Part shown: one piece after another, positions 1 to 64,000 of the stretch | Position numbering within the stretch: the first letter of the stretch is position 1 | Layout of the letters: each line of letters starts with the position of its first letter | Origin: Nitrospirota bacterium | Lineage (GTDB): Bacteria; Nitrospirota; Nitrospiria; Nitrospirales; Nitrospiraceae | NCBI GenBank assembly: GCA_030645475.1 | Contig: JAUSMA010000069.1 | Coordinates: 248,001 to 312,000 of the forward strand | Direction of reading: 5' to 3' | Length of the DNA stretch: 64,000 nt | The notes under the pieces: generated by a model | What the model was told of the DNA's origin: nothing | Database searches by the model: none | What the model saw: only the letters and a program-made list of their open reading frames with translations | Translations under genes and position numbers: made by a program

Positions 1-36
1 AGCCGGAAGCGGAACCAAGCTGAAGACGAGAAGTAG
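1..36 (+). CDS. C-terminal end of an unidentified gene (possibly ribosomal protein S1)
   Basis: Frame 1 is open from the window edge and ends in TAG, giving the last 11 residues SRKRNQAEDEK. A charged, Lys/Glu-rich tail like this would suit ribosomal protein S1, which often precedes an HU/IHF gene. That identity is inferred from context only; too little sequence is present to show homology. Confidence 0.3.
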   Translation, partial: SRKRNQAEDEK

Positions 37-63
37 GTTCGAGCCAGCAGACATCAGCGTCAG

Positions 64-87
64 CCGGGGGCGCGTATGCGCCCCCGG
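64..87. terminator. GC-rich hairpin between the first gene and sppA
   Basis: Ten-base arms CCGGGGGCGC and their exact complement enclose a 4-nt loop. It sits 27 bp after the upstream stop and 22 bp before sppA. There is no T-tract on either side, so it may be a processing or pausing hairpin and not a classical intrinsic terminator. Confidence 0.4.
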
Positions 88-109
88 CACTGTGAGCAGA
101 TAATACAAT

Positions 110-1006
110 ATGAGTAATGAAGCAACAGAAAAGCCGGCCAAGCGCGGGATCGTGCGCAGAGTGTTTTGGGCGCTCGGCATCGGGCTAGGCCTGCTCTTTC
201 TGATGAACCTATTTTTCCCCGATCTTGACCTTTCGATGGAGGATCGGGTTGGGCTGATCCGTATTGAAGGTGTTATTCTGGATGCCCAGTCCACGATCGG
301 TGAATTGAAGCGATTTGCCGACAATCCTTCCGTGAAAGCCATTGTTCTGAGAATTGACAGCCCCGGGGGCGGAGTTGTGCCGTCGCAAGAAATCCATGAT
401 GCGGTCCAGCGCATTCGGAACAAGAGCAATAAGCCTGTGATCGCCTCGATGGGATCTGTGGCGGCGTCAGGGGGCTATTACATTGCCGTGGCGACTGATC
501 GCATCATGGCCAACTCCGGGACGCTGACGGGGAGTATCGGCGTGATCATGGAGACGGCCAACGTCGAAGGGCTGCTCAAGAAGATCGGGGTCGAAGGTGT
601 GGTGATCAAGAGCGGCCGATTCAAAGACGTGGGGTCGCCCCTCCGGAAGATGAGTGACGAAGAACATGCGCTGCTCCAATCCGTCATGGACGATGTCCAT
701 AAGCAGTTCATCGAGGCCGTAGCGGAAGGGCGCGGGCTTGCGTTGGTTGATGTGCAGGCTTTGGCGGATGGGCGAATTTTCACGGGCAGGCAAGCCAAAG
801 AGTCGAAGCTGGTGGATGAGCTTGGCGATCTCGAGGATGCGATTCAGCTGGCTGCGGATTCGGCCGGCATCGAAGGTGAGCCGAAAATCATCGAGCCTCG
901 CCGGAGATTTTCATTTAGAGAGTTGATCGAATCTCGAATCTCGATGCTCTTTCCCCGACTGGACTTTTACCATGGGCTCGGGTTCAAGTATCTCATGGCA
1001 TTCTAG
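110..1006 (+). CDS. sppA: Signal peptide peptidase SppA (peptidase S49, short form)
   Basis: A 298-residue inner-membrane serine protease that degrades cleaved signal peptides. Residues about 15-37 form a single N-terminal membrane anchor, followed by one S49 domain, as in the short Bacillus/archaeal SppA rather than the double-length E. coli form. Visible motifs are SPGGG (84-88), the nucleophile region GSVAASGGYY with Ser120, and KSGRFKDVGSP with the probable general base Lys172, giving a Ser/Lys dyad. The ATG lies 22 bp after a strong hairpin. An HU/IHF gene follows 53 bp downstream on the same strand. Confidence 0.93.
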   Translation: MSNEATEKPAKRGIVRRVFWALGIGLGLLFLMNLFFPDLDLSMEDRVGLIRIEGVILDAQSTIGELKRFADNPSVKAIVLRIDSPGGGVVPSQEIHDAVQRIRNKSNKPVIASMGSVAASGGYYIAVATDRIMANSGTLTGSIGVIMETANVEGLLKKIGVEGVVIKSGRFKDVGSPLRKMSDEEHALLQSVMDDVHKQFIEAVAEGRGLALVDVQALADGRIFTGRQAKESKLVDELGDLEDAIQLAADSAGIEGEPKIIEPRRRFSFRELIESRISMLFPRLDFYHGLGFKYLMAF

Positions 1007-1059
1007 TGCGGTCGGATCGACGAGCGGGTTGATTCATCAACACGAAAGGGGAGTCCGAT

Positions 1060-1341
1060 ATGACGAAGGCCCAGATCATCGAGCGCGTCTCAGAGCAGAT
1101 CACGACGTTGACGAAGCGGCAGGCGGAAGTCGTCGTCAATACGATTTTCGATTGTGTGCGTGATTCGCTGAAGAACGGGGATAAGACGGAGATTCGAGGA
1201 TTCGGCAGTTTTCGCCTGCGGGCACGCCGGATGAAAGAAGGACGAAACCCTAAGACCGGTGCGACCGTCGCGGTCCCTGCCAAGAAAGTTCCCTTCTTTA
1301 AGGCCGGCAAAGAATTAAAGGAACTTCTGAACCAGTCATAA
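1060..1341 (+). CDS. HU/IHF-family nucleoid DNA-binding protein
   Basis: A 93-residue histone-like protein that bends DNA as a dimer. The family signature is complete: helical N-terminal half, EIRGFGSF, then the beta-arm with GRNPKTG and a Pro at the tip, and the closing FKAGKELKELLN. The sequence is nearer to IHF-beta or generic HU than to IHF-alpha, but the subtype cannot be fixed by eye. AGGGGAG lies just upstream of the ATG. The next gene starts 13 bp downstream, so the two are probably co-transcribed. Confidence 0.93.
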   Translation: MTKAQIIERVSEQITTLTKRQAEVVVNTIFDCVRDSLKNGDKTEIRGFGSFRLRARRMKEGRNPKTGATVAVPAKKVPFFKAGKELKELLNQS

Positions 1342-1354
1342 CAGGAAGCGTACC

Positions 1355-2356
1355 ATGAATTCACCAGATTCCCACAATACAGCCGAGGTTGAGGTCCGGT
1401 GGACGGACGAGGCGTCCAAGCGTCTGGAGCGGGCACCGATATTTTTGCGCGGCATGGTCCGCCGGCTGGCCGAGAAAAAAGCTCGAGAGCTTGGCTATGC
1501 AGAGATCACGGGGGAAACTCTCGATCAGTTCAAGAACCAAATGATGGGCGGGATGGGTGGCGAATCCGGCATGGCGGACGCTGCGGAGCAAATGGCGCAA
1601 GGCCATCTGCCCTGGACTGCCGCGGCGAAGGAACGGCTGAATTCCGTTCCTGAGTTTATGCGCAACATGACCAAGCAGATTGCCGAGGAGATCGCCAAGG
1701 AACGGGGCCATCTCGAGGTGAACGTCGACCTGTTTGAAAAGGTTGAAGCACTGGGGGATCTCCGGGAGGCCTCTGCTCCTCCGCTTGAATGGAGTGAGGG
1801 CGCGTTGGCTCAACTTCATGAGAAGCTGAAGCAATCGCCCCCGATCGCCATCGAATTTGTCACGGACATGCTGCGGCGGGACACTGAAGATTTGGCAAGA
1901 GAGAAGGGCCTGACGCGGATCGACGAGTCGGTGCTGCTTCAGTTATGGGATGCGCCACAGGAGCGAGTGACGTGGACCGATGAAGCGTGGAAGCGCCTAC
2001 AGACGTCTCCGGATTTTGTCCGGAGCGGAATTCGTAAGGCCGCTGAGCGACGGGCTCGAAAGCTTGGGCTCAAAGAAGTGGATTCGGAGCATCTGACGAC
2101 CTTTCGGAACCAGGCCATGATGAAAGCCGTCAAACGGATTCGCTCATTCGGCTACAACGAACTGACGTTTGAAGCCTTCGATACGGCGCTGGAGAAGACC
2201 AAGCGGCTTCAGGGCAATGACCAGGCGGAGAAGCGTCTGCAGGAAATTCGTGGGCATTTTGCCGATCCAGATGTGAAGAAGCCGGACGGTGGGACGCTTG
2301 GTGCCGATTTGATGGGCCGTTTTCGCCGGTATCTCAAAGGAGAAGGAACGCTCTAG
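1355..2356 (+). CDS. Protein of four PCP_red-type (protochlorophyllide reductase C-terminal) repeats
   Basis: A 333-residue soluble protein with four copies of a roughly 50-residue helical unit beginning at Trp16, Trp87, Trp146 and Trp207. Each has the form W-(T/S)-x-x-A..L...P-x-F...(A/R)...(A/E)-x-x-x-G, which matches the small domain at the C-terminus of light-independent protochlorophyllide reductase subunit B (Pfam PCP_red). Repeat 3 is the most diverged, with a short insertion. There is no signal peptide, no membrane segment and no cysteine. No chlorophyll gene is nearby. The biochemical role is unknown to me; linkage to the HU/IHF gene 13 bp upstream is the only context. A structured repeat follows 3 bp after the stop. 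Confidence 0.75.
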   Translation: MNSPDSHNTAEVEVRWTDEASKRLERAPIFLRGMVRRLAEKKARELGYAEITGETLDQFKNQMMGGMGGESGMADAAEQMAQGHLPWTAAAKERLNSVPEFMRNMTKQIAEEIAKERGHLEVNVDLFEKVEALGDLREASAPPLEWSEGALAQLHEKLKQSPPIAIEFVTDMLRRDTEDLAREKGLTRIDESVLLQLWDAPQERVTWTDEAWKRLQTSPDFVRSGIRKAAERRARKLGLKEVDSEHLTTFRNQAMMKAVKRIRSFGYNELTFEAFDTALEKTKRLQGNDQAEKRLQEIRGHFADPDVKKPDGGTLGADLMGRFRRYLKGEGTL

Positions 2357-2359
2357 GGG

Positions 2360-2516
2360 CAGGATGCCGAAAAAGGCCGCCAGCCAGAAAACGCTGAGCG
2401 GTAAGTGATGAACGGTGAACGAAAAATGATGTTCACGTCAGCGTTCATCGTTCAGAGATCAAAGTTTAGTTGCTTACTCGCTGCGGCCTTGCTGGACGGA
2501 ATGTTTGAGCATTCTG
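2360..2516 (+). repeat. Stop-adjacent structured repeat, copy A (rearranged centre)
   Basis: The left end, CAGGATGCCGAAAAAG and following bases, and the right end, CTTGCTGGACGG then TTTGAGCATTCTG, match the 125-bp family seen at six other places in the window. In this 157-bp copy the centre is replaced by degenerate heptamers such as GCTGAGCG, GATGAACG and GTGAACG, followed by a partial inverted copy (CGTTCATCG). It starts 3 bp after the PCP_red stop. About 100 bp without recognisable content follow before the hairpin at 2626. Confidence 0.7.
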
Positions 2517-2625
2517 CAAGGGCAGTTTTTCTTCCCGCCAGCTCGCATCAAGACGCTACTGGTTCTTCGCGCGGCTCTCGGACCCGTCTTGGACGAGTAG
2601 TCTGGGGCTATTCTATGAGGTAGAG

Positions 2626-2653
2626 GCAGGGGCCGTTTGAGGACGGCCCCTGC
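2626..2653. terminator. Strong hairpin between convergent genes
   Basis: A perfect 11-bp stem, GCAGGGGCCGT with its complement, closes a 6-nt loop. It lies 4 bp beyond the stop of the minus-strand gene and downstream of the plus-strand PCP_red gene, so it could serve both strands. No T-run is present. Confidence 0.5.
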
Positions 2654-2657
2654 TGTA

Positions 2658-2978
2658 TTAGAGGGCGGCTGCCTGTTGCGGCCAAAACTTATGACGGATT
2701 TGCGGGAGAGGCTCGCTATCGAAATTAGGGATATCGTAGAGGCAACGATCGATCGTCGTGACCTCGTCTTCTGTCAAGTCCAAGGTCACTCTCTTTTTCC
2801 AGAACTGATCGAGAGTGAAATAATCTCCCGACTGGGGCTTTTCCGCCAGCAACGCCTTCATCTTCTCGAAGCCAGCCGTGTCTACTCCTGGAACGCGTCC
2901 CTTATTACGGTCGTGGCACCAGTGCAATACTTCAGCGATTCCGTACATCGATAATTCGATCTGCATCATCTTGCTCAT
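2658..2978 (-). CDS. Hypothetical protein (106 aa)
   Basis: Not a family I recognise. The start is chosen at the ATG preceded by AAGGAGGAATC, an excellent ribosome binding site; an upstream in-frame extension lacks one. The product is soluble and acidic, with several aromatic and Trp residues and no signal peptide. The N-terminal part (YGIAEVLHWCHDRN) is probably helical, and a charged TLDLTEDEVTTIDRCLYDI segment sits near residue 75. It is transcribed alone and converges on the hairpin just past its stop. Confidence 0.6.
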   Translation of the reverse strand: MSKMMQIELSMYGIAEVLHWCHDRNKGRVPGVDTAGFEKMKALLAEKPQSGDYFTLDQFWKKRVTLDLTEDEVTTIDRCLYDIPNFDSEPLPQIRHKFWPQQAAAL

Positions 2979-3226
2979 GATTCCTCCTTGCCAAACTAAG
3001 AGGGGCATTCTACCTCAAACCCCGTTCCATTTTCAAAGCCGTTGGTAAGCGCTCCAGGATTGGGAAAATACGCTTTGGTAGGGATTGTTGTGCCGTTGGA
3101 TTGATTGCCAGGAGAAAGCGGTGGTCTGTATACTGGCGCGGCTTGCCTCGACCGGAAGGCCCAGTAAAAAGGCATCTCTATGCGGGCTATTATCCTATCG
3201 CCAGTTTTCTGCTCAAGGAGTCGCGT

Positions 3227-4423
3227 GTGATCATGCAAGGCGACGGCCGTTATGGCTGCAGGCTATGGTGTCTTATGGCCTTGGCGACAAGTCTGTGCCT
3301 TCTTGTGGCAAGCGGCTGTACCAAACAAGATCCCTATACCCCGCCGGATCTCTTCTACTATTTTGCCAGTTATCAGGTTGGTAAGAGCCCGACGACTGTC
3401 ACCCCTGCAGATGTGAATCAAGACGGGTTGACCGATTTGTTGACGACCAACATCGGCAGTAATACGCTTTCGATTCTTTTGGGGAACGGCGACGGCACTT
3501 TTCGCGAGCAAGTCCAACTCAATACCTGTAAAGAGCCCCGCTCGCTCGCTCTCGGGATGTTCAATCATGATCCATACTCCGATGTGGCCTTGGCTTGCTC
3601 AGGGGGAGACGAGGTAGCCGTACTCTTCGGTCGGAACGACGGGAAATTCGAAGAAGGTCCGCGCTACCCGGTACATCGGACTCCCATTGCCATTGCCAGC
3701 GGCGATCTCAACAGTGATGGTGCCTCAGACCTCGTGGTTGCATTGCGAAACGACAAGATCAAAGTATTTTTGGGGACCGGCACCGGTGAATTCTCCCATG
3801 GGGTGCAGTACGAATATGGCGATACGCCTACGTCTGTGGCGTTGGCCGACTTGAATGGCGACGGGAAGGTCGATTTGGTTGTAACCAACGGGGGGCCAAT
3901 GTCGAACGCGGTCTCCATCTGGGTTGGAAATGGGGATGGCACGTTTCGTCCTCCCGTCGACTATAAGACGGGGAAGCGCCCACTCGGGGTGAGTTTCGCA
4001 GATTTCAATAATGACCGGAACAGTGATTTGCTCGTGATCAATGGCGAACGAGATAGCTTTACGACGTATCTCGGGAACGGGAATGGGACCTTTCAGGCAG
4101 GACATGACTCCGGCGCCGATGCAGGGCCCAATTTCGGGCTCGCACGAGATTTCAACGGCGACCGACGTACCGACGTAGCTATCGTCAATCTTCAGTCGAG
4201 CGATCTCTCTATTCTCTTCGGACGGGGTGACGGAACCTTCGAATATCCGCCGAGAAATTACCGGACGAAGCCAGGCCCCTTCGCGCTCGCGATTTTCAGA
4301 GTTACGACGAAGGAGGCTGAAGAGCCTGGGCTTGTCACTGTAGATAACGGTAGTGGAACGGTCTCCATCTTTCTTCATAAAGGTTTGAAAGGGGCGACCG
4401 CTCCGGCGGTGAATGTGCCATGA
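3227..4423 (+). CDS. FG-GAP/VCBS-repeat outer-membrane or surface lipoprotein
   Basis: About 398 residues. The start is GTG with AAGGAG 6 bp upstream; an ATG two codons later is also possible. A signal peptide ends in the lipobox LVASGC, so the mature protein is lipid-anchored. The rest is an FG-GAP beta-propeller with at least six Ca-binding-type loops of the form D-x-N-x-D-G-x-x-D-L (for example DVNQDGLTDL, DLNSDGASDL, DLNGDGKVDL, DFNGDRRTDV) alternating with LGNGDGTF-type turns. Two blades have lost the full Asp set. Such propellers usually mediate adhesion or protein contacts; no enzymatic motif is visible. Confidence 0.85.
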   Translation: MIMQGDGRYGCRLWCLMALATSLCLLVASGCTKQDPYTPPDLFYYFASYQVGKSPTTVTPADVNQDGLTDLLTTNIGSNTLSILLGNGDGTFREQVQLNTCKEPRSLALGMFNHDPYSDVALACSGGDEVAVLFGRNDGKFEEGPRYPVHRTPIAIASGDLNSDGASDLVVALRNDKIKVFLGTGTGEFSHGVQYEYGDTPTSVALADLNGDGKVDLVVTNGGPMSNAVSIWVGNGDGTFRPPVDYKTGKRPLGVSFADFNNDRNSDLLVINGERDSFTTYLGNGNGTFQAGHDSGADAGPNFGLARDFNGDRRTDVAIVNLQSSDLSILFGRGDGTFEYPPRNYRTKPGPFALAIFRVTTKEAEEPGLVTVDNGSGTVSIFLHKGLKGATAPAVNVP

Positions 4424-4474
4424 GGCCATGCGTCGGCTTCCGGTATGCAGGGGTGACGGTAAAGAGCCGTCTGC

Positions 4475-4503
4475 TTGACAGCCTACTGACCCTCGGATAG
4501 AGT
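4475..4503 (+). promoter_or_regulatory. Sigma-70-type promoter for the small membrane protein gene
   Basis: A perfect -35 box TTGACA, a 17-bp spacer and a -10 box TAGAGT (4 of 6) lie 49 bp upstream of the GTG start at 4553. Predicted transcription start is near 4510. Confidence 0.5.
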
Positions 4504-4552
4504 GGCCCACAGTGCGTTTCAGGCCTGTTGATGCTCTGTTTCGAGGATACCA

Positions 4553-4753
4553 GTGAGATCTTTTGGGTGGTGGTTTGCTGTCGGCGCGCTGCTCACCCTG
4601 TCTGTGCTGATGGTACAGGGTGGCGTCCGAGACTTGCTCGATGGAGCCCCTCCCGGCAGCGGAGCGAGCCCTTACCTCTCGTTTGGCACGACGATTTTCG
4701 GCGGAGGGTTGTTGGCCGGTTGCTTAGCCTTAGTCATGAATCGACTACGATAG
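4553..4753 (+). CDS. Small two-pass membrane protein (66 aa)
   Basis: GTG start preceded by GAGG at about 8 bp. Hydrophobic stretches at about residues 5-22 and 45-61 are separated by a Gly/Pro-rich loop (DGAPPGSGASPY), predicting two transmembrane helices with a short C-terminal MNRLR. The layout resembles small DUF2905-like membrane proteins, but I do not claim that family. It stands between a good promoter and a zinc-ribbon gene 27 bp downstream, and may head a short operon ending in the carboxypeptidase. Confidence 0.6.
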   Translation: MRSFGWWFAVGALLTLSVLMVQGGVRDLLDGAPPGSGASPYLSFGTTIFGGGLLAGCLALVMNRLR

Positions 4754-4780
4754 CTACAGAATCTGAAGACAGGCGCCTCG

Positions 4781-4969
4781 ATGCACTGTTTGAAATGCAA
4801 GGGATGTATGATGATCGAGCGTCACTATACGTTAGAGAATCGGCGTCTCTATGCCCGTTGTTTGAATTGCGGCTTCTGGATTGACCTCGCCGATCTGCTT
4901 CGATTTTTCCATAAAGTGATCGATAGTGGATTTCGTGGAGGGAAGGTGCGGGAGTCCTTTACGCTGTGA
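4781..4969 (+). CDS. Zinc-ribbon microprotein (62 aa)
   Basis: Two CxxC knuckles, CLKC (3-6) and CLNC (28-31), fit a single zinc ribbon, followed by an amphipathic tail (WIDLADLLRFFHKVI). The pattern C-x-K-C-K-G-x-M...ER...CLNCG recurs in the 50-residue protein encoded at 35016-35168, so the two are probable paralogues. The stop overlaps the GTG start of the downstream carboxypeptidase by 4 bp (GTGA), which suggests translational coupling. Function unknown. Confidence 0.55.
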   Translation: MHCLKCKGCMMIERHYTLENRRLYARCLNCGFWIDLADLLRFFHKVIDSGFRGGKVRESFTL

Positions 4970-5910
4970 GTAGGAGTCACGAATTCATGATGACAAGAGA
5001 CCGCGAGATGCTCTCTCGTGGAACATTTCTGGCCCGCGCTACGGGGTTGCTCACTGGGCTGATGTTGATCACTGCCGTGACGGGCACATCCTCGATCGCA
5101 GCTGCGAAGAATGCAACCGCACAACCAGCTCATGCCCGTACGGCGATCGCTTCGCACCAGTTTCCGCCCTGGCGAGTCGCTCCAGCCCATGGCATTCTTC
5201 TCAAGGACCTCAAAACTGGGCGCGTCTTGTATGAACACGATGCCGGGAAGCGCATGTCTCCAGCCAGTCTCACGAAAATCATGTCAGCCCTGGTCATTCT
5301 CGAAAAAGGTCACTTAGATGATCTCGTTACGATTAGCCCCAATGCCGCACGGGCCCATAAGACGCATTTGCGAGTGAAAGCAGGACAGGTTTTTAGGCTG
5401 GAAGATCTGTTGAAGGCTATGTTGATCATGTCCGCGAACGATGCCTGCCTTGCAGCGGTGGAGCATGTCGGTGGCGATGAAGCACAGTTCGTGACGCTCA
5501 TGAATGCCAAGGCTGCAGCCTTGGGCTTGGCTGATACGCATTTCAGTAATGGCTGTGGGTTCGATAATCCGGACCATTATTCGACGGCCGAAGACCTCGC
5601 CGCGTTGAGCCTTATTGCCCTTGATCAGCCGATCTTCCGGCAGTTGGTTCGTGAGGAGCGCGCGATCATCACGGCTGTCAACGGTCACCATGCGTATATT
5701 TTGCACACGACGAACAAATTGCTGGGACGCATTCCCGGTGTTGAAGGGATTAAGACAGGCTTTACATCCAAAGCCGGCCGATGTCTTATTGCCAAAGTCT
5801 CGCAGAATGGGAGTGATCTTCTCCTGGTGATCCTCAACTCGAACCGCCGCTGGAATACCGCGACGAACCTCATTACCTACGGGCTGCAGGTCGCCGACGC
5901 TCCACACTGA
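4966..5910 (+). CDS. D-alanyl-D-alanine carboxypeptidase (peptidase S11, DacA/PBP5-like)
   Basis: A 314-residue penicillin-binding protein that trims the terminal D-Ala from periplasmic peptidoglycan peptides. All three active-site motifs are present: SLTK (Ser101, Lys104), SAN (156-158) and KTG (263-265). A signal sequence covers about residues 20-47. The protein ends soon after the catalytic domain, so the C-terminal PBP5 domain and amphipathic anchor of DacA are missing. The GTG start overlaps the upstream gene; ATG at 4987, with AGGAG 10 bp before it, is an equally good start. Confidence 0.92.
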   Translation: MSRSHEFMMTRDREMLSRGTFLARATGLLTGLMLITAVTGTSSIAAAKNATAQPAHARTAIASHQFPPWRVAPAHGILLKDLKTGRVLYEHDAGKRMSPASLTKIMSALVILEKGHLDDLVTISPNAARAHKTHLRVKAGQVFRLEDLLKAMLIMSANDACLAAVEHVGGDEAQFVTLMNAKAAALGLADTHFSNGCGFDNPDHYSTAEDLAALSLIALDQPIFRQLVREERAIITAVNGHHAYILHTTNKLLGRIPGVEGIKTGFTSKAGRCLIAKVSQNGSDLLLVILNSNRRWNTATNLITYGLQVADAPH

Positions 5911-6100
5911 ATTCTCTGTTTGATCAAGTCGACAGGCACATGGATGAGTTGAGTCGGCTGCCATCGGTGGCCCGCTTGTGCAGCCATTCGCGGGTAGCTG
6001 TAGCGAGTCTTGCTGTGGGAGAGACCGATAGACGGCAAAAGGGCTAGGGGGGGGTCTCCGGCGCGATGAGCGCGCAGAGTGGTCAATCGTATCGGGCCTG

Positions 6101-6634
6101 CTACCGAGTTGGGGAAAACTCCACGTTGACATCTTTCCCGAGATAATTGATGACGAATCCCTGTTTGTCGTACGCCAGGATGGCGCCCATCACGTTTTCG
6201 TCTCCATACTCTTCCTGCCCCAGAAGCTTCCGCACGTCATCAGGGCTTTCGCTGTTCAATACGTTGCGAAAGATGCCGCGAGTCTTATAAGAAAATCGGT
6301 TATTGATAAAGATCAGGTCGACTTTGCCATCCTGGATACGGACGCCAGCCATTGGACCAGTCGGTTTGCGTTGGTCGAGCAAGAAAATAAACGAAGCTTC
6401 CTGCTCCACTTTAACTCCAGGAATCTTTTCATTTACCAGCGAATCCACGGCGGTGGATTCAGGATCTCCCAACTTGACTCCAAACAGCGAAATGTCGACA
6501 CTCTTCAAGGTCTTAGGGTCCATCACGTCGTGCTTGCTCAATTCGTAGGGCTCTCCGTAGCCAGGGGCCGCCCATGCACCGACTCCGGTCATCACTATGC
6601 AGATTAGCGTGACGACTCGTAGTAAATCCTTCAT
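6101..6634 (-). CDS. Exported hypothetical protein (177 aa)
   Basis: The start is the ATG preceded by AAGGAGG; an earlier in-frame ATG lacks a site. Residues 1-22 are a signal peptide ending in AWA. The mature part is a small alpha/beta protein with segments like ISLFGVKLGDPESTAVD and DDVRKLLGQEEYGDENVMGAILAYD, reminiscent of SmpA/OmlA-like periplasmic domains that track a G-x-x-x-x-x-V-x-x-xLG pattern. I do not assign a family. It diverges from the hemoglobin gene. Confidence 0.65.
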   Translation of the reverse strand: MKDLLRVVTLICIVMTGVGAWAAPGYGEPYELSKHDVMDPKTLKSVDISLFGVKLGDPESTAVDSLVNEKIPGVKVEQEASFIFLLDQRKPTGPMAGVRIQDGKVDLIFINNRFSYKTRGIFRNVLNSESPDDVRKLLGQEEYGDENVMGAILAYDKQGFVINYLGKDVNVEFSPTR

Positions 6635-6694
6635 CGACTCCTCCTTAGCCATGGGTTCCTGGAGATGTAGGGTGTTGAAAATTTAATAACGAAA

Positions 6695-6723
6695 TTGGTG
6701 GGACCATGCAGTATGGATACATT
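6695..6723 (+). promoter_or_regulatory. Possible promoter for the truncated hemoglobin gene
   Basis: TTGGTG, 17-bp spacer, TACATT. It is weak, but its predicted start near 6730 lies downstream of the ATG at 6706, which argues for translation from the ATG at 6775. Confidence 0.3.
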
Positions 6724-6774
6724 TTATCGAACAGCCTGAGAACTTGCAAGGAATGGCTGAATGCGAGGGGGCAG

Positions 6775-7227
6775 ATGCTGGCGAAATATGTGTTGTGGCG
6801 AACGGTTGCCGGGCTCGGTCTGTTGACGGTCTTTGTAGGCTGTGTGGCAACGGAGCAGATGCCTACCGGCAAGTCTCTCTATGCGCGGATTGGTGGAAAA
6901 CCTGTCATTTCCGTGGTTGTCGAACAATGTGTGGCCAATGTGCTTGCTGATACCAGGATCAATGGCCGGTTTGCGACCACTGATATACGGAAACTGAAAG
7001 GCCACCTCGTCGATCACGTCTGCATGGCGACAGGAGGTCCCTGTACCTACAGCGGGCGCGACATGAAGATGGCTCATGCCGGGATGCGGATTTCCACGAG
7101 AGACGTTGGCGCATTCCTAGAGGATCTGGTGAAAGCTATGGACATGGCGAAGGTGCCAGCGCAAGAAAAGGGAGAACTTCTAGGTCTATTGGGGGCAATG
7201 AAGAAGGATATTATTGAAGCATCGTAA
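6775..7227 (+). CDS. Lipoprotein truncated hemoglobin (group 1, trHbN-like)
   Basis: A 150-residue heme protein of the group 1 truncated globins, which bind O2 or detoxify NO. After an N-terminal helix with lipobox VFVGC (Cys23), the globin starts at SLYARIGG and includes CMATGGPC, YSGRDMK and the proximal-heme segment MAHAGM with His101. Length from residue 33 fits a complete 2-on-2 globin. An ATG 23 codons upstream would extend it, but the start used gives a proper signal peptide. The lipid anchor places it in the periplasm, unlike the usual cytoplasmic trHbN. Confidence 0.85.
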   Translation: MLAKYVLWRTVAGLGLLTVFVGCVATEQMPTGKSLYARIGGKPVISVVVEQCVANVLADTRINGRFATTDIRKLKGHLVDHVCMATGGPCTYSGRDMKMAHAGMRISTRDVGAFLEDLVKAMDMAKVPAQEKGELLGLLGAMKKDIIEAS

Positions 7228-7283
7228 CGGCTGTGGAGCAATGGCGCGCTGAACCATCCCTACTCGTATCTCGACGTGAGAGA

Positions 7284-7577
7284 TTAGTTACGGTGATGGG
7301 TGCTCATGAGGACGGCACCGAGGTGCCGGAGTCGTTGGAAATAGGGCCGGCAATCTTCGTCAAGCTCGTTGGTCAGGCCATCGAGATCTGCAACGCAATC
7401 TTCAAGAATCACGAGGCGTTGGGCATCAAGGCCTTCTGGACTATCGAGGAAATACACCACACATCCACTGATCACCGTATCCAGCGTCATCAACGGCCCC
7501 TCATGTTGGCCCTCCACGTGAGGCCATTGTGCCTCCTTGTGGGCTTCCCAGAGGGATAACAGGGCATCCCGATCCAT
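7284..7577 (-). CDS. Hypothetical protein (97 aa)
   Basis: The start is ATG with GGAG about 9 bp upstream. The product is soluble and acidic, starting MDRDALLSLWEAHKEAQWP, with the segment GPLMTLDTVISGCVVYFLDS. No motif or family is recognised. It ends a minus-strand run behind the membrane protein gene (28-bp gap) and gdhA, so it may be the last gene of that transcript. The plus-strand reading frame over the same bases looks less protein-like. Confidence 0.5.
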   Translation of the reverse strand: MDRDALLSLWEAHKEAQWPHVEGQHEGPLMTLDTVISGCVVYFLDSPEGLDAQRLVILEDCVADLDGLTNELDEDCRPYFQRLRHLGAVLMSTHHRN

Positions 7578-7605
7578 TCTACGGGTCTCCAACCATTCAC
7601 AGGAC

Positions 7606-7995
7606 TCAGCTTCGACCGATCCACCCTAGCGCATGGAATAACAGGACCGCAAGCATACAGAGACCCAGACCCCAGAACCGGTAGTCGATGTCCTCTCGTC
7701 CAAGGCACCACTCAATGGCTGGCTTACACCATGAAAGTGGTCTGATCGACAGGAAGGCGCCTTTTGCGATCATGCCCACAGCCGTGACCGTCCAGAGCCA
7801 TGGGTAGGGCAGGTCGTTCGCGGCAACGAGCAAGAGGGCGCCTCCGAAGATCGCAAGAAGTTCCCATCGCAATATCCCGGGGGATTGCTGCAGTACTTGG
7901 CGGACCTGCGCGATGATGTAGCGTGGAGACAGCAAGAGTACGACCCCGTCAGCCAGCCAAATCCCAGCGAGTGCGGCCAACGCATAGTCCCTCAA
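7606..7995 (-). CDS. Small integral membrane protein (129 aa)
   Basis: Four hydrophobic segments at about residues 5-23, 43-60, 66-84 and 108-124 suggest four transmembrane helices with short loops. The start is TTG with no clear ribosome binding site, so the N-terminus is uncertain. It lies 49 bp after gdhA on the same strand. No family assignment; size and topology resemble small DUF-type membrane proteins. Confidence 0.6.
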   Translation of the reverse strand: MRDYALAALAGIWLADGVVLLLSPRYIIAQVRQVLQQSPGILRWELLAIFGGALLLVAANDLPYPWLWTVTAVGMIAKGAFLSIRPLSWCKPAIEWCLGREDIDYRFWGLGLCMLAVLLFHALGWIGRS

Positions 7996-8044
7996 TCGAG
8001 AGTCCCAGACTGTTGGTGGCCCTTGCCTTCGTGCTTTGTGCCGC

Positions 8045-9301
8045 TCACGGATACAGACCGCGATGGAGATGGGCTTGCGCCACTTTGTCGATTCCGCTCA
8101 TCAATGCGGCCATACGCATGGACGTATTCTTGGAAAGGGAAAACTGTAACGTCCGATGGAAGGCGTTGATCAGAATGTCTTGCAGCCGTTCTTGAATGTC
8201 CTTGGCCTTCCAGAAAAAGCGCTGCCCATCCTGCACCCATTCGAAGTAGGACACGATGACGCCACCGGAGTTGGCCAGGATGTCTGGGATGATAAAGACC
8301 CCCTGATCTTGCAGGATGCGATCGGCCTCCAGGGTCGTCGGACCGTTTGCTCCTTCAGCGAGAATCCTGCAGCGGAGCTTCCCGGCATTTCGCTCGGTGA
8401 TCTGTTCAGATAACGCGGCGGGGACCAGCACAGTGCAGTCAAGCTGCAGTAGTTCGTCGTTGGAGAGCCAATCTCCCAGCTTGGTGTCACGGAGGGATTG
8501 TCCGTGAGTTTTGCAGCGTGTGAGGAGTTCCGGAATGTCCAGACCGTTTGCGTTGTGAATGCCTCCGTGTACGTCGCTCACGGCGATGACGCGAGCCCCA
8601 CATTCCTGCATGATGCGGGCAGTGTGGGCCCCCACATTGCCGAACCCCTGGATCACCACAGTGCTGTTCCAGATATCGAGCTTGAGATGACGAAGCGCTT
8701 CAATGGTGACATAGACCACTCCGCGGCCGGTGGCTTCTTCGCGCCCAAGGCTGCCTCCAATCGAAAGGGGCTTGCCGGTTACAACGCCCGGCACCGAATA
8801 CCCCACTTGCTGACTGTAGGTGTCCATGATCCAGGCCATCACCTGAGCATCTGTCCCGACGTCCGGCGCCGGCACGTCTTTCTCCGGGCCGATCAAGGGG
8901 AAGATTTCCGCTGCATAGCGTCTGGTCAATCGTTGTAGTTCTGCCCGCGACAATTGTTTCGGATCGACCGCGACCCCACCCTTCGCTCCGCCATAGGGCA
9001 GGTCGGCCAATGCGCATTTCCAGGTCATCCACATGGCGAGTGCCGCGACTTCCCCAAGATTCACGTCCGGGTGATAGCGAATGCCGCCCTTGGTGGGGCC
9101 GCGAGAGGAATCATGCTGCACACGATAGCCGGTATAGACCTCGACCCGGCCGTCATCCATTCGGATGGGTACGCTGACGATCAGGGACCGCTGTGGAAGT
9201 TTCAGCCGCTCGCGTAAATTGGGATCCAGTTCCATGGCCTCGGCTGCTTGATCAAATTGCGCCATCGCCAGTCGGAAGGTCGGTGTGTCGAGTTCGTGCA
9301 T
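8045..9301 (-). CDS. gdhA: Glutamate dehydrogenase (Glu/Leu/Phe/Val dehydrogenase family)
   Basis: A 418-residue cytoplasmic enzyme interconverting glutamate and 2-oxoglutarate plus ammonium. The catalytic segment LPYGGAKGGVAVDP holds Lys107, TKGGIRYHPDV (71-81) is the substrate-binding part, and the Rossmann glycine motif GFGNVG is at 219-224. Full length for the family. GAGAGGA precedes the ATG. It follows lipB by 15 bp and is likely co-transcribed with it. In an ammonia-rich lifestyle this would link ammonium to central carbon metabolism. Confidence 0.95.
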   Translation of the reverse strand: MHELDTPTFRLAMAQFDQAAEAMELDPNLRERLKLPQRSLIVSVPIRMDDGRVEVYTGYRVQHDSSRGPTKGGIRYHPDVNLGEVAALAMWMTWKCALADLPYGGAKGGVAVDPKQLSRAELQRLTRRYAAEIFPLIGPEKDVPAPDVGTDAQVMAWIMDTYSQQVGYSVPGVVTGKPLSIGGSLGREEATGRGVVYVTIEALRHLKLDIWNSTVVIQGFGNVGAHTARIMQECGARVIAVSDVHGGIHNANGLDIPELLTRCKTHGQSLRDTKLGDWLSNDELLQLDCTVLVPAALSEQITERNAGKLRCRILAEGANGPTTLEADRILQDQGVFIIPDILANSGGVIVSYFEWVQDGQRFFWKAKDIQERLQDILINAFHRTLQFSLSKNTSMRMAALMSGIDKVAQAHLHRGLYP

Positions 9302-9316
9302 AGGCGGTTCCTCTCG

Positions 9317-10111
9317 TCAACTGTGCGTGAGCGTCGTCGCGGCGAGGGTATTGTGATGGTCTCCCTGTCCCATGATCTCGGGCGGGAGGTTCATCCATTG
9401 TACGTTGAACGTTCGCGCGAATTCCTGCGCCACCTGTTGCGCGACGGTCGAAATGGACAAGGGAGACCGTTGGATCTCGGCCATGGACGTGATAGGGCAC
9501 GCGGTCAGGCCGCAGGGCATGATATGGGAAAAGGGGGAGAGGTCCAGATCGACGTTGAGCGCGAATCCGTGAAGAGTCACGCCATGATCGATCCGGACTC
9601 CGATTGCGGCAATCTTTGCATCCGCATCATGCCAGCGGACCCAGACGCCAGGTGTCTTCTCGACACGATAACCTTCAATCCCCCATCGTGCGAGCGCATG
9701 GATCAAGACCTCTTCCAATTTCCGCACATACTGTTTCGGGCCTGAACAATAACGCGACAGCTTGAGGATCGGATAGCCCACGATCTGTCCCGGTCCATGA
9801 TAGGTAATGGAGCCGCCACGATCGACGGATTGGAAGTTGGCGCCTGTTTGGCGGAGGATCTCTTCTCCGCAAGCCCAATGTGTGGGTTTGGTACTTCGAC
9901 CCAGCGTATAGACCGGCTGATGCTCAAGGAGTAACAACGTATCCTCTTGTCGCTCCGCAATCCGTTCTTCCCGTAATTGTTGCTGCAGTATCCAGGCTTC
10001 GGCATAGGGGACCGGCTTGGGAAACTGGACGAGCCTGCCTTCTTGCGGACTAGGCCTGCTCTCGTGCCCTGTGACGTCGTGACTCTGCTGGGATTCGTCT
10101 GCGTGATTCAT
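9317..10111 (-). CDS. lipB: Octanoyl-(acyl-carrier-protein)-protein octanoyltransferase
   Basis: A 264-residue LipB that moves octanoate from ACP to lipoyl domains, the first step of lipoate assembly. Motifs present are LEHQPVYTLGR, RGGSITYHGPGQ (98-109), catalytic Lys166 in AKIAAIG and catalytic Cys200 in MPCGL. The first 25 residues (Ser/Gln/His-rich) are an extra N-terminal tail. The start overlaps the htrA-like stop by 4 bp. No lipA is present in the window. Confidence 0.95.
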   Translation of the reverse strand: MNHADESQQSHDVTGHESRPSPQEGRLVQFPKPVPYAEAWILQQQLREERIAERQEDTLLLLEHQPVYTLGRSTKPTHWACGEEILRQTGANFQSVDRGGSITYHGPGQIVGYPILKLSRYCSGPKQYVRKLEEVLIHALARWGIEGYRVEKTPGVWVRWHDADAKIAAIGVRIDHGVTLHGFALNVDLDLSPFSHIMPCGLTACPITSMAEIQRSPLSISTVAQQVAQEFARTFNVQWMNLPPEIMGQGDHHNTLAATTLTHS

Positions 10112-11184
10112 GGGAAAGCCTTCTGTAGCGAAGGCTTCTGAATCGAGATGGTGGACTGGACGTTTTTTCTCTGCACGGTTAGTTGCAGGCTGGGGAGGTC
10201 TCCCGAACGTCGGATGGAGTGCCAGAAGTCTCCGAGATTATAGATCTGATGTTGATCGACAGCGGTCACGATATCGCCGTTCTGAAGGCCTCCCGTGACG
10301 GCTGCTCCTCCCGGTTCGACATTCAGCGCCAGGACCCCACGATCACCGTCCAGACCGAAACTCGCCATGATACTTGCGGTGATGGTCACAGGGGTAAATC
10401 CGATGTCCGGGCGAAGGACCGATCCACGGACGATCATCGATTGAATGTGGGGGTAGATGGCCTCCATCGAAATCGCATAACTAATGGCTTGAGCGGATGG
10501 CGCGATGGCCACATTAATGCCGATCACATGACCGGCCAGATCCACGAGTGGACCTCCGCTATTGCCAGGGTTGATGGCCGCATCGGTTTGGATCAGATCG
10601 TAGAGCGTTTCGCCATCCGGAGTGAGCACTGAGCGATCGACGGCACTGACGACACCGACGGTGACGGTCGAGCCCCCCTTGAGCGCGAGGGGGTTGCCGA
10701 TGGCAACGACCGACTCGCCAATCTCAAGCATCGGCACAGGACTGAGCGTCGCGGGCACCAAGTCCGTTGCCGTGATCTTGACGAGGGCCAGGTCCAGTAG
10801 GAAATCTCGCGCAACAACACGGCCTGGGGTGAGCCGACCCGTTGAGAGTCCGACAACCAGGCTCTTGATACCCGCTACCAGATGATTGTTTGTCAGGATA
10901 TAGCCGTTCTCGTCGATAATCACGCCGGACCCAGACCCCGATTGGGCCTGCGTGGGAGTGGCCGGCATGCCGCGAGTGAGAATGGTGACAACCGAGGGAC
11001 GTACCTTCGCCACGACTGCAGGGACCGACAGGGACTTTTCGTGGATGGGGACCGATCCAATTAGGGGCTCAGCCTGGGCAATTCGGCCGTCTGGGACTAT
11101 GGCGATGACTAGAGGGAGAAGGAGCGAAATTGTGAGGGAGTGAAAGGGGCTGGATATCGTTTCTGCTGTGCGAACTGTGGTCAT
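10108..11184 (-). CDS. HtrA/DegP-like periplasmic serine protease with one PDZ domain
   Basis: A 358-residue trypsin-fold protease. An N-terminal signal sequence (about 1-38) is followed by the protease domain with the triad His101 (LTNNHLV), Asp131 (LLDLALVKI) and Ser209 (NPGNSGGPL), then a single C-terminal PDZ domain (about 255-345) with GDIVTAVD. One PDZ domain makes it DegS-like in layout. It lies between the sigma factor gene (upstream, separated by a terminator) and lipB, to which it is coupled by a 4-bp overlap. Confidence 0.9.
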   Translation of the reverse strand: MTTVRTAETISSPFHSLTISLLLPLVIAIVPDGRIAQAEPLIGSVPIHEKSLSVPAVVAKVRPSVVTILTRGMPATPTQAQSGSGSGVIIDENGYILTNNHLVAGIKSLVVGLSTGRLTPGRVVARDFLLDLALVKITATDLVPATLSPVPMLEIGESVVAIGNPLALKGGSTVTVGVVSAVDRSVLTPDGETLYDLIQTDAAINPGNSGGPLVDLAGHVIGINVAIAPSAQAISYAISMEAIYPHIQSMIVRGSVLRPDIGFTPVTITASIMASFGLDGDRGVLALNVEPGGAAVTGGLQNGDIVTAVDQHQIYNLGDFWHSIRRSGDLPSLQLTVQRKNVQSTISIQKPSLQKAFP

Positions 11185-11248
11185 GGGGCCTCACATACTA
11201 AGTCGGCCTCATTGTGGCATAAGTGCCCTCAGTGTGAAAGCTGCCTGA

Positions 11249-11284
11249 CAGAAAAGGGGCGAGGATAACCCTCGCCCCTTTCTG
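11249..11284 (-). terminator. Intrinsic terminator of the sigma factor gene
   Basis: On the minus strand a GC-rich stem (AGGGGCGAGG type arm with its complement, loop of 4) is followed by TTTT. It starts 17 bp after the sigma factor stop and before the htrA-like gene. Confidence 0.75.
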
Positions 11285-11301
11285 CTCCAGACTTCTGCGG
11301 T

Positions 11302-12558
11302 TTACTGGATGGCGGCAAACATTTCCTTAATCTGGGGAGTCTTCAGTTTCTTGAGCGCTTTCGCCTCGATCTGGCGAATCCGCTCCCTCGTGACCGACAG
11401 GCTCTGTCCGACCTGCTCCAACGTGCAGGACTGATCGTGGCCGATCCCGAAACGCAGGCGGATGACGGTTTGCTCTCGGGGCGTGAGTGTGTCGAGAATA
11501 CGTTCAAGCTGCTGCGCCATTTCCGCCTGGTGCACATTGGCATCCGGCGGGACGGCTTGCAGGTCGGGAAGTAGTTCCCCGAGTTCCGTGCTCCCATCGC
11601 CCACTAGCTTCTCTAGGGCAACCGGCTCTTGAAATGCCTGCACGGTTTCATGGAGCCGTTCCGGTCTCATCCGCAGCACGTCCGCCACTTCTTCGATTCG
11701 GGCCGGCCGGCCCAACTGTTGCCCGAGGCGTCTGGTGACGCGGAGGATTCGGTGCGAGGCTTCAGTCTGGTGCACCGGAATGCGAATGGTTCGCGATTGA
11801 TCTGCGAGCGCACGGGTGATGCCTTGGCGGATCCACCAGGTCGCATAGGTGCTGAATTTGAACCCCTTGCGGTATTGATAACGTTCGGCCGCTTTCATCA
11901 ATCCGATATTGCCTTCTTGCACGAGGTCCAGCAGCGTCAGTCCTCGTCCAGTGTAATGTTTTGCGACATCCACGACGAGCCGTAGGTTGCAGCGCACCAA
12001 TTCGTCCTTGGCCTGTTCGAGCAGGACCCGAGCGGAGCGGAGGGTGGCTAACCCTTCCTTGAGTTGTTTGGCGATGGTCACCGGAAGCTTCTGTTTCCCC
12101 GTTTCCAGGCTGATCATGTCAGCGAGCCTCTGCTCGGCCTTATCGATCGCGCTGGCTGAGAGTCCACTTAACCCTTTGACCATCTGGAGTGTGTGTTGCG
12201 CCTCAAGCACCGAGGCGGTTCTCGTGAGTTTAGAGAAGACTCGGAGAGTCTGGCGTAAGGTCTTCCGAATCGTGCTCGTTCCGGAATCGATCTTCTTCGC
12301 CAGTTCGACTTCTTCTTCTCTGGTCAAGAGGGCTCGTTCGCCGAAGGAGCGAAAGTACAGTGACTCCAACATGAACGGGCCGCCGCTCACTGCGGCACGC
12401 GTGGCCGGCTTCACTGGCTCCTCTGATGGCTCTTCTTCAGAGGTGTCTTTGCCGATCACATCTAGCAGGTCGCTCGCTTCGGGATCGTCCGCATCAACGT
12501 CCTTTGTCATCGTGACAAGCTCTTCCGGCTCAGGGGTTGGGAAAAGATTCTTTTTCAT
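11302..12558 (-). CDS. RNA polymerase sigma-70 factor, group 2 (RpoD/RpoS-like)
   Basis: A 418-residue sigma factor. The start is the ATG with AGGAGGGG 7 bp upstream. After an acidic N-terminal tail of about 70 residues come region 1.2 (LLTREEEVELAKKI), region 2 with the core-binding and -10 recognition segment (NLRLVVDVAKHYTGRG through FSTYATWWIRQ), region 3 (RIPVHQTEASHRI) and region 4 with the helix-turn-helix SLSVTRERIRQIEAKAL. Region 1.1 is absent, so it is more likely an alternative sigma than the primary RpoD. It is a single-gene transcript ending in a good terminator. Confidence 0.9.
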   Translation of the reverse strand: MKKNLFPTPEPEELVTMTKDVDADDPEASDLLDVIGKDTSEEEPSEEPVKPATRAAVSGGPFMLESLYFRSFGERALLTREEEVELAKKIDSGTSTIRKTLRQTLRVFSKLTRTASVLEAQHTLQMVKGLSGLSASAIDKAEQRLADMISLETGKQKLPVTIAKQLKEGLATLRSARVLLEQAKDELVRCNLRLVVDVAKHYTGRGLTLLDLVQEGNIGLMKAAERYQYRKGFKFSTYATWWIRQGITRALADQSRTIRIPVHQTEASHRILRVTRRLGQQLGRPARIEEVADVLRMRPERLHETVQAFQEPVALEKLVGDGSTELGELLPDLQAVPPDANVHQAEMAQQLERILDTLTPREQTVIRLRFGIGHDQSCTLEQVGQSLSVTRERIRQIEAKALKKLKTPQIKEMFAAIQ

Positions 12559-13069
12559 GTCGTCGCCCCTCCTCTGATTGTCTGATCTGTTGCTCCGCAT
12601 GGTCGTGACCTCAACTGGTTCCGGTTCTTGTGTTCTATTCTATGAGAGACAGCGTTCCGTCAAACGATTCATGCTCAGTCTGTGCGGACGGGCTGCTCTC
12701 TTGTCTTACTACGGAGCAAATCCTGTGCTGGATTGTTCATGAGAATGGCGGATCGCAATCTTATGGAAAAGGCTGCTCTATTAGAGTGGCTTAATGAGGA
12801 TCTCGGAGAGGGAGTGAGGCAACCTTGCTGCAAGTGTGTAGTGGTGGCAATCGAGCAACAGGCTGAATCGCCACATTTTCTCCCTGGGGCAGCCCTTTCA
12901 GAATCCGGGCGATCGTACGGATGGAAGGTGAAAAAGTTGTGGCGGGATTGTTCGCCGCTACGCGCTCAACGAGCCTCAGAGTCTCGCTCTCTTGTCATAC
13001 GTGCGATCAGTTTTTCAAGAAGACTCATGGCGGAGGTCGAGAAATCCCTCCTGTTGGCCGTTTGTTTGG
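12559..13069. other. Long intergenic stretch without a supported gene
   Basis: About 510 bp between the divergent sigma factor and trmI genes. Apart from a candidate sigma factor promoter (12637-12663) I see nothing convincing. A plus-strand open frame of 137 codons crosses it, but its Cys/Arg/Ser-rich composition and lack of a ribosome binding site do not look like a protein. A small RNA cannot be excluded. Confidence 0.5.
12637..12663 (-). promoter_or_regulatory. Candidate promoter of the sigma factor gene
   Basis: Minus strand TTGACG and TAGAAT (both 5 of 6) separated by 15 bp, a short spacer. It would give a leader of roughly 70 nt ahead of the ATG at 12558. Confidence 0.3.
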
Positions 13070-13098
13070 TTGAAAACCCGGCACAGCGCTTCTAGAAT
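13070..13098 (+). promoter_or_regulatory. Promoter of trmI, positioned for a leaderless transcript
   Basis: TTGAAA (5 of 6), exactly 17 bp, TAGAAT (5 of 6). Only 8 nt separate the -10 box from the trmI ATG, and the four bases before the ATG are all C, so the A of the start codon is the best placed purine for initiation. Confidence 0.6.
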
Positions 13099-13106
13099 GA
13101 GCCCCC

Positions 13107-13976
13107 ATGTCACAACTTCAATCAGGCGAACGTATTCATTTGGTCGATAAAAAAGGGCGGCAGTATGCCCTGACCCTCAAGGCCGGAGATCGCTATCAAC
13201 TGAGCGGTCATAAAATTGCGCACGACGATCTCATCGGGAAGCCCGATGGTTCTCTCGTCACGCTCTCCGGCAACAAGACGATGTTGGCGCTGAAGCCGAC
13301 GTTCGGCGACTATGTGCTGAAGATGCCACGGGGTGCGCAGGTGTTGTACCCGAAGGATCTGGCGCTCATTCCCATGTGGGCGGATGTCTATCCAGGGGCG
13401 CGCGTTTTCGAAGCGGGGACTGGTTCAGGGGCCTTGACGATGGCCCTCTTGCGCGCCGTGGGACCGCGGGGCGTCGTCGTGACGTACGAAGCCCGCGAGG
13501 ATTTCGCGAAAACGGCGATGACGAACATCGAACGGTATATGGGTCCGATGCCCAACCTTATCTCGCTTCGCCGGAACGTGTATGAGGGAATCAGCTTGCT
13601 CGGCGATGGCTTGCCGTTCGATCGTCTCGTCCTCGACCTTCCTGAGCCCTGGCAGGTGGTCCCGCATGCCGCGCAGGTCCTTCGTTCCGGCGGCATGTAT
13701 CTGAGTTTTGTTCCCACCGTTCCTCAAGTGGTGCAGACGGTTGAGGCCCTTGAGAAAGCGATGGTCTTTGGCATGATTGAAACGTTTGAGTCGCTGTTGA
13801 GGACTTGGTCGATTCAGGGGCGTAGCGTGCGGCCGGATCACCGGATGGTCGCCCATTCAGGCTTCATTACAGTGGCGAGGAAAATCGAGTCGGGCTTATG
13901 GCCGACGGCTCAATCGGTTGAAGCTATGGACGAGGCCAGTGATGCTCATGAAGAGCGAGAGGACGACGCGCGATGA
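13107..13976 (+). CDS. trmI: tRNA (adenine-58-N1)-methyltransferase TrmI
   Basis: A 289-residue SAM-dependent enzyme that makes m1A58 in the T-loop of tRNA. A small N-terminal beta domain (about 1-75) precedes the Rossmann methyltransferase domain with the SAM loop FEAGTGSGALT (about 97-107) and acidic YEAREDF. The segment LDLPEPWQVVPHAAQVLRSG is the family's catalytic/substrate region. No ribosome binding site is visible; the promoter position suggests a leaderless mRNA. It overlaps the SDR gene by 4 bp (ATGA). Confidence 0.93.
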   Translation: MSQLQSGERIHLVDKKGRQYALTLKAGDRYQLSGHKIAHDDLIGKPDGSLVTLSGNKTMLALKPTFGDYVLKMPRGAQVLYPKDLALIPMWADVYPGARVFEAGTGSGALTMALLRAVGPRGVVVTYEAREDFAKTAMTNIERYMGPMPNLISLRRNVYEGISLLGDGLPFDRLVLDLPEPWQVVPHAAQVLRSGGMYLSFVPTVPQVVQTVEALEKAMVFGMIETFESLLRTWSIQGRSVRPDHRMVAHSGFITVARKIESGLWPTAQSVEAMDEASDAHEEREDDAR

Positions 13977-14728
13977 ACCGGTTACAAGGGAAAGTGGCGG
14001 TCGTCACCGGGGGCAACGCGGGTATCGGTGAAGCGATCGCGAAAGCCTTTGCGCGCGAAGGGGCATCGGTCATGATTACGGGGAGACGGCAAGGAGAGCT
14101 CGACCGGGTCGTGAGCGACATTGTGAAGGCGCAGGGTAAGGCCGTCGCCGTTGCCGGATCGGTCACAGACGAACGCCATGTCCAGGAGGCAGTGCTGGCG
14201 ACGGTGCAGCAGTTTGGACGGCTCGATATCCTCGTCAACAATGCCGGAGTCGGGGATTTCGGGAAGCGCCTGCATGAGATCGATGATGCAACCTGGACGC
14301 AGGTCCTCGACGTCAATTTGACCGGGGTGTTTCGAATGACGCGAGCGGCACTGCCGCAGATGTTGAAGCAGGGGAACGGCGCCATCGTCAATATCTCCTC
14401 CATCGCGAGCCTCGTCGGACTTCCTACATTGCCGGCCTATGCCGCGTCCAAGGGGGCGCTCGATGCCATGACCAGAGCTATCGCGGTTGACTATGCCAAG
14501 GAGGGCATCCGCTGTAACGTGGTGAACCCCGGACTTGTCGATACGCCGATGGCCGCTCCGCTGATGAGCAACCTCGAGCAACTGGCCCCGATTCTCGCGC
14601 ACTATCCTATCCGTCGAGCTGGTAAGCCGGAAGAGGTGGCCAATATGGTTCTCTATCTGGTTTCCGACGAGGCAGCCTGGGTTACGGGCGGGACCTTTCC
14701 GATCGATGGAGGGATGACGATCTCGTGA
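13973..14728 (+). CDS. Short-chain dehydrogenase/reductase (3-oxoacyl-ACP reductase-like)
   Basis: A 251-residue classical SDR. Cofactor motif TGGNAGIG (12-19), NNAG (89-92), catalytic Ser142/143, Tyr156 and Lys160 in YAASK, and the C-terminal GGTFPIDGG typical of FabG-like proteins. It is NADPH-type by general resemblance (Arg at 38-39), but the substrate is unknown. Translationally coupled to trmI through a 4-bp overlap; aroE follows after 93 bp. Confidence 0.88.
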   Translation: MNRLQGKVAVVTGGNAGIGEAIAKAFAREGASVMITGRRQGELDRVVSDIVKAQGKAVAVAGSVTDERHVQEAVLATVQQFGRLDILVNNAGVGDFGKRLHEIDDATWTQVLDVNLTGVFRMTRAALPQMLKQGNGAIVNISSIASLVGLPTLPAYAASKGALDAMTRAIAVDYAKEGIRCNVVNPGLVDTPMAAPLMSNLEQLAPILAHYPIRRAGKPEEVANMVLYLVSDEAAWVTGGTFPIDGGMTIS

Positions 14729-14821
14729 GTCGGCGTCCCTTGCGAATGGTCAACTCCACCGTCGTCGCGATGGGTGCTTATCTGCTCTTCTGAATCAGCA
14801 GCAGTCGTGAGTTCTCGGCCT

Positions 14822-15676
14822 ATGGACATTAACGCACATACGCAGTTCTGCGGTGTCATCGGTAATCCCGTCGAGCATTCGCTTTCGCCGGCGATTCATA
14901 ATGCCGCGTTTCAGAAACTCGGGCTGAACTTTGTGTATCTGGCCTTTCGCGTGGAAGCGATCGGCGATGCGATTCGGGGGCTGCGCGCGTTGGGTAACTT
15001 TCGCGGTGCCAGCGTGACCATCCCTCACAAGGTGGCAGCCGTTCCATTTCTTGACGCAGTTGAACCGACCGCGCGTCATATTGGTGCGATCAATACCATT
15101 GTGGCTGAAGGCGGGACTCTTACAGGCTATAACACCGATGCGACCGGCGCGTTGCGTGCGCTTCGTGAGGGCGGGGTTGCCTTGAAAGGGCGTCAGGTCG
15201 TCATGCTTGGATCCGGAGGCGCGGCTCGCGCGATTGCCTTTGCGCTTGGAACTGAAGCCGGGATCGCTGGCTTGAGCCTACTAGGAATCGATGACTGGGA
15301 ACGCACCGCCTTGGCCGGAGACCTCCAGTCGAAGACTGGGATGACCGTGCAGGCATTGCCTCTGGATGAGGGAACGTTGCGAAAGCTTCTGCCGGACACA
15401 CATGTGCTGATCCATTGTACCCCGATGGGCATGTCGCCCAATGTGCAGGGAACTGCTGTGCCTGCGACGTTGCTGCATGCGGGATTGACGGTCATGGATA
15501 TCGTCTACAATCCTCGGGATACCCAGTTGCTGAAGGATGCAAAGGCGATTGGTTGTCGTACGATTCCAGGGCTTGAGATGTTTCTTCATCAAGCCGCCGC
15601 GCAGTTTGAGCTCTGGACCAATCACACTGCCCCAACTGACGTGATGCGCGCCGTCCTGGAGTCCCGTTTCTCATGA
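14822..15676 (+). CDS. aroE: Shikimate dehydrogenase (NADP+)
   Basis: A 284-residue enzyme reducing 3-dehydroshikimate to shikimate. Start chosen at the ATG giving MDINAHTQFCGVIGNP, the expected N-terminus; an in-frame GTG 16 codons upstream only adds a non-conserved extension. Motifs: GNPVEHSLSPAIHN (shikimate binding), VTIPHK with the catalytic Lys, NTDATGA, and the Rossmann loop GSGGAARA. Its stop overlaps aroK by 4 bp, so two successive steps of aromatic synthesis are coupled. Confidence 0.95.
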   Translation: MDINAHTQFCGVIGNPVEHSLSPAIHNAAFQKLGLNFVYLAFRVEAIGDAIRGLRALGNFRGASVTIPHKVAAVPFLDAVEPTARHIGAINTIVAEGGTLTGYNTDATGALRALREGGVALKGRQVVMLGSGGAARAIAFALGTEAGIAGLSLLGIDDWERTALAGDLQSKTGMTVQALPLDEGTLRKLLPDTHVLIHCTPMGMSPNVQGTAVPATLLHAGLTVMDIVYNPRDTQLLKDAKAIGCRTIPGLEMFLHQAAAQFELWTNHTAPTDVMRAVLESRFS

Positions 15677-16173
15677 ACATCGTGCTGATTGGCTATCGAG
15701 GGACCGGCAAGAGCACGGTGGGCCGACTCTTGGCGGCGCGGTTGGGACGAATGCTCGTGTCAACCGATGCGGAGATCGTCGCTCGTGCGAAACGCGCGAT
15801 TTCAGAGATCGTTGCCCAAGAGGGATGGGATTACTTTCGCGACCTGGAGTCCGATATCTGCAGGGAACTGGCCAGCCGGGACCAGTTGGTGATCGATACC
15901 GGCGGAGGGGCCATCCTTCGCCCGCAAAACGTAGAGGCATTGAAGCAGAGCGGCAGGTTGTTTTGGCTGACGGCCTCCGTCGAGACGATCGCAACACGAA
16001 TCGGCGGCGATAATCAGCGTCCCTCATTGACGGGGACCAAATCGTTTGTCGATGAAATTGCGGATGTCTTGCGGGAGCGGACGCCGAAGTATCAAGCGGC
16101 CGCCGATCATGTCGTTGCGACGGATGATCGATCAATCGATCAACTGGTTGAGACGCTCCTCACGTTGGTGTGA
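15673..16173 (+). CDS. aroK: Shikimate kinase
   Basis: A 166-residue NMP-kinase-fold enzyme making shikimate 3-phosphate. Walker A GYRGTGKST (7-15), the shikimate-binding STDAEI with Asp and the FRDLE segment, the TGGGAIL motif, and the LID region with RPSLTG. Full length. Overlaps aroE by 4 bp and is followed by the tRNA-Arg gene with its own promoter. Confidence 0.95.
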   Translation: MNIVLIGYRGTGKSTVGRLLAARLGRMLVSTDAEIVARAKRAISEIVAQEGWDYFRDLESDICRELASRDQLVIDTGGGAILRPQNVEALKQSGRLFWLTASVETIATRIGGDNQRPSLTGTKSFVDEIADVLRERTPKYQAAADHVVATDDRSIDQLVETLLTLV

Positions 16174-16192
16174 GGAAGCGCGACTCCTGTCC

Positions 16193-16221
16193 TTGACAAG
16201 GTCTCCTTCGAAGTGTTTGAA
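16193..16221 (+). promoter_or_regulatory. Promoter of tRNA-Arg
   Basis: A perfect -35 box TTGACA lies 32 bp upstream of the tRNA. The -10 box is less clear: TTTGAA at 17 bp, or TGAAAT at 19 bp. Confidence 0.45.
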
Positions 16222-16230
16222 ATAGCACAT

Positions 16231-16307
16231 GCGCCCGTAGCTCAATTGGATAGAGCATCGGACTTCGGATCCGGGGGTTGGGGGTTCAATTCCCTCCGGG
16301 CGCACCA
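16231..16307 (+). tRNA. tRNA-Arg (anticodon UCG)
   Basis: All arms fold: acceptor GCGCCCG with CGGGCGC, D-arm GCTC...GAGC, anticodon stem TCGGA with TCCGG (one G-U pair), loop CTTCGGA giving anticodon TCG, a 5-nt variable loop, and T-arm GGGGG/CCCTC with loop TTCAATT. The CCA end is encoded (16305-16307). It reads CGA and other CGN arginine codons. Confidence 0.95.
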
Positions 16308-16667
16308 CATCTTCCAGTGAAGCCTCACTACATAATTATCGAAGTATCAGAGGTTTGCGAGTGCCTTCCCGGTCTTTTTGAGCTGGTTATCCCCCACCAA
16401 AGCTGCATAGATTTCTCTGCTCCTCAGCAGTATCTTTACATCAAGAAGCGAGATCCATGGGGAGCAGAATATGGTGCTATGCTATAAGCGTAGTTGTGCC
16501 GGGCCTCTTCACAGGAGGCTCGCAGGTTGTCAGCCCCGACAGGCTTGGACGAGGCATTGTCCCTGCTGTGGACGTTGGTTGACGAAGCAGGAGCCTGCAG
16601 CACCATGGGCCTGTTCGTGCGGATGGTGGAGTGGATAGCGCATCGTCACCGAGAGGAAAGGCGTATC
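16308..16667. other. Intergenic stretch without a clear feature
   Basis: About 360 bp between the tRNA and the small membrane protein gene. Open frames here overlap the tRNA or lack protein-like composition. The stretch near 16320-16480 is relatively AT-rich. No terminator, repeat or RNA motif was recognised. Confidence 0.5.
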
Positions 16668-16814
16668 ATGAACCATATAGTCCTCCATGACGTCCGGGCT
16701 AGTTTTTTTCTGATGGTGGGTTTGGCGATGCTGGCATTTATTTGTGCCGTGGCGGCGTTGAGTACGGTGATGCGTCCGGCTCGGTGGGCGGATCGTAAGT
16801 CGTCACAACTATAG
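16668..16814 (+). CDS. Single-pass small membrane protein (48 aa)
   Basis: ATG with AGAGGAAAGG a few bases upstream, followed by MNHIVLHDVRASFFLMVG and a hydrophobic helix (about residues 13-33) ending in a basic tail RPARWADRK. The positive residues predict an N-out/C-in orientation. Function unknown; the evidence is ribosome binding site plus helix only. Confidence 0.4.
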   Translation: MNHIVLHDVRASFFLMVGLAMLAFICAVAALSTVMRPARWADRKSSQL

Positions 16815-17034
16815 GCGATTTTTACTCTGGCCCCTTCTTTCATGTGCGGAATTGCGGACTGCCTGAGGTGCCGCCCTAATCCTCAAGAGTCCTCCTCTCT
16901 CCCTCAACAGGCTGACATTTAAGGGGAAATACTCCCCGGCTGCCTCTCAATCTCACTTTTTCATTCAGGTGCTATATTTGATTGGCACAGGTTGAGTTGT
17001 GTTTCCGTGTCATTCCAACGATGGGGGAAGAATC

Positions 17035-17682
17035 ATGGTCGGAAGTTCAATGAAAATGAGTACGGTGGCTGCTTTGGGGCTTGCCCTGTTTGTCAGTCAA
17101 GGCTGTAGCATGAAATGGTTGCAGTCCGATGGAGAGACGGGGGCGGGGGCGTCGCAAAACGGTTCGAATCAGGGCTTCCCCGGTATGTCTCAGGGTGGTT
17201 CAGGCGGAGGGCTCAGCGGTTTTTCTCGAAATCCTTCAGAAGAACGATTGGGAAAGGGTGGCGATATTGCCTCGCTGTCCTCTAATGGGATGAGTGCCCG
17301 TCAGCGTGCGGAATTAACCAGAGAAGAAAAAGCGGCCATCGAAGCGGGCTTGCAGGACGTATTCTTTGGGTATGACCAATGGATGTTGTCAGATGCTGGA
17401 ATGGAAGCATTGAACCGCGACGCAGAGTGGTTGAAGGCCCATCCTGGTGCGGTGATGAAGGTCGAGGGGCATTGTGACGAACGGGGGACGGCTGATTACA
17501 ACGTGGTGTTGGGAGATAAACGAGCCAAGTCTGCGCGCAGTTATCTGGTCGAATCGGGTGTGAGCCCTAAGCAGGTGGCGATCGTGTCGTACGGCAAGGA
17601 GCGTCCTTTCTGCTCGGAACCGGCCGAATCTTGTTATCAGCAGAACCGTCGCGGGCATGTGCTCTTGAAAGTACAGCAGTAA
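17035..17682 (+). CDS. pal: Peptidoglycan-associated lipoprotein Pal (OmpA-like)
   Basis: A 215-residue outer-membrane lipoprotein of the Tol-Pal system. Start is the ATG after GGGGGAAG. Lipobox FVSQGC (Cys24), then a Gly/Ser-rich linker (about 35-75), then the OmpA C-terminal domain (about 105-215) with VFFGYDQWMLSD, the diaminopimelate-binding HCDERGTADYN and LGDKRAKSAR motifs. No tolB or ybgF gene flanks it here. A terminator follows directly. Confidence 0.9.
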   Translation: MVGSSMKMSTVAALGLALFVSQGCSMKWLQSDGETGAGASQNGSNQGFPGMSQGGSGGGLSGFSRNPSEERLGKGGDIASLSSNGMSARQRAELTREEKAAIEAGLQDVFFGYDQWMLSDAGMEALNRDAEWLKAHPGAVMKVEGHCDERGTADYNVVLGDKRAKSARSYLVESGVSPKQVAIVSYGKERPFCSEPAESCYQQNRRGHVLLKVQQ

Positions 17683-17706
17683 CGAAGCGGGTCACGATCT
17701 CTACGG

Positions 17707-17740
17707 AACCCCGGCGCCCCTGTAGGTGAGCCCGGGGTTT
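17707..17740 (+). terminator. Terminator after pal
   Basis: Stem AACCCCGG/CCGGGGTT with a 17-nt interior and T-rich tail (TTTCGTGTTT), 24 bp after the pal stop. Confidence 0.6.
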
Positions 17741-17840
17741 CGTGTTTGTGGTTGGATGAAGCAGGCATGGCACTGTCACGATTCAGCCTGATTCACGTCC
17801 GAGGCCTCCTCAGCCTCGTATGATCAAAGAGGAGCATTAT

Positions 17841-18161
17841 ATGGAAAAACGACAACAGCCACGTTTTACCTCGCAGTTCAGAAGCACATTTTCTGGCGGA
17901 CAACGGGAAGGTCAGGGCCGGACGTTGGACCTCTCCTCAGGCGGTTGTATGATCGAAACGGATTTGCCCGTTGTCGTGGGGGCGTCGTTTGAGTGCCGTA
18001 TTTATATCCCTGGGCTCGACTGGCCCTTGCGGATCGATGAGGCCCAGGTACGTTGGGTCAAGGCCAAGACATTTGGAATTCAGTTCACGAAGATTCAGCC
18101 CGATGAGGAGGCAAAGCTCAAGCAAGTCATTGCCAACCTCAACGCGGAGTGTGCGGCGTAA
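17841..18161 (+). CDS. Single-domain PilZ protein (c-di-GMP receptor)
   Basis: A 106-residue protein that is almost entirely a PilZ domain. Start is the ATG with AGAGGAG 8 bp upstream. The c-di-GMP contact motifs are intact: RQQPR (RxxxR) at the N-terminus and DLSSGG (D/N-x-S-x-x-G) about 25 residues later. It is not embedded in a chemotaxis or pilus operon, so the partner is unknown. A second PilZ protein is encoded at 44907. Confidence 0.88.
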   Translation: MEKRQQPRFTSQFRSTFSGGQREGQGRTLDLSSGGCMIETDLPVVVGASFECRIYIPGLDWPLRIDEAQVRWVKAKTFGIQFTKIQPDEEAKLKQVIANLNAECAA

Positions 18162-18360
18162 CTGTTCTCCCTCCCCTTTCAGCGTGATACCCGGACAGGT
18201 TAGTCGTGGTCCCTTGATCGTACGAACGAGGCTTCCTGCCTGCGTCCTCCGGTCTGTTCGCGACCTCATCGCCTCCTATGGTATAAGGCCTTGGGGGAGT
18301 CAGAAACAGAGATGCCCTCGTGCAATACATTTTCAGGTCAGGGAGTGAGCGATCTATACG

Positions 18361-18921
18361 ATGGGACAATCACCACCGACAGAGACTGGATACGACATGG
18401 CCACCGTCGCCGGCGGTTGCTTTTGGTGCCTCGAAGCGGTGTATGACCAGATGAAGGGTGTGGTGTCTGTCGAGTCCGGTTACCTCGGCGGCCAGATGGA
18501 TCATCCGACGTATGAAGCGGTTTGTAGCGGCAGAACTGGACATGCAGAAGCCGTTCGTATCACGTTCGATCCCACCGTTGTCAGTTATCGCGAGCTGCTC
18601 GAAGTGTTTTTCGTCATTCACGATCCTACGACACTCAATCGCCAGGGGCATGATGTCGGCTCGCAATATCGATCGGCGATTTTCTATCATACGCCCGAAC
18701 AGAAGCAGATCGCGGAGGATGTCATTGCGTCGATGACGAAAGAGAAAATCTATCCAGGGCCAATTGTGACACAGGTCGAGCCAGCGGGGATGTGGTATGA
18801 GGCCGAACCCTACCATCAAGAGTATTTTGCGAGAAATCCCTATCAGGGATACTGTACTGCGATCGTTGCTCCTAAGGTTGTTAAGTTCCGCAAGTTGTTC
18901 ACCTCAAAACTCAAGGCATAA
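18361..18921 (+). CDS. msrA: Peptide methionine sulfoxide reductase MsrA
   Basis: A 186-residue repair enzyme that reduces methionine-S-sulfoxide. The active-site motif GCFWCLE holds the catalytic Cys, and the family blocks GYLGG, HAEAV, FFVIHDPTTLNRQG, DVGSQYRSAIF and HQEYF follow in order. No fused MsrB domain. It stands alone, with a 199-bp upstream gap where I found no clear promoter. Confidence 0.96.
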   Translation: MGQSPPTETGYDMATVAGGCFWCLEAVYDQMKGVVSVESGYLGGQMDHPTYEAVCSGRTGHAEAVRITFDPTVVSYRELLEVFFVIHDPTTLNRQGHDVGSQYRSAIFYHTPEQKQIAEDVIASMTKEKIYPGPIVTQVEPAGMWYEAEPYHQEYFARNPYQGYCTAIVAPKVVKFRKLFTSKLKA

Positions 18922-19072
18922 CAGGCTCCGATTCCTTTTCCTTCTCTCTGTCGAGCCAGCAGCGGCATGCGTGGACTCTCTGGCTTGAATGACCCCAACG
19001 CCAGCCGGTATCAGTAGAATGAATAGAGGGGAGGGGTTTATGTTGAGACGTGATCGAGGTCGGGGCTTCAGA

Positions 19073-19936
19073 TCACGTGTGGTGTTCGTCTAGCCATGCA
19101 TCCTCGTGCCCCTCTGTCTGGTCCGATGCGCGCAAAGACTTGAAGTCGAATAGTCGTTGGTCCAGGAGAAGCGGCGGCGCCACGTTCGAGAGTGCGGCAA
19201 ACATGCTATCGGTGCAGCCAGGTGACCGCTGCTCCCATTCACGCAACAATTCTTTGACCTCTTGCCGTTTGAGATCCTCCTGTGAGCCGCAGAGATTGCA
19301 GGGAATAACGGGGAACGCGCGTAGTTCTGCATAGCGAACCAAATCTGCTTCCCGCACGGCGGCCAGCGGGCGAATGACCACATGCCGGCCGTTTTTCGCA
19401 CGGAGTTTGGGCGGCATCGTCCTGAGCTTTCCGGTATAGAGTAGATTCAGGAACAAGGTTTCCAGAATATCATCACGATGATGCCCGAGTGCGATCTTGG
19501 TCGCGCCTAATTCTGTGGCGACACGGTAGAGGATGCCACGACGGAGTCGTGAGCAGAGAGAGCAGGTCGTCTGCCCTTCAGGGATGAGTCGCTTGACGAT
19601 TGTGTAGGTGTCTTGTTCCTCGATATGGAAGGGGACTCCCACGTTTCTGAGATAGTCGGGGAGCACATGGGCTGGGAAACCCGGTTGTTTTTGATCCAGA
19701 TTGACCGCGACAAGATCGAAGTGAATCGGTGCGCGCCGTTGTAAGGCCAGCAATAGGTCGAGCAGGGCATAACTGTCTTTTCCTCCCGATAGGCAGACCA
19801 TGATTTTGTCGCCGTCTTCAATTAAACCATAGGCGCCAATGGTCTCTCCGACGAGGTGCAGCAGTTTGGTTTGCAACTGCTCGGTGGCCTCATCGAGTTT
19901 GAGATATGTCCGGGAAGGGTTTGCCGACTGAGACAT
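19073..19936 (-). CDS. ttcA: tRNA 2-thiocytidine(32) synthetase TtcA
   Basis: About 287 residues. PP-loop ATPase that thiolates C32 of certain tRNAs. The PP-loop SGGKDS, the Fe-S cluster cysteines ([10 protein letters not shown] and CNLCGSQ), LGHHRDD and the [16 protein letters not shown] block are all present. Start placed at MSQSANPS; an in-frame ATG 15 codons upstream at 19981 would come within 11 bp of the divergent phosphatase start. The short divergent spacer implies overlapping promoters. Confidence 0.93.
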
Positions 19937-19992
19937 GGGCTGGTATTTTACGCGGTCAGCCGTGCGACTGTCGATCTTCATAGAGGATATGT

Positions 19993-20487
19993 ATGGGACA
20001 GAGTGAGAGACGTTCAGACGAGAAACTTCAGTCGGTTCTCTTCGTCTGTACTGCGAATATATTCCGCAGTGTGACTGCCGAGTACGCGCTCAAAATCAAA
20101 CTTGGGGCGCAGAGGTCCTGCATCGTCAGCTCAGCCGGGATCGATGCCAAGCCGCAGCCTATGCATGCGTGGGTTCAGGGCCGGTTACGAGAGAAGGGGG
20201 CTGATCCCACGACACATGTGCAGCGACAGCTCACTCAGGAACTGGTCGAGGCTGCCGACCTCGTTCTCGCGATGGGGCGAGACCACCAGGCCTATATTCG
20301 GGAACAGTTCGGGCGAGATGTTCCGCTCTTTAATCAAGTCTGTCTCGGGCACGACAAGCCGGTCCTTGATCTGCACGAAGTCATGCCGGAGTGGGAACGT
20401 GATCCTGAACGGGCGCGCGCCTATGTGTGGTCAGTGATCGATATGATTTGGGCCACGGCACCAGCCCTGCTCCCTCGCCTGCGGTAG
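19993..20487 (+). CDS. Low-molecular-weight protein-tyrosine-phosphatase family protein
   Basis: A 164-residue LMW-PTP fold protein. The P-loop CTANIFRS keeps Cys19 and Arg25 (CX5R) and Ser, but differs from the usual C-x-G-N-x-C-R-S: Ala replaces Gly and Phe replaces the second Cys. The C-terminal [10 protein letters not shown] matches the position of the general-acid Asp (DP(Y/F/W)). It should be a phosphatase, with altered redox control since the second Cys is gone. Substrate unknown; divergent to ttcA. Confidence 0.85.
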
Positions 20488-20665
20488 TTCCTCGTAAAAC
20501 ACTTAATTGTGCTTGTCCCGGTTCATTCTTGGACTTAATCGGACAATTTTTCTCCACTTCTGGGCGGGAGTGAAGGGCACGGCTTCCTGAACCGGGCAAT
20601 ACCAAAGTACGTGCTATATTTCTCACAGCACCTCTTTCGATTTGACCGCGCGGGATACAGCATCG

Positions 20666-21727
20666 ATGCATCGATCACAGCTTCAGGCTCTGACAACTTC
20701 TGACGGCCCCCATCACGAGCCGGAATGGGTCTCGTGGTCGGACGAGAAGATTCTGGCCCTTCCCATGTGCCGCCTAGGAGTCACCCTTGACGGGGCCTTC
20801 CTGTCAGAACAGATCACGCAACTCTACGCCGAACTCGAATCCAGACAGCTCACATTCCGACCTCACTTTTGGTTATCAAACGAATGGTTTACCCCCGATG
20901 GTGTGCCGGGGATTGCGATCCCGTTTTACCTGGCCCACCCCCGCCTCGCGAAACTTGAAATGGGGCAAATGCTTGAAGTCGAGGGAGGGACCGCAGAATG
21001 GTGCATGCGTATCTTGCGGCATGAGGCAGGTCATGCGATCGAGAACGCCTATCGCCTTCGCCGGCTTCGCAGCCGACAACAAGTCTTTGGCCGCTCGTCC
21101 GATCCCTACCCCAGATACTACAGCCCAAGGCCCTATAGTCGGAGCTTCGTGCGTCACCTCGACGTGTGGTATGCGCAAAGCCATCCGGATGAAGACTTTG
21201 CGGAGACCTTCGCGGTCTGGCTCACGCCCGATTCGACATGGGCCGACCGTTATAAGGGATGGCCGGTTCTCAAGAAGCTTCAGTATGTGAACGGGCTTAT
21301 GCAAGGGTTGGCTGGTGCCCCTCCCAAGGTGGTGACGAACGAGGAGATCGATCCGTTGCCGGCCTTGAGGAAGACCCTGGGCGAGCATTACGAGCGGAAG
21401 CGTAAGCACTATGGGATCGAACGGAAATCGTTTTACGATCCGGACTTGAAGCGACTGTTTTCCGATGCACCTGCCCATGCCGACAAGATGAGCGCCGCGA
21501 CTTTCTTGAACCGTTTCCGAAAAGAGGTGCGCCGCAAAGTCGCAGCCTGGACCGGCGAGTATCAATACACGATCGATCAGGTGCTCGAGGACATGATCCA
21601 GCGCTGTCGGCAGCTTCATTTGCGGCTTCCACTTGCGGAAGAGCAGGCGAAGCTGGACTTCACGATTTTGTTGACCGTCCACACGATGAACTATTTGCGC
21701 AGCGGGCGGCATAAGGTAGCGGTATGA
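20666..21727 (+). CDS. Putative zinc metallopeptidase (HExxH)
   Basis: About 353 residues with no signal peptide, so cytoplasmic. The zincin site is HEAGH (119-123) with a third ligand Glu180 in DEDFAETFAVWL, which also defines the family. A basic C-terminal half follows (KRKHYGIERKS, RRKVAAW). The stop overlaps the ATP-grasp gene by 4 bp, implying that the two act together. Start at ATG 20666; an upstream TTG is possible. Substrate unknown. Confidence 0.78.
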   Translation: MHRSQLQALTTSDGPHHEPEWVSWSDEKILALPMCRLGVTLDGAFLSEQITQLYAELESRQLTFRPHFWLSNEWFTPDGVPGIAIPFYLAHPRLAKLEMGQMLEVEGGTAEWCMRILRHEAGHAIENAYRLRRLRSRQQVFGRSSDPYPRYYSPRPYSRSFVRHLDVWYAQSHPDEDFAETFAVWLTPDSTWADRYKGWPVLKKLQYVNGLMQGLAGAPPKVVTNEEIDPLPALRKTLGEHYERKRKHYGIERKSFYDPDLKRLFSDAPAHADKMSAATFLNRFRKEVRRKVAAWTGEYQYTIDQVLEDMIQRCRQLHLRLPLAEEQAKLDFTILLTVHTMNYLRSGRHKVAV

Positions 21728-22746
21728 GACGGCTTCGAATCCTTGTCCTGATGCACGAAGACCTGGTTCCCCCAGATCCCCTTCATGGGCAGGAGATCAC
21801 GGGCGCCGCGTGGAAGACGGAATACGATGTGGTTTCCACGCTTCGTAAGCTTGGACATGACGTCAAGCCATTAGGAGTCAAGAGTGATCTCGGGGTGCTT
21901 CGTTCGGCTATCGAAGATTGGAAGCCGCACATCGCCTTCAATCTGCTCGAAGAGTTCGACGGGGTGGCCGTGTACGACCAGAATGTCGTCTCGTATCTTG
22001 AATTACTGCATGTGCCCTATACCGGATGTAACCCGCGCGGGTTGATGCTTGCACGCGATAAGGTGCTGTCTAAAAAGTTGTTCTCCTTCCATCGAATTCC
22101 ATTCCCCGATTTTATGGTGGTGCCACAGGGCCGGGCGGTGAAGCGGCCAAAGTGGTTGTCATTCCCGTTGATTGTGAAGTCCGTGACCGAGGAGGCCTCG
22201 CTGGGTATCTCCCAGGCATCCATTGTCCAGGACGACGAGAAACTTAAGGAACGTGTGGCCTTTATCCACGCGAGCGTGGGGACCGGCGCGCTCATCGAAC
22301 AGTATATCGAGGGGCGCGAACTCTATGTCGGGGTGATGGGGAATGGGCATGTCCATGTCTTGCCGGTGTGGGAGCTGCTCATGGATAAGTTGCCCGATGA
22401 CGCCCGCCGAATTGCGACCGAACGAGTCAAATGGAGCCGGACGTATCAGGAGAAATATGGCATTCGGTCAGGCGGAGCCAAGAATCTTCCTGAAGGGAAA
22501 GCGGAAGAGATTCAACATCTCGCCAAGCGTGTCTATCGCGCACTTGGCCTGAGCGGCTATGCGCGTATCGATGTGAGAATGGACGCGGAGGGAAATGTCT
22601 ACGTGCTTGAAGCCAACCCGAACCCACAAATCGCGCATGACGAAGACTTTGCGGATTCAGCAGAGAAAGCCAGCTATACGTATAAAGATCTGTTGCAAGA
22701 GCTGATTAACATCGGTCTTCGCTGGCAGCCAGCCAAGGCAGCGTAG
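21724..22746 (+). CDS. ATP-grasp ligase, D-alanine-D-alanine ligase-like
   Basis: A 340-residue ATP-grasp protein. N-terminal pre-ATP-grasp part (about 1-105, NLLEEFDGVA and GCNPRGLMLARDK), then the ATP-grasp core with FPLIVKS, GALIEQYIEGRELYVGVMG and the metal-binding end GYARIDVRMD...VLEANPNPQIA. It resembles Ddl but lacks typical Ddl substrate motifs, so it may ligate another amino acid or peptide. It is translationally coupled to the upstream zinc peptidase, a make/break pairing of peptide bonds. Confidence 0.8.
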   Translation: MRRLRILVLMHEDLVPPDPLHGQEITGAAWKTEYDVVSTLRKLGHDVKPLGVKSDLGVLRSAIEDWKPHIAFNLLEEFDGVAVYDQNVVSYLELLHVPYTGCNPRGLMLARDKVLSKKLFSFHRIPFPDFMVVPQGRAVKRPKWLSFPLIVKSVTEEASLGISQASIVQDDEKLKERVAFIHASVGTGALIEQYIEGRELYVGVMGNGHVHVLPVWELLMDKLPDDARRIATERVKWSRTYQEKYGIRSGGAKNLPEGKAEEIQHLAKRVYRALGLSGYARIDVRMDAEGNVYVLEANPNPQIAHDEDFADSAEKASYTYKDLLQELINIGLRWQPAKAA

Positions 22747-22843
22747 CGACCGCCTCCCCCCGCATCTCAGGCCACATCACCATTCCGTCAGTGAACAGGA
22801 CTCTGTTGCAGAGCCTGCGCCTCATTGACGTGCGACGTTTGAA

Positions 22844-23413
22844 CTAGGGACCGAAGCGGAAGCCGAACAGCAGGGCCACACTCGTGTGGTCTTTTTCGGG
22901 GAGTGATGGTGCAAGGTTGATGTCGTGGAGATTGACGATCAACGTTGAGGAGAGCGCGATGTTGTGGACGGCCTGATATTCGACGGAGAGGCCGATCGGA
23001 ATATACCAACTCGTGTCGTTGCGGTCGATGCGTCCAGGGCCGGTTCCGCGGTCCAGGTCTGCGTGGATCAATCCGATGCCCGTGAAGGGGACCAGATTGA
23101 TACCGTTCTTGAGGCGAAAGTGATAACGCGCAACTCCTGCAAAGGAGATCTGGAAGAGGTCTCCCATTGGGGTGATCTGCATCATCGGTCCGATGGAAAA
23201 GTTTCGATCGATGTAGTAGTCACCACTAAATGCCATGGTGAACACCGTGCCATTGACCGTTCCGGAGGTGAGCCCCAGGTCGCTGCCGAACCCCCAACGG
23301 TTGTCGTCAGCTTGGGCTTGCGGTACGCCTACGGCGGTCCCCATCATCAACAGGGCCAACAGGCCTGCAGCACAGGTTGTTCGTAACGATATGGCGGCGA
23401 TCCGTAAAATCAT
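22844..23413 (-). CDS. Predicted outer-membrane beta-barrel protein (189 aa)
   Basis: Signal peptide of about 37 residues ending QAQA, then alternating hydrophobic strands (GTVFTMAFSGDYYI, FQISFAGVARYHF, LVPFTGIGLIHADL, WYIPIGLSVEYQ) and a C-terminal Phe-containing strand VALLFGFRFGP. This fits a small eight-stranded OmpW/OmpA-type barrel. Specific function not recognised. Confidence 0.65.
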   Translation of the reverse strand: MILRIAAISLRTTCAAGLLALLMMGTAVGVPQAQADDNRWGFGSDLGLTSGTVNGTVFTMAFSGDYYIDRNFSIGPMMQITPMGDLFQISFAGVARYHFRLKNGINLVPFTGIGLIHADLDRGTGPGRIDRNDTSWYIPIGLSVEYQAVHNIALSSTLIVNLHDINLAPSLPEKDHTSVALLFGFRFGP

Positions 23414-23455
23414 GACGGCGGACTGTAGCATAGAGGGTAGGCTTGGACAAGTTGC

Positions 23456-23484
23456 TTGAGCAGGCCGGCGTAGTCAGGTATTCT
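23456..23484 (+). promoter_or_regulatory. Candidate promoter of the 23516 gene
   Basis: TTGAGC (4 of 6), 17 bp, TATTCT (4 of 6); predicted start near 23491, giving a leader of about 25 nt. Confidence 0.4.
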
Positions 23485-23515
23485 CTGGCACCGCGAACAA
23501 TGGGAGAACTCAGGC

Positions 23516-24010
23516 ATGTCGACTAATTCGATGACCCCGAAACAAGCCGGCGCAGCGTTGGTCGCAGCAATGCCTGTCGGCCTGTCAGTCCAGCAACTGG
23601 AAGAGTATGGCATCGAGGCGACGACGGAGCAGGCCCAGGCGATTACCCAAGAAGTGCTCTCGCTGAATTTATTTTGGATCTTTGCCGCCATTGAGGCCCA
23701 TATCCCTCTGAAGTACCAGGCGGCATTGTCGGAACTCATCCTGGATACCATCGAGGCAGGATGGGGGACGACCGTTCCCATCGGTACGGCTGCCTGGACC
23801 GCGTACCTCAACGAATGGCAGGAGCGTCGTCGTCTCTATACCCGTTTGGTGGAAGAAGGTATGAGTCCGCTTGCCGTGAGTGCCGAAGCCGCCGAGTTGA
23901 TGGAGGAGAAGCACTTGATCACGGAAGGGGAGCGGCGAAATCTTCTCACCCTGTTGATCGATTTTGTGCCGGTCGAGACCTACGGGCGATTACTGCAAGA
24001 TATCGGATAA
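23516..24010 (+). CDS. Hypothetical protein (164 aa)
   Basis: Not recognised. Soluble, acidic and mostly helical by composition, with PKQAGAALVAAMPVGLSVQQ at the N-terminus, a hydrophobic LNLFWIFAAIEAHI stretch near residue 52 that may be a buried helix, and Glu/Leu-rich C-terminal helices. A monocistronic gene converging on gpmA. Confidence 0.65.
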   Translation: MSTNSMTPKQAGAALVAAMPVGLSVQQLEEYGIEATTEQAQAITQEVLSLNLFWIFAAIEAHIPLKYQAALSELILDTIEAGWGTTVPIGTAAWTAYLNEWQERRRLYTRLVEEGMSPLAVSAEAAELMEEKHLITEGERRNLLTLLIDFVPVETYGRLLQDIG

Positions 24011-24031
24011 TCTCCTGGTCTGCTTCAATTG

Positions 24032-24637
24032 TCAGAGGTAGCGGTGGCTGACAACTTTCCCAGCCCCATCCAACTCGTAGAGCACTGGCGCCCCAGTCGG
24101 GATATTCAACTCCAGCACCTGCTCACGGGAGAGCTGCTCCAGTTCCATCGTCAGGGCGCGTAGGCTGTTCCCATGCGCCGCGATGAGGATCGTTTCTCCT
24201 TTCAGGAGATACGGTTTGATCGTCTGTTCATAGTAGGGCAACACACGTTCGGCTGTGTCCTTCAGACTTTCCCCGCCCGGCGGAGGTATATCGTAACTCC
24301 GCCGCCAGATCTTCACCTGTGCCTCGCCGTATTTTTTGGCAGTCTCAGCCTTGTTCAACCCCTGTAACTCGCCGTACATCCGTTCGTTGAGCGCCTTATC
24401 CTTCACGACAGGGATGTCCAATTGCCCGATCGCCTCGAGGGCCAGCCTCAGGGTTTCGTTTGCGCGCGCGAGCACAGAGGTAAAGGCACGATCGAACGTG
24501 AAGCCACGGAGTTTGTCTCCTGCGTTCTTGGCTTCCTGTATCCCTCGCGGCGTGAGGGGCACATCGACCCAGCCGGTAAAACGATTTTCCAGGTTCCATT
24601 GTGATTCGCCATGACGAAGCAGGACTAATCGAGCCAT
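24032..24637 (-). CDS. gpmA: 2,3-bisphosphoglycerate-dependent phosphoglycerate mutase
   Basis: A 201-residue glycolytic/gluconeogenic enzyme. The phosphohistidine motif [10 protein letters not shown], the conserved [14 protein letters not shown] block, PPPGGESL and the second His in [10 protein letters not shown] are all present. Somewhat shorter than the 250-residue E. coli enzyme, as is common for bacterial short forms. Start at the ATG with AAGGGG upstream; its own promoter is visible. Confidence 0.93.
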
Positions 24638-24680
24638 TGTACGTGCCCCTTGAGGATGAAAGGATATAGCCACGGGGCAA

Positions 24681-24708
24681 AGCATACTGGAACAGCCGCC
24701 TATGTCAA
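24681..24708 (-). promoter_or_regulatory. Promoter of gpmA
   Basis: Minus strand TTGACA (6 of 6), 16 bp, TATGCT (4 of 6), giving a leader of about 37 nt. Confidence 0.5.
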
Positions 24709-24777
24709 GCGGTTGCTTTCGCTTGGGGCCGGCAGTACCATTCCGCCTGATTTACCTACTCAGGATAGGCTACCGGT

Positions 24778-25617
24778 ATGACGACTTCATCTCCTTCCGA
24801 TATCAACTGGACAGCGTTTGAGGCCTGGTGGAATGAGATCGGCCAGCGGCTGCATGTGGCTGACCGAGCGCACGATTTTTTTACGGGCCTGCGTACGGGC
24901 AGCATGTTCGATCGGATCGCACAAGTCGGCGGGCAGGCGGACTATATTCTCTTTGTCCTCATGCGCTATTGGGTGCCGACGGTGCTCCCGCCCCCGGGGC
25001 GAGAGCGACTCACGAAGAACGATCCGGACTATTGGCTGGAGTCGGAACAGATTCTCAAAGCGGCCACCGCCCGCCTTCGAGAATTGAAGCCGCTCATCGA
25101 ATTGTTGACCACGCCGAACCCGCTTGCAGAGTTGGCCGTAGGCGGGGGGACTGGCTCTTCACCCGTTGCAGAAGTTGAGCTGGGAAAGATGCTGGAAGGC
25201 ATTGCCGAGGTGGCCGGTAGTTACGGCGGCCCGGACTATACCTCGGTCATCAAGCAATTCGATCCGGTTCCGCTCCGGCAGACGCAACCCTTCAAACATA
25301 ACAAGAAACACAGTGCCGAGCTCTGGGTGGTCTTTCTGTTGCGCGAACATTTTCGCAGTCTCGGCCTCGGCAAAGATCGCTACTGGCCGCTCATTGCGCC
25401 GGTCTGCGCGGCGGCAGGCATTCTCCAACCGAACGGCCAGGCCTATGCACCGGACGAACTCAAATCCTGGTGGCAGAAAAACTGGCCGCGCACCTATACG
25501 CAGATCGAGCAAAAGCAGGACGCCTCTGATTCAGGCGGAGCCGCATATGAACAGGATTTCGGGTGGTTTCAGGCCTGGATCGGGTGGCAGCGAAGCCGGC
25601 AGAGTATGCCGGAGTAA
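24778..25617 (+). CDS. Hypothetical protein (279 aa)
   Basis: Not recognised. A soluble protein rich in Trp and Pro with no signal peptide or known motif. Features are WTAFEAWWNEIGQRLH at the N-terminus, a Gly-rich bend AVGGGTGSSP near residue 123, and repeated WW/W-containing segments toward the C-terminus (SWWQKNWPRTYTQ, FGWFQAWIGWQRS). It converges on the DUF2628-like gene with a 31-bp gap. Confidence 0.65.
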   Translation: MTTSSPSDINWTAFEAWWNEIGQRLHVADRAHDFFTGLRTGSMFDRIAQVGGQADYILFVLMRYWVPTVLPPPGRERLTKNDPDYWLESEQILKAATARLRELKPLIELLTTPNPLAELAVGGGTGSSPVAEVELGKMLEGIAEVAGSYGGPDYTSVIKQFDPVPLRQTQPFKHNKKHSAELWVVFLLREHFRSLGLGKDRYWPLIAPVCAAAGILQPNGQAYAPDELKSWWQKNWPRTYTQIEQKQDASDSGGAAYEQDFGWFQAWIGWQRSRQSMPE

Positions 25618-25648
25618 GTCGCCACGGGTCGTCGTGTCGCGCTCACGG

Positions 25649-26281
25649 TTACGTGGTACTCGTGGCGGCTGGTCTCGTTGGTTTGGTCGGAATCTTATCT
25701 GAATCCGGCAGTCCATCTTGAAACAGCTTGAACATCGTCATTGCAAAGAAGATGTATAGGGCGACTCCGACCCAGATCACGTAGGGTTGAACTCCCCCCG
25801 CCTCTTTCAAGGCCTCGTCTTGTTTCGCCGGGTCTGTCCAGGAACTTTTTTTGATCTCGCTAATCTGCTCACGGCAATACCAATAGTAGACATAGTTTGC
25901 GGTGGCGCCTGCCATGATGCTCCAGACGAGACCCACGGTGAGATCGCCGGTCACGTAGGTCGAAATCATCGGACCGAGGGCATAGACCAGCGCATAGACG
26001 TACATTTTCCGGTAGAGAAACCAGAGGAAGGAAATATACAGAAATGCCGGCCAATTCCACGTCAGCGCGAACTTCGGCTCGTCTCCTAACCCGAATTTCT
26101 TAAAATGTTCCAGATAGCGATCGGCATGGGGGCCGATGAGTTGACGCCAGAGGTCTTCATCGGTATGTGGCACGGTGGCGGCGATGGGTGGTGCAGGCTC
26201 ACTGGCCAGTGTATTTCCGCACTGGTAGCAGAATTTGGCGTCTTCCTGATTCTGCTGCTGGCATTGCGCACAGGACTTCAT
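25649..26281 (-). CDS. Zinc-ribbon membrane protein (DUF2628-like)
   Basis: About 210 residues. An N-terminal zinc ribbon, CAQC then CYQCG, precedes a linker and a membrane domain with the segment FALTWNWPAFLYISFLWFLYR and two or three further helices, typical of DUF2628 proteins. Start at MKSCAQCQQ. The role of the family is not established. It diverges from argD, leaving about 140 bp for both promoters. Confidence 0.7.
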   Translation of the reverse strand: MKSCAQCQQQNQEDAKFCYQCGNTLASEPAPPIAATVPHTDEDLWRQLIGPHADRYLEHFKKFGLGDEPKFALTWNWPAFLYISFLWFLYRKMYVYALVYALGPMISTYVTGDLTVGLVWSIMAGATANYVYYWYCREQISEIKKSSWTDPAKQDEALKEAGGVQPYVIWVGVALYIFFAMTMFKLFQDGLPDSDKIPTKPTRPAATSTT

Positions 26282-26424
26282 CTGCCAGAGACTATCACAA
26301 CGAGGCGTCATCTGGGTAAAGAAGCAGTGCCATACTGTTCGATAGCTTCTCCTGCCCAATGCAGGTTGCTTCCGCCGACAGGGCTATGCTACCTTCCCTT
26401 TCTTTACAAGGGGATACGTCTGCC

Positions 26425-27621
26425 ATGCCGACAGAAGAGCTGAAGCAGGACGCTGCGCGGTACTTGATGCAGACCTATACGCGTCAACCGCTCGCGATTG
26501 CGCGGGGGCGGGGGACGAAGGTCTACGATTTTGAGGGGCGAGAGTACCTCGATTTCGTCGGCGGGATTGCGGTGAACATTCTCGGGCATGGTCACCCAGA
26601 CTTGATTCAGGCCATCCAGCGCCAAGCCGCGCAGCTGATCCACACGTCGAATCTCTACTACACTGAGCCTCAAGTCAAACTCGCCCAAGTGCTGGTCGAT
26701 CACTCGTTTGCCGACAAGGTGTTTTTCTGCAACAGCGGAGCAGAGGCGAACGAGGCCGCGATCAAACTGGCTCGCCGTTATTCCCATGACAAGTATGGAG
26801 CCGGGCGGTACGAAATCGTCACGATGAAGAACTCGTTTCATGGACGGACAATGGCGACGATCACCGCAACGGGACAGGAAAAGGTCCAAAAGGGCTACGA
26901 GCCGCTGCTCCCGGGCTTTCACTACGTCGCCTTCAATAATTTGGAAGAGCTGGAGCAGGCCGTCACCGACAAGACGGCGGCCATTCTGCTCGAACCGATT
27001 CAGGGCGAGGGGGGCGTGCACGTTGCGGATCGTGAATATCTGAAGCAGGTGAGAGCCCTCTGCACGAAAAAAGACGTGCTCTTGATGTTCGATGAAGTGC
27101 AGACCGGAATGGGACGAACCGGGACGCTCTTTGCCTATGAGCAGTTAGGGGTACAGCCGGACATCATGACCCTGGCGAAAGGACTGGGCGGCGGCATGCC
27201 GATCGGCGCCTGTCTCGCGATCGACTCTGTGGCCCAGGCTTTTTCACCCGGCAGTCATGCCTCGACATTCGGCGGCAATCCGCTGGCCTGTGCGGCGGGC
27301 TTGGCCGTCTGTCGTGTGTTGCTGGAGGGCCAGGTACTCGACCATGCGCGCCGAATGGGGGAATATTTCGCAAAGGGACTATCCGATTGTCAGGAGCGAC
27401 ATCGAGTGGTGCGAGAGGTGCGGGGCCTTGGGCTCTTGCAAGGGATTGAGCTCGACATGGATGGGAAAGTCGTCGTGAGCGAATGTTTGGCGCGCGGCAT
27501 TCTGATCAATGGAACCGGTGAACATGTCCTCCGATTTGTCCCGCCGCTGATCATCACCCAGTTGGAAATCGATCGATTGCTCGATACGCTGACTCAGATT
27601 TTCAGTAAGCAGGCGGCGTAA
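26425..27621 (+). CDS. argD: Acetylornithine aminotransferase
   Basis: A 398-residue PLP-dependent class III aminotransferase that forms N-acetylornithine; in lysine synthesis the same enzyme can act on succinyl-diaminopimelate, though here dapL makes that unnecessary. PLP site: FCNSGAEANEAA, the Asp-bearing LMFDEVQTGMGRTG and catalytic Lys in TLAKGLGGGMPIGA. Start at ATG with AAGGGG 11 bp upstream. First gene of the arginine block; argF follows 25 bp later. Confidence 0.94.
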   Translation: MPTEELKQDAARYLMQTYTRQPLAIARGRGTKVYDFEGREYLDFVGGIAVNILGHGHPDLIQAIQRQAAQLIHTSNLYYTEPQVKLAQVLVDHSFADKVFFCNSGAEANEAAIKLARRYSHDKYGAGRYEIVTMKNSFHGRTMATITATGQEKVQKGYEPLLPGFHYVAFNNLEELEQAVTDKTAAILLEPIQGEGGVHVADREYLKQVRALCTKKDVLLMFDEVQTGMGRTGTLFAYEQLGVQPDIMTLAKGLGGGMPIGACLAIDSVAQAFSPGSHASTFGGNPLACAAGLAVCRVLLEGQVLDHARRMGEYFAKGLSDCQERHRVVREVRGLGLLQGIELDMDGKVVVSECLARGILINGTGEHVLRFVPPLIITQLEIDRLLDTLTQIFSKQAA

Positions 27622-27646
27622 GGCGTACTCGCGCCGATTGGATAAG

Positions 27647-28624
27647 ATGCGCATGATGAAGCAAACGACAAGCAAGCCGGTCGGCAAGAAAGATTTCGTC
27701 GATATTGCTGCGATCAGCAAGGCGGAGATCGAGCGTCTGCTGACGTCGGCGGCTCAGTTGAAGGATAAGCAGCGCCGGGGGATTCCCCATCCTCTGCTGT
27801 CCGGAAAGACCTTGGGCCTGTTGTTTCAGAAACCCTCGACAAGAACGAGGGTGTCGTTCGAAGCTGGCATGAATCAGTTGGGCGGCCATGCATTGGTCTT
27901 GCCGATGGGCGAGATCCAGCTCTCGCGCGGGGAAAGCGTCGCCGATACGGCACGCGTGTTGTCTCGCTATCTCGACGCGATCGTTATTCGCACCTACGAC
28001 CATTCCATCGTGGAGGAATGGGCGAAGGAAGCGACGATGCCGGTGATCAATGGATTGACCGACCTCAGTCATCCCTGTCAGGCCCTCTCGGATCTCCTGA
28101 CCATTCGAGAAATGAAGGGCCGGTTGAAGGGCATCAAGATCGCCTATATCGGTGATGGCAACAATGTGGCGAATTCCCTGATCGAAGCGGCGGCAAAGAT
28201 GGGGATGATCATCACGTTGGGTTGTCCGGTCGGGTATCAGCCGGAGCAACATGTCGTGGATCGGGCCAGGGTAGAGGCAGCCAAAACCGGCGCCGTGATC
28301 GAAATCGGGCATGATCCCCATGTCGCAGCGAAGGAAGCGGACGTGATCTACACCGACGTCTGGATCAGTATGGGACGCGAGCGGGAGCATGCGAGACGAT
28401 TGAAAGTCCTGGCGCCCTATCAAGTGAACAGCCGTCTGTTGCATCGCGCCAAACCGGATGCCATCGTGATGCATTGTTTGCCAGCCCACCGGGGGGAAGA
28501 AATCAGCGCCGAGGTGCTGGACGGTCCCCAGTCGGTCATCATCGACCAGGCAGAGAACCGGCTGCACATGCAGAAGGCTATTTTAACGAACCTACTAGGC
28601 AAGAGGAGTCGAACGAGACGATGA
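27647..28624 (+). CDS. argF: Ornithine carbamoyltransferase
   Basis: About 325 residues, full length. Condenses ornithine with carbamoyl phosphate to give citrulline. Carbamoyl-phosphate loop [22 protein letters not shown], the ornithine-side DVWISMG and the catalytic HCLPAHRG are intact. Several start codons are possible within 10 bp (TTG 27638, ATG 27647, 27653, 27656). Overlaps argG by 4 bp (ATGA). Confidence 0.95.
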
Positions 28625-29832
28625 GTTCTGTCATGAAGAAAGTAGTGCTGGCCTATTCCGGCGGGCTCGATACCTCTGTGATCTTGAAGTGGTTGCAAGA
28701 AACCTACGATTGCGAGGTGATCGCGTTTTGCGCCGATCTGGGACAAGGCGAAGATCTGCAAGCGATCAAAGCCAAGGCGCAAAAACTTGGCGTCAAAAAG
28801 GTTTATGTCGAGGATCTGCGCGAGACCTTCGTGAAGGATTATGTGTTCCCGATGTTGCGCGGCAATGCCGTCTACGAAGGCTGCTATCTGCTCGGGACCT
28901 CGATCGCCCGGCCTCTCATTGCGCGGCGACAGGCGGAGATCGCGCTGAAGGAAGGGGCCGAGGCGGTGTCGCATGGCGCCACGGGAAAGGGCAACGACCA
29001 AGTGCGGTTTGAGCTGACCTACACCGCCTTGGCGCCGAATCTCAAGATCATTGCGCCTTGGCGCGAATGGACGATGGGGTCGCGGCGCGAATTGATCGAG
29101 TATGCCGATCGACATGGCATTCCGGTCACGGCGACGAAAGCTAAGCCCTACAGCATGGATCTGAATTTGTTTCATGTGAGTTATGAAGGCGGCATCTTGG
29201 AGGATCCCTGGAAGTCACCGCCGGATGAAATCTTTCAAATGACCGTGTCGCCGGAGAAGGCGCCGAACAAGCCGCTCGAAGTCGAAATCGGCTATGAGGC
29301 GGGGAATCCGGTGTCGGTCGACGGGAAGAAGATGAGCCCGGCGACGTTATTGGCCCACCTCAATAAGCTGGGTGGCGCACATGGAATCGGGCGTGTCGAT
29401 CTGGTGGAGAACCGCTACGTCGGGATGAAGTCGCGAGGGGTCTATGAAACGCCGGGCGGGACGATCCTCCACGTGGCGCATCGCGGGCTCGAGTCGTTGA
29501 CGATGGATCGCGAGGTGCTGCACTTCAGAGATAGTTTGATTCCGCGCTTTGCTGACTTGATTTACAACGGCTACTGGTTCAGCCCGGAGCGGGAGATGAT
29601 CCAGGCCTCGATCGATGTGGCGCAGCAGGATGTGACCGGCACGGCGCGGGTGAAGCTCTACAAGGGGAGCTGCACGCTGGCCGGGCGTAAGTCGAAGAAC
29701 TCGCTCTACCGGCTCGACATCGCCACGTTTGAAGAAGACCAAGTCTATAATCAGAAAGATGCCGAGGGCTTCATTCGGCTGAACGCGTTGCGGCTGAAGA
29801 TCAGAGCCCAACGGAAGAAGGCCGGTATCTAA
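28621..29832 (+). CDS. argG: Argininosuccinate synthase
   Basis: A 403-residue ATP-pyrophosphatase-type ligase joining citrulline and aspartate. The P-loop [10 protein letters not shown] (10-19), the [15 protein letters not shown] block and the C-terminal [13 protein letters not shown] region identify it. Start fixed by the ATGA overlap with argF. Its TAA stop overlaps the argH ATG by one base, so argF-argG-argH are tightly coupled. Confidence 0.96.
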
Positions 29833-31244
29833 TGGCACGAGCAAAGGGCCGCAGCCCAGTTGCATCGAAAGGCGAAAAGGCCTGGGGCGGGCGGTTCACA
29901 GAGAAGACGAATCGGCTGGTGGAAGCCTTCACCGTATCGGTGGCGGTCGATCGCCGACTCTATGCTTATGATATTCAGGGCAGCATCGCCCATTGTAAAA
30001 CATTAGGGAAGGCCCGCGTCCTCACCGGAGCCGAGACCAAGGCGATCGTGAAGGGTCTGGAGTCGGTGAAGCGGGAGCTGGATCGAGGCCGCTTTCGCTT
30101 CACGCCGCAGGATGAAGACATCCACATGGCGATTGAGCGCCGGCTGACCGAATTGATCGGTCCACTCGGCGGCAAGGTGCATACGGGCCGCAGCCGCAAC
30201 GACCAGGTGGCGCTCGATATCCGGCTCTATTTGCGGGATCAGCTGGGCCGGCTCGTGACACAGTTGGAAAACTTTCAGCGGGTCTTGGTGGCAAAGGGGA
30301 AGGCCAATCGCACAGTGGCGATGCCAGGCTATACCCATCTGCAGCGGGCGCAGCCGGTCTTGTTCGCCCATCATCTTCTCGCCTATGTGGAAATGATCGA
30401 ACGGGACAAGGGGCGGGTTCGTGATGCATCGGCGCGGTTGAACGTCATGCCGCTAGGGTCTGGCGCCCTCGCGGGGACCAACTACCCTGTAGATCGCTGG
30501 TTCACGGCCGAGTTGCTCGGCTTTCCCGCTGTGACGCAAAACAGCCTGGATGCCGTGTCCGATCGCGACTTTATGATCGAGGTGGCCTCGGCCTTGTCGA
30601 TCACGATGATGCACCTGTCCCGGCTGAGCGAAGAATTGATTCTCTGGTCATCCCAGGAGTTTCGGTTTGTCGATCTTCCAGATGCCTTCTGTACCGGCAG
30701 CAGCATGATGCCGCAGAAGAAGAATCCCGATGTGCCGGAATTGGTGCGGGGTAAGACGGGGCGTGTGTATGGTCACCTCGTGAATCTGTTGACCACCCTC
30801 AAGGCGCTGCCCTTGAGTTATAACCGGGACCTCCAAGAGGATAAGCCGGCGCTCTTCGACGCCCTCGATACGGTTGCCGCGTCAGTAGAGATTTTGACGG
30901 AGCTGATGCGTCGAATTACGGTGAACCGCGACGCGTTGAATCGGGCGCTCCAGGGTGGAGGCATGCTGGCCACGGAAGTGGCGGACTACCTTGTGACCAG
31001 AGGGGTGCCATTTCGTGAAGCACATGCGATTACGGGGCGGTTGGTGCGGGCTTCATTGGATCAAGGCCGTGAGCTGACGGACTTCTCGCTCGAAGAGTTG
31101 CGGGAGTTTTCCTCGCGAATCGAAAAGGGTCTATTCGCTCGGTTGACGGTTACGGCCGCGATCGATCAAAAGTCTCAGATCGGTGGAACGGCCCGAGCGC
31201 GAGTGGAGCAACGCATTAAAGAACTTGAGCGGATGTTCTCGTGA
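29832..31244 (+). CDS. argH: Argininosuccinate lyase
   Basis: A 470-residue fumarase/aspartase-superfamily enzyme releasing arginine and fumarate. N-terminal KAWGGRFTEKTNRLVEAF, HTGRSRNDQVA, GYTHLQRAQPV and the signature GSSMMPQKKNPD are present. It has an extra basic N-terminal tail of about 15 residues. The stop overlaps the GTG of the small lipoprotein gene. Confidence 0.96.
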   Translation: MARAKGRSPVASKGEKAWGGRFTEKTNRLVEAFTVSVAVDRRLYAYDIQGSIAHCKTLGKARVLTGAETKAIVKGLESVKRELDRGRFRFTPQDEDIHMAIERRLTELIGPLGGKVHTGRSRNDQVALDIRLYLRDQLGRLVTQLENFQRVLVAKGKANRTVAMPGYTHLQRAQPVLFAHHLLAYVEMIERDKGRVRDASARLNVMPLGSGALAGTNYPVDRWFTAELLGFPAVTQNSLDAVSDRDFMIEVASALSITMMHLSRLSEELILWSSQEFRFVDLPDAFCTGSSMMPQKKNPDVPELVRGKTGRVYGHLVNLLTTLKALPLSYNRDLQEDKPALFDALDTVAASVEILTELMRRITVNRDALNRALQGGGMLATEVADYLVTRGVPFREAHAITGRLVRASLDQGRELTDFSLEELREFSSRIEKGLFARLTVTAAIDQKSQIGGTARARVEQRIKELERMFS

Positions 31245-31507
31245 AGATGCGGTGGCTGAATGCGACGTCCATCGTGGTTGGTGTAACGATGGGATTGTTG
31301 GTAGCCTGTGGAACCGTGGGGCCTCCGGTTCCCCCTGAAAATGTCGGGGTGAATGCGACGATTCAGCTACAAAAGAATCGAGAGCTTCTGGAACTCAAAC
31401 AGCGTGAGGCGGCAGCGGCAGCCGAGTCCGGTGAGCCGTCTCAGGATCCCATGCTACAGGGGCAGGATGTGAATCTTCCCCCGTTGCGACCAGTGGGAAC
31501 TCGTTAG
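31241..31507 (+). CDS. Small lipoprotein, LptM/YifL-like
   Basis: 88 residues. GTG start overlapping the argH stop. Signal peptide with lipobox LLVAC, and the mature start CGTVGPPVPPEN resembles the CGQKGPL-type start of LptM (YifL), which is typically encoded just before lysA and helps LptDE assembly in proteobacteria. The C-terminal half is Glu/Ala-rich and low complexity. The LptM role is inferred from motif and position. Confidence 0.7.
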   Translation: MKMRWLNATSIVVGVTMGLLVACGTVGPPVPPENVGVNATIQLQKNRELLELKQREAAAAAESGEPSQDPMLQGQDVNLPPLRPVGTR

Positions 31508-31628
31508 TGACGATGGTGCGATGAAGGTAGAGATTCCAGCGCGAAGGCTCGTTACCGTCTGTTCGAGGATGCCTTCGAGAACTCATTAGCGAGTTTCTCG
31601 TTTGCAAGCCACGAACGGTTGAATAAGG

Positions 31629-32900
31629 ATGGACAGGATGAATAACTTCGAGTATCGACAGGGCGAACTCTACTGTGAACAGGTGCCGGTCAGCCGCATC
31701 GCGAAAGAGGTTGGCACGCCTTGTTATATCTACAGCTACACGACCCTCGTTCGCCATTTCCGAGCCTACGATGGGGCCTTCAAGAGCCTGCCCCATGTGA
31801 TTGCGTTTGCGATGAAGTCCAACTCCAATATCGCGATCCTCCGTCTCATGGCTAAGGAAGGGAGCGGGGTGGATATTGTGTCCGGCGGTGAGCTCTTCCG
31901 GGCACTCAAGGCCGGCGTGCCTCCCTCGAAGATTGTGTTCGCGGGAGTCGGTAAAAATCACGAGGAAATTCGCGAGGCCTTGAAGGCCGACATCCTCATG
32001 TTCAACGTCGAATCGTCGGCAGAGTTGCAGGCGATCAATGAAGTCGCGACTTCTGTCGGAGTCAAGGCGAGGGTCGCCCTGCGGATCAATCCGGACATCG
32101 ATCCGAAAACACATCCTTATATTTCGACCGGTCTCAAGAAGAGCAAGTTCGGGATCGCAGCCGATCGGGCGCTCGAAGAGTTCACCCTGGCCTCCTCGCT
32201 TGCCAACATCGATGTCGTCGGAGTGCATAAACATATCGGATCGCAGTTGACCGAGGTCACGCCGTTCGTCGAGGCCGTGAAGAAGGTCGTGACGCTGGTC
32301 GGAGCCTTGAAGGCTCAGGGCATCAACATCCGGTATGTCAATATCGGCGGTGGTCTCGGCATTACCTACTCGGACGAAACGCCCCCGTTGCCGCAAGATT
32401 TGGCGGATGCCGTGTCGCCATTGCTGAAGGACTTGGGCGTGACCCTCATTATGGAGCCGGGCCGCGTCATCGTCGGCAATGCCGGCATTCTCGTGACGAA
32501 GGTCCTCTATCGGAAAGACGGCGAGGCGAAACGGTTTATTATCGTCGATGCGGCGATGAACGATTTGATCAGGCCGAGCCTCTACGGGGCCTATCATGAA
32601 ATTCGTCCCGTCTCGGAGGCGGTACTCAAGCGGCCCAAGCACAATGTGGATGTTGTCGGTCCGGTCTGTGAGTCGGGCGATTTCCTGGCGAAGGACCGGT
32701 CTCTGCCGGAGGTCAATCCGGGCGACATGCTGGCGGTGATGAGTGCGGGGGCCTATGGATTTGTGATGGCTTCCAACTACAATTCGCGCCCACGGGTGCC
32801 CGAAGTCCTGATCAAAGACGGGGAGATCCACGTCATCAAGACTAGAGAGACCTATGAGGATTTGGTAAAGGGCGAAACGATTCCAGCCTTTCTCGACTGA
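31629..32900 (+). CDS. lysA: Diaminopimelate decarboxylase
   Basis: A 423-residue PLP enzyme (alanine-racemase-like barrel) converting meso-diaminopimelate to lysine. Catalytic Lys in FAMKSNSN, HIGSQLT, GGGLGITY and the C-terminal-domain residues VGPVCESGDFLA and MSAGAYGF are conserved. ATG at 31638 is an alternative start. It follows the LptM-like gene after 121 bp in which short inverted repeats occur but no clear terminator. dapA follows 41 bp later. Confidence 0.96.
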   Translation: MDRMNNFEYRQGELYCEQVPVSRIAKEVGTPCYIYSYTTLVRHFRAYDGAFKSLPHVIAFAMKSNSNIAILRLMAKEGSGVDIVSGGELFRALKAGVPPSKIVFAGVGKNHEEIREALKADILMFNVESSAELQAINEVATSVGVKARVALRINPDIDPKTHPYISTGLKKSKFGIAADRALEEFTLASSLANIDVVGVHKHIGSQLTEVTPFVEAVKKVVTLVGALKAQGINIRYVNIGGGLGITYSDETPPLPQDLADAVSPLLKDLGVTLIMEPGRVIVGNAGILVTKVLYRKDGEAKRFIIVDAAMNDLIRPSLYGAYHEIRPVSEAVLKRPKHNVDVVGPVCESGDFLAKDRSLPEVNPGDMLAVMSAGAYGFVMASNYNSRPRVPEVLIKDGEIHVIKTRETYEDLVKGETIPAFLD

Positions 32901-32941
32901 GGAACGGGCAGGAAAGACGCATTTTTGGCGAAGGAGTCAGC

Positions 32942-33814
32942 ATGTTCACAGGCGCATTGATTGCCATTGTCACCCCGTTCAGGAATGGCAAGGTCGACGA
33001 ACGGGCCTTCGGCGATCTCATTGAATGGCAAATCGCCAATGGGACGAACGGGATTGTGCCCTGCGGCACCACCGGCGAATCCGCCACCCTGTCGCATCAG
33101 GAACATCATCGCGTGGTCGAGTTGACCGTCGAGGTGGTTAATCGCCGGGTTCCCGTGATTGCCGGGACCGGCTCGAATAGCACGGCAGAAGCGGTGTCCC
33201 TCACGAAGCACGCCAAAGAGGCAGGGGCCGACGGGGCGCTGATCATTACGCCGTACTACAACAAGCCGACACAAGAGGGGTTGTACCGCCATTACAAGCT
33301 CATTGCGGAGTCCGTGGATCTTCCGCAGATTTTGTATAACATTCCAGGACGGACCGGTGTGAACATGCTGCCGGTTACGGTGGCCAGGCTCTGCGGGCTA
33401 CGGAGCATCGTCGGGATCAAAGAGGGGAGCGGGTCCGTCCAGCAGGCCTCTGAGATCGCGAGTATGTGCGGCGATCGGATGACGGTTTTGGCCGGTGACG
33501 ATGCCTTGACGTTGCCCATGATGGCAGTCGGAGGCAAAGGCGTCATCAGTGTGACATCGAACGTCGCCCCGCTCCAGATGGCGCAGTTGGTCAAGGCCTT
33601 CCTGTGCGGACAGGTTGAGGAGGCAAGAAGGATTCATTTCGCCCTGTCGCCGCTCTTTACTGCGCTCTTCTACGAGACCAATCCGATTCCAGTCAAAACC
33701 GCGCTGGGGATGATGGGAAAAATCGATCCTGAGTTACGTTTGCCGCTCTGTGAGATGGCGACTGACACGAAGAGCCAATTGACGCGGGCCTTAAAGGATG
33801 CAGGCCTCATTTAG
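32942..33814 (+). CDS. dapA: 4-Hydroxy-tetrahydrodipicolinate synthase
   Basis: A 290-residue Schiff-base aldolase condensing pyruvate and aspartate semialdehyde. The segments GTTGESATLS, catalytic Tyr in TPYYNKP, the partner Tyr in YNIPGRTG and the Schiff-base Lys in VGIKEGSGS are intact. GGAG lies close to the ATG. It sits between lysA and dapB. Confidence 0.96.
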   Translation: MFTGALIAIVTPFRNGKVDERAFGDLIEWQIANGTNGIVPCGTTGESATLSHQEHHRVVELTVEVVNRRVPVIAGTGSNSTAEAVSLTKHAKEAGADGALIITPYYNKPTQEGLYRHYKLIAESVDLPQILYNIPGRTGVNMLPVTVARLCGLRSIVGIKEGSGSVQQASEIASMCGDRMTVLAGDDALTLPMMAVGGKGVISVTSNVAPLQMAQLVKAFLCGQVEEARRIHFALSPLFTALFYETNPIPVKTALGMMGKIDPELRLPLCEMATDTKSQLTRALKDAGLI

Positions 33815-33845
33815 CCGGGATCGCCCCGGTACAGGTAATAACTCT

Positions 33846-34649
33846 ATGACGAACGTGATTGTGGCAGGGGCTGCCGGGCGCATGGGCTGTCGGCTGGTTG
33901 CGCTGATTAAAGATTCGAATGTCCTGACGCTTGCCGGTGCGCTTGAGGGGAAGGGCCATGGCGCGTTGGGCGCCGATGCCGGGGAGACGGCAGGCTGCGG
34001 CCGCGCCGACGTTCCGATCACCGACGATCTTGCAGCATTGCTGAGTCGAGGCGAAGTGGTCGTTGATTTCTCTTCTCCTGAAGCCACGTTGCATCATTTG
34101 CGCACGGTGGCTCAACATCGGCGGGCCATGGTGATCGGCACGACCGGGTTTTCCCCCTCCCAGCTCGTAGAGCTGAAGACGCTCGTCAGTCAGGCTCCCT
34201 GCGTGATGTCCCCCAACATGAGTGTGGGCGTCAATCTGATCTATAAGGTCATCAGTGAGATGGCGAAGACGTTGGGGGATGAATACGATATCGAGGTGAT
34301 CGAGGCCCATCACCGTCTCAAAAAAGATGCGCCGAGCGGCACGGCGCTTAAGATTGCGGAAGTCTTGGCGAACGCGGTGAATCGAGACCTCGATCAGGTC
34401 GGCGTCTATGCCAGAAAAGGTCTCATCGGGGAACGGAAAAAAGGCGAGATCGGCATTCAAACGATTCGTGCCGGCGATATCGTCGGCGACCATACGATTC
34501 TCTTTGGCGGGATGGGTGAACGCATCGAAGTCACACATCGGGCGAGCAGTCGAGATACCTTTGCAGGGGGCGCCTTGCGGGCCGCGCAGTGGGTGGTTCG
34601 GCAGTCTCCAGGCCTCTACGACATGATGGATGTGTTGAGTCTTCGGTAG
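33846..34649 (+). CDS. dapB: 4-Hydroxy-tetrahydrodipicolinate reductase
   Basis: A 267-residue NAD(P)H reductase. Nucleotide loop VAGAAGRMG, GTTGF, the SPNMSVGVN block, the catalytic EAHHRLKKDAPSGTA and DHTILFGGMGERIEVTHRA are present. Start at ATG giving MTNVIVAGAAGRMG. It begins 31 bp after dapA and ends the arg-lys block; a weak 7-bp stem (GCCTGGT) follows the stop. Confidence 0.95.
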   Translation: MTNVIVAGAAGRMGCRLVALIKDSNVLTLAGALEGKGHGALGADAGETAGCGRADVPITDDLAALLSRGEVVVDFSSPEATLHHLRTVAQHRRAMVIGTTGFSPSQLVELKTLVSQAPCVMSPNMSVGVNLIYKVISEMAKTLGDEYDIEVIEAHHRLKKDAPSGTALKIAEVLANAVNRDLDQVGVYARKGLIGERKKGEIGIQTIRAGDIVGDHTILFGGMGERIEVTHRASSRDTFAGGALRAAQWVVRQSPGLYDMMDVLSLR

Positions 34650-34812
34650 CCGATCTTCCCTGCCTGGTGTGCTATCTGGAAAACCAGGCGCCTATGGGAG
34701 CTGACGCAATATCAGCTTCATGACATCTGAGAAGTCCGATGTCTGGCGTACTGAATTCGTAGGAATCAGGGGCGGATGAATTGGTTCGCGGGCGGAAGGG
34801 GGACGTTACGAC

Positions 34813-35007
34813 CTACCGGTAGACCTTTTCACGCTTCCACGTGTTTGTGGGCATGAGGTCAGTGGCTTTTCGTTTGACAAACGCCGCAGATAGACGGGCA
34901 TAAATTTCCTGGGCTGAGTCCGTCCAATCAGGATTGAGCGGAATCCCACGAAAGGCAGCTTCAGCTGCCTTATGCTCGTCGTACGTGAGCAGTTTCGATT
35001 CTGTCAT
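34813..35007 (-). CDS. Hypothetical protein (64 aa)
   Basis: ATG 8 bp after the stop of the zinc-ribbon gene on the same strand. Sequence MTESKLLTYDEHKAAEAA followed by FRGIPLNPDWTDSAQEIYARL, a helical charged protein with no family I know. A longer open frame reads through from 35151, but its upstream part is the out-of-frame shadow of the zinc-ribbon gene. Confidence 0.5.
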   Translation of the reverse strand: MTESKLLTYDEHKAAEAAFRGIPLNPDWTDSAQEIYARLSAAFVKRKATDLMPTNTWKREKVYR

Positions 35008-35015
35008 AGCGCGGA

Positions 35016-35168
35016 TTAATGTCGTGCGGTAATAGGCAGAGGTTCCTGGCCCGCTGATTTCCGACGGCCACAGTTCAAACATGCATATACTGTGATCGCA
35101 AGTCCTGCGTTCAGATCCACTGCCCGTTCCGGTAACATTGCCCCGCGGCATTTATCGCAAGTCGTCAT
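35016..35168 (-). CDS. Zinc-ribbon microprotein (50 aa)
   Basis: Translation from ATG at 35168 gives MTTCDKCRGAMLPERAVDLN, then a beta-like AGLAITVYACLNCG and a short polar tail. Two CxxC knuckles (CDKC and CLNC) make one zinc ribbon. The pattern C-x-K-C-(K/R)-G-x-M-x-x-E-R...CLNCG matches the protein encoded at 4781. No strong ribosome binding site is seen. A 64-residue hypothetical follows 8 bp later, suggesting a two-gene unit. Confidence 0.6.
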   Translation of the reverse strand: MTTCDKCRGAMLPERAVDLNAGLAITVYACLNCGRRKSAGQEPLPITARH

Positions 35169-35327
35169 GTTGACACTCTAGCATTCTATGAAATAGAAGC
35201 ATATCCATCTGAAGTACTGGGTCTTCTGGGCAAATAGGCCCTTTTGCGCTTGTCAGGCTGGGCCCTTTGAGCGAACGGTTGGAGTGGTAGCCTATTGGTT
35301 TCTCAACTAGAACCGGTTATGGAGTCC

Positions 35328-35356
35328 TTGACAGGGGTGAAGCTGTCCCATAGGAT
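35328..35356 (+). promoter_or_regulatory. Promoter of the YHS-domain gene
   Basis: TTGACA (6 of 6), exactly 17 bp, TAGGAT (4 of 6); predicted start near 35363, about 20 nt before the ATG. Confidence 0.6.
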
Positions 35357-35382
35357 TGTGGCCTCACGAAGAGACCACCACT

Positions 35383-35634
35383 ATGTATAGAATTATCCTC
35401 GTTCTCGGACTCCTCACCGTATTATATTTTCTTCTCCGGCGGGCTCTCCGAGAGTTCAAGGGACAGGGCCAGCCAGAGCAGCTTCCTCCCGGCAAGAATC
35501 ACATGGTGCAGGATCCTGTGTGCCGGGTGTTCGTTCCAAGGGGAGAGGCGATCACCGAAGATATTGGAGGCCAGACCTATTACTTTTGTAGTCGCACCTG
35601 TGCGCACAAGTTTCAGGAACAGCTCGCCGGTTAA
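35383..35634 (+). CDS. Membrane-anchored YHS/TRASH-domain protein (83 aa)
   Basis: An N-terminal hydrophobic helix (about 3-18) followed by a linker and a YHS-type metal-binding domain: DPVCRVFV, then TYYFCSRTCAHKFQ, giving three conserved Cys in the C-x(n)-C-x3-C pattern. Such domains bind metals such as copper or iron in transport and sensing proteins. The stop overlaps the convergent lipoprotein stop by 4 bp. Confidence 0.75.
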   Translation: MYRIILVLGLLTVLYFLLRRALREFKGQGQPEQLPPGKNHMVQDPVCRVFVPRGEAITEDIGGQTYYFCSRTCAHKFQEQLAG

Positions 35635-35942
35635 CAGCCTGAATAGTCGTAGTCGGCGAGTTTTTCTTCCTTGTCGAACTTAAGCGTGATCTGGCATTGA
35701 TTGGGCGAGAAATTAAAGAGGGGGAGGCCCGACTTTCCGCCGGCGATGCGATAGTAGGTCCATGTTTCTCCGCCAAAAAACCTAGGGGCTTTGCCGCTGG
35801 GCGCTCCCCAGTTCTTCTCAAACCAGGCCTTATCTTTTCCTTGAAGCTCAGCCGGCTTGAGAGACTGTTCCAGATAGGGATTACTGCCGCCGCAGGCGGT
35901 CAGGAGCAGGCACATCGCGAGTAGCCAGGCAGATCGTCTCAT
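35631..35942 (-). CDS. Small lipoprotein (103 aa)
   Basis: AAGGAG precedes the ATG. Signal peptide with lipobox LLTAC at Cys17. The mature region KAWFEKNWGAPSGKAPRFFGGETWTYYR resembles a short SmpA/OmlA-like fold, but I do not assign it. Ends KLADYDYSGC. Convergent with the YHS gene. Confidence 0.7.
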   Translation of the reverse strand: MRRSAWLLAMCLLLTACGGSNPYLEQSLKPAELQGKDKAWFEKNWGAPSGKAPRFFGGETWTYYRIAGGKSGLPLFNFSPNQCQITLKFDKEEKLADYDYSGC

Positions 35943-36054
35943 AGGAGGTCTCCTTGTCGTATGCTGTGGTCAACGTATAACTTGGCAGGCGGTTGACGAT
36001 CGAATCTTATCTGTCGGGTAGAAACCTGTCAAACGAGGCGATTGGGCGGGGCGG

Positions 36055-36084
36055 TTGAGCCACCGTTCGAGTTCTGCATAAAAT
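36055..36084 (+). promoter_or_regulatory. Promoter of the transaldolase gene
   Basis: TTGAGC (4 of 6), 18 bp, TAAAAT (5 of 6); predicted start near 36091, immediately before a perfect inverted repeat. Confidence 0.5.
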
Positions 36085-36094
36085 AACCGATAAC

Positions 36095-36119
36095 GATGTG
36101 AGGACATGGTCCTCACATC
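36095..36119. promoter_or_regulatory. Perfect inverted repeat in the transaldolase leader
   Basis: Arms GATGTGAGGAC and their exact complement flank the triplet ATG. As RNA it is an 11-bp hairpin at the very 5' end of the predicted transcript, about 21 nt upstream of the start codon and clear of the ribosome binding site GAAAGGA. As DNA it could be an operator. No protein is assigned. Confidence 0.6.
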
Positions 36120-36140
36120 CTGAGACGAAAGGACGAGCCC

Positions 36141-36788
36141 ATGAAATTCTTTCTTGATACCGCCAACGTCAAAGAAATCCAAGAGGCGGCCAGCCTGGGA
36201 CTGCTCGACGGAGTGACTACGAACCCCTCGCTCGTAGCTAAGGAAGGTCGCAGCTTCAAGGAAATGTTGATTGAAATCTGCAGCATCGTGGATGGGCCGA
36301 TCAGCGCAGAGGTCGTCAGCCTCGAAGCCGATGCTATGGTGAAGGAAGGGAAAGAACTCGCAAAAATCCATAAGAATATCGTGGTGAAGGTGCCGTTAAT
36401 TGCGGAGGGGCTGAAGGCCACCAAACGATTGGCGGCTGAGGGGATCAAGGTGAACGTCACCTTGTGTTTCTCACCAACCCAAGCGCTCCTCGCCGCAAAA
36501 GCCGGTGCCTGGTGTGTGTCCCCCTTCATCGGTCGTCTTGACGACATCAGTTCAAACGGGATGGAGCTGATCCGTCAGATTCTGACCATCTATCGCAATT
36601 ACGATTATAAGACCCAGGTGCTGGTGGCCAGTGTGCGCCATCCCCAGCATGTGGTTGAGGCTGCGCTGGTTGGTGGGCATATCTGCACGATGCCCTTTTC
36701 GATCTTTCAGCAGATGGTGAAACATCCCTTGACCGATATCGGGCTCAAGAAGTTCTTGGCAGATTGGGAAGCCCAAGCGAAGAAGTAA
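36141..36788 (+). CDS. tal: Transaldolase / fructose-6-phosphate aldolase family
   Basis: A 215-residue small-type transaldolase (TalC/FSA family). [19 protein letters not shown], the Schiff-base Lys in [32 protein letters not shown] and FIGRLDDIS are conserved; the short length fits the transaldolase-3B subgroup. It should serve the pentose-phosphate pathway. Preceded by a promoter and hairpin and followed 7 bp later by a structured repeat. Confidence 0.93.
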
Positions 36789-36795
36789 CATCATT

Positions 36796-36920
36796 CAGGA
36801 TGCTGAAAAAGTCCGCCAGCATCGTTCTCGCCTCGAATGCATCCTCAACGTAGCCTGGGGCTACGCCTCCGGTGCGTTCGTCGGCTGCGGCCTTGCTGGA
36901 CGGCCATTTTGAGCATCCTG
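36796..36920 (+). repeat. Stop-adjacent structured repeat, copy B (full length)
   Basis: 125 bp. Ends CAGGATGCTGAAAA and TTTTGAGCATCCTG are inverted repeats; the centre holds CGTAGCC/GGCTACG with a 3-nt loop, preceded by TCCTCAA and followed by CCTCCGG. It begins 7 bp after the tal stop. Same family as copies at 2360, 38849, 45414, 50573, 55457 and 60289. Confidence 0.88.
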
Positions 36921-36944
36921 CTGCGCGCAAGCGGAGAACGCAGC

Positions 36945-37655
36945 CTACGACTTGCCGGTTCGTGCGCCTGTTGATTCCGTGAGTCTCTGGCGGGCCGTTG
37001 AGAAGATGTGGTGAAACATCGGTCTGGTCAAGAGCCCGGTGAAGGTGTTCTGCTGGCTTGGATGGTACGAGCCGATCAGCGTCACGCCCCATGGAAGGAC
37101 CTGGACGATTCCATGGGAAAATTTCGGGAGTGGCGAGGGCAGCGTCATCCCTTCATCACGGCAGGCCCTCAAGTAGTGATCGAACGCAATCTTGCCCAGC
37201 GCCACCACCACTCGAACTTTTCCTAACAATCGGAGTTCTTCCCGCAGATATGAGCGGCAAGCCGTGAATTCTTGTGGCGTCGGCTTGTTGTCGGGCGGCG
37301 CGCAACGGACGGTGGCGCCAATATAACAATCCGAGAGTGTGAGCCCGTCGTCCCGGTGATGAGAGCCAGGCTGGTTCGCAAACCCGAATCGATGCAAGGC
37401 GTCGTAGAGCCAGTCTCCGCTGCGATCGCCGGTGAAGACTCGTCCGGTTCGGTTACCGCCATGCGCCGCCGGGGCAAGCCCAAGTACATAGAGGCGGGCC
37501 TGGGCATCTCCGAATCCAGGGACCGGACGGCCCCAATAGGTCCAGTCCTCAAACTGTTTTCGTTTTTCTGATGCGACGGCTTCCCGATAGGTGACGAGCC
37601 GCGGGCAGGCGGTACAGTGGGTGATACGATCGTTGAGGAGAGTCAGTGCACGCAT
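36945..37655 (-). CDS. Uracil-DNA glycosylase, family 5 (UDGb-like, Fe-S)
   Basis: About 236 residues. DNA repair glycosylase removing uracil. The segment GLAPAAHGGNRTGRVFTGD is characteristic of family 5, and the N-terminal CTACPRLV gives cluster cysteines, with further Cys in VRCAPP and CRSYL. The C-terminal GSYHPSQQNTFTG closes the active site. Start at MRALTLLND; upstream in-frame ATGs are possible. The gene is alone on its strand and diverges from the transglycosylase gene. Confidence 0.87.
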   Translation of the reverse strand: MRALTLLNDRITHCTACPRLVTYREAVASEKRKQFEDWTYWGRPVPGFGDAQARLYVLGLAPAAHGGNRTGRVFTGDRSGDWLYDALHRFGFANQPGSHHRDDGLTLSDCYIGATVRCAPPDNKPTPQEFTACRSYLREELRLLGKVRVVVALGKIAFDHYLRACRDEGMTLPSPLPKFSHGIVQVLPWGVTLIGSYHPSQQNTFTGLLTRPMFHHIFSTARQRLTESTGARTGKS

Positions 37656-37773
37656 AGGTCGCGAGAGTCTAACACGAATCCGAAAGTCGATCATGCTTGC
37701 CGGTCCCAAGCCGTGCTGTTAGCATACGCACTCGACTCAGGATCGTTCACCGTATCGAGGAGGCAGGATTGGC

Positions 37774-38844
37774 ATGAGGACGTGGCTTCAACGGGCATTG
37801 GTGTTCAGCGGGTTGTGGATCGCCGTCACGCTTCCGATTCCAACAGGAGCGCAACCGCAACCGGAACATCCTGAAGTCAAAGACAGTGCCGCTCGAGCTG
37901 GAGCGAAGGGGGAGCCAGAGCGTGACTCCATGCCGCTCGATCTCCTCGAAAATTCGGATGAACCGGAGGGTCGCCTGGTCATCCTGCCGGAGATCAAGCG
38001 AGAAGGGGCGGAGCGCTATTTTCTGAGCTCATTCAAGTTGCCCGACAAGCTGACGTTCGCCGGGCAGCCGGTTCCGCTCGATAACTGGCAGGTGCGTGAA
38101 CGCATCGAATATGAGTTCTATCAGTTCTTAGAAGACCAGGGCGAAAGTATCATCCTGGCGAAGCGTACGGGACGCTGTTTTCCTCCAGCCGAAAAGCAGT
38201 TGGCGGATGCCGGCCTGCCGGATGATCTTAAGTATATGTTGCTCGTCGAGAGCAAGTGTGTGGCCGCTGCCTACTCGAAGGCGAAAGCGTCAGGGCCCTG
38301 GCAGTTCATCCCCTCCACCGGGCGGCGGTACGCGCTCAAGAGCGATGCCGTTCGCGACGATCGCCGCAATTTAGAAATGTCGACGGAAGCGGCGGTGAAG
38401 TATTTGCGCTACCTGAAGGATTTCAAGCAGAACGATTGGTTCATGGCCATGGCCTCCTACAATGCCGGTGAAGAACGGGTTCGCCGGCTCTTGAAGGAAC
38501 AGAATATTACCGACTATTGGAAGATGCATGGGCCGCGGGAAACGATGCGGTACGTTCCCAGAATCATCGCCGCCAAAGAAATCTACTCGCAGCCGGAGAA
38601 GTATCTGGGCTTGAGCAAAAAAGATCTCTACATGCCGATGGAAACCGAAACGGTGACCGTCAACGTGAAGGATACTCAGCGAGCCCTCACCTCGATTGCC
38701 GAGGAGTACGGAACCTACTTCTTGGAACTCAAGATGCTGAACCCCGAATTCAAGAAGGATGTGCTGCCAAAGGGCACGTATCAGATGAGAGTCCCGCGGC
38801 AGACTTGTCCGACCCGTTGTTTTAAGCAGGACAAAACTCCCTAA
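37774..38844 (+). CDS. Membrane-bound lytic murein transglycosylase, MltD-like
   Basis: A 356-residue periplasmic enzyme cleaving peptidoglycan glycan strands. A signal peptide (1-26) is followed by an acidic linker and an SLT domain (about 140-270) with catalytic Glu in LLVESKCVAAAYSKA, then GPWQFIPSTGRRY and MASYNAGEERV. The C-terminus (about 290-345) has a LysM-like fragment. No lipobox, so it may be soluble rather than anchored. A truncated copy of the structured repeat lies 4 bp after the stop. Confidence 0.87.
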   Translation: MRTWLQRALVFSGLWIAVTLPIPTGAQPQPEHPEVKDSAARAGAKGEPERDSMPLDLLENSDEPEGRLVILPEIKREGAERYFLSSFKLPDKLTFAGQPVPLDNWQVRERIEYEFYQFLEDQGESIILAKRTGRCFPPAEKQLADAGLPDDLKYMLLVESKCVAAAYSKAKASGPWQFIPSTGRRYALKSDAVRDDRRNLEMSTEAAVKYLRYLKDFKQNDWFMAMASYNAGEERVRRLLKEQNITDYWKMHGPRETMRYVPRIIAAKEIYSQPEKYLGLSKKDLYMPMETETVTVNVKDTQRALTSIAEEYGTYFLELKMLNPEFKKDVLPKGTYQMRVPRQTCPTRCFKQDKTP

Positions 38845-38848
38845 CGCG

Positions 38849-38905
38849 CAGGATGCTGAAAAGTCCGCTCGTCTGGAAACGCTGAACGGTGAGCGCTGAG
38901 CGATG
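38849..38905 (+). repeat. Stop-adjacent structured repeat, copy C (left half only)
   Basis: Starts CAGGATGCTGAAAAGTCCG 4 bp after the MltD stop, then passes into degenerate heptamers (CGCTGAACG, GTGAGCG, CTGAGCG, ATGAA). The right inverted end is missing, so this is a decayed or partial copy. Confidence 0.6.
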
Positions 38906-38982
38906 AAAAAGAAACAATTGCTGTGTCCTTGTTCCGCGGTCATCGTTCGCTCGCTAAGACCTGCGATCCCATCAGTAGCGTG

Positions 38983-40314
38983 ATGCAGATTCCTTCCTCC
39001 CCTATCCGGCCACTACTCAAGAAACTCATCACTCGTGGACTGACGGCAGTCGATGCCCGTACGGCGGTTGACCGTGCGATCACCATGAATGGCGATCAGC
39101 TGATCGTGGGTCGGCACCGGTACGACCTGAGCCGATATGAGCGGGTCGTCGTGGTCGGAGCCGGGAAAGCCGCGGCCCCCATGGCTCGTGCGGTGGAACA
39201 GCGACTGGGCCGTTGGTTGGACAATGGGTTTGTCGTGGTGAAGCATGGACATGCTATCCCAACGAAACGGATCGAAATCGCCGAAGCTAGCCACCCGGTA
39301 CCAGATCGATCTGGTCAGCGGGGGACCGCCAAGCTCTGTGCCATGGTGGGAGAACTGAGCAGGCGCGATCTCTTGATCGTACTCTTGTCAGGTGGTGCCT
39401 CCAGTTTATTGCCGGCGCCGGTTGCAGGGATTACGTTGGCCGACAAGCAACGGACCACTACGAAGCTTCTGCGATGCGGGGCGACCATCCAAGAGATGAA
39501 CACTGTTCGAAAACATCTCTCGCGTATCAAGGGAGGACGACTTGCCGAGTTGACGCAGGCTACCGTGGCGACGCTGATCCTGTCCGATGTGTTGGGAGAT
39601 GATCTCAGCTCCATTGCGTCGGGGCCGACAGTTCCAGACCAGACGACCTATCAAGATGCTGTCGCAATTTTGAAGCGCTATCGCATCTGGACGGCGACTC
39701 CTCAACGAGTGCGTCAGTATCTTACGCGGGGATGTCAGGGACTCGAGATCGAAACTCCAAAGCCTGGGTCCTCTCTCTTTCGTCGAGTCCAGCATCACAT
39801 CGTCGGGAATAACGCAGCGGCCGTTGCAGCGGTCACCCGCGCAGCCAGGGAGGCAGGTCTACGAACTTTCGTGCCGACAGTAGCCGTTACTGGCGAGGCC
39901 AGTGAGGCGGGGAGACAGTTTGGCGCGATGGCGAGAGAAATGATCTGTGAGGGGAAACCGCTTCAACGGCCTTGCTGTGTCGTGGCCGGCGGCGAAACGA
40001 CTGTGACCGTGACGGGAAATGGGACAGGTGGCCGAGCGCAGGAATTCGCCGCTGCCGCGGCGCTAGAGATTGCCGGTCTGGCCAAGGTATGGGTGGTCGC
40101 GATTGGCACCGATGGCACCGACGGTCCGACCGATGCGGCTGGAGCAGTTGTCGACGGCGATACCCTGGCGCTGGCACAACGTCTCTCGGTGGATCTCAAC
40201 CGTGCCTTGAACCGCCACAACACCTACCCCGCGTTGAAGAAGCTCAAGCAGCTCATCATCACCGGTCCCACCGGCACGAATGTGAATGACCTTTACCTCC
40301 TCCTCCTGCTGTAG
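38983..40314 (+). CDS. Glycerate 2-kinase (GckA/TtuD type, MOFRL domain)
   Basis: A 443-residue kinase that phosphorylates D-glycerate, usually at the 2-position, feeding 2-phosphoglycerate into glycolysis. N-terminal VVVVGAGKAAAPMARAVE, VLLSGGASSLLPAP and NTVRKHLSRIKGGRLA define the family, and the C-terminal GGRAQEFAAAAALE and TDGTDGPTDAAGA the MOFRL domain, ending TGTNVNDLYLLL as expected. Start ATG with a GTG one codon earlier. The next gene begins 15 bp downstream. Confidence 0.9.
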   Translation: MQIPSSPIRPLLKKLITRGLTAVDARTAVDRAITMNGDQLIVGRHRYDLSRYERVVVVGAGKAAAPMARAVEQRLGRWLDNGFVVVKHGHAIPTKRIEIAEASHPVPDRSGQRGTAKLCAMVGELSRRDLLIVLLSGGASSLLPAPVAGITLADKQRTTTKLLRCGATIQEMNTVRKHLSRIKGGRLAELTQATVATLILSDVLGDDLSSIASGPTVPDQTTYQDAVAILKRYRIWTATPQRVRQYLTRGCQGLEIETPKPGSSLFRRVQHHIVGNNAAAVAAVTRAAREAGLRTFVPTVAVTGEASEAGRQFGAMAREMICEGKPLQRPCCVVAGGETTVTVTGNGTGGRAQEFAAAAALEIAGLAKVWVVAIGTDGTDGPTDAAGAVVDGDTLALAQRLSVDLNRALNRHNTYPALKKLKQLIITGPTGTNVNDLYLLLLL

Positions 40315-40329
40315 GTAGTATCCGTTCCA

Positions 40330-42960
40330 ATGGATCGCCCGCTTCTCCTTCCCTTGGCCGCCTGCACTGATTCCTCTCTTGTCGGGGGGAAAGCTGCAGG
40401 CCTGGCTCGACTCATCGCCGGAGGATTCGCGGTTCCCTCGGGATTCTGCGTGACGACGGAGGCCTATGCGCACGCGCTTCGCGTGCCTGGTTTTTCTCCA
40501 GCGAGACAGTGGCAGGCAGCCCTGCTTGCCTCCGGGGCCGAACGCCAACGAATCCTGTCCCATTGTCACACCATCATTCAGGACTTCGACATCGCTGAAT
40601 TGACGGCCCAGATCGCCGACCAGGTGCGAGGTCTTCATCTCACGTCGCAGAGGCTGTGGGCCGTCAGGTCGTCGGCAACGAACGAGGACGGCGCTCATGC
40701 CAGTTTTGCCGGAGTCTACCGCACGCGCCTTGGCATCCCACCGGGGGAGATCGGTTCTGCGGTGAAGGATCTGTGGCTCTCGATCTGGGATGACCGGGTG
40801 TTGAATTATCATGCGAGGTCAGGACTGAGCGGCGCACCTCCTGCGATGGCCGTCGTGATTCAACCGATGCTCGATGCCTGTGCCGCCGGCGTCGCCTATT
40901 CGATCCATCCCCTCACAGGACGAGCGACTCAGGTGGTGATCAATGCGGTCGCGGGGCTTGCGGCAGCGCTCGTCGACGGCCGTGCCACACCGGACCACTA
41001 TGTGGTCGAGATGGCAGGGACAGGGCAACTCCCACAGATTCGTGAAAGGACGATCACTCGACAGAGTCGGGCCTTGCAGGTGACCGAGCAAGGACTTTGC
41101 GACCTGCCGCTGTCGGATGCTGGTGCAGATAGCGGCACATTGTCGGACGACCAAATATTCGAATTGGCCAACAGGGCTAAACAAATCGAGCAGTTATTCG
41201 GTCATCCGGTGGACCTCGAATGGCTCTACGATGATCAGGGGCTCTGGCTACTCCAAGCACGTCCCATCTCGGGGCCGATCCGCCCTCTGCAGCTGACCAA
41301 CGATGACTGCGAATGGTCCCGTGCTAATTTTAAGGAAACCCTGCCGGAGCTGCCGAGCCCGCTCGGCTTGTCGTTTCTCGAACTCTTCATGGAACGTTAC
41401 ATCATTGCGCCCTACCGGCGCCTGGGCTGCCAGATTCCTGAAGGGATCTCATCGGTCCGCACGTTCCAGGGACGGCCCTATATCAATATGACGCTGCTTC
41501 ATTCCCTCATCACACAACTGCGGGGCGATCCCTCCTCGATGGTGGAGCAGATGGGGGGGGAACGTATTACGAGGGTGCCGGAGGTCTGCCCGCTCGGGTG
41601 GCCGAAGGTCATTCGTGCGGGCCTGGTGATGTTGATGGAGATGAGAAGGGCTGTGCGTTATGGGCCGGTGTGGTTCGCCGACATGAAGGCCATGGCAGCC
41701 GAGCATCGCGCCGAACGGCTGAGCCAAGTCCCAGGCGAAGAGATCGCCCTGCGGCTCGATGCCATCGGGCGATGGCTGGATGAGCATGAGCTGACCTTTG
41801 GCATTGCCGGAGGGGTGTCGCAGTGCTTGTATGTATTGGGGGGCCTGTTGCCTCGCTGGCTGGGCGAAGACTGGAGAGCTTTGCTGAACGGGGCATTGCA
41901 GGGTCAGTCGGCGGTGATCAGCGCGCAGCAGATTGTCCGCATGGCGGAAATGGCGGAGACCATTCGGCGCGATCCCTCCGTGACATCCTTGTTCACCACA
42001 GAGGAGTGGAACCCGGTTGAAGTCCATCGTCTGCTTCAGGGGACCGACGTGCTTCGTGCTTTTGACCGGTACCTCGAAGACTATGGTCATCGAGGGGTCG
42101 GCGAGTCGGACGTCATGTCGCCGCGGTTTGCAGATCGACCGGAATTGTTGCTGGCGATTTTGCGCACACAATTGCTGGCTCCAATCGCGGTGACCCCGGC
42201 TGACATTCTCGATCGGCAAGCACAGGTGCGAGCACGAGCCCTGGCTGAGATTCGTGCCAGGTGCGGATGGCGTCTCCATCGGTGGGCGATCTTTTCCTGG
42301 TGGTATCGCAGACTCTGCCGGTTCTTTGCCCTGCGCGAGGCGAACCGGCACCATTTGATGTACTACTCGGCCGCGGCACGGAGTTTACTATTGTGTCTTG
42401 GCGACTGTTTGGTTGAGCAGGGGTTGCTCTCGTCACGGGAAGACCTGTTCTATATTACCGTCGATGAACGAGCGGATCTGTTAGTCGGCGGCTCGCGCGA
42501 TTGGCAAGGGCTGATTGAGACTCGACGGGCGGAGCGCGACCGATTCGCGAAAACGATCGTGCCGGACACGATCAGGGATTGGCGCGCAGCGCTCAGCGGC
42601 TCGGATACTGTTTCGACCGTGGCATCCAAGGGGGCCCTTCGTGGCACTCCTATCAGTGGAGGGAGGGTTGTGGGACCGGTTCGCCTTGTCCGATCGATGG
42701 AGGACTGGAGTCGAGTCGGGCGAGGCGATATTCTTGTGGTGTCGGTGATCGATCCAGGCATGGCGCCCTTGTTCGGCGTGGCAGCGGGGCTGATCGCCGA
42801 AATGGGCGGGACCCTGTCGCATGGGGCCATTATTGCCCGGGAATATGGATTGCCGGCGGTTGCAAATGTACCGGGCATTCTCGCCAGACTGATAGAAGGC
42901 GATCGCGTCAGCCTGGATGCAGAGCGGGGTGAAATTGTCATTCAGGATCGAGGGGCATGA
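40330..42960 (+). CDS. PEP-synthase-like phosphotransferase (rifampin phosphotransferase architecture)
   Basis: 876 residues. The N-terminus is the PPDK/PEP-synthase ATP-grasp domain (GGKAAGLARL, VPSGFCVT, WAVRSSATNEDG, and the closing DLEWLYDDQGLWLLQARPI at about 295-315). A central domain of about 450 residues has no resemblance to a PEP-binding TIM barrel. The C-terminal swivel domain carries GGTLSHGAIIAREYGLPAV with the phosphorylatable His (about 838). ATP-grasp, unique middle, His domain is the layout of rifampin phosphotransferases. Substrate unknown; probably co-transcribed with the glycerate kinase. Confidence 0.82.
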   Translation: MDRPLLLPLAACTDSSLVGGKAAGLARLIAGGFAVPSGFCVTTEAYAHALRVPGFSPARQWQAALLASGAERQRILSHCHTIIQDFDIAELTAQIADQVRGLHLTSQRLWAVRSSATNEDGAHASFAGVYRTRLGIPPGEIGSAVKDLWLSIWDDRVLNYHARSGLSGAPPAMAVVIQPMLDACAAGVAYSIHPLTGRATQVVINAVAGLAAALVDGRATPDHYVVEMAGTGQLPQIRERTITRQSRALQVTEQGLCDLPLSDAGADSGTLSDDQIFELANRAKQIEQLFGHPVDLEWLYDDQGLWLLQARPISGPIRPLQLTNDDCEWSRANFKETLPELPSPLGLSFLELFMERYIIAPYRRLGCQIPEGISSVRTFQGRPYINMTLLHSLITQLRGDPSSMVEQMGGERITRVPEVCPLGWPKVIRAGLVMLMEMRRAVRYGPVWFADMKAMAAEHRAERLSQVPGEEIALRLDAIGRWLDEHELTFGIAGGVSQCLYVLGGLLPRWLGEDWRALLNGALQGQSAVISAQQIVRMAEMAETIRRDPSVTSLFTTEEWNPVEVHRLLQGTDVLRAFDRYLEDYGHRGVGESDVMSPRFADRPELLLAILRTQLLAPIAVTPADILDRQAQVRARALAEIRARCGWRLHRWAIFSWWYRRLCRFFALREANRHHLMYYSAAARSLLLCLGDCLVEQGLLSSREDLFYITVDERADLLVGGSRDWQGLIETRRAERDRFAKTIVPDTIRDWRAALSGSDTVSTVASKGALRGTPISGGRVVGPVRLVRSMEDWSRVGRGDILVVSVIDPGMAPLFGVAAGLIAEMGGTLSHGAIIAREYGLPAVANVPGILARLIEGDRVSLDAERGEIVIQDRGA

Positions 42961-43106
42961 GGCGACGCCGTAGGGCCGAACATCCCTGGCGGTGCGACCT
43001 TGACCTTTGAGCAGTGTTTACGTACCCTTCAGAAAATTCTTCCTCTCAGCAACACTCAACAGCTTGGTTCAATATGGGTCGGCAGCAATGATGTGGATGG
43101 TCACCC

Positions 43107-44498
43107 ATGATTGATGGCACAGCATTTGGCCTGGGGATTCTCATTGGCGGGATCCTCGGTGCGTTGATCGTCGGGTTCTGGATTGCGTCCCGTGTCCGTG
43201 CAAGCCTGCAGGCACAGCTGCTGGCCACCGGTGAACGGGCACAGCGGGCCGAAGCCTTGGCGGGCGAATTGCGCAGGCAGGCAGAACAGGATCGTCTTGA
43301 TCTTGATCGTGTCAGACAGGACCTTTCCGAGGCCTCTCGCGCCCGTGCGGTGGCGGAGACCAGGGCGGCTGAGGCGGCGCTCCATCTCAACGAACAAAAG
43401 ACTCTGCTGGGCCAGGCCCGACAGGAGTTGGCCGAGACGTTTCAAGCCCTCTCCGGCGAAGCCCTCAAACAGAACAACGAAGCCTTTCTCAATCTTGCGC
43501 GCAGCTCGTTCGAAACATTGCAGGCCGAGGCCAAGGGCGATCTCGCTCAACGGCAACAGGCGATCGATAGTCTGGTCCAGCCTCTGCAAGATTCGTTGCA
43601 CCGCTACGACGACCAGCTCCGGCAGCTGGAGCAATCCAGGCAAGCGGCCTACGGAGGGCTCGATCAACACCTCAAGCTGTTAGCCGAGTCGCAGCAGAAG
43701 CTGCAATCGGAAACCGGCAACCTGGTGAAAGCGCTTCGCGCCCCGGCCGTCCGCGGCCAATGGGGCGAGATCACGCTCAAGCGTGTGGCCGAGTTGTCCG
43801 GCATGGTGGCGCATTGCGATTTCTTCGAGCAGGAATCGATCACGGTCGACGGCAGCCGGCTCCGTCCCGACATGGTGGTGCAATTGCCGGGTGGCCGGCA
43901 GATCATCGTGGATGCCAAGACGGTGTTGGCAGGCTACCTGGACGCGCATGAAGCCCCGACCGAGGAGCAGCGCCTGGAGGGCATGCGCCGCCATGCCGCC
44001 CAAGTGCGGTCGCGCATGGACGAGTTGAGCGTGAAAGCCTACTGGAACCAATTCGCGCAGGCGCCGGAATTTGTCGTGTTATTTCTGCCAGGCGAACAAT
44101 TTCTCGGCGCTGCGCTCGAACATGACCCACGGTTGATTGAAGACGGGTTTCTCCGAAGCGTCGTGCTGGCCACTCCCACGACGCTCATGGCGCTGTTGCG
44201 GGCGGTCGCCTACGGCTGGCGGCAGGAACGCATGACCGAACATGCCGAGGAGGCCGGGCGGTTGGGGAAGGATCTCTACGAGCGGATGGCCGTGCTAACC
44301 GAGCATTTGAACGACGTCGGGCAGGCCCTCGGGAAGAGCGTCCTGGCCTACAATAAGGCAGTCGGATCGCTGGAAACGAGGATCTTGCCGGCCGCTCGCC
44401 GGTTCAAGGAGCTTGGCGTGTCGTCGGAGAAAGAGATCCCTTTGTTGGACCCTGTGGAACTGGTTTCACGCAAGGCGTTACCCTTTGAGCATGAATGA
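43107..44498 (+). CDS. rmuC: DNA recombination protein RmuC
   Basis: 463 residues. N-terminal transmembrane helix (about 6-27), long coiled coil (about 30-210), then the nuclease-like RmuC domain with RGQWGEITLKRVAELSGM, a PD-(D/E)xK-type LRPDMVVQLPGG...VDAKT and LFLPGEQFLGAAL. In E. coli RmuC limits inversions at short inverted repeats. Its stop is followed 10 bp later by the MazG-like gene. Confidence 0.93.
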   Translation: MIDGTAFGLGILIGGILGALIVGFWIASRVRASLQAQLLATGERAQRAEALAGELRRQAEQDRLDLDRVRQDLSEASRARAVAETRAAEAALHLNEQKTLLGQARQELAETFQALSGEALKQNNEAFLNLARSSFETLQAEAKGDLAQRQQAIDSLVQPLQDSLHRYDDQLRQLEQSRQAAYGGLDQHLKLLAESQQKLQSETGNLVKALRAPAVRGQWGEITLKRVAELSGMVAHCDFFEQESITVDGSRLRPDMVVQLPGGRQIIVDAKTVLAGYLDAHEAPTEEQRLEGMRRHAAQVRSRMDELSVKAYWNQFAQAPEFVVLFLPGEQFLGAALEHDPRLIEDGFLRSVVLATPTTLMALLRAVAYGWRQERMTEHAEEAGRLGKDLYERMAVLTEHLNDVGQALGKSVLAYNKAVGSLETRILPAARRFKELGVSSEKEIPLLDPVELVSRKALPFEHE

Positions 44499-44508
44499 GG
44501 AGTGCCTG

Positions 44509-44910
44509 ATGGCAGACGAACAGGGGATGGTCGAAGCCTTTCACCGGAATTTCGAGATCGTCGTCAATCCAGTTCCGACGGTCGCCGACGGGCGGACGCG
44601 CGAATTACGTGTCAGGCTCATTCAAGAAGAATTCGATGAGTTGAAAGAGGCGCTCGCCTCTGACGATCTGTCGTCCATTGCGAAGGAGATGGCGGATCTT
44701 CTCTACGTCGTCTACGGCACGGCGGTGTCCTATGGCATCGACATGCCTCCGGTCTTTCGAGAAGTCCATCGATCCAATATGAGCAAGGTCGGCGGCTATA
44801 AGCGCGAAGATGGGAAATGGGTCAAGCCCGCGACGTACTCGCCCGCCTGCATCGAACCCATTCTCGCCGAGCAAATGACGGCGCGGCAGGAGGCTCGTTC
44901 CGGCTCATGA
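44509..44910 (+). CDS. Nucleotide pyrophosphohydrolase, MazG/HisE-like
   Basis: A 133-residue all-alpha NTP pyrophosphatase. Metal-binding motifs EEFDEL (ExxxE type) and EMADLLYVVYGTAVSYGID (ExxD) match the MazG superfamily. Start is the ATG with GAGGAG 6 bp upstream; an ATG 6 codons before it lies over the rmuC stop. The C-terminal KREDGKWVKPATYSPACIE also occurs in phage-type MazG-like proteins. It overlaps the next gene by 4 bp. Confidence 0.8.
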   Translation: MADEQGMVEAFHRNFEIVVNPVPTVADGRTRELRVRLIQEEFDELKEALASDDLSSIAKEMADLLYVVYGTAVSYGIDMPPVFREVHRSNMSKVGGYKREDGKWVKPATYSPACIEPILAEQMTARQEARSGS

Positions 44911-45413
44911 GAGAGCTACATTGCCCTATTTGCGGGGCCTCATTCGTCCGCGTGAGCTACCAGGAGGGTATGCTCGAGCGTCTCTTGGGCCGCGTGAATG
45001 TGTTCCCGTTTCGATGTCAACTCTGCACCAATCGGTTTCGTGCATATTATGCCGGTGCACGGTACAACACCCAGGCGTTCGATCGTCGGCAGTATACGCG
45101 CCTTCCGGCCTCCATCGAAGTGCAAGTGCTCGACAGCCATCAGTCGATGACCAACCGCATTACCGACATTTCGATGGATGGTTGCACCCTACAGACGACG
45201 GGATTCTCGAAGGGGGCCTTTGTCGAATTGCTCTTGAAGCCCACGGTGGAGGACGACGCGATTTATATCGAGACGGCGATGGTCTGTTCCGTTCACCCCT
45301 CCTCGACGGGCATCCGTTTCCTGGAGGTCCCGCCGGATCATTACCGCCGTCTGGGCCAGGTGGTGCTCGGGCTCTTAGTCGGTCAGGGTCTCGACCCCAT
45401 GCTCAACATCTAG
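44907..45413 (+). CDS. Zinc-ribbon/PilZ fusion protein (168 aa)
   Basis: An N-terminal zinc ribbon with CPICG (6-10) and CQLC (about 37-40), then a PilZ domain (about 65-160) with RQYTR (RxxxR) and DISMDGC (D-x-S-x-x-G), both c-di-GMP contact motifs. Start fixed by the ATGA overlap with the MazG-like gene. The zinc ribbon may recruit a partner; the output is unknown. A structured repeat begins at the base after its TAG. Confidence 0.82.
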   Translation: MRELHCPICGASFVRVSYQEGMLERLLGRVNVFPFRCQLCTNRFRAYYAGARYNTQAFDRRQYTRLPASIEVQVLDSHQSMTNRITDISMDGCTLQTTGFSKGAFVELLLKPTVEDDAIYIETAMVCSVHPSSTGIRFLEVPPDHYRRLGQVVLGLLVGQGLDPMLNI

Positions 45414-45537
45414 CAGGCTGTTGATAAAGGCGGCCAGCAGCGTTCTCGCGGCGCGCAGAGGCTCAACGTACTGTCGAGAGTGCGCTTCGCCTCTCCGCTT
45501 GCTGCGGCCTTGCTGGACGGCCTTTCTGAACAGCCTG
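45414..45537 (+). repeat. Stop-adjacent structured repeat, copy D (full length)
   Basis: 124 bp starting directly at the base after the stop TAG. Ends CAGGCTGTTGA and GAACAGCCTG pair; the centre CGTACT/AGTGCG (one G-U pair) is the least regular of the family. Right arm GCTGCGGCCTTGCTGGACGG is typical. Confidence 0.82.
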
Positions 45538-45614
45538 CGACGACGTCTGACAGCATCTGCAACTGTTCTGGTATGCGCATTTCTGCAGTGGCTCGGTAGT
45601 TTGTCAACAAACTA

Positions 45615-46484
45615 CTAGCGAGCGCGATTCTTTCCACCCGGCACGTTCACTGGCAGATTGTCGATCAAGCGGATCGATCCGATCCGAATGGCGCCCAACA
45701 TCACCGCACGATGAGTGACCCTGGTTAGAGGCTCCAGGCTGTCGGGGTCGCAGACGGCCAGGTACTCGACGTGAATGGCCGGTGCCTGTTCGACAGTCTT
45801 CCGCATGCTCCGTTCAATCGCCTCCCCATTCTTCATTCCTCCTTCGATGGCCTGTTTGCCTGCTCGAAGTGCCCGAGAGAGCCAGGGCGCGATCATCCGT
45901 TCTTCGGCGTTGAGATAAACGTTGCGTGAACTCATGGCCAGCCCATCCGCTTCTCTGACCGTCGGGCGTACCTCGATCGCCACACCGAGATTGAGGTCTT
46001 TCACCAGTTGTCGAACCAGTGTAGCCTGCTGATAGTCTTTCTGGCCGAACAGGGCGAGATGGGGACGGACCATTCCGAAGAGTTTCGTCACTACCGTGGC
46101 GACACCGGGAAAGTGATGGGGTCTGGCCTCGCCTTCCCATCGACGCGCAATCTCCGGCAGCGTCACGACCGTTTGAAAGCCTTCGGGATACATCACCTCG
46201 GCTGTCGGTTCGAAGCAGACGTCCACCCCTTCTTCGCGGCACAGCGCCCGATCCTTGGCAATCGGGCGAGGATAGCGCGTGAGGTCTTCGCGCGGGCCGA
46301 ACTGCGTCGGGTTCACAAAAATACTCACAACGAGCGCATCGCAACGGAGCCGTGCCGCTCGGATGAGCGCACGGTGGCCGTCATGCAACGCGCCCATCGT
46401 GGGAACGAATCCGATGATGACGCCGTCGCGGCGCAATCGTTCGCTCCAGGATGTCATGGAGCGGATGGTACGAATAATCTTCAT
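45615..46484 (-). CDS. panC: Pantothenate synthetase
   Basis: A 289-residue ATP-dependent ligase of pantoate and beta-alanine. The nucleotidyl-transferase motif VPTMGALHDGHRAL, IFVNPTQFGPREDL, PHHFPGVATVVTKL, GQKDYQQ and the KMSKS-like SSRNVYL are conserved. Start fixed by the ATGA overlap with folK, which coexpresses a pantothenate and a folate gene. Confidence 0.95.
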   Translation of the reverse strand: MKIIRTIRSMTSWSERLRRDGVIIGFVPTMGALHDGHRALIRAARLRCDALVVSIFVNPTQFGPREDLTRYPRPIAKDRALCREEGVDVCFEPTAEVMYPEGFQTVVTLPEIARRWEGEARPHHFPGVATVVTKLFGMVRPHLALFGQKDYQQATLVRQLVKDLNLGVAIEVRPTVREADGLAMSSRNVYLNAEERMIAPWLSRALRAGKQAIEGGMKNGEAIERSMRKTVEQAPAIHVEYLAVCDPDSLEPLTRVTHRAVMLGAIRIGSIRLIDNLPVNVPGGKNRAR

Positions 46485-47038
46485 GGACCTGGGGGCTGGC
46501 TGCATGCAGGGCGTGAACCATAACGGGTCGAGGGCTGGGGAAACAGGAGGCGGACTTCAGGCTGCTTCTCCGCCTCGGCAAGCAATTGGCTGATGGTACG
46601 TTGGCGCACCGGATGGATGAACAGAGGATCGAGTTCGCTCAAGGGCATGAGGACGAACCGGCGATGGTGCATGCGAGGATGCGGCACCACGAGATCCGGC
46701 TCATCGATCGTCTGCTGTCCGTAGAACAGGATGTCCAGATCGATCGTTCTGGGGCCGGATCGATGATCCTCGTCCCGTCCCAGCGCACGTTCGATCTCCC
46801 GGAGGATGTCGAGCAGGCTTTTCGGCGTGATATCCGTTTCAATCTGGACCACGCCGTTTAAGAACCACCCGTCCCCCGGCTGGGCATGATCATTCACGGG
46901 CTCCGTCTCGTAGAGCATCGACACGCCGAGGAGCTGTGAGTGCGGCAAGAGGCCCAGCAGGGTGACTGCCCGATCGCAGAAATCGAGCCGATCGCCGACA
47001 TTCGAGCCGAACCCGATGAACACCGTCTCGCGTCCCAT
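46481..47038 (-). CDS. folK: 6-Hydroxymethyl-7,8-dihydropterin pyrophosphokinase
   Basis: A 185-residue HPPK of folate synthesis. GFGSNVGDR, YETEPV, FLNGVVQIET, the catalytic GPRTIDLDILFYG and VPHPRMHHRRFVLMPL are present. A Pro/Ser-rich tail of about 25 residues extends past the usual end because it runs to the panC start. A GC-rich hairpin element lies 43 bp upstream. Confidence 0.95.
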   Translation of the reverse strand: MGRETVFIGFGSNVGDRLDFCDRAVTLLGLLPHSQLLGVSMLYETEPVNDHAQPGDGWFLNGVVQIETDITPKSLLDILREIERALGRDEDHRSGPRTIDLDILFYGQQTIDEPDLVVPHPRMHHRRFVLMPLSELDPLFIHPVRQRTISQLLAEAEKQPEVRLLFPQPSTRYGSRPACSQPPGP

Positions 47039-47081
47039 CTTTTCTTACTCTCTCCTGAAGGATGATCGTGGCGCACCGTGA

Positions 47082-47177
47082 GACGAGGTGCCGGGGCGAG
47101 AGGCGACTGCGCGCGTCGAACGAGCATATTCTGATCGTGCGCGTTCCGCGAGCAAGCCCTCGCCTCGGCTTCACGTC
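47082..47177. repeat. GC-rich hairpin element, copy 1
   Basis: A 47-bp core (47108-47154; on the minus strand it starts TGCTCGCGGAACGCGC and ends CTCGTTCGACGCGCGCA) differs at only one base from the core at 61711-61757. Around it, outer arms GACG..GCCG..GGCGAG pair imperfectly with their partners to 47177. It lies between the dapL stop and the folK start. Confidence 0.75.
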
Positions 47178-47183
47178 CCCAGC

Positions 47184-48359
47184 CTAGAATCCTACTTTTC
47201 TAATCCGCTCCACCGCTTCTGCCAGCCGTTCTTTCGTCGTGCAAACGGTCATCCTGATATAACCTTCGCCCGGCGCTCCGAAGCCGTTGCCCGGTGTCGT
47301 CACGATCCCGGCCTTCTCCAGTAAATGAGCCGTAAAGGAGGCGGAGGTGTATCCCTTCGGCACCGTGACCCAGATATAAAATGCGGCCGGTGGTGGATCG
47401 ACTTCGAGGCCCAGGCTCTTCAGCCCAGGCACCAAGGTATCGCGCCGCTCCTGATAGATCTTCCGTAGGCCGTCCGTGACGGAATCATCCAATCCCAGCG
47501 CCGTGATTCCTGCGGCCTGCACCGCTTCGAACACGCCGGAGTCCAGCTGGCTCTTGACCTTGCCGAGGCCTGCCAAGACGTCTTTGTTGCCGACGACGAA
47601 GCCGATGCGCCAGCCCGTCATATTGTAGGTCTTCGAGAGCGAGTGGAACTCCACGCCGACGTCCTTGGCTCCGTCGATTTCCATGAAGCTGACAGGAGGT
47701 TTGCCGTCGTAATAAATTTCCGAGTAGGCCGCATCGTGGCAGACGATGACCTGGTTCTCCTGCGCAAACTCCACCACGCGCTTGAAGTAGTCCTTGGTCA
47801 TGATGACCGACGTGGGATTATTCGGCGAATTCAGCCACATCAGCTTGGCCCTTTTCGCCACATCCTTGGGGATCGCGTTCAAGTCAGGTAAAAAACCGTT
47901 GGCCTTCGTCAGCGGCATGAGGTGCGAGATGCCGCCGCAGAAGCCGGTACCGACCGGATAGACCGGATAGCCGGGGCTCGGGACCAGGACGATATCGCCC
48001 GGATCGACAAACGCCAAGTGAATGTGCCCGATTCCTTCCTTCGAGCCGATCAGGGTCAGCACTTCGTCGGCAGGGTTCAGCGTCACGTTGAACCGGCGCT
48101 TATACCAGTCGGCCACGGCTGTCCGGAACGACAGCATTCCTTCGTAGGAGGGATATTGATGGTGCTTGGGGTTTTTGGCAGCCAGGGCGAGGCTTTCGAT
48201 AATCGGAGTCGGTGTCGGCAAGTCCGGATCGCCGATGCCGAGGTTGATGATATCGACACCCTTAGCAATCGCCGCCTGCTTCATCTTGTCGATGGCGGCA
48301 AACAGATAGGGAGGCAGTGTTTTAATTCTGGTTGCGACTTCAATTGGAAAACCGGCCAT
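47184..48359 (-). CDS. dapL: LL-diaminopimelate aminotransferase
   Basis: A 391-residue class I/II PLP aminotransferase that converts tetrahydrodipicolinate directly to LL-diaminopimelate. INLGIGDPDLPTP, the Asn-containing LNSPNNPTS, CHDAAYSEIYYDG and the PLP Lys in HSLSKTYNMTGWRIGF match DapL-type enzymes. With dapA, dapB and lysA in this window it outlines the aminotransferase variant of lysine synthesis, which needs no dapC/D/E, only an epimerase (dapF, not seen here). Confidence 0.9.
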   Translation of the reverse strand: MAGFPIEVATRIKTLPPYLFAAIDKMKQAAIAKGVDIINLGIGDPDLPTPTPIIESLALAAKNPKHHQYPSYEGMLSFRTAVADWYKRRFNVTLNPADEVLTLIGSKEGIGHIHLAFVDPGDIVLVPSPGYPVYPVGTGFCGGISHLMPLTKANGFLPDLNAIPKDVAKRAKLMWLNSPNNPTSVIMTKDYFKRVVEFAQENQVIVCHDAAYSEIYYDGKPPVSFMEIDGAKDVGVEFHSLSKTYNMTGWRIGFVVGNKDVLAGLGKVKSQLDSGVFEAVQAAGITALGLDDSVTDGLRKIYQERRDTLVPGLKSLGLEVDPPPAAFYIWVTVPKGYTSASFTAHLLEKAGIVTTPGNGFGAPGEGYIRMTVCTTKERLAEAVERIRKVGF

Positions 48360-48441
48360 GGTGCAGAATGCTCCTTTTCTAGAATGAAGCCCATTGAGGG
48401 CGCGACGGAGCCCTTAGGCTACTTCAGGAACGAGGCGGTAA

Positions 48442-49125
48442 TCAACGTGCGGAATTGATGAGATGATCGATCAAGCGATCAGCGATTTGGTGTGACAGCC
48501 ACATGTGGGGGAAAAGCCCCATCAAGGCCTTTGTCGCGGTTAACTGTGCCCGAGCGAGATCGGTGGCACAGTGCTGACAGAGCGCGTCGATCCCCTCCGC
48601 CTCTATCTCTAAATGAAACAGCAGTCCGTAGGCATGGGGACCATAGCGGAAGGCTTGCAACGGGGCCATCTCCGAGCCTGCCAGGGCCACACAATCCGGC
48701 GGCAAGTCGAAGATCTCTCCGTGCCACTCGAAGACCGAGAGCGATTCGGGAAACATACCGAATACCGGGTCCTGTTTTCCCTCTTCGGTGAGCCTGATCC
48801 TCGTTTTGCCGATTTCCAGACCGGCACCAGGCTGTACGGTTGCGCCGAGCGCTTTCGCCATGAACTGACTGCCGAGGCATACGCCGATGGCAGGTGTGCC
48901 GGCGAGCAGGACGGAGCGAATAAATGCGGTCTCCTCGGCGATCCATGGATCGGGATCGTTCACCGACATTGGCCCGCCCATAATGATCAAGAGGTCGCCA
49001 GGGTCCGGGGGGAGGCCATCCTTTGGTACAAGGCAACAGTCGAGCGAATAGCCGTGGTTGGCCAACGAGGTTGCGAAGGCTCCTGGACCTTCAAACGGAA
49101 CATGTTTCAGGCAGACCGCACGCAT
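48442..49125 (-). CDS. Class I glutamine amidotransferase-like protein
   Basis: 227 residues. The triad is visible: Cys in GVCLGSQ (about residue 84), and His/Glu in LLFHLEIEAEG; the oxyanion-side IIMGGPMSVND and EWHGEIFDLP also match GMP-synthase-like amidotransferases. A free-standing domain of this type may act on Gln derivatives or be a gamma-glutamyl hydrolase. No partner synthetase is adjacent. Divergent to the 49280 gene. Confidence 0.85.
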   Translation of the reverse strand: MRAVCLKHVPFEGPGAFATSLANHGYSLDCCLVPKDGLPPDPGDLLIIMGGPMSVNDPDPWIAEETAFIRSVLLAGTPAIGVCLGSQFMAKALGATVQPGAGLEIGKTRIRLTEEGKQDPVFGMFPESLSVFEWHGEIFDLPPDCVALAGSEMAPLQAFRYGPHAYGLLFHLEIEAEGIDALCQHCATDLARAQLTATKALMGLFPHMWLSHQIADRLIDHLINSAR

Positions 49126-49279
49126 TGGTACCTCTCAGGCATCGGCTAGCGTCCAACGTCCTGAGCATTATCCTGATTTGAGAGTTGGTTCAAGTGAAAT
49201 GATTCGTGGAGGCGATAGGTATTTGTCGCCACTTGTTTTTTCCTCTTCAGCCCTCAGGCTATGTGACCGACAAGGAGAT

Positions 49280-50137
49280 ATGGAGAATGTCATCGATCCG
49301 GCTGTTCCTGAGTCTGCCGGCATATTTTCGACTTTCAGTACAGGTGTCCCCCCTTGCTATACATTTCGCCAACGACTTCGTTCGGGGTACCACGCATTCT
49401 GGTATCGGCTCGGGGAGGGACTTCGCTGGTCACGCGGGATCTATCGAGAACGGCCGGCCGTCCAATTGTCAGCGCTTGCCGATGGTCAACAAGCGAGAAT
49501 TGCCTTTCTGAGACGCAAGTTTACCGCGCGATTCGAACGATACTGTGAGGAGCGCACCGCCCTGAAGAGTTACGAGTACCTCGACATCTTGAATCAAGCT
49601 TGGACGGCATGGGGACAGCCCCGTCCAGCTGGCGTTGTCGTGCATGATGTGGGCTCAAGCAATTTCTGGTACGCGCGCGTCCTCCAGTCGTTCTTCCGCC
49701 CTTCCGCGTTGACGGGTGTGGAAGTGGAAGGTTATCGCATCTATGCCAACGGTTATAGCCGTTGGGACTATGCACAGGGCTATGTCCAAGGGCTCCCGCA
49801 GACCAGCTTTGTCGTCTCAAGTTATGCGCAGTACGACCAGAAGGCCGATGTGGTGACGGCCTGGTATCCGTTCGTCACACCGGCGCCGGTCTTGGCCTGG
49901 CGGCTTCCGCTTGCCCTGTTGACGCCTCATGCCATTTTTTCTCGAATCGCGTCGAATCTGACGGCGACCGGGTTGTTTGTCATGGTGAATCAAGGGGCTG
50001 AAGAGGCCGCCATTGCGGCGAATCTCTGTCGAGCTGCAGGCCTGGATCAGCGCTGGTCCTACGAAGTACCAGCCACGATTAGGTCTCGGCATCAGCGCCC
50101 CGTCGTGTCCTGGTGGAGTCCAATCAGCGAGCGCTAG
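49280..50137 (+). CDS. Hypothetical protein, possibly a methyltransferase-like fold (285 aa)
   Basis: AAGGAGAT immediately precedes the ATG. About residues 110-230 show a Rossmann-like pattern: GVVVHDVGSSNFWYARVLQ, then LTGVEVEGYRIY, a strand ADVVTAWYPFVTPAP and ATGLFVMVNQG, as in SAM-dependent methyltransferases. The usual GxGxG is DVGSSN, so the assignment is weak. Soluble, with a basic N-terminal part. No operon partner. Confidence 0.6.
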   Translation: MENVIDPAVPESAGIFSTFSTGVPPCYTFRQRLRSGYHAFWYRLGEGLRWSRGIYRERPAVQLSALADGQQARIAFLRRKFTARFERYCEERTALKSYEYLDILNQAWTAWGQPRPAGVVVHDVGSSNFWYARVLQSFFRPSALTGVEVEGYRIYANGYSRWDYAQGYVQGLPQTSFVVSSYAQYDQKADVVTAWYPFVTPAPVLAWRLPLALLTPHAIFSRIASNLTATGLFVMVNQGAEEAAIAANLCRAAGLDQRWSYEVPATIRSRHQRPVVSWWSPISER

Positions 50138-50296
50138 CCGTTTCTCCTTCCCTTTTGCTACAACTATCCCCGACGTCATCGAATCTCAATGTGATGTGTT
50201 GAGTCTCTGTCCCATGTCTGGCATAAGTGGACCTCCCTGAGGCGCGCTGCCCCTCTCTGCGCTCCATCATGGCTCAAACATTGGCGAAGGTCGCGA

Positions 50297-50325
50297 TAGA
50301 CGCCCGCGCTCCCAAGAATTATACT
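50297..50325 (+). promoter_or_regulatory. Candidate promoter of the coiled-coil gene
   Basis: TAGACG (4 of 6), 17 bp, TATACT (5 of 6), giving a leader of about 32 nt. A TATAAT also reads on the opposite strand at 50318-50323. The 50138-50296 stretch has no other recognised feature. Confidence 0.35.
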
Positions 50326-50363
50326 AGGCAAACGATGTTCTCTTTGCAGGACAGGTAAGGAAT

Positions 50364-50567
50364 ATGGCAATTCAGACAGACGAACAGCAACAGACGCAGC
50401 TGGAGCTGGAGGGCTTGCGGCGAACGTTGCAATGGACAGAGATTCAGCAAGAACAGCTGTTGAATCGGCTAGACCTGCTTCGGCTGGAGAATGCCCGCTT
50501 GCAGGATCGTGTGGAAGAGTTGGTGCGTCAGGTTGAAGGGCTTAAACAGCAACAGCCCCTCTTCTAG
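50364..50567 (+). CDS. Small coiled-coil protein (67 aa)
   Basis: TAAGGAAT precedes the ATG. The whole protein is one heptad-repeat helix (LQWTEIQQEQLLNRLDLL, then LENARLQDRVEELVRQVEGL) with a Gln-rich start. Size and pattern recall ZapB-like division proteins, but many unrelated small coiled coils look alike, so function is open. A structured repeat follows 5 bp after the stop. Confidence 0.65.
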   Translation: MAIQTDEQQQTQLELEGLRRTLQWTEIQQEQLLNRLDLLRLENARLQDRVEELVRQVEGLKQQQPLF

Positions 50568-50572
50568 CCTAG

Positions 50573-50697
50573 CAGGCTGCTGAAAATGCCCGCTAGCTTC
50601 GTTCTCGGTTCGCAACCATCCTCAACGTACCCCAAGGGTACGCCTCCGGTGTTTGCTCTCCTTGCGGCCTCGCTATCGGAGCATTTTGAGCAGCCTG
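50573..50697 (+). repeat. Stop-adjacent structured repeat, copy E (full length)
   Basis: 125 bp, starting 5 bp after the stop. Ends CAGGCTGCTGAAAA and TTTTGAGCAGCCTG are perfect inverted repeats; the centre CGTACCC/GGGTACG has a 3-nt loop. Relative to copy B both stems changed on both strands and still pair. Confidence 0.88.
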
Positions 50698-50797
50698 TAG
50701 AAGCGTCCGCTCTCATTTAGGGTAGAAGTCCAGCTGAGTTGAAAAAGTTATTTTGGCAGCGTCCTCAAATCGTTCAACGCTCGCGAGCCATAATTCT

Positions 50798-51631
50798 ATG
50801 AAATATCAGGTGGTGAATATCGAGGATGTGCGGTGGCTCATTGGCCACACCGGCGGGTTTCGCGGCGGCTATGTGACGGATGTGCAGGTATCGAAGCGGC
50901 GGCTGTTGGATGAAGCCTCGGGCCGCGAGGTGTTGGCGGGGACCACCGTCACTGTCGTGATTCGTTATCGTATTCGTCAGATGGCCCGTGTGGCGAAAAT
51001 GACGATGACCGGCGTGACGGACTTCTCCATGTTTGAGCAGGAAGGGGCCGATTGCTCAACGCTTGGGATTATCCAGGCGGAGTTGACCGACGGGAAATTG
51101 CGTTTCTGGTTCGATCCGCAGGGCGAACTCTATGTGGTGTGCGACGAAGCGCAGTTGGAAGAAGTGGCGGCGCCGAGCCTTGAGCCCTTGTCGTTGGAGC
51201 AGGTGGCGCAATGGACCTTTCAAAGCGAGATGCCGGACTGGCCGACGGTGACGTGGCTCTTGGCGGAGCTGGCGGTGGCCGGTACGCCCTGTACCTGGCA
51301 GGCCACCGCGCCGTCAGCAGGACGTCATGCGTCCGTTCAGTGGGAAGGGGATCTGCTGCCGGTCTCGATACAGGACGCAAGGGATACCACAGGCGTCCAT
51401 TGCATGTTGTATGGACCGCTCGATGGACCAGGATTCGGCCTGGTGTTGCGGGTCCGTGGGGTACAGGGCCGCGATGCAGGTCAGGTGCTTTCGCTCCTGG
51501 CCGATGTGATCGTGCAGCGATTTTCAGGCCAGTGCCTGGTGGGCAATACGATTATTCCAGGCGGGGAATGGCAGAACTGGAAATCGTTCGAGCAGCAGCG
51601 CGTGGACAGCTCAGCGATGAATGCTGAATGA
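50798..51631 (+). CDS. Hypothetical protein (277 aa)
   Basis: Not recognised. Starts MKYQVVNIEDVRWLIGHTGG; soluble, beta-rich, with two probable domains (about 1-125 and 145-260) and a Trp/Glu-rich linker. No catalytic motif. The last residues (SSAMNAE) are encoded within a run of degenerate heptamers GATGAATG/CTGAATG/ATGAACG that continues past the stop, so the C-terminus was probably set by repeat insertion. Confidence 0.65.
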   Translation: MKYQVVNIEDVRWLIGHTGGFRGGYVTDVQVSKRRLLDEASGREVLAGTTVTVVIRYRIRQMARVAKMTMTGVTDFSMFEQEGADCSTLGIIQAELTDGKLRFWFDPQGELYVVCDEAQLEEVAAPSLEPLSLEQVAQWTFQSEMPDWPTVTWLLAELAVAGTPCTWQATAPSAGRHASVQWEGDLLPVSIQDARDTTGVHCMLYGPLDGPGFGLVLRVRGVQGRDAGQVLSLLADVIVQRFSGQCLVGNTIIPGGEWQNWKSFEQQRVDSSAMNAE

Positions 51632-51698
51632 TGAACGCAGAACGATGAAGGTCAGTAGTCCCTTGCTCATCGGTTCAACGTGGTGTGCTTCCTGGTAG

Positions 51699-52421
51699 CT
51701 AGGCCAGCGCTTCTCCGCTGGTACGATGACTGCCGTTGAGAGGGGCATAGGCCGGGGCGCTGTTTCCGTTTTTTGCGCCGTTGAGGTGCGTCTTCCCGTT
51801 CACGTTCTTCCCGTTCACACATTCCACTAAAACCCAGAACCGCAAGGGATTCACATTCTGCTTCCGGGCCACGTGCAGCGACGTACCATCCAGCACCGTC
51901 TGAAGCGACAGGTCTGTCCGCCACCCTAAGTGCTTCGTGAGAGGGGAGATCACTTTCTCCATGGCGGCGATGATCTTATTGTCGTTGCTGAAGTGATTCA
52001 GCATGATGATGCGTCCGCCGGGCCGGCAGACGCGGATCATTTCGTTGACCACCTTGCGGTAGTCGGGGACCGCGGTGACGACATAGGCCGCGACGACCGT
52101 GTCGAAACTGTCGTCTTTGAAGTCCATGGCACCGGCATCCATCCGATGGAGCAGCACATGGTCCATCCGGTGTTCTACCGCGCGCTGCTTCGCTCGCTCC
52201 AGCATGCCTTCGGAGAAATCGATTCCGACGATCTGACAATGGCGAGGGTACATCGGCAGGGCCAACCCGGTGCCGACTCCGACTTCAAGAATTTTCTCAT
52301 CAGGCTGCACGTCTAAGTTTCGAATCGCGGACTCACGCCCTTCGTGGAACACTTTGCCGAAAATCCGATCGTAGATTCCGGCGTAGGACGTATAGACGCG
52401 CTCAACTTTCGCTAAATCCAT
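51699..52421 (-). CDS. SAM-dependent methyltransferase, phosphatidylethanolamine N-methyltransferase (PmtA)-like
   Basis: 240 residues. Class I methyltransferase with YTSYAGIYDRIFGKVFHEGR at the N-terminus, the SAM loop EVGVGTGLALPMYP, GIDFSEGMLERA, and DTVVAAYVVTAVPD followed by VCRPGGRIIMLNHF. This matches Rhodobacter-type PmtA, which methylates phosphatidylethanolamine toward phosphatidylcholine. After about residue 200 there is an Asn/Gly-rich low-complexity tail (NGKNVNGKTHLNGAKNGN). Confidence 0.78.
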   Translation of the reverse strand: MDLAKVERVYTSYAGIYDRIFGKVFHEGRESAIRNLDVQPDEKILEVGVGTGLALPMYPRHCQIVGIDFSEGMLERAKQRAVEHRMDHVLLHRMDAGAMDFKDDSFDTVVAAYVVTAVPDYRKVVNEMIRVCRPGGRIIMLNHFSNDNKIIAAMEKVISPLTKHLGWRTDLSLQTVLDGTSLHVARKQNVNPLRFWVLVECVNGKNVNGKTHLNGAKNGNSAPAYAPLNGSHRTSGEALA

Positions 52422-52656
52422 GTCACCTCCGACTCCACAACTTGTGCGATTAGCGTTCCCCGACGAAACAGGGATTACCCGGATGGTCGCAGCTCCAGTG
52501 GGGGAAAATGTATGCGGCAGAGCATCTGAATAGGAGCGAGGAGCCCCGCCCGAACAACAAACGTGGCTACTCTAGCCAACTCGCTGCGGTGAGTCAACAG
52601 TGTTGCTCGGTTCCGTCACTTGATTCGATCGCCGCCCCTATGGGATAGGTACGAGC

Positions 52657-53277
52657 ATGATCCTCGCAGGTTTCTTTGCCGCGGCGCTGTGTCTCGGCCT
52701 GATTCTCGGAGACTGGCTCTACTTCGTGCGTCTCACGCCGGATGCCAGTCGTTATGGCTGCGGGGTGGCCCGTACGCAGGATCGATTCACGCACATCACG
52801 ATGGCGCAATTGTCCGACCGGTTCGATGCCGAAGGGCTGTTGATCTTGCCGCATGGCACTGCGCGGTGGTTCCCGCATCTGAACCAGATTGTGATTCGTC
52901 AGAAGTATCGGCTCTTTGCTATCGGCTTTCGCACCTTGTGGCCGTTAAAGGGCTTGATCTCGCTCTCCCCTGACGGTGATGCCCTGTCGGTGGTATGCCG
53001 CAAACTCACGCCCTGGTCGTCGGCCCTCCTCACCGGTACGTGGTTTGTGCTGGTGTTGGTGGGAATGGTGGGGGCTCTGATTGGCCTGTTTATAGAAGGG
53101 GAACTGGCGGCATTTCGCGGGGTGGTGCTGGCACTTGGGATTGTCGGGCTTGGACTGGTGTTTCTCATATCAGGAGCATTGACCACTATTTTCGCCTATC
53201 GGCTGGAGAACGCCAGGCTGACGACGGTGTATCAAGAGCTCCGGGAGATCCTCGAAGGAGCCAGGTTGCCGTCTTAA
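52657..53277 (+). CDS. Membrane protein of unknown function (206 aa)
   Basis: One N-terminal hydrophobic helix (about 2-24), a soluble domain of about 100 residues, then two helices (about 129-148 and 155-180) and a short cytoplasmic tail with TVYQELREILEGARLPS. No motif known to me. Convergent with the next gene at a 1-bp gap. Confidence 0.65.
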   Translation: MILAGFFAAALCLGLILGDWLYFVRLTPDASRYGCGVARTQDRFTHITMAQLSDRFDAEGLLILPHGTARWFPHLNQIVIRQKYRLFAIGFRTLWPLKGLISLSPDGDALSVVCRKLTPWSSALLTGTWFVLVLVGMVGALIGLFIEGELAAFRGVVLALGIVGLGLVFLISGALTTIFAYRLENARLTTVYQELREILEGARLPS

Positions 53278-53278
53278 C

Positions 53279-53623
53279 TCAAGCGTTATACAGACTCAGG
53301 AATACGTCGTATTCCGCAGGGAGATTCAGGCTGGAGCGGTTGCGGGCGAGGCCTGCGATGATGCCTCGGTGCTTTTTGCTGAGCCCGGACGCTTCGAACG
53401 CCTGGCGAAAGTGTTGCCAGCGAGCGGCAGCATCGGTGGCGAGGCGTTCTCGTTCATTCGGGGGCAACGCATGGACCGAAGTCGTGAGGGAGCGAATGGC
53501 TTTCTCGACGCTCTCATAGGGCGGTGCTAGTTTGAGCTGGGCATAGAATGTTTCGAGGTGATGACGAAACTCCTCACGAAGCGTCAGGGTATAATCGGCT
53601 GGGGTTGTGATAGGGTCAGTCAT
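53279..53623 (-). CDS. Hypothetical protein (114 aa)
   Basis: Start at MTDPITTPADYT. A small soluble helical protein with paired Arg/Glu segments (LREEFRHHLETFYAQLKL, LPPNERERLATDAAARWQHF). No family recognised. Convergent with the membrane protein gene. Confidence 0.55.
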   Translation of the reverse strand: MTDPITTPADYTLTLREEFRHHLETFYAQLKLAPPYESVEKAIRSLTTSVHALPPNERERLATDAAARWQHFRQAFEASGLSKKHRGIIAGLARNRSSLNLPAEYDVFLSLYNA

Positions 53624-53700
53624 AGTGGTGAAGGGGATGATACGGGAAGGACCGCAGCCGTGACAACATCTCATCCATCTTTATTTACCAGGAGGATCCC

Positions 53701-54183
53701 ATGAAGCGTATTCAGCAGTATGTTCTCGGGCTCGTGGCCGTGTTTGCGTTGGCCGGTTGTTCGGGCCACCATCATCATGGAATGGCCAGTGAAGGTAAAG
53801 GGGATGGCTATTGGCAGAAGGGCCAGCAGGACATGGCTTCGTTGATCGATCGTACGGTCAAGGATCAGGGGAAGGCCGCGCAAGTCAAAGCGGTGGTGAA
53901 CGACATTGTCGCGGAATTGAAGGCGAGCCGTGAGGTCGCTCGTGCGGGGCATCGTAAGCTGTATGAGTTGAACGCGAACTACGCGGCGACCCCGGAGGAG
54001 TTCACCAAGGTCCTGGATGATTCGAATAATCAGCGGATGCAGTCGGCCGCGAAGATTCTCTTGCTCCGGTTCAAGATGAAGGATCTCATGACGGCGGAAG
54101 AGTGGAAGGCCCTGTCGGACCAGATGTTGTCCTACAGCAGCCGCTACCGGCACAGCGACTCATCTCCCAAGACCGGCTATTAA
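53701..54183 (+). CDS. Helical lipoprotein (160 aa), CpxP/Spy-like in composition
   Basis: CAGGAGGATCCC before the ATG is a strong ribosome binding site. Signal peptide with lipobox LAGC (Cys20), then a His cluster SGHHHHG directly after the lipidated Cys, which may bind metal. The mature chain is helical and charged, resembling small periplasmic chaperones of the CpxP/Spy/heavy-metal-resistance type; the LTxxQ signature of that family is not seen. Confidence 0.65.
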   Translation: MKRIQQYVLGLVAVFALAGCSGHHHHGMASEGKGDGYWQKGQQDMASLIDRTVKDQGKAAQVKAVVNDIVAELKASREVARAGHRKLYELNANYAATPEEFTKVLDDSNNQRMQSAAKILLLRFKMKDLMTAEEWKALSDQMLSYSSRYRHSDSSPKTGY

Positions 54184-54198
54184 CGGGCTCTAGTGAGC

Positions 54199-54300
54199 CG
54201 TGAAAGGTAAAACGTAAAAGCTGAAAGGTTGGACTGCCGAATGCTTGCCCTCCGACACCTTTCACGTGTATCGATTCACGTTTCACGGGGCAGTTTTTTT
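54199..54300 (+). terminator. Inverted repeat with T7 tract after the lipoprotein gene
   Basis: CGTGAAAGGT (54199-54208) pairs with ACCTTTCACG (54257-54266), and the region ends GGCAG followed by seven T at 54294-54300. The bases just beyond (TGAGCAGCCC) match the right end of the stop-adjacent repeat family, so this may be a highly diverged copy lying 3-15 bp after the stop. Confidence 0.5.
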
Positions 54301-54323
54301 GAGCAGCCCTTGGAACGTTGAGG

Positions 54324-55361
54324 CTAACTTCGAGCCGGCGTGGCAGTAAGAGGCAGGGGTGTCCAGATCGCGCCGGCATCGGTCGAGCGGTAGAGCCCGC
54401 TGCCGTTCGTGCCGACAAACAGCATGTGTGAATCGCGCGGGCTCATGGCGAGCGTGCGAATGTTCAGCGAGGTCAGTCCGCTATTGATTGCGCTCCAAGT
54501 CTGTCCGCTGTCGGGGCTCTTCCAGACGCCGCTCGGCCCTCCGATATAGAGGGTCTTCGGCTCGGCCGGATCGATCAAGATACTGCTCACGAAGAGGTCG
54601 GGGAGCGTTTGCCCGATCCGTTCCCATTGATCTCCGCGCGTGGCGGAGCGAAAGAGGCCCTTCGTCGTTCCGGCATAGATGACGTCCGGGTTGACGACGT
54701 CGAAGACCAGGGCATTAACCCCCAGCGCCATTCCCCCCATCAGTTCCTGCTCGGGAATCAGCCCGTTGTTGATCTTCTTCCATCCCATCGCCGCATTGTC
54801 GGACCGGTAAACCCCTCCCGTCGTTCCGGCAAAGAGAATTCGTGGATCGCGGGGATGAATGGCGATGGAGACCACGATGTGGACCTCCTTCATCCCGGCC
54901 ATGCGCTCTTCCCATTCTCGTCCGCCGTCTTTTGTGTAAAAGGCGCCGACGGTCGTGGCAGCGTAGATCTGATCGTGGTCGGTCGGGTGAAAGACGAATT
55001 CATTGATGAAGGAGACGTGCTCTTTGAGCCCGACGTTGTGGGGGAGCCAATGTTGCCCGCCATCGGGACTCTTGTAGACCGCGTCGGCCATCGTGCCGGC
55101 GTAGATCGTGGCCGGGAACTGAGGATCGATCGCGAGCGTCGTCACCCGCCTGGCGCTAAAGCTTGGGAACCGTTCCCACAACTGGCCTCCATCCCGCGAC
55201 TTGTAGACCGCATCGTTCGTCGCGACGTAGAGGATGTTCGCGTTGGTCGGATGGAGCGCGATGGAGACGATCGCTTCGCTGTCCTTTTGGCAGCCGAGAG
55301 ACGACAAGACAAGTAACAGAGAGGCGAATTGTGCAAGACGCAAGGCGGTTCGAATCAGCAT
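54324..55361 (-). CDS. BNR/Asp-box (Ycf48-like) beta-propeller lipoprotein
   Basis: 345 residues. Signal peptide with lipobox LSSLGC at Cys24, then six to seven blades each with an Asp-box of the form S-x-D-G-G-x-x-W (SRDGGQLW, SPDGGQHW, TKDGGREW, SPDSGQTW, STDAGAIW) and ILYVA/TIYAG strands. Sialidase-like or Ycf48/HCF136-like propellers share this fold; no sialidase catalytic residues are evident. Probably a protein-interaction module at the outer membrane. Confidence 0.85.
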   Translation of the reverse strand: MLIRTALRLAQFASLLLVLSSLGCQKDSEAIVSIALHPTNANILYVATNDAVYKSRDGGQLWERFPSFSARRVTTLAIDPQFPATIYAGTMADAVYKSPDGGQHWLPHNVGLKEHVSFINEFVFHPTDHDQIYAATTVGAFYTKDGGREWEERMAGMKEVHIVVSIAIHPRDPRILFAGTTGGVYRSDNAAMGWKKINNGLIPEQELMGGMALGVNALVFDVVNPDVIYAGTTKGLFRSATRGDQWERIGQTLPDLFVSSILIDPAEPKTLYIGGPSGVWKSPDSGQTWSAINSGLTSLNIRTLAMSPRDSHMLFVGTNGSGLYRSTDAGAIWTPLPLTATPARS

Positions 55362-55456
55362 GGTGTTGTGGTGTGAAACCTAAGAGGTTGCAAGGCATCT
55401 ATTTTGGCACACAGGAAACCCAATAGCATACAGGGCGACGATAGACGAATATTCCG

Positions 55457-55580
55457 CAGGATGCTCAAAAATTTCGTCCAGCAAGGCCGCAGTGAGTGAA
55501 GAGCCGAGGCGTACCTCCTGAGGTACGTTGAGGGTCTGAACGATGCGAGAACGCCGCTGGCGGACTTTTTCAGCATCCTG
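55457..55580 (-). repeat. Stop-adjacent structured repeat, copy F (full length)
   Basis: 124 bp. On the minus strand it follows the AttH-like stop with no gap. Ends CAGGATGCTGAAAA and TTTTGAGCATCCTG pair; centre CGTACCT/AGGTACG with a 4-nt loop. Right-hand GCGGCCTTGCTGGACG is typical of the family. Confidence 0.88.
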
Positions 55581-56714
55581 CTATAGCTTCTTCGAGAATC
55601 GTTCTGCGTACCCCGTCAACTCCATATAGCCTTTCCCCTGAATGGGCCGCCCCTGCGTCGTGCCGCGGGCTTCGATGGCGCCTTCCCAATAGGTCACTTG
55701 GGTGCTGCGCGTGGTGGATAGTTCCTGTTCTGCCATGAGGGGAGCGAGTTCCAACGAAAGTTGTTGGGAGGGGATGGTCAAGCGCCAACGTTGCGGATAG
55801 AGGGCCTTGCTCGCAGGACTGGTCCAATGACTCGTGGGCTCGAGCGTGAAGTCTCCGATCGAAAGGTGGTGCCCGTGACCGTCGCGGTCGACGAGGGTCC
55901 CGCTGGAGACCGGATCGGCCGATCCGTCGGCGCGGCGGAGCCGATAGAGCATCAGTTCCCTCTGGTCGTCGAGCTGTAGGCTGAACCAGTCCCATCCAAC
56001 CAGATCCTTGCCAAGCTCCGCCGAGCCGAACTCATGGTCCATCCAACTCGTACCGGTCACATCGAATGATTCGTTCCCGATTGTGAGCTTGCCGGTCGTG
56101 GCCAGTCTCGTGAGGGAATAGTAGTGGGACGCCTGTTCAGGGGCCGAACCTTTATGGCTGATGCCGTCTGTGCCATGTACGACGAGTGGTTTGTCCGGCG
56201 AGACCGTGAGCTGGATGGCCAGGTCGCCGTCTGCTGCTTGGAGGGTCTGTATCGCAGGGGTTGCCACTGGCGACTCGGCACTCCACCGATCGATCCAGAC
56301 GTGAAGGCGATCGTCTGTAGCACCGGCTTTGCCCAAGCCGGCCCGGCTGATCTTTTCAGCATAACGAAATCGTCCCTTGCTGAGGTCCGTCACGGCGAAA
56401 TGGGCGAGGTACAGTTGCGTCACGTCCCATTGTGACGGCAGGGTGTTCGTGTGCTCGCGCGGCATGCCGCGGCGGAAGAAGGTCAGTTGATAGCCAAAGG
56501 CACGGCCATCTTTCGCCGTCAGCTGGCCGGTGTAGTACCACCATTCGGTGCGAAACGCCTCATGCGCTCCATGATCTCGTGGAAAGGTATAGCGATAGCC
56601 CTCCCGGGCGATTCGAAACTCCTCCGCCGTATCGGCCGCGAGTCCCGGTACGACGACGAGGAGACTGCTCGACAGAAGGAGGAGGTGCCGAAGATGATGC
56701 CGTATGTTGGCCAT
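55581..56714 (-). CDS. AttH/CrtC-like lipocalin-domain hydrolase, exported
   Basis: 377 residues. Signal peptide ending GLAAD. YTFPRDHGAHEAFRTEWWYY and GYQLTFFRRG open the AttH/CrtC N-terminal domain, GTSWMDHEFGS and VGWDWFSLQL the second. These are carotenoid 1,2-hydratase-like (lipocalin-type) proteins; outside carotenoid clusters their substrate is unknown. Start at MANIRHH; an upstream extension lacks a signal character. The stop TAG abuts the structured repeat. Confidence 0.83.
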   Translation of the reverse strand: MANIRHHLRHLLLLSSSLLVVVPGLAADTAEEFRIAREGYRYTFPRDHGAHEAFRTEWWYYTGQLTAKDGRAFGYQLTFFRRGMPREHTNTLPSQWDVTQLYLAHFAVTDLSKGRFRYAEKISRAGLGKAGATDDRLHVWIDRWSAESPVATPAIQTLQAADGDLAIQLTVSPDKPLVVHGTDGISHKGSAPEQASHYYSLTRLATTGKLTIGNESFDVTGTSWMDHEFGSAELGKDLVGWDWFSLQLDDQRELMLYRLRRADGSADPVSSGTLVDRDGHGHHLSIGDFTLEPTSHWTSPASKALYPQRWRLTIPSQQLSLELAPLMAEQELSTTRSTQVTYWEGAIEARGTTQGRPIQGKGYMELTGYAERFSKKL

Positions 56715-56846
56715 GCGCGAAAGACCGTTCGTGAGGTGGAGGAACTGCGACCAGCGCTTATAGCATGCTTCGGTAGGTGGCACAAATCCCCTGTATTGAT
56801 GAGGGTTTTACCAACTTAACGGGTGAGCGATGCCCCGCTCTTTCCG

Positions 56847-56876
56847 TTGACAATTTTGGCGAGCATCAGCTATCGT
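56847..56876 (+). promoter_or_regulatory. Promoter of the LON-domain operon, leaderless arrangement
   Basis: TTGACA (6 of 6), 18 bp, TATCGT (4 of 6). The ATG at 56882 begins 5 nt after the -10 box, exactly where transcription should start, and no ribosome binding site is present. Confidence 0.55.
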
Positions 56877-56881
56877 GAGTT

Positions 56882-57571
56882 ATGCAGACCGATCACGGGC
56901 GAGAGCCCCACGAACATGACCGGCGTGACAGCGCGACGCCCTTTCCTATTCCCTCGAGGATCCCGGTGTTCCCGCTTCCGAACGTCGTGTTGTTCCCCAA
57001 GACCTATCTGCCTCTGCATATTTTTGAGCCACGCTACCGCACCATGGTCTCGGATGCGGCGATAAGCGGGCAGTGCATCGGCATGGCCCTGCTCAAGGAC
57101 GGGTGGGAAACAGACTATTACGGTCATCCGCCCGTATTCTCGACGGGCTGTGTCGGTCGGCTGGTGAGTGTGCAGCCGATGGCCGATGGCCGATCCAATA
57201 TCATGCTGCAAGGCCTGGAACGGTTTGAGATTGAACGCGAGTGGTACGACAAGCCCTATCGTGAGGCCACCATTGCGGTCACGGTTCATGGCGCCGAGGC
57301 GTCATTGGACCCCACGGTCCGCCAGCGCCTGTTCACCATCCTGGAATCCTATCTCCGGTCCCGCGATGAGGCGCCCACCTGGCAAGAATTTTTCCGTGAA
57401 GAAGTCAGCGATGAGATTTTCGTCAACACCCTATCCACCTACTTGGAGTGTACGCCCTTGGAAAAGCAGTTTCTGTTGGAGGCCGACAGTCTTCACCAAC
57501 AAGCCCGCCGTCTCAGCGACCTCATCGAGTTCATGATGCACGATCAATCCGGTGCGAAGGGTTGGGGCTAA
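56882..57571 (+). CDS. LON substrate-binding domain protein
   Basis: 229 residues consisting of a Lon N-terminal-type domain without ATPase or protease parts: PVFPLPNVVLFPKTYLPLHIFEPRYR, the GCVGRLVSVQPMADGRSNIMLQGLERFEI block, and a helical C-terminal half. The first 25 residues are polar and likely disordered. It heads an operon: its TAA overlaps the exporter ATPase start by one base. Confidence 0.88.
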   Translation: MQTDHGREPHEHDRRDSATPFPIPSRIPVFPLPNVVLFPKTYLPLHIFEPRYRTMVSDAAISGQCIGMALLKDGWETDYYGHPPVFSTGCVGRLVSVQPMADGRSNIMLQGLERFEIEREWYDKPYREATIAVTVHGAEASLDPTVRQRLFTILESYLRSRDEAPTWQEFFREEVSDEIFVNTLSTYLECTPLEKQFLLEADSLHQQARRLSDLIEFMMHDQSGAKGWG

Positions 57572-58542
57572 TGGATCGCGCCATCGCTATCCAGGTGTCG
57601 CACCTGACGAAAACCTATGATGCGCAGACGGCCGTCTCCGATTTGTCGTTTCAGGTCTATGCCGGCGAGATTTTCGGTTTACTCGGCCCGAACGGGGCGG
57701 GGAAAAGCACCACGCTTCGGACGCTCATCACGCTGCTGACGCCGACGTCTGGCACGGCGAGCGTCTTGGGCCACGATACGGTGCGTGAGTCGGACGTTGT
57801 CCGGCAACTGATCGGCTACGTGCCCCAGGAGCGGGCCATCGATCGCTTTCTCACCGGCCGGGAGCATCTCGAACTGCTCGGCGCGCTCTATCACCTGTCG
57901 AAGGCCGAAGCGACGAAACGGATCGGCGAGTTGCTGAAGCTGGTGGAACTGGAAGAGGCAGCCGATCGTCCGGCGAAGACCTATTCCGGCGGGATGAAAC
58001 GGAAGCTCGACATTGCCTGCGGTCTGTTGCCGGATCCTAAGATTCTGTTCCTCGATGAGCCGACGTTGGGCTTGGATGTGCAGAGTCGGCTCAGGATTTG
58101 GGACTATGTGCGGATGTTGAAAGCGCGCGGCATGACGATCGTGATGACGACGAATTATTTGGATGAGGCAGACCAGCTCTGCGATCGGTTGGCCATCATC
58201 GATGTCGGCAAGATCAAGGCACTCGGGTCGCCGGCTGAACTGAAAGTAGGGCTGGGTGGCGATATCGTGTCGTTGACCTTGAAGGATCTGACGAAGATCC
58301 CCGCATTGGTGTCTGCCCTGACGGGACAACCGGCCATGCGAGCGGTCAAGGCGACAGCGACCGGCCTGGATATCCGGGTCGATTCGCCAGAGAAGGCTCT
58401 GCCGGCAATTCTTGAGTCAGCCAATCGATTGGATTGCCGGCTGGAGTTTATCGAGTACCACCGGCCGCGGCTGGACGATGTGTTCATCGCCCATACGGGA
58501 CGGTCCATGACCGAATCGGTTCAAGACATTCAGACGGTATAA
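57571..58542 (+). CDS. ABC-2 exporter ATP-binding protein (DrrA-like)
   Basis: 323 residues. Walker A GPNGAGKST, Q-loop in GYVPQE, signature YSGGMKRKLD, Walker B ILFLDEPTLGLD, and a C-terminal DUF4162-type domain (about 235-310) as in daunorubicin-type exporters. Start fixed by the one-base overlap with the LON gene. It powers the permease encoded 9 bp downstream. Confidence 0.93.
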   Translation: MDRAIAIQVSHLTKTYDAQTAVSDLSFQVYAGEIFGLLGPNGAGKSTTLRTLITLLTPTSGTASVLGHDTVRESDVVRQLIGYVPQERAIDRFLTGREHLELLGALYHLSKAEATKRIGELLKLVELEEAADRPAKTYSGGMKRKLDIACGLLPDPKILFLDEPTLGLDVQSRLRIWDYVRMLKARGMTIVMTTNYLDEADQLCDRLAIIDVGKIKALGSPAELKVGLGGDIVSLTLKDLTKIPALVSALTGQPAMRAVKATATGLDIRVDSPEKALPAILESANRLDCRLEFIEYHRPRLDDVFIAHTGRSMTESVQDIQTV

Positions 58543-58551
58543 GGAGAGACA

Positions 58552-59331
58552 GTGGCGCAGTACTGGCAAGAAATTCATGCATTGACGATGCGGTGGGTCC
58601 GGCGGCTCAGCCGCGAAAAATTCAGTATGTTGTTCACGCTCGTGCAGCCGATGCTGTTCTGGCTGATCTTTTTCGGCAACCTGTTCCAGCGGGCGGCTGA
58701 TGTGCAGGTGACGCAGGCCCCGAACTACATCAGCTTCCTGACCGCCGGTGTGGTCGTTATGACGGTCCTCAATAACGGACTGGCCGGGGGTGTGGATCTG
58801 CTGTTCGACAAGGAGAACGGGTTCCTGGAACGGTTAATGACGACGCCGATCCATCGGAGTTCTGTGATCCTGAGCCGCTTCATTTTCGTGATGACGATTA
58901 CCTCGCTCCAAGTGCTCGTGATCCTCGGCGTCGCCTTTCTGTTCGGCGTTCAACCGGCGACGGGGTTGCTGGGCATCGCCGCAATCTTAATGATCGGGAT
59001 GCTCTTCGGTGTCGGTCTCACGGCCATTTCCATGGCCATGGCCTTTTCCGTGAAAAGTCACGGCGATTTCTTTTCGGTCCTGGGATTCCTGTCGCTCCCG
59101 ATGATTTTCTTGAGCTCGGCGTTGGTGCCCTTGGAGGCGATGCCCGGGTGGATGGGATTTCTGGCGCGCTTCAATCCGATGACCTGGGCGATCGACGCGG
59201 TGCGGCCGTTGATTCTGTCAGGCTGGACTGAGGCGCTCCCCCACGTCGCAATGGTGGTGGTCGTCATGGTCATATTCGACGCGATCTGTCTCTACGGGAG
59301 CGCCAAAGCGTTCCGTCGGGCCATGGGTTAA
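58552..59331 (+). CDS. ABC-2 type exporter permease
   Basis: 259 residues with GTG start and AAGGAGAG 7 bp upstream. Six hydrophobic segments, the ABC-2 signature region FLSLPMIFLSSALVPLEAMPGW and FNPMTWAIDAVRPL typical of DrrB-like permeases. Substrate unknown: drugs, lipids or polymers are all possible. Its TAA overlaps the SirB1 start codon. Confidence 0.92.
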   Translation: MAQYWQEIHALTMRWVRRLSREKFSMLFTLVQPMLFWLIFFGNLFQRAADVQVTQAPNYISFLTAGVVVMTVLNNGLAGGVDLLFDKENGFLERLMTTPIHRSSVILSRFIFVMTITSLQVLVILGVAFLFGVQPATGLLGIAAILMIGMLFGVGLTAISMAMAFSVKSHGDFFSVLGFLSLPMIFLSSALVPLEAMPGWMGFLARFNPMTWAIDAVRPLILSGWTEALPHVAMVVVVMVIFDAICLYGSAKAFRRAMG

Positions 59332-60218
59332 TGGGCGGGCTGTCCGGGAGTCCCACCATGTTGGTTAACGAGAGTCAAATCCGGGCCCTGATCCGGCTGC
59401 TGGCCGATGAGGACGAGAAGATCGTCCGGACCATCAGCGGCAAACTCATCGACATCGGCCCCTCAGCCGTTCCCCTCCTGCAGGAAGCGGAAATCGAACA
59501 GCCTGAAATGGCCGATCGATTCGTCTCGATCCTTGAGGAAATCCGCGGCGGCGATCTCGAGGATGAACTCACGCAGTTGGCGGCGCGGCCCGATGGCTTA
59601 ATGGATCTTGAGCAGGGCGCCTTTCTGATCGCTCGTTATGCCTATCCCACCCTCACGGTTTCTTCCTATGCCAGACAGCTCGACGAGATGGCGCAGGAAG
59701 TTCAGGAGCGAATCGGCCCCCGCGCATCGGGCGAGGAAACGATCAAGACGTTGAACCGGTACCTCTTTACGGAGCAGGGGTTCAAAGGTAATACCAAGAA
59801 TTATTACGAGTTAGAGAATAGTTACCTCAACTGCGTGATCGACCGGCGCACGGGTATTCCGATCAGTCTCTCGACGGTCTACCTCCTGGTCGGGAAGCGG
59901 CTGGGCCTTCCGGTTCATGGGATCGGGATGCCGGGTCATTTCCTCGTGAAGTATGAATCGGACCGCTACAAAGTTTTCGTCGATTGCTTCAACGGGGGGG
60001 CGTTGCTGACCGAGAAGAATTGCCAGCGCTTTCTCACGGAAGCCGGCTATGGAGTCGACGAGAAATATCTCCAGCAGAGTCCGGTGCGCGCGATTCTCTC
60101 TCGCATGATTAAAAACCTCCTGGCTATCTACTCCAAGCTCGACGACCCTCTCAAGAAAGCCCGCCTGACGAAGTTCATCGAAATCCTGGGTTGCGATAAC
60201 CGCGAAGGCGGCTTGTAG
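59331..60218 (+). CDS. SirB1-family transglutaminase-like protein
   Basis: 295 residues. N-terminal helical HEAT-like part (about 10-75), then the SirB1/transglutaminase-like core with NSYLNCVIDRRTGIPISLS, LGLPVHGIGMPGHFLVKY and VFVDCFNGG, followed by helical repeats. ATG overlaps the permease stop; ATG at 59358 (MLVNESQIRAL) may be the true start. SirB1 proteins have no settled function. Last gene of the LON-exporter operon. Confidence 0.87.
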   Translation: MGGLSGSPTMLVNESQIRALIRLLADEDEKIVRTISGKLIDIGPSAVPLLQEAEIEQPEMADRFVSILEEIRGGDLEDELTQLAARPDGLMDLEQGAFLIARYAYPTLTVSSYARQLDEMAQEVQERIGPRASGEETIKTLNRYLFTEQGFKGNTKNYYELENSYLNCVIDRRTGIPISLSTVYLLVGKRLGLPVHGIGMPGHFLVKYESDRYKVFVDCFNGGALLTEKNCQRFLTEAGYGVDEKYLQQSPVRAILSRMIKNLLAIYSKLDDPLKKARLTKFIEILGCDNREGGL

Positions 60219-60288
60219 TTCGTGAAACGTTCCTCGTGAAGCGGCGTTCGCGAATGAGGAGATACAATGACGAACGGATGGAGTCTTG

Positions 60289-60413
60289 AAGGCTGCTCAA
60301 AAAGGCCGTCCAGCAAGGCTGCAGCCGATGAAAGCACCGGAGGCGTAGCCTCTGGCTACGTTGAGGATGCTTTCGAGGGGAGAACGCCGCTGGCGGACTT
60401 TTTCAGCAGCCTT
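60289..60413 (-). repeat. Stop-adjacent structured repeat, copy G (full length)
   Basis: 125 bp. On the minus strand it follows the TAG of the RNase Z-like gene with no gap. Ends AAGGCTGCTGAAAAA and TTTTTGAGCAGCCTT are perfect inverted repeats; centre CGTAGCC/GGCTACG. The terminal pair is A-T here where other copies have C-G. The preceding 70 bp after the SirB1 stop hold GTGAAACG-type short repeats. Confidence 0.88.
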
Positions 60414-61169
60414 CTACAGTTTGATCGACATTAAGTCCTTCGCCACCACAATCTTTCCCCCGTACGCTTCTCCCGCCTGCTCCTGCACATTGTATCGTTC
60501 AGTGATTGGATAGAAGTGCGACAACACGAGTGTGCCGACTCCCGCCTCTTTAGCCACTTGTCCACATTGACCGGCATGGAGATGGACCGGGCTTGGCCGG
60601 CTTGCCGGGAATGAACAATCCAGCACCGCCAGGTCGACATCCCCACAGAGGCGCACCAGGCTGTCGCAGTATTGTGAATCGCCTGAGTAGGCCAATGCCT
60701 TTCCGCCATATTCAATTCGATAGCCCAGGCAATGGAGATTCTCTGTGTGGGTTACGGTTCGAGGAATCACCGTCGTCTTTCCAATCGTAAAGGCCCGATC
60801 GGCCACTTCTTTGAAATGAACCGCGAATGGCGCATGTGAGAAGCCCGGCATGGTGGTGAAGAGGGCTTGGAAAAACTTCTTGGTCCCGCGCGGACCGATC
60901 ACCGTGAGCGGCGGCCGCGTCCCCCCTTCGTATTTCGTAAAGATCATCGCATCGAAAAAGTAGGTGATGAAGTCTGAAAAGTGATCGGCGTGGTAATGAG
61001 AGAAGAGGATGTGGGTGATCCGATGCCGATTGACGCCGGTTTTTAGTAAGTTCACCAACGTACGTGGGCCAAAGTCCAAGAGGATTGTCTGGTCGGTGCG
61101 GACGAGATAGCCCGAGGCCGCTCGGGTGGGGTGGAGGTTCGTGCCGGATCCGAGAATCGTCAAGCGCAT
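60414..61169 (-). CDS. Metallo-beta-lactamase fold hydrolase, RNase Z-like
   Basis: 251 residues. MRLTILGSGTNLHPTRAASG at the N-terminus and the Zn motif HYHADH, with the further metal ligands in VTHTENLHCLGYRI, YSGDSQYCD and LSHFYP. RNase Z-like or phosphodiesterase-like; the long exosite arm of true tRNase Z is not obvious. Starts 19 bp after the MarR gene, suggesting co-transcription. Confidence 0.85.
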   Translation of the reverse strand: MRLTILGSGTNLHPTRAASGYLVRTDQTILLDFGPRTLVNLLKTGVNRHRITHILFSHYHADHFSDFITYFFDAMIFTKYEGGTRPPLTVIGPRGTKKFFQALFTTMPGFSHAPFAVHFKEVADRAFTIGKTTVIPRTVTHTENLHCLGYRIEYGGKALAYSGDSQYCDSLVRLCGDVDLAVLDCSFPASRPSPVHLHAGQCGQVAKEAGVGTLVLSHFYPITERYNVQEQAGEAYGGKIVVAKDLMSIKL

Positions 61170-61188
61170 AGGCAGAAGATGGACGGCG

Positions 61189-61644
61189 TTAGCTGGATTC
61201 CTGTTGAAAACTGTCGCGGAGACGAAGGAGGAGCGTGCGCACCGTCTCTGCATCTTTCTGATTCAGCGCCCGTTCGAAAAACGGTCGAATAAAGGCGATA
61301 TGCGCGGCGAAGGCTTTCTGAAACAGGGCGTCGCCCTTATCGGTCAGCCGTATATGGGTGCAACGGCGGTCTCCCTTGACCTCGTCCCGTCTGATGAGCC
61401 CCTTCGCGACGAGGCGGTCGAGCACACCGGTGAGCGTGCCTTTTGTGACGAGCGTTTTCGACGACAGCTCGGAACAGGTCATGCCGTCGGTGTCTCCGAG
61501 CGTAGCGATGACGTCGAATTGCGACGGCGTCAGCCGCATCGAACGAATATGCCGACCATCGACGCGCCAAAAGGCCAGGTAGGCCTCGACGAGCGGCCGC
61601 AGCACTTTCAGATAGGGATCGTCCTTGAGGTCCGGTAAGTCCAT
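61189..61644 (-). CDS. MarR-family transcriptional regulator
   Basis: 151 residues. Winged helix with LTPSQFDVIATLGD, MTCSELSSKTLVTKGTLTGVLDRLVAKGLIRRD and the wing KGDRRCTHIRLTDKG. Start at MDLPDLKDD; the open frame upstream is repeat DNA, not protein. It probably binds its own promoter region and may regulate the RNase Z-like gene downstream. Confidence 0.9.
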   Translation of the reverse strand: MDLPDLKDDPYLKVLRPLVEAYLAFWRVDGRHIRSMRLTPSQFDVIATLGDTDGMTCSELSSKTLVTKGTLTGVLDRLVAKGLIRRDEVKGDRRCTHIRLTDKGDALFQKAFAAHIAFIRPFFERALNQKDAETVRTLLLRLRDSFQQESS

Positions 61645-61690
61645 GTTCTGAGGATAGTCCGCACTAGAACGGAGATTCAAGGGGGGAGGC

Positions 61691-61780
61691 GGGCAGCCTG
61701 GTCGTCCTCCTGCTCGCGGAACGCGCACGATCAGAATGTGCTCGTTCGACGCGCGCAATCGAGGATCGACCAGGCCGCCC
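61691..61780. repeat. GC-rich hairpin element, copy 2
   Basis: Core 61711-61757 is 46 of 47 identical to copy 1 (inverse strand). Outer arms read GGGCAGCCTGGTCG-TCCTC on the left and pair with GAGGATCGACCAGGCCGCCC on the right, a sequence unrelated to the outer arms of copies 1 and 3. It lies upstream of the MarR gene in a 500-bp gene-free spacer. Confidence 0.75.
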
Positions 61781-61890
61781 TTTGGAGGAAGTAAGGATAG
61801 AGCAGGCGCGCACAGTCGGACCACTACGGGTGCCGTTCCCATCTGGAGGAAGTATTCAAGTTTGGAGGGATGGGTTAGAGCAGAGGAGGG

Positions 61891-61983
61891 GATGGAGGCT
61901 GATGATCTTCTGTGCTCGCGCAACGCGCGGCCTGAGAAGGCCCTCGTTGAACGCGCGCAGTGGAAGATCGATCAGCCTCCATC
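61891..61983. repeat. GC-rich hairpin element, copy 3
   Basis: Core 61913-61959 keeps the flanks TGCTCGCG-AACGCGC and CTCGTT-AACGCGCGCA with a different 14-bp loop (GGCCTGAGAAGGCC, itself self-complementary). Outer arms GATGGAGGCTGATGATCTTC and GAAGATCGATCAGCCTCCATC pair with a 1-nt bulge. It starts exactly 200 bp after copy 2; between them TTTGGAGG and TAGAGCAG motifs also recur. 61984-62148 shows nothing further. Confidence 0.75.
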
Positions 61984-62148
61984 CCTGAAGAAATGATGAG
62001 CGAGTATTTGGGAGCGTTGGTATGTAGACTTTTGTTTGGCTCCACGTATGATGGTAGTTAGCTATCTTGGCGAGTTAACGCCCACCGACAGTAAGTTGTA
62101 GCCCATGACTAAACTCTGAGTGCCAACTAGTATTCGTGCTCATGCTCT

Positions 62149-62646
62149 TTGACTAGGGAGGGTAGACAGCTGAAGCCCGTAACTCTTGATACCAACGTGC
62201 TACCAGCAGACGATTTAATTGAACTTGCAAGATCTATGGGTTGGGACGTTGTCGTTGTTTCGGTGACAGAACGAGAACTCGGCCATGGTGATAGAAGATT
62301 GCAGGTGGCAGGGTTGGGGAAAGTCCTAGAGCTTGGCATCGCAGATGAGAGTGAAGTGGACAACTGTGTTGTCGGTGGTGGCGACGATTACATGGAATCC
62401 ATAATTCAAATCATCTCAAATGGTTTATTTCCAAAGTCTGGTAGGCGAGGGCAACTCTCTAATGGTCAGCGTCGGCAACTTCGAGATGCAATGATTCTTG
62501 ACGCGCATGCTCGAGAGGGAAGAAGTGTTTTTGTTACAAATGACATGAGAGGCTTTATTGATGGCGGTCGAAGAGAGATGTTGCAGGCTTTGTTAAAGAC
62601 GAAAATCCTGAGCGGCAAAGAGTTTTTTCAGGAGCTTCGGAGCTGA
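62149..62646 (+). CDS. PIN-domain-like protein (putative toxin or nuclease)
   Basis: About 165 residues. TLDTNVLPADDLIELA carries the first acidic residue, followed by SVTERELG, ILDAHAREGRSVFVTNDMRGFI and a C-terminal LQALLKTKILSGKEFFQEL, the order expected for PIN/VapC-like nucleases. Start codon uncertain (TTG at 62149, no clear ribosome binding site). No antitoxin gene is visible. The sequence is more AT-rich than neighbouring genes, consistent with recent acquisition along with the restriction system. Confidence 0.6.
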   Translation: MTREGRQLKPVTLDTNVLPADDLIELARSMGWDVVVVSVTERELGHGDRRLQVAGLGKVLELGIADESEVDNCVVGGGDDYMESIIQIISNGLFPKSGRRGQLSNGQRRQLRDAMILDAHAREGRSVFVTNDMRGFIDGGRREMLQALLKTKILSGKEFFQELRS

Positions 62647-62713
62647 AGACTCACGGAGCCTCGTCAGCTTACGGAAAGCCGTGTCCGAGCTATTGCTAGC
62701 TCATGCGGTGCAG

Positions 62714-63511
62714 CTACTTACTACGGCTGCCCAAGAACGTGACGACGTGGCCTCGTAGAGCGGCCACGAAGCGCTGAAAATTTAGGTCTTCAGCTGGTTG
62801 CGTGATTGTGGTTTTTCGTGAGTTCGTAGCCATCATGAAGCAGGCTGAGGTATAGAGCCGCTCTAGGACCAAGCGGCGACAGAGCAGCTCGTAACGTTTG
62901 CCATAAGAGACCCCTTTATACCTCCGGAGGGCCGCTGTGTCTTTGAGATGAATTTCCCCGCGAAATTCAGGGTCTACCTGGAAGTACGGTTCCTTATTGA
63001 CGACAGGAGTTTTGACGTTGTCGCGGTCTTCCAATAAGAACAGGTAGCCAAGAAATGGGGGAGGGGCCTGACCGAAGCGGCCTTCTCGGAAGGCCGTCCA
63101 AATATCCTTGGCACTGCCCACCGCTTCTTCTGAACGGTTGTTCACATTATTGCCGATAGACTTGCCTGCTTGGGATTTAAACTCCATGGCTAAGACCAAC
63201 GCGCCGTCTGAGATGACAATGAGGTCCCATTTTTTCGTGGCTCTGAAATAACCAGGTAGCTCAAGCGCGGTCCTTGTGCGGACATCAACCTTCTTTAATC
63301 CGGCTTCGCACAGGATGTCAGAAACTAAGACCTCCAGGGCACCCATCTGAGTGCCTCCAGTGACCTCGCCTCGTGTCCCAGCATCGATTTTCCCTGACTT
63401 GACCTGCTTCTCTTTATTTTGCCTTCGGGCGTTCCAGTAGCTTTGGACGGCGGCTTGCAGTCTCTTCTCAATGTTCAAGCGCTGCCTCCATCGTGCGAGC
63501 GTTAATTCCAT
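62714..63511 (-). CDS. Type II restriction endonuclease, PaeR7I/XhoI family
   Basis: About 265 residues, matching the XhoI/PaeR7I family (CTCGAG). The PD-(D/E)xK core is ATKKWDLIVIS followed by VLAMEFKSQ (Asp, Glu, Lys), then the conserved SIGNNVNNRSEEAVGSAKD. C-terminal VALRGHV-like end RFVAALRGHVVTFLG. Start at ATG 63511 (MELTLARWRQRLN), overlapping the upstream methyltransferase by 44 bp; an in-frame start at 63550 would overlap more. Paired with the partial methyltransferase upstream. Confidence 0.85.
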   Translation of the reverse strand: MELTLARWRQRLNIEKRLQAAVQSYWNARRQNKEKQVKSGKIDAGTRGEVTGGTQMGALEVLVSDILCEAGLKKVDVRTRTALELPGYFRATKKWDLIVISDGALVLAMEFKSQAGKSIGNNVNNRSEEAVGSAKDIWTAFREGRFGQAPPPFLGYLFLLEDRDNVKTPVVNKEPYFQVDPEFRGEIHLKDTAALRRYKGVSYGKRYELLCRRLVLERLYTSACFMMATNSRKTTITQPAEDLNFQRFVAALRGHVVTFLGSRSK

Positions 63512-64000
63512 ATAGAGCCAACGCCACTTGGGTTGCACGGGGCTTGTCACGATGGCGAAAGGCGTCCTTCAGTTCATGGGACTGTATCTTGGACAAGGTC
63601 TTCGGGGCGGGGACACGAATCCGGCGCAGATACTGTGCCTGGAAACGTAAATAGCCGCCTCGCATGCGGACTCCATAGGATTCGATGAAGAACTGTCCGA
63701 CCGTCGACATCAGGAGGCCTCCGAGTACTTCGAGATCCCACTCGTCCGACTGAATGAAATACAGATTGTGGTGCGGATAGGTTTCGCCCCGATCCAAGAC
63801 CGGCTCCAGCCGGTTCTTAATATCCGGGATATAGAGTTTGTGTGTATCGGTGAGGAGATGGTTGACGCGGTCGATCGTCTTATACCATTTGCCGATACTC
63901 TTCTCCGCTGTGTGGCGCTTCTTCAGGGCTGCCGCATGGTGCTCGTAGTAGGCTTGCAACTTCGGATAGGTTTTCAGATTGACCAGCCCCTCGTGGCTCC
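63468..64000 (-). CDS. DNA adenine methyltransferase, PaeR7I-type, C-terminal part (5' end beyond the window)
   Basis: The last 177 residues of a gene that continues past the right edge. The visible part (HEGLVNLKTYPKLQAYYEHH, RKSIGKWY-type EKSIGKWYKTIDR, LYIPDIKNRLEPVLDRG, NLYFIQSDEW, FRAQYLRRIRVP-like FQAQYLRRIRVP) is the Eco57I/TaqI-type target-recognition domain of gamma-class adenine methyltransferases. The catalytic NPPY motif must lie outside. Its position next to the XhoI-family nuclease indicates a complete R-M system. Confidence 0.8.
   Translation of the reverse strand, partial: SHEGLVNLKTYPKLQAYYEHHAAALKKRHTAEKSIGKWYKTIDRVNHLLTDTHKLYIPDIKNRLEPVLDRGETYPHHNLYFIQSDEWDLEVLGGLLMSTVGQFFIESYGVRMRGGYLRFQAQYLRRIRVPAPKTLSKIQSHELKDAFRHRDKPRATQVALALYGINARTMEAALEH

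Follow-up and report, generated by a model that had tools for sequence, protein, structure and literature searches.

A palindromic repeat dispersed through Nitrospiraceae genomes is very probably an IS5-type MITE with an unusual structured arm

The 64,000-nucleotide stretch of a Nitrospirota genome analysed here (hereafter called the window) contains a non-coding palindromic sequence at 36796-36920 that recurs elsewhere in the same stretch, which raises the question of whether it is a mobile element or a structure used by its host. The initial annotation described a structured repeat family with seven copies that share their ends, several sequence blocks and a central hairpin, one of them (2360) with a replaced centre and another (38849) consisting of a left end alone, and an alignment of the window copies confirmed this description and the positions. 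The match between copies is far above chance, as illustrated by positions 36797-36919, which are 90% complementary to 60290-60412 over 123 nt. A covariance model built from 33 copies (R1) matched six of the seven window copies, with E-values from 5e-30 to 6e-6, and the degraded left-end copy at 38849 gave no match in the window scan. As had been claimed, no transposase is present within the element. The copies in the window, and the short duplications that flank one of them, are the following:

2360..2516, plus strand: copy with both ends kept and a replaced centre, found by alignment (R1 match 2356-2520, 40.5 bits, E 5.6e-6)
36796..36920, plus strand: 125-bp palindromic copy without a recognisable tail (R1 147.3 bits), beginning 7 nt past a stop codon (gene end 36788)
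38849..~38985 (right limit approximate), plus strand: left-end fragment fused to another hairpin repeat, found by alignment and beginning 4 nt past a stop codon (gene end 38844)
45410..45413, plus strand: left CTAG copy of the target duplication, containing the TAG stop of the gene ending at 45413
45414..45614, plus strand: complete 201-bp unit (R1 match)
45615..45618, minus strand: right CTAG copy of the target duplication, containing the stop of the convergent gene 45615-46505
50573..50697, plus strand: 125-bp palindromic copy with CTAG just before it (R1 121.3 bits)
55384..55580, minus strand: palindrome (55457-55580) with a degraded tail (55384-55456), flanked by ATAG and TTAG, its start directly abutting the TAG stop of a minus-strand gene
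60290..60413, minus strand: palindromic copy whose start abuts the TAG stop of a minus-strand gene (R1 150.9 bits)

In the copy at 2360 a AACGCTGA...TCAGCGTT hairpin takes the place of the usual core. This copy, the fragment at 38849 and the copies at L065:15745, L071:5483 and L100:821 are mosaics, showing recombination of the left end with repeats of other kinds, and the hybrid copies L100:821-949, L096:901-1030 and L081:901-1028 consist of the left half joined to another repeat (GCGTCTTGGCGCACCGGGGTTGGGCGGGTGAGAAG), followed by a TTTGAGCATCC end. A feature that the initial annotation did not mention is that the left ends of the window copies lie 0-8 nt past the stop codon of a gene, with a constant orientation relative to that gene.

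The initial annotation had proposed a covariance-model scan. When the source genome (3.75 Mb in 71 contigs) was scanned in this way, at least 150 copies were found, all 150 scored candidates matching the model. Extrapolating from the 6-7 copies per 64-kb window, we estimate that the true number is around 250-400. The repeat was found in all 19 same-genus genomes scanned, with 52 to at least 108 matches each. In a phylum-wide sample, it was present in all 23 genomes of the Nitrospiraceae, and 2-4 strong matches each occurred in two genomes from a different family of the order, while only two of the remaining Nitrospirota genomes gave any match, so that the rest of the phylum almost lacks the repeat. 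The earlier belief that similar sequences are common in Nitrospira was therefore correct, their range spanning the Nitrospiraceae. In the papers searched, no published description of such repeats in Nitrospira was found, and Rfam 15, used at the gathering score, matched only a tRNA in the window and not the repeat.

Within the 125-bp part, CAGG[A/C]TGCTGAAAAAG pairs with CTTTTTGAGCA[T/G]CCTG except at a single conserved G.G mismatch, making an imperfect palindrome that also contains an inner hairpin (CGTAGCC...GGCTACG). The left flank of the copies is [CT]TA[AG] (YTAR), and this motif is enriched even away from stop codons (16 of the 54 copies in those classes). A 125-bp unit with a target duplication at its own edges was considered and rejected, as the right flank has no YTAR and does not match the left flank. 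Since there was no duplication at the palindrome edge, we searched further to the right, where many copies proved to carry a weakly conserved tail of ~76 bp that ends with AGTTTTTCCGCAGCCTG and is followed by CTAG or a similar sequence. Complete copies are ~200 bp and run from YTAR and CAGG[A/C]TGCTGAAAAAG at the left to AGTTTTTCCGCAGCCTG and YTAR at the right. The unit length given in the initial annotation thus holds for the palindromic part but not for the whole element, which has a further ~76-bp tail with a terminal repeat. Allowing up to 5 mismatches, 31 of 145 copies carry the right end AGTTTTTCCGCAGCCTG at a constant distance, compared to ~2.4 expected from control stretches. When a whole-unit HMM was used (consensus of 209 positions, flanks included, containing no transposase gene), the right limits of the matches formed two peaks, one at the palindrome edge (positions 120-139, 66 matches) and one at the tail end (47 of 166 matches), and only a minority of copies retain the tail. 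Judged from sequence identity, the tail-bearing copies are probably the younger ones, because their closest relatives are more similar (median nearest identity 0.909 versus 0.880). Agreement between their two flanks was only moderate, which counts against the transposon reading: it was exact in 5 cases versus 2.8 after shuffling (p 0.12), and extended to three of the four bases in 17 cases versus 11.9 (p 0.012). We also observed a subfamily of ~200 bp that keeps the palindrome ends but has a larger centre and is itself repeated across three genomes (G009, G012 and G038), with copies at L065:15745-15944, L066:3073-3272, L071:5483-5702, L149:17367-17564 and L145:5121-5318.

The clearest insertion lies in the window itself. 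Here, a unit of 201 bp (45414-45614), comprising a left end CAGGCTGTTGATAAAG, a palindrome (45414-45538), a tail and a right end TAGTTTGTTGACAAAC (reading inward), is cleanly inserted between two copies of CTAG, and two close relatives, G038 (L121) and G009 (L123), lack an insertion at this site. At the empty site in G038, two convergent genes overlap by 11 bp (L121 9893-9903); from reading the sequence rather than from a family search, we take these to be a PilZ-like gene and panC. In the window, each of the two genes stops within its own CTAG copy, and the end of panC is shortened by about one residue; the duplication has thus split two overlapping convergent genes and provided each with a separate stop codon. 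The reverse case is a second unit flanked on either side by TTAG, which L121 and L123 carry at the position corresponding to window 49203, whereas the window lacks it. The YTAR duplication of 4 bp is clean at these two sites, its genome-wide statistic being only moderate, and changes in flanks and spacers make other insertion sites less clean. Single sites suggest that the 125-bp form may have moved too, and a comparison of L123:10641 with G016 revealed a 125-bp copy bounded by CTAG and CTAA.

Sister genomes contain transposases of the PF05598 (DUF772) type, located inside elements of ~1.3 kb whose ends (CAGGCTGCGGAAAAAC, CAGGCTGTTGACAAAC or CAGGTTGTTGAAAAAG) adjoin CTAG. From a scan of one genome per species across 84,980 species, the best 80 relatives were kept. 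Among these 80, most of those tested have the ends CAGG[A/C/T]TG..GAAAAAC, and many are flanked by identical 4-bp sequences, namely CTAG, TTAG, CTAA or TTAA. Insertion sequences of ~1.3 kb with these ends and identical YTAR flanks thus occur in Nitrospira and in other phyla; for the closest related ones, most public records come from Nitrospira, including Nitrospira defluvii. Two of the three transposases tested passed the NCBIfam cut-off for the IS5 family, and the third (L165) resembles both IS5 and IS1182 models while scoring below both cut-offs. The terminal inverted repeats of our element match the IS5-family ends, with CAGG[A/C]TGCTGAAAA at the left and CAGGCTGCGGAAAAACT at the right, and since the YTAR target matches as well, the ends of the repeat are those of this IS5 group. 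E. coli IS5 also duplicates a Py-T-A-Pu target, most often CTAG (PMC5493358; PMC10359306). As judged from the terminal sequences, the similarity between the repeat and the insertion sequence did not extend further inward than ~20 bp.

A search of the source genome for a cognate DDE_Tnp_1 or DUF772 transposase found none (no PF05598, PF01609 or L161-like protein); 12 of 61 relatives have such a transposase. No evident candidate for an autonomous element was found between widely spaced ends in the DNA stretches examined. A missing cognate transposase is common for decaying MITE families, and its absence, although it counts against mobility in this genome at present, was therefore not taken to exclude a MITE. 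What we found thus largely corresponds to the alternative named in the initial annotation, a MITE for which a cognate transposase exists: the ends and the 4-bp target match those of intact IS5-type elements in sister genomes, the exception being the source genome, which has no such transposase. The preferred reading there, a structured repeat family, was right in that the repeat is dispersed, structured and non-coding, but was incomplete, having missed the transposon ends and the tail.

Taken together, the repeat is very probably a non-autonomous IS5-type MITE of ~200 bp, and we consider it a new, large MITE family with an unusual structured arm and a possible side role at mRNA 3' ends. In this unit, the left inverted repeat CAGG[A/C]TGCTGAAAAAG doubles as the outer strand of the 125-bp imperfect palindrome, and is followed by the ~76-bp tail and the right inverted repeat CAGGCTGCGGAAAAACT (reading inward). 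Both ends would be bound by an IS5-family transposase supplied by separate insertion sequences, which are found in some Nitrospira and not in the source genome, and the unit would be inserted at a 4-bp YTAR, duplicating the target. Because the source genome lacks such transposases, we infer mobilisation in trans, perhaps by transient or past insertion sequences. With age, copies would shed the tail and the duplication first, leaving the 125-bp palindrome. A large MITE that spans the whole family is thereby described for the main nitrite oxidisers, along with its likely insertion-sequence partner.

How, then, is the placement at stop codons to be explained? According to a simple purpose-made gene finder, 50 of 147 copies begin at the very next base after a stop codon on their own strand, and the rest of the same-strand cases mostly begin within 16 nt of one. 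As YTAR often includes a TAG or TAA stop, a gene hit at such a target would survive the insertion, and many surviving copies would then abut stop codons. This offers a simple reason for mobile elements to pile up at stop codons, and it partly explains why about one third of the copies directly follow one. However, among 981 YTAR sites in the DNA examined that are either intergenic or at a stop codon, 176 (18%, in either orientation) are at stop codons, so the target accounts for the placement only in part, and an excess and an orientation bias remain. In tail-bearing copies, the left end is at a stop in 8 of 31 cases and the right end in 1. Gene starts are found 10-19 nt past the left end and 81-112 nt past the palindrome on the right, distances that fit a 200-bp unit inserted into very short intergenic gaps. 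The post-stop position also led us to consider integron attC sites, an option that was dropped in view of the singly dispersed copies and the IS5-type ends.

The constant orientation after stop codons could also reflect use by the host, in which case the transcribed palindrome would fold into a long stem at the 3' end of the mRNA that terminates or protects the transcript and is kept by selection. Strong covariation between copies agrees with this, the score being 0.222 versus 0.084 for shuffled and ~0.035 for slid pairs (in an alignment fitted to the model); in a MAFFT alignment, double changes occur in 16 of 38 pairs. Comparison of orthologous copies gave a different picture. Among 17 low-divergence ortholog pairs selected by tail identity, a small sample, 3 compensatory changes were outnumbered by 29 that break pairing and 11 that produce wobble pairs, which speaks against an RNA selected by the host. 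Divergence at these sites was 4.5% for paired positions, 7.8% for unpaired positions and 9.6% for the tail, the somewhat slower change of paired positions being in favour of host use. It thus seems that the elements maintain pairing while they propagate but not at the sites they have landed in, and a weak host constraint may act in addition. Moreover, the gene-pair classes flanking the copies look ordinary, 21 of 147 copies are flanked by divergently transcribed genes, a position that calls for no terminator, and there is no Rfam match. Considering all this, a host-selected RNA hairpin is an unlikely explanation.

The double changes themselves are mainly transversions (63%) with few wobble intermediates, a pattern that also argues against selection on RNA pairing and suggests either a constraint at the DNA level or copying. 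One arm may have been copied onto the other, by quasipalindrome correction or by conversion between copies, so that the covariation would not stem from selection for pairing. This concerns the structure alone and is compatible with the MITE reading. It would also suit certain orthologous sites where the gene flanks and the tail are conserved but the palindrome belongs to a different subfamily, an indication of conversion from one copy to another. However, nearly every copy has kept the internal G.G mismatch and the asymmetric loops, both of which unselective copying should have erased, so that we regard arm copying as a tentative option with the odds against it. A comparison of L065:2697-4171 with L182, L183 and L187 showed many double changes in the palindrome between conserved gene flanks, suggesting replacement or conversion among dispersed copies. 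Even strong covariation of base pairs is no proof of a functional RNA when the sequences compared are dispersed repeats.

At the same gene ends in other species, unrelated hairpins were found, among them TGGTCTAT-type octamer repeats, AGTCGAAAGTC, GTGAAACGTGAAGCG and a short stem (CCGCAGGATAGCC), an observation that would favour host use of hairpins at these positions. These gene ends may be either insertion hot spots or places for interchangeable 3'-end signals. In the latter case, the MITE and unrelated repeats would swap after stop codons and serve Nitrospira gene ends as 3' ends or read-through barriers; we consider this doubtful, but if true, transposons would supply termination signals to the host. 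At L124, L126, L131-L133, L137 and L140, which are orthologous to window positions 53280, 55581 and 60414, species-specific hairpins of short direct repeats (TGGTCTATCTGGTCTGTTCGG...) follow the stop codons. A second palindromic repeat family (TGCTCGCGCAACGCGCGGCCTGAGAAGGCCCTCGTT.GACGCGCGCAGT) occurs in the window at 47090-47191, 61674-61775 and 61912-61961, and in many relatives (L121-L123, L127, L138) with up to 98% identity.

Among known systems, REP/BIME elements with their RAYT transposases are likewise extragenic palindromes of high copy number. An element of this kind, moved by a Y1 transposase that recognises a single-stranded hairpin, would also account for the conserved stem mismatch. 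However, the ends of the Nitrospira element are of the DDE type, its target duplication is 4 bp long, and PF01797 had no match in the source genome in a search that was positive in 5 of 14 control genomes, which largely refutes this reading and makes it highly improbable. Closer to the MITE are the IS5-family elements of Nitrospira (for example L191 in Nitrospira defluvii FP929003.1, L193, L194, L161 and L163), which share the ends CAGGCTGCGGAAAAAC and the YTAR duplication, but are ~1.3 kb long and carry a transposase gene, and in whose end sequences the palindrome and tail were not recognised. MITEPsy1 of Pseudomonas syringae, a miniature element thought to be derived from ISPsy2, is similarly small and non-coding, with inverted ends containing CTGAAAAAG, a CTAG or YTAA target and a 4-bp duplication (PMC3189936). 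It is 100 nt long with 18-nt ends, in contrast to the ~200-bp Nitrospira unit with its 125-bp palindromic arm, its tail and different outermost bases. ERIC and QMITE2 resemble our element in being strongly folded intergenic MITEs of high copy number; 3' untranslated regions are the main location of QMITE2, and an ERIC copy at the end of a gene can alter transcript levels (PMC10969869). Going by their descriptions, both are set apart by other ends and other hosts, and QMITE2 by direct repeats of 7-9 bp (PMC10969869).

Follow-up and report, generated by a model that had tools for sequence, protein, structure and literature searches.

Gene ends in the family Nitrospiraceae carry a repeat that, judged by its structure, is a non-autonomous MITE: a short unit with terminal inverted repeats, no transposase gene and a target-site duplication. 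This MITE inserts at TA, is probably retained according to its orientation and probably serves as a 3'-end hairpin. The window (the whole stretch of DNA that was analysed, 64,000 nucleotides) holds seven copies, A to G (Table 1). As the initial annotation had observed, all seven are sense to the upstream gene with both strands represented (A to E on the plus strand, F and G on the minus strand). Its stop-to-repeat gaps of 3, 7, 4, 0, 5, 0 and 0 bp for A to G were correct when we re-read them from the sequence and the gene calls. Genes were called with a simple codon-usage gene finder, and Pfam domains confirm the gene preceding each copy except E, whose 67-aa ORF has none. Copy C was missed by the profile and is recognisable by eye as CAGGATGCTGAAAAGTCCG 4 bp past its TAA.

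Table 1. Hairpin repeats of the window and the stop codons they adjoin.
Feature	Position	Strand	Relation to stop codon, remarks
Copy A	2360..2516	+	3 bp past TAG 2354-2356; different hairpin (TGAACGGTGAACG type) in place of the usual hairpin interior
Copy B	36796..36920	+	7 bp past TAA 36786-36788 of a transaldolase-family gene
Copy C	38849..38965	+	Degenerate; 4 bp past TAA 38842-38844 of an SLT-domain gene; hairpin interior belongs to a different type; right boundary approximate (by-eye reading)
Copy D, stop TAG of PilZ-domain gene	45411..45413	+	Target TA 45411-45412 plus the element's G 45413
Copy D, palindrome (124 nt)	45414..45537	+	Gap 0 to stop
Copy D, tail to the element's last base	45538..45615	+	Right end diverged
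Copy D, stop TAG of panC (Pantoate_ligase)	45615..45617	-	Right-hand TA copy plus the element's terminal base
Copy E	50573..50697	+	5 bp past TAG; left end touched by CTAG
Copy F	55457..55580	-	Directly past TAG 55583-55581 of a CrtC/lipocalin-domain gene; tail to ~55383
Copy G	60289..60413	-	Directly past TAG 60416-60414 of a metallo-beta-lactamase-fold gene
Second hairpin repeat (core GCTCGCGGAACGCGCACGATCAGAATATGCTCGTTCGACGCGCGC)	47090..47191	-	Lies after an aminotransferase gene whose TAG stop is within CTAG
Second hairpin repeat, another copy	61674..61775		

Anatomy of the element and its insertion at TA

Comparison of copies with empty sites gave full copies a length of about 200 bp, composed of a 124-nt palindrome and a tail of about 80 nt. 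The layout is TA-GCAGGATGCTGAAAAAGTCCGCCAGC, palindrome, GCTGGACGGCCTTTTTGAGCATCCTG and the ~80-nt tail ending AGTTTTTCCGCAGCCTGC-TA. Inverted ends, GCAGGMTGCTGAAAAA and TTTTTCCGCAGCCTGC, bound full copies and are themselves flanked by the duplicated TA, with a median TA-to-TA distance of ~200 bp. Both flanking TAs were intact in 75 of 114 full-length copies, and the targets rebuilt in these 75 were CTAG (37), CTAA (14), TTAG (10) and others (14); the order of target preference is CTAG > CTAA > TTAG. As RNA, copy D folds at -76.4 kcal/mol (z -5.5), and folds of five window copies ranged from -55 to -76 kcal/mol (z -3.9 to -7.7).

What does insertion do to a stop codon? An empty site in a related genome (G001, GCACCTAAAGAGGAG) carries a single TA where the genome of the window reads CCTAA-element-CTAAAGAGGAG; thus, the TA is duplicated on insertion. 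Both ends of the element start with G. When it enters the TA of a TAG or TAA stop, that TA and the G together restore TAG, and the protein stays the same. The TAG that had been seen touching the repeat end is therefore real, being composed of the target TA and the element's own first base. The idea that the element brings its own stop is right for the G, which comes from the element, but not for the TA, which is the gene's own, element-free orthologues ending at the same place. Among the 90 distance-0 copies, 39 had an element-free orthologue in our data, and for 35 of these 39 testable copies the orthologue stop, mostly TAG or TAA, lay at the same position (within one residue). Thus, the stop is native. 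Some orthologue TAA stops are TAG in the element-bearing gene, as a TAA becomes TAG when struck.

These orthologues also bear on a truncation model, in which insertions within coding sequence would end genes early at the element's TAG, making distance 0 trivial. Two of the three frames do meet a stop at the left end (TAG in one, TGA within GCTGA in the other), and one copy (L043:6476) ends its gene 11 bp inside the element. However, truncation as the cause of distance 0 is refuted for most copies by the orthologue stop positions, and we consider it very improbable.

At the site of copy D, the sister species G012 lacks the element and has one CTAG, which holds the TAG stop of the PilZ gene. Read by hand, the G012 panC frame passes through this CTAG to a TGA 6 nt on; thus, in the genome of the window panC seems to owe a new stop to the insertion. 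We rejected the possibility that in G012 a single CTAG provides the stops of both the PilZ gene and panC, because the frames show panC reading through. Likewise, a restriction of G or A after the right TA to stop-codon insertions failed (28:2 versus 49:4). The target is YTAR everywhere, so the base after the right TA does not discriminate stop-codon insertions.

In a collection of named genomes, exact left-arm matches were all from Nitrospira, Nitrospiraceae or Nitrospirota among the matches listed. A sample of the phylum gave matches in 49 of 148 genomes, in several genera of the same family and more weakly in the order and beyond. The genome of the window contains 131 left-end matches at ≤2 mismatches versus 1 for a reversed control pattern. 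Despite its well over 100 element copies, it has no match to three common transposase families, PF01609, PF13358 and PF01797 (Y1_Tnp, RAYT), the last of which was detected in control genomes. The element's ends are absent from the IS630 (PF13358), PF13586 and Y1_Tnp loci of relatives, and no cognate autonomous transposon with the same ends was found among these loci. We therefore rejected RAYT, IS630 and IS4/IS5-type transposases as movers, since they are missing from the genome of the window or their loci in relatives have no matching ends. Many accepted MITEs have no known autonomous partner.

Position and orientation of copies across Nitrospira genomes

Random intergenic insertion, according to the initial annotation, would not place the repeat in this way. 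We sampled 1.664 Mb of the genome of the window (44%), 0.64 Mb of the sister species and 117 contig pieces (other Nitrospira genomes), which together hold 245 copies. A same-sense stop lies within -15 to +20 bp of 147 copies (chance ~12%), and 90 copies sit exactly at one (chance 4–10%). Starts within this interval account for 49/76 copies in the genome of the window and 27/33 in the sister species; at a distance of exactly 0 we counted 27/76 and 11/33, respectively, and 52/136 in the other Nitrospira pieces, with 17, 14 and 11 copies lying 1–20 bp past the sense stop. As background we took, in both orientations, every TA of the sampled parts of the first two genomes that lies between genes or in a stop codon (permissible sites). 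Sense stops make up 4.4–4.8% of these TA sites and 8.5–9.5% of the CTAG sites, and sites 1–20 bp past a sense stop make up 2.3–2.9%. Relative to the CTAG rate, the excess at distance 0 gives binomial p values of ~7e-10 (genome of the window) and ~6e-5 (sister species), which are optimistic in treating copies as independent. Stop proximity is thus far beyond chance in both genomes, as had been claimed.

Orientation is biased as well. Tandem-gene contexts hold 98 sense versus 42 antisense copies, and convergent gaps hold 68 versus 22 in divergent gaps, although more DNA lies in divergent gaps. Among full-length copies, stop-codon insertions are 41 sense and 10 antisense. Hence, "always in the same orientation" describes the seven window copies but is too strong for the wider sample, with its antisense tandem copies and its copies between divergent genes. 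The larger tally of distance and strand that had been called for upholds the bias and the tight distance, but neither is absolute, given the share of copies near a same-sense stop.

Some copies have no same-sense upstream stop (L067:9881, L043:9415, L036:7935 and L077:14267). In such copies the hairpin often starts 15–17 nt ahead of a divergent gene's predicted start codon, just outside the likely ribosome-binding site.

Does the bias arise at insertion or afterwards? We used the profile score as a proxy for copy age in the unselected set from the genome of the window and the sister species. Going from the highest-scoring (youngest) third of copies to the lowest-scoring (oldest), favoured contexts, meaning sense tandem or convergent ones, stood against unfavoured contexts at 22:14, 27:9 and 34:3 (Fisher p 0.002). 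No age trend was found in the genus loci, which were fetched by exact consensus match and are thus poor in old copies. Even in the youngest third, many copies (22/36) are next to a sense stop, which leaves room for targeted insertion, whereby the transposase itself would favour gene ends and one orientation by following transcription, translation termination or replication direction. The excess of sense over antisense insertions at the stop codon would fit such a transposase, as would an observed share beyond what CTAG frequency alone gives. Against this, orientation bias rises with age in the unselected set, and the element is also found at stops in the antisense direction and between genes; on balance, targeted insertion appears unlikely. 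Target choice alone leaves orientation unexplained, and the age classes point to selective retention of what may be a 3'-end hairpin. In our reading, position comes partly from TA targeting combined with the harmless rebuilding of the stop, and orientation mostly from later loss of unfavoured copies.

Hairpin conservation and a putative 3'-end function

Is the hairpin itself maintained? Stem columns are paired in 95% of cases versus 82% in shuffles, and double-change cells number 419 versus a shuffle mean of 113, a figure inflated by the kinship of copies. Terminal bases vary in pairs from copy to copy. The A/T tracts on either side of the GC stem, kept in ~90% of 201 copies, rank with the most conserved parts; TTTT follows the GC stem in 182/201, the T-tract lying inside a longer stem. 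A terminator scan with a loop limit of 8 did not list the element sites. In other species, elements occur at the same offset past orthologous genes of 77–90% DNA identity, and at such orthologous sites the hairpin is at times better conserved than the gene, the downstream DNA having decayed.

Stem covariation and orthologous retention fit selection for a 3'-end hairpin, and gene conversion or hairpin-templated repair could mimic part of this pattern. The kept hairpin is probably a 3'-end element, either a terminator or an mRNA stabiliser; from its features we infer that termination would be the most likely function, followed by mRNA 3' protection. The earlier interpretation is partly upheld: position and orientation are non-random and the element is part of the stop, and a 3'-end function, which may be termination, mRNA protection or ribosome release, draws indirect support from the age trend in orientation, the stem covariation and the retention at orthologous sites.

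At L042:8843, the right arm is nearly identical to that of the G012 orthologue, and the left arm of the copy in the genome of the window differs and is a better match to the right arm. This left arm looks as if corrected by hairpin-templated repair.

In several copies the hairpin interior of the element has been replaced by other hairpin families, with the left ~25 nt and the tail kept, and two of these other families are likewise close to stops. We found only swapped interiors or neighbouring copies, and thus rejected the view that these are solo ends flanking a longer autonomous element. Tentatively, Nitrospiraceae might possess interchangeable mobile 3'-end modules, in which unrelated hairpin families are swapped within a stop-rebuilding MITE frame, although we rate this possibility as rather low. 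If true, transcript ends would be built and replaced genome-wide by transposition and hairpin swapping.

Two further hairpin repeats were observed. The second repeat of Table 1, unrelated to the first, has 44 copies in the sampled sets, many of them 11–29 nt from a stop. A third family, GGTCTGTTTGG...AACCAGACAGACC, has 50 copies that are also stop-proximal (X_L217, N_L165, N_L128 and others) and is found inside frames with the left end and tail of the ~200-bp MITE.

Could the element be useless and simply tolerated? Pure tolerance supposes that it survives at 3' ends because it is silent at the stop and its hairpin is least harmful there, copies in antisense or promoter-side places being removed. 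It accounts for the silent stop rebuild and for the age-related loss of divergent and antisense copies, but is a poor fit to retention at orthologous stops across species amid downstream decay, and to the presence of unrelated hairpin families at the same kind of place. We therefore hold tolerance alone to be a doubtful explanation.

We favour a MITE that is retained for its hairpin, by a mechanism in three steps. First, as site comparison shows, the element inserts at TA (CTAG > CTAA > TTAG), duplicates the TA and rebuilds TAG. Second, as the statistics suggest, sense copies at a stop and copies between convergent genes are kept, and antisense and promoter-side copies are lost over time. Third, the retained copies would act as 3'-end hairpins; the layout of A-tract, GC-rich stem and T-tract could suit an intrinsic terminator that works in both directions or a barrier against 3' exonucleases. 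This provides a concrete, testable reason for repeats hugging stop codons: a TA-target element starting with G enters TAA or TAG silently and adds a hairpin. Many Nitrospira genes thus carry a ready-made hairpin directly past their end, possibly a portable transcript terminator. Should these hairpins act as terminators, the gene ends of a nitrifier family of global importance would be wired by mobile DNA.

Comparison with known repeats

ERIC (RU-1) and YPAL (RU-2) are enterobacterial MITEs of 127–168 bp with a long imperfect palindrome, dispersed intergenic copies, TA ends and TA duplication (PMC2759123), and ERIC copies at 3' ends bring an RNase E site by which they alter transcript levels (PMC10969869). 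The Nitrospira element is similar in architecture and TA duplication, a likeness by architecture only, and differs in host group, size and ends. In the literature covered, which lies outside the main ERIC papers, no rule of entering and rebuilding stops has been demonstrated for ERIC or YPAL.

SPRITE of Streptococcus pneumoniae is a hairpin repeat enriched at 3' ends and a proposed co-opted terminator (PMC3049150). Unlike the Nitrospira element, it is short and AT-rich with a U-rich tract after it, and target duplication is not established for it. Correia elements of Neisseria have a TA target, their ends differ from those described here, and we know of no stop-codon insertion rule for them. 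They are hairpin MITEs, and RNase III cleaves their transcripts (PMC10969869).

It is most improbable that the element is an integron attC site marking gene cassettes or a REP moved by RAYT. While attC sites too follow stops in one orientation, the copies here are dispersed on both strands, with no cassette arrays and no GTTRRRY core seen by eye. GTAG-tagged REPs lie <20 bp from gene ends, mostly in uni- or convergent contexts, and their termini often supply the TAG stop (PMC3733652); similarly, the Nitrospira element is stop-proximal and lends part of the TAG. However, REPs are 20–40 bp long, carry an unpaired GTAG or CGTC tag and have single-strand RAYT mobility, whereas our element is a ~200-bp unit with a 124-nt palindrome, inverted ends and TA duplication, in a genome without RAYT (no Y1_Tnp protein). 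Judged by the tested features, the element falls outside RAYT/REP systems. In E. coli, REPs no more than 15 nt past a stop codon are reported (in work cited in PMC12306157) to lower translation of the upstream gene; in that paper only ~11% of E. coli REPs lie so close to a stop, versus ~60% of Nitrospira element copies.

The literature searched, which lies outside the subscription ERIC papers, held no published description of the Nitrospira element or of a stop-rebuilding insertion rule, and we rate the element as new within the known MITE kind, not as a kind of its own. Its target rule, its empty sites and its age classes can all be observed, which allows insertion preference to be told apart from later selection, a distinction that is hard to draw for REP and ERIC repeats.
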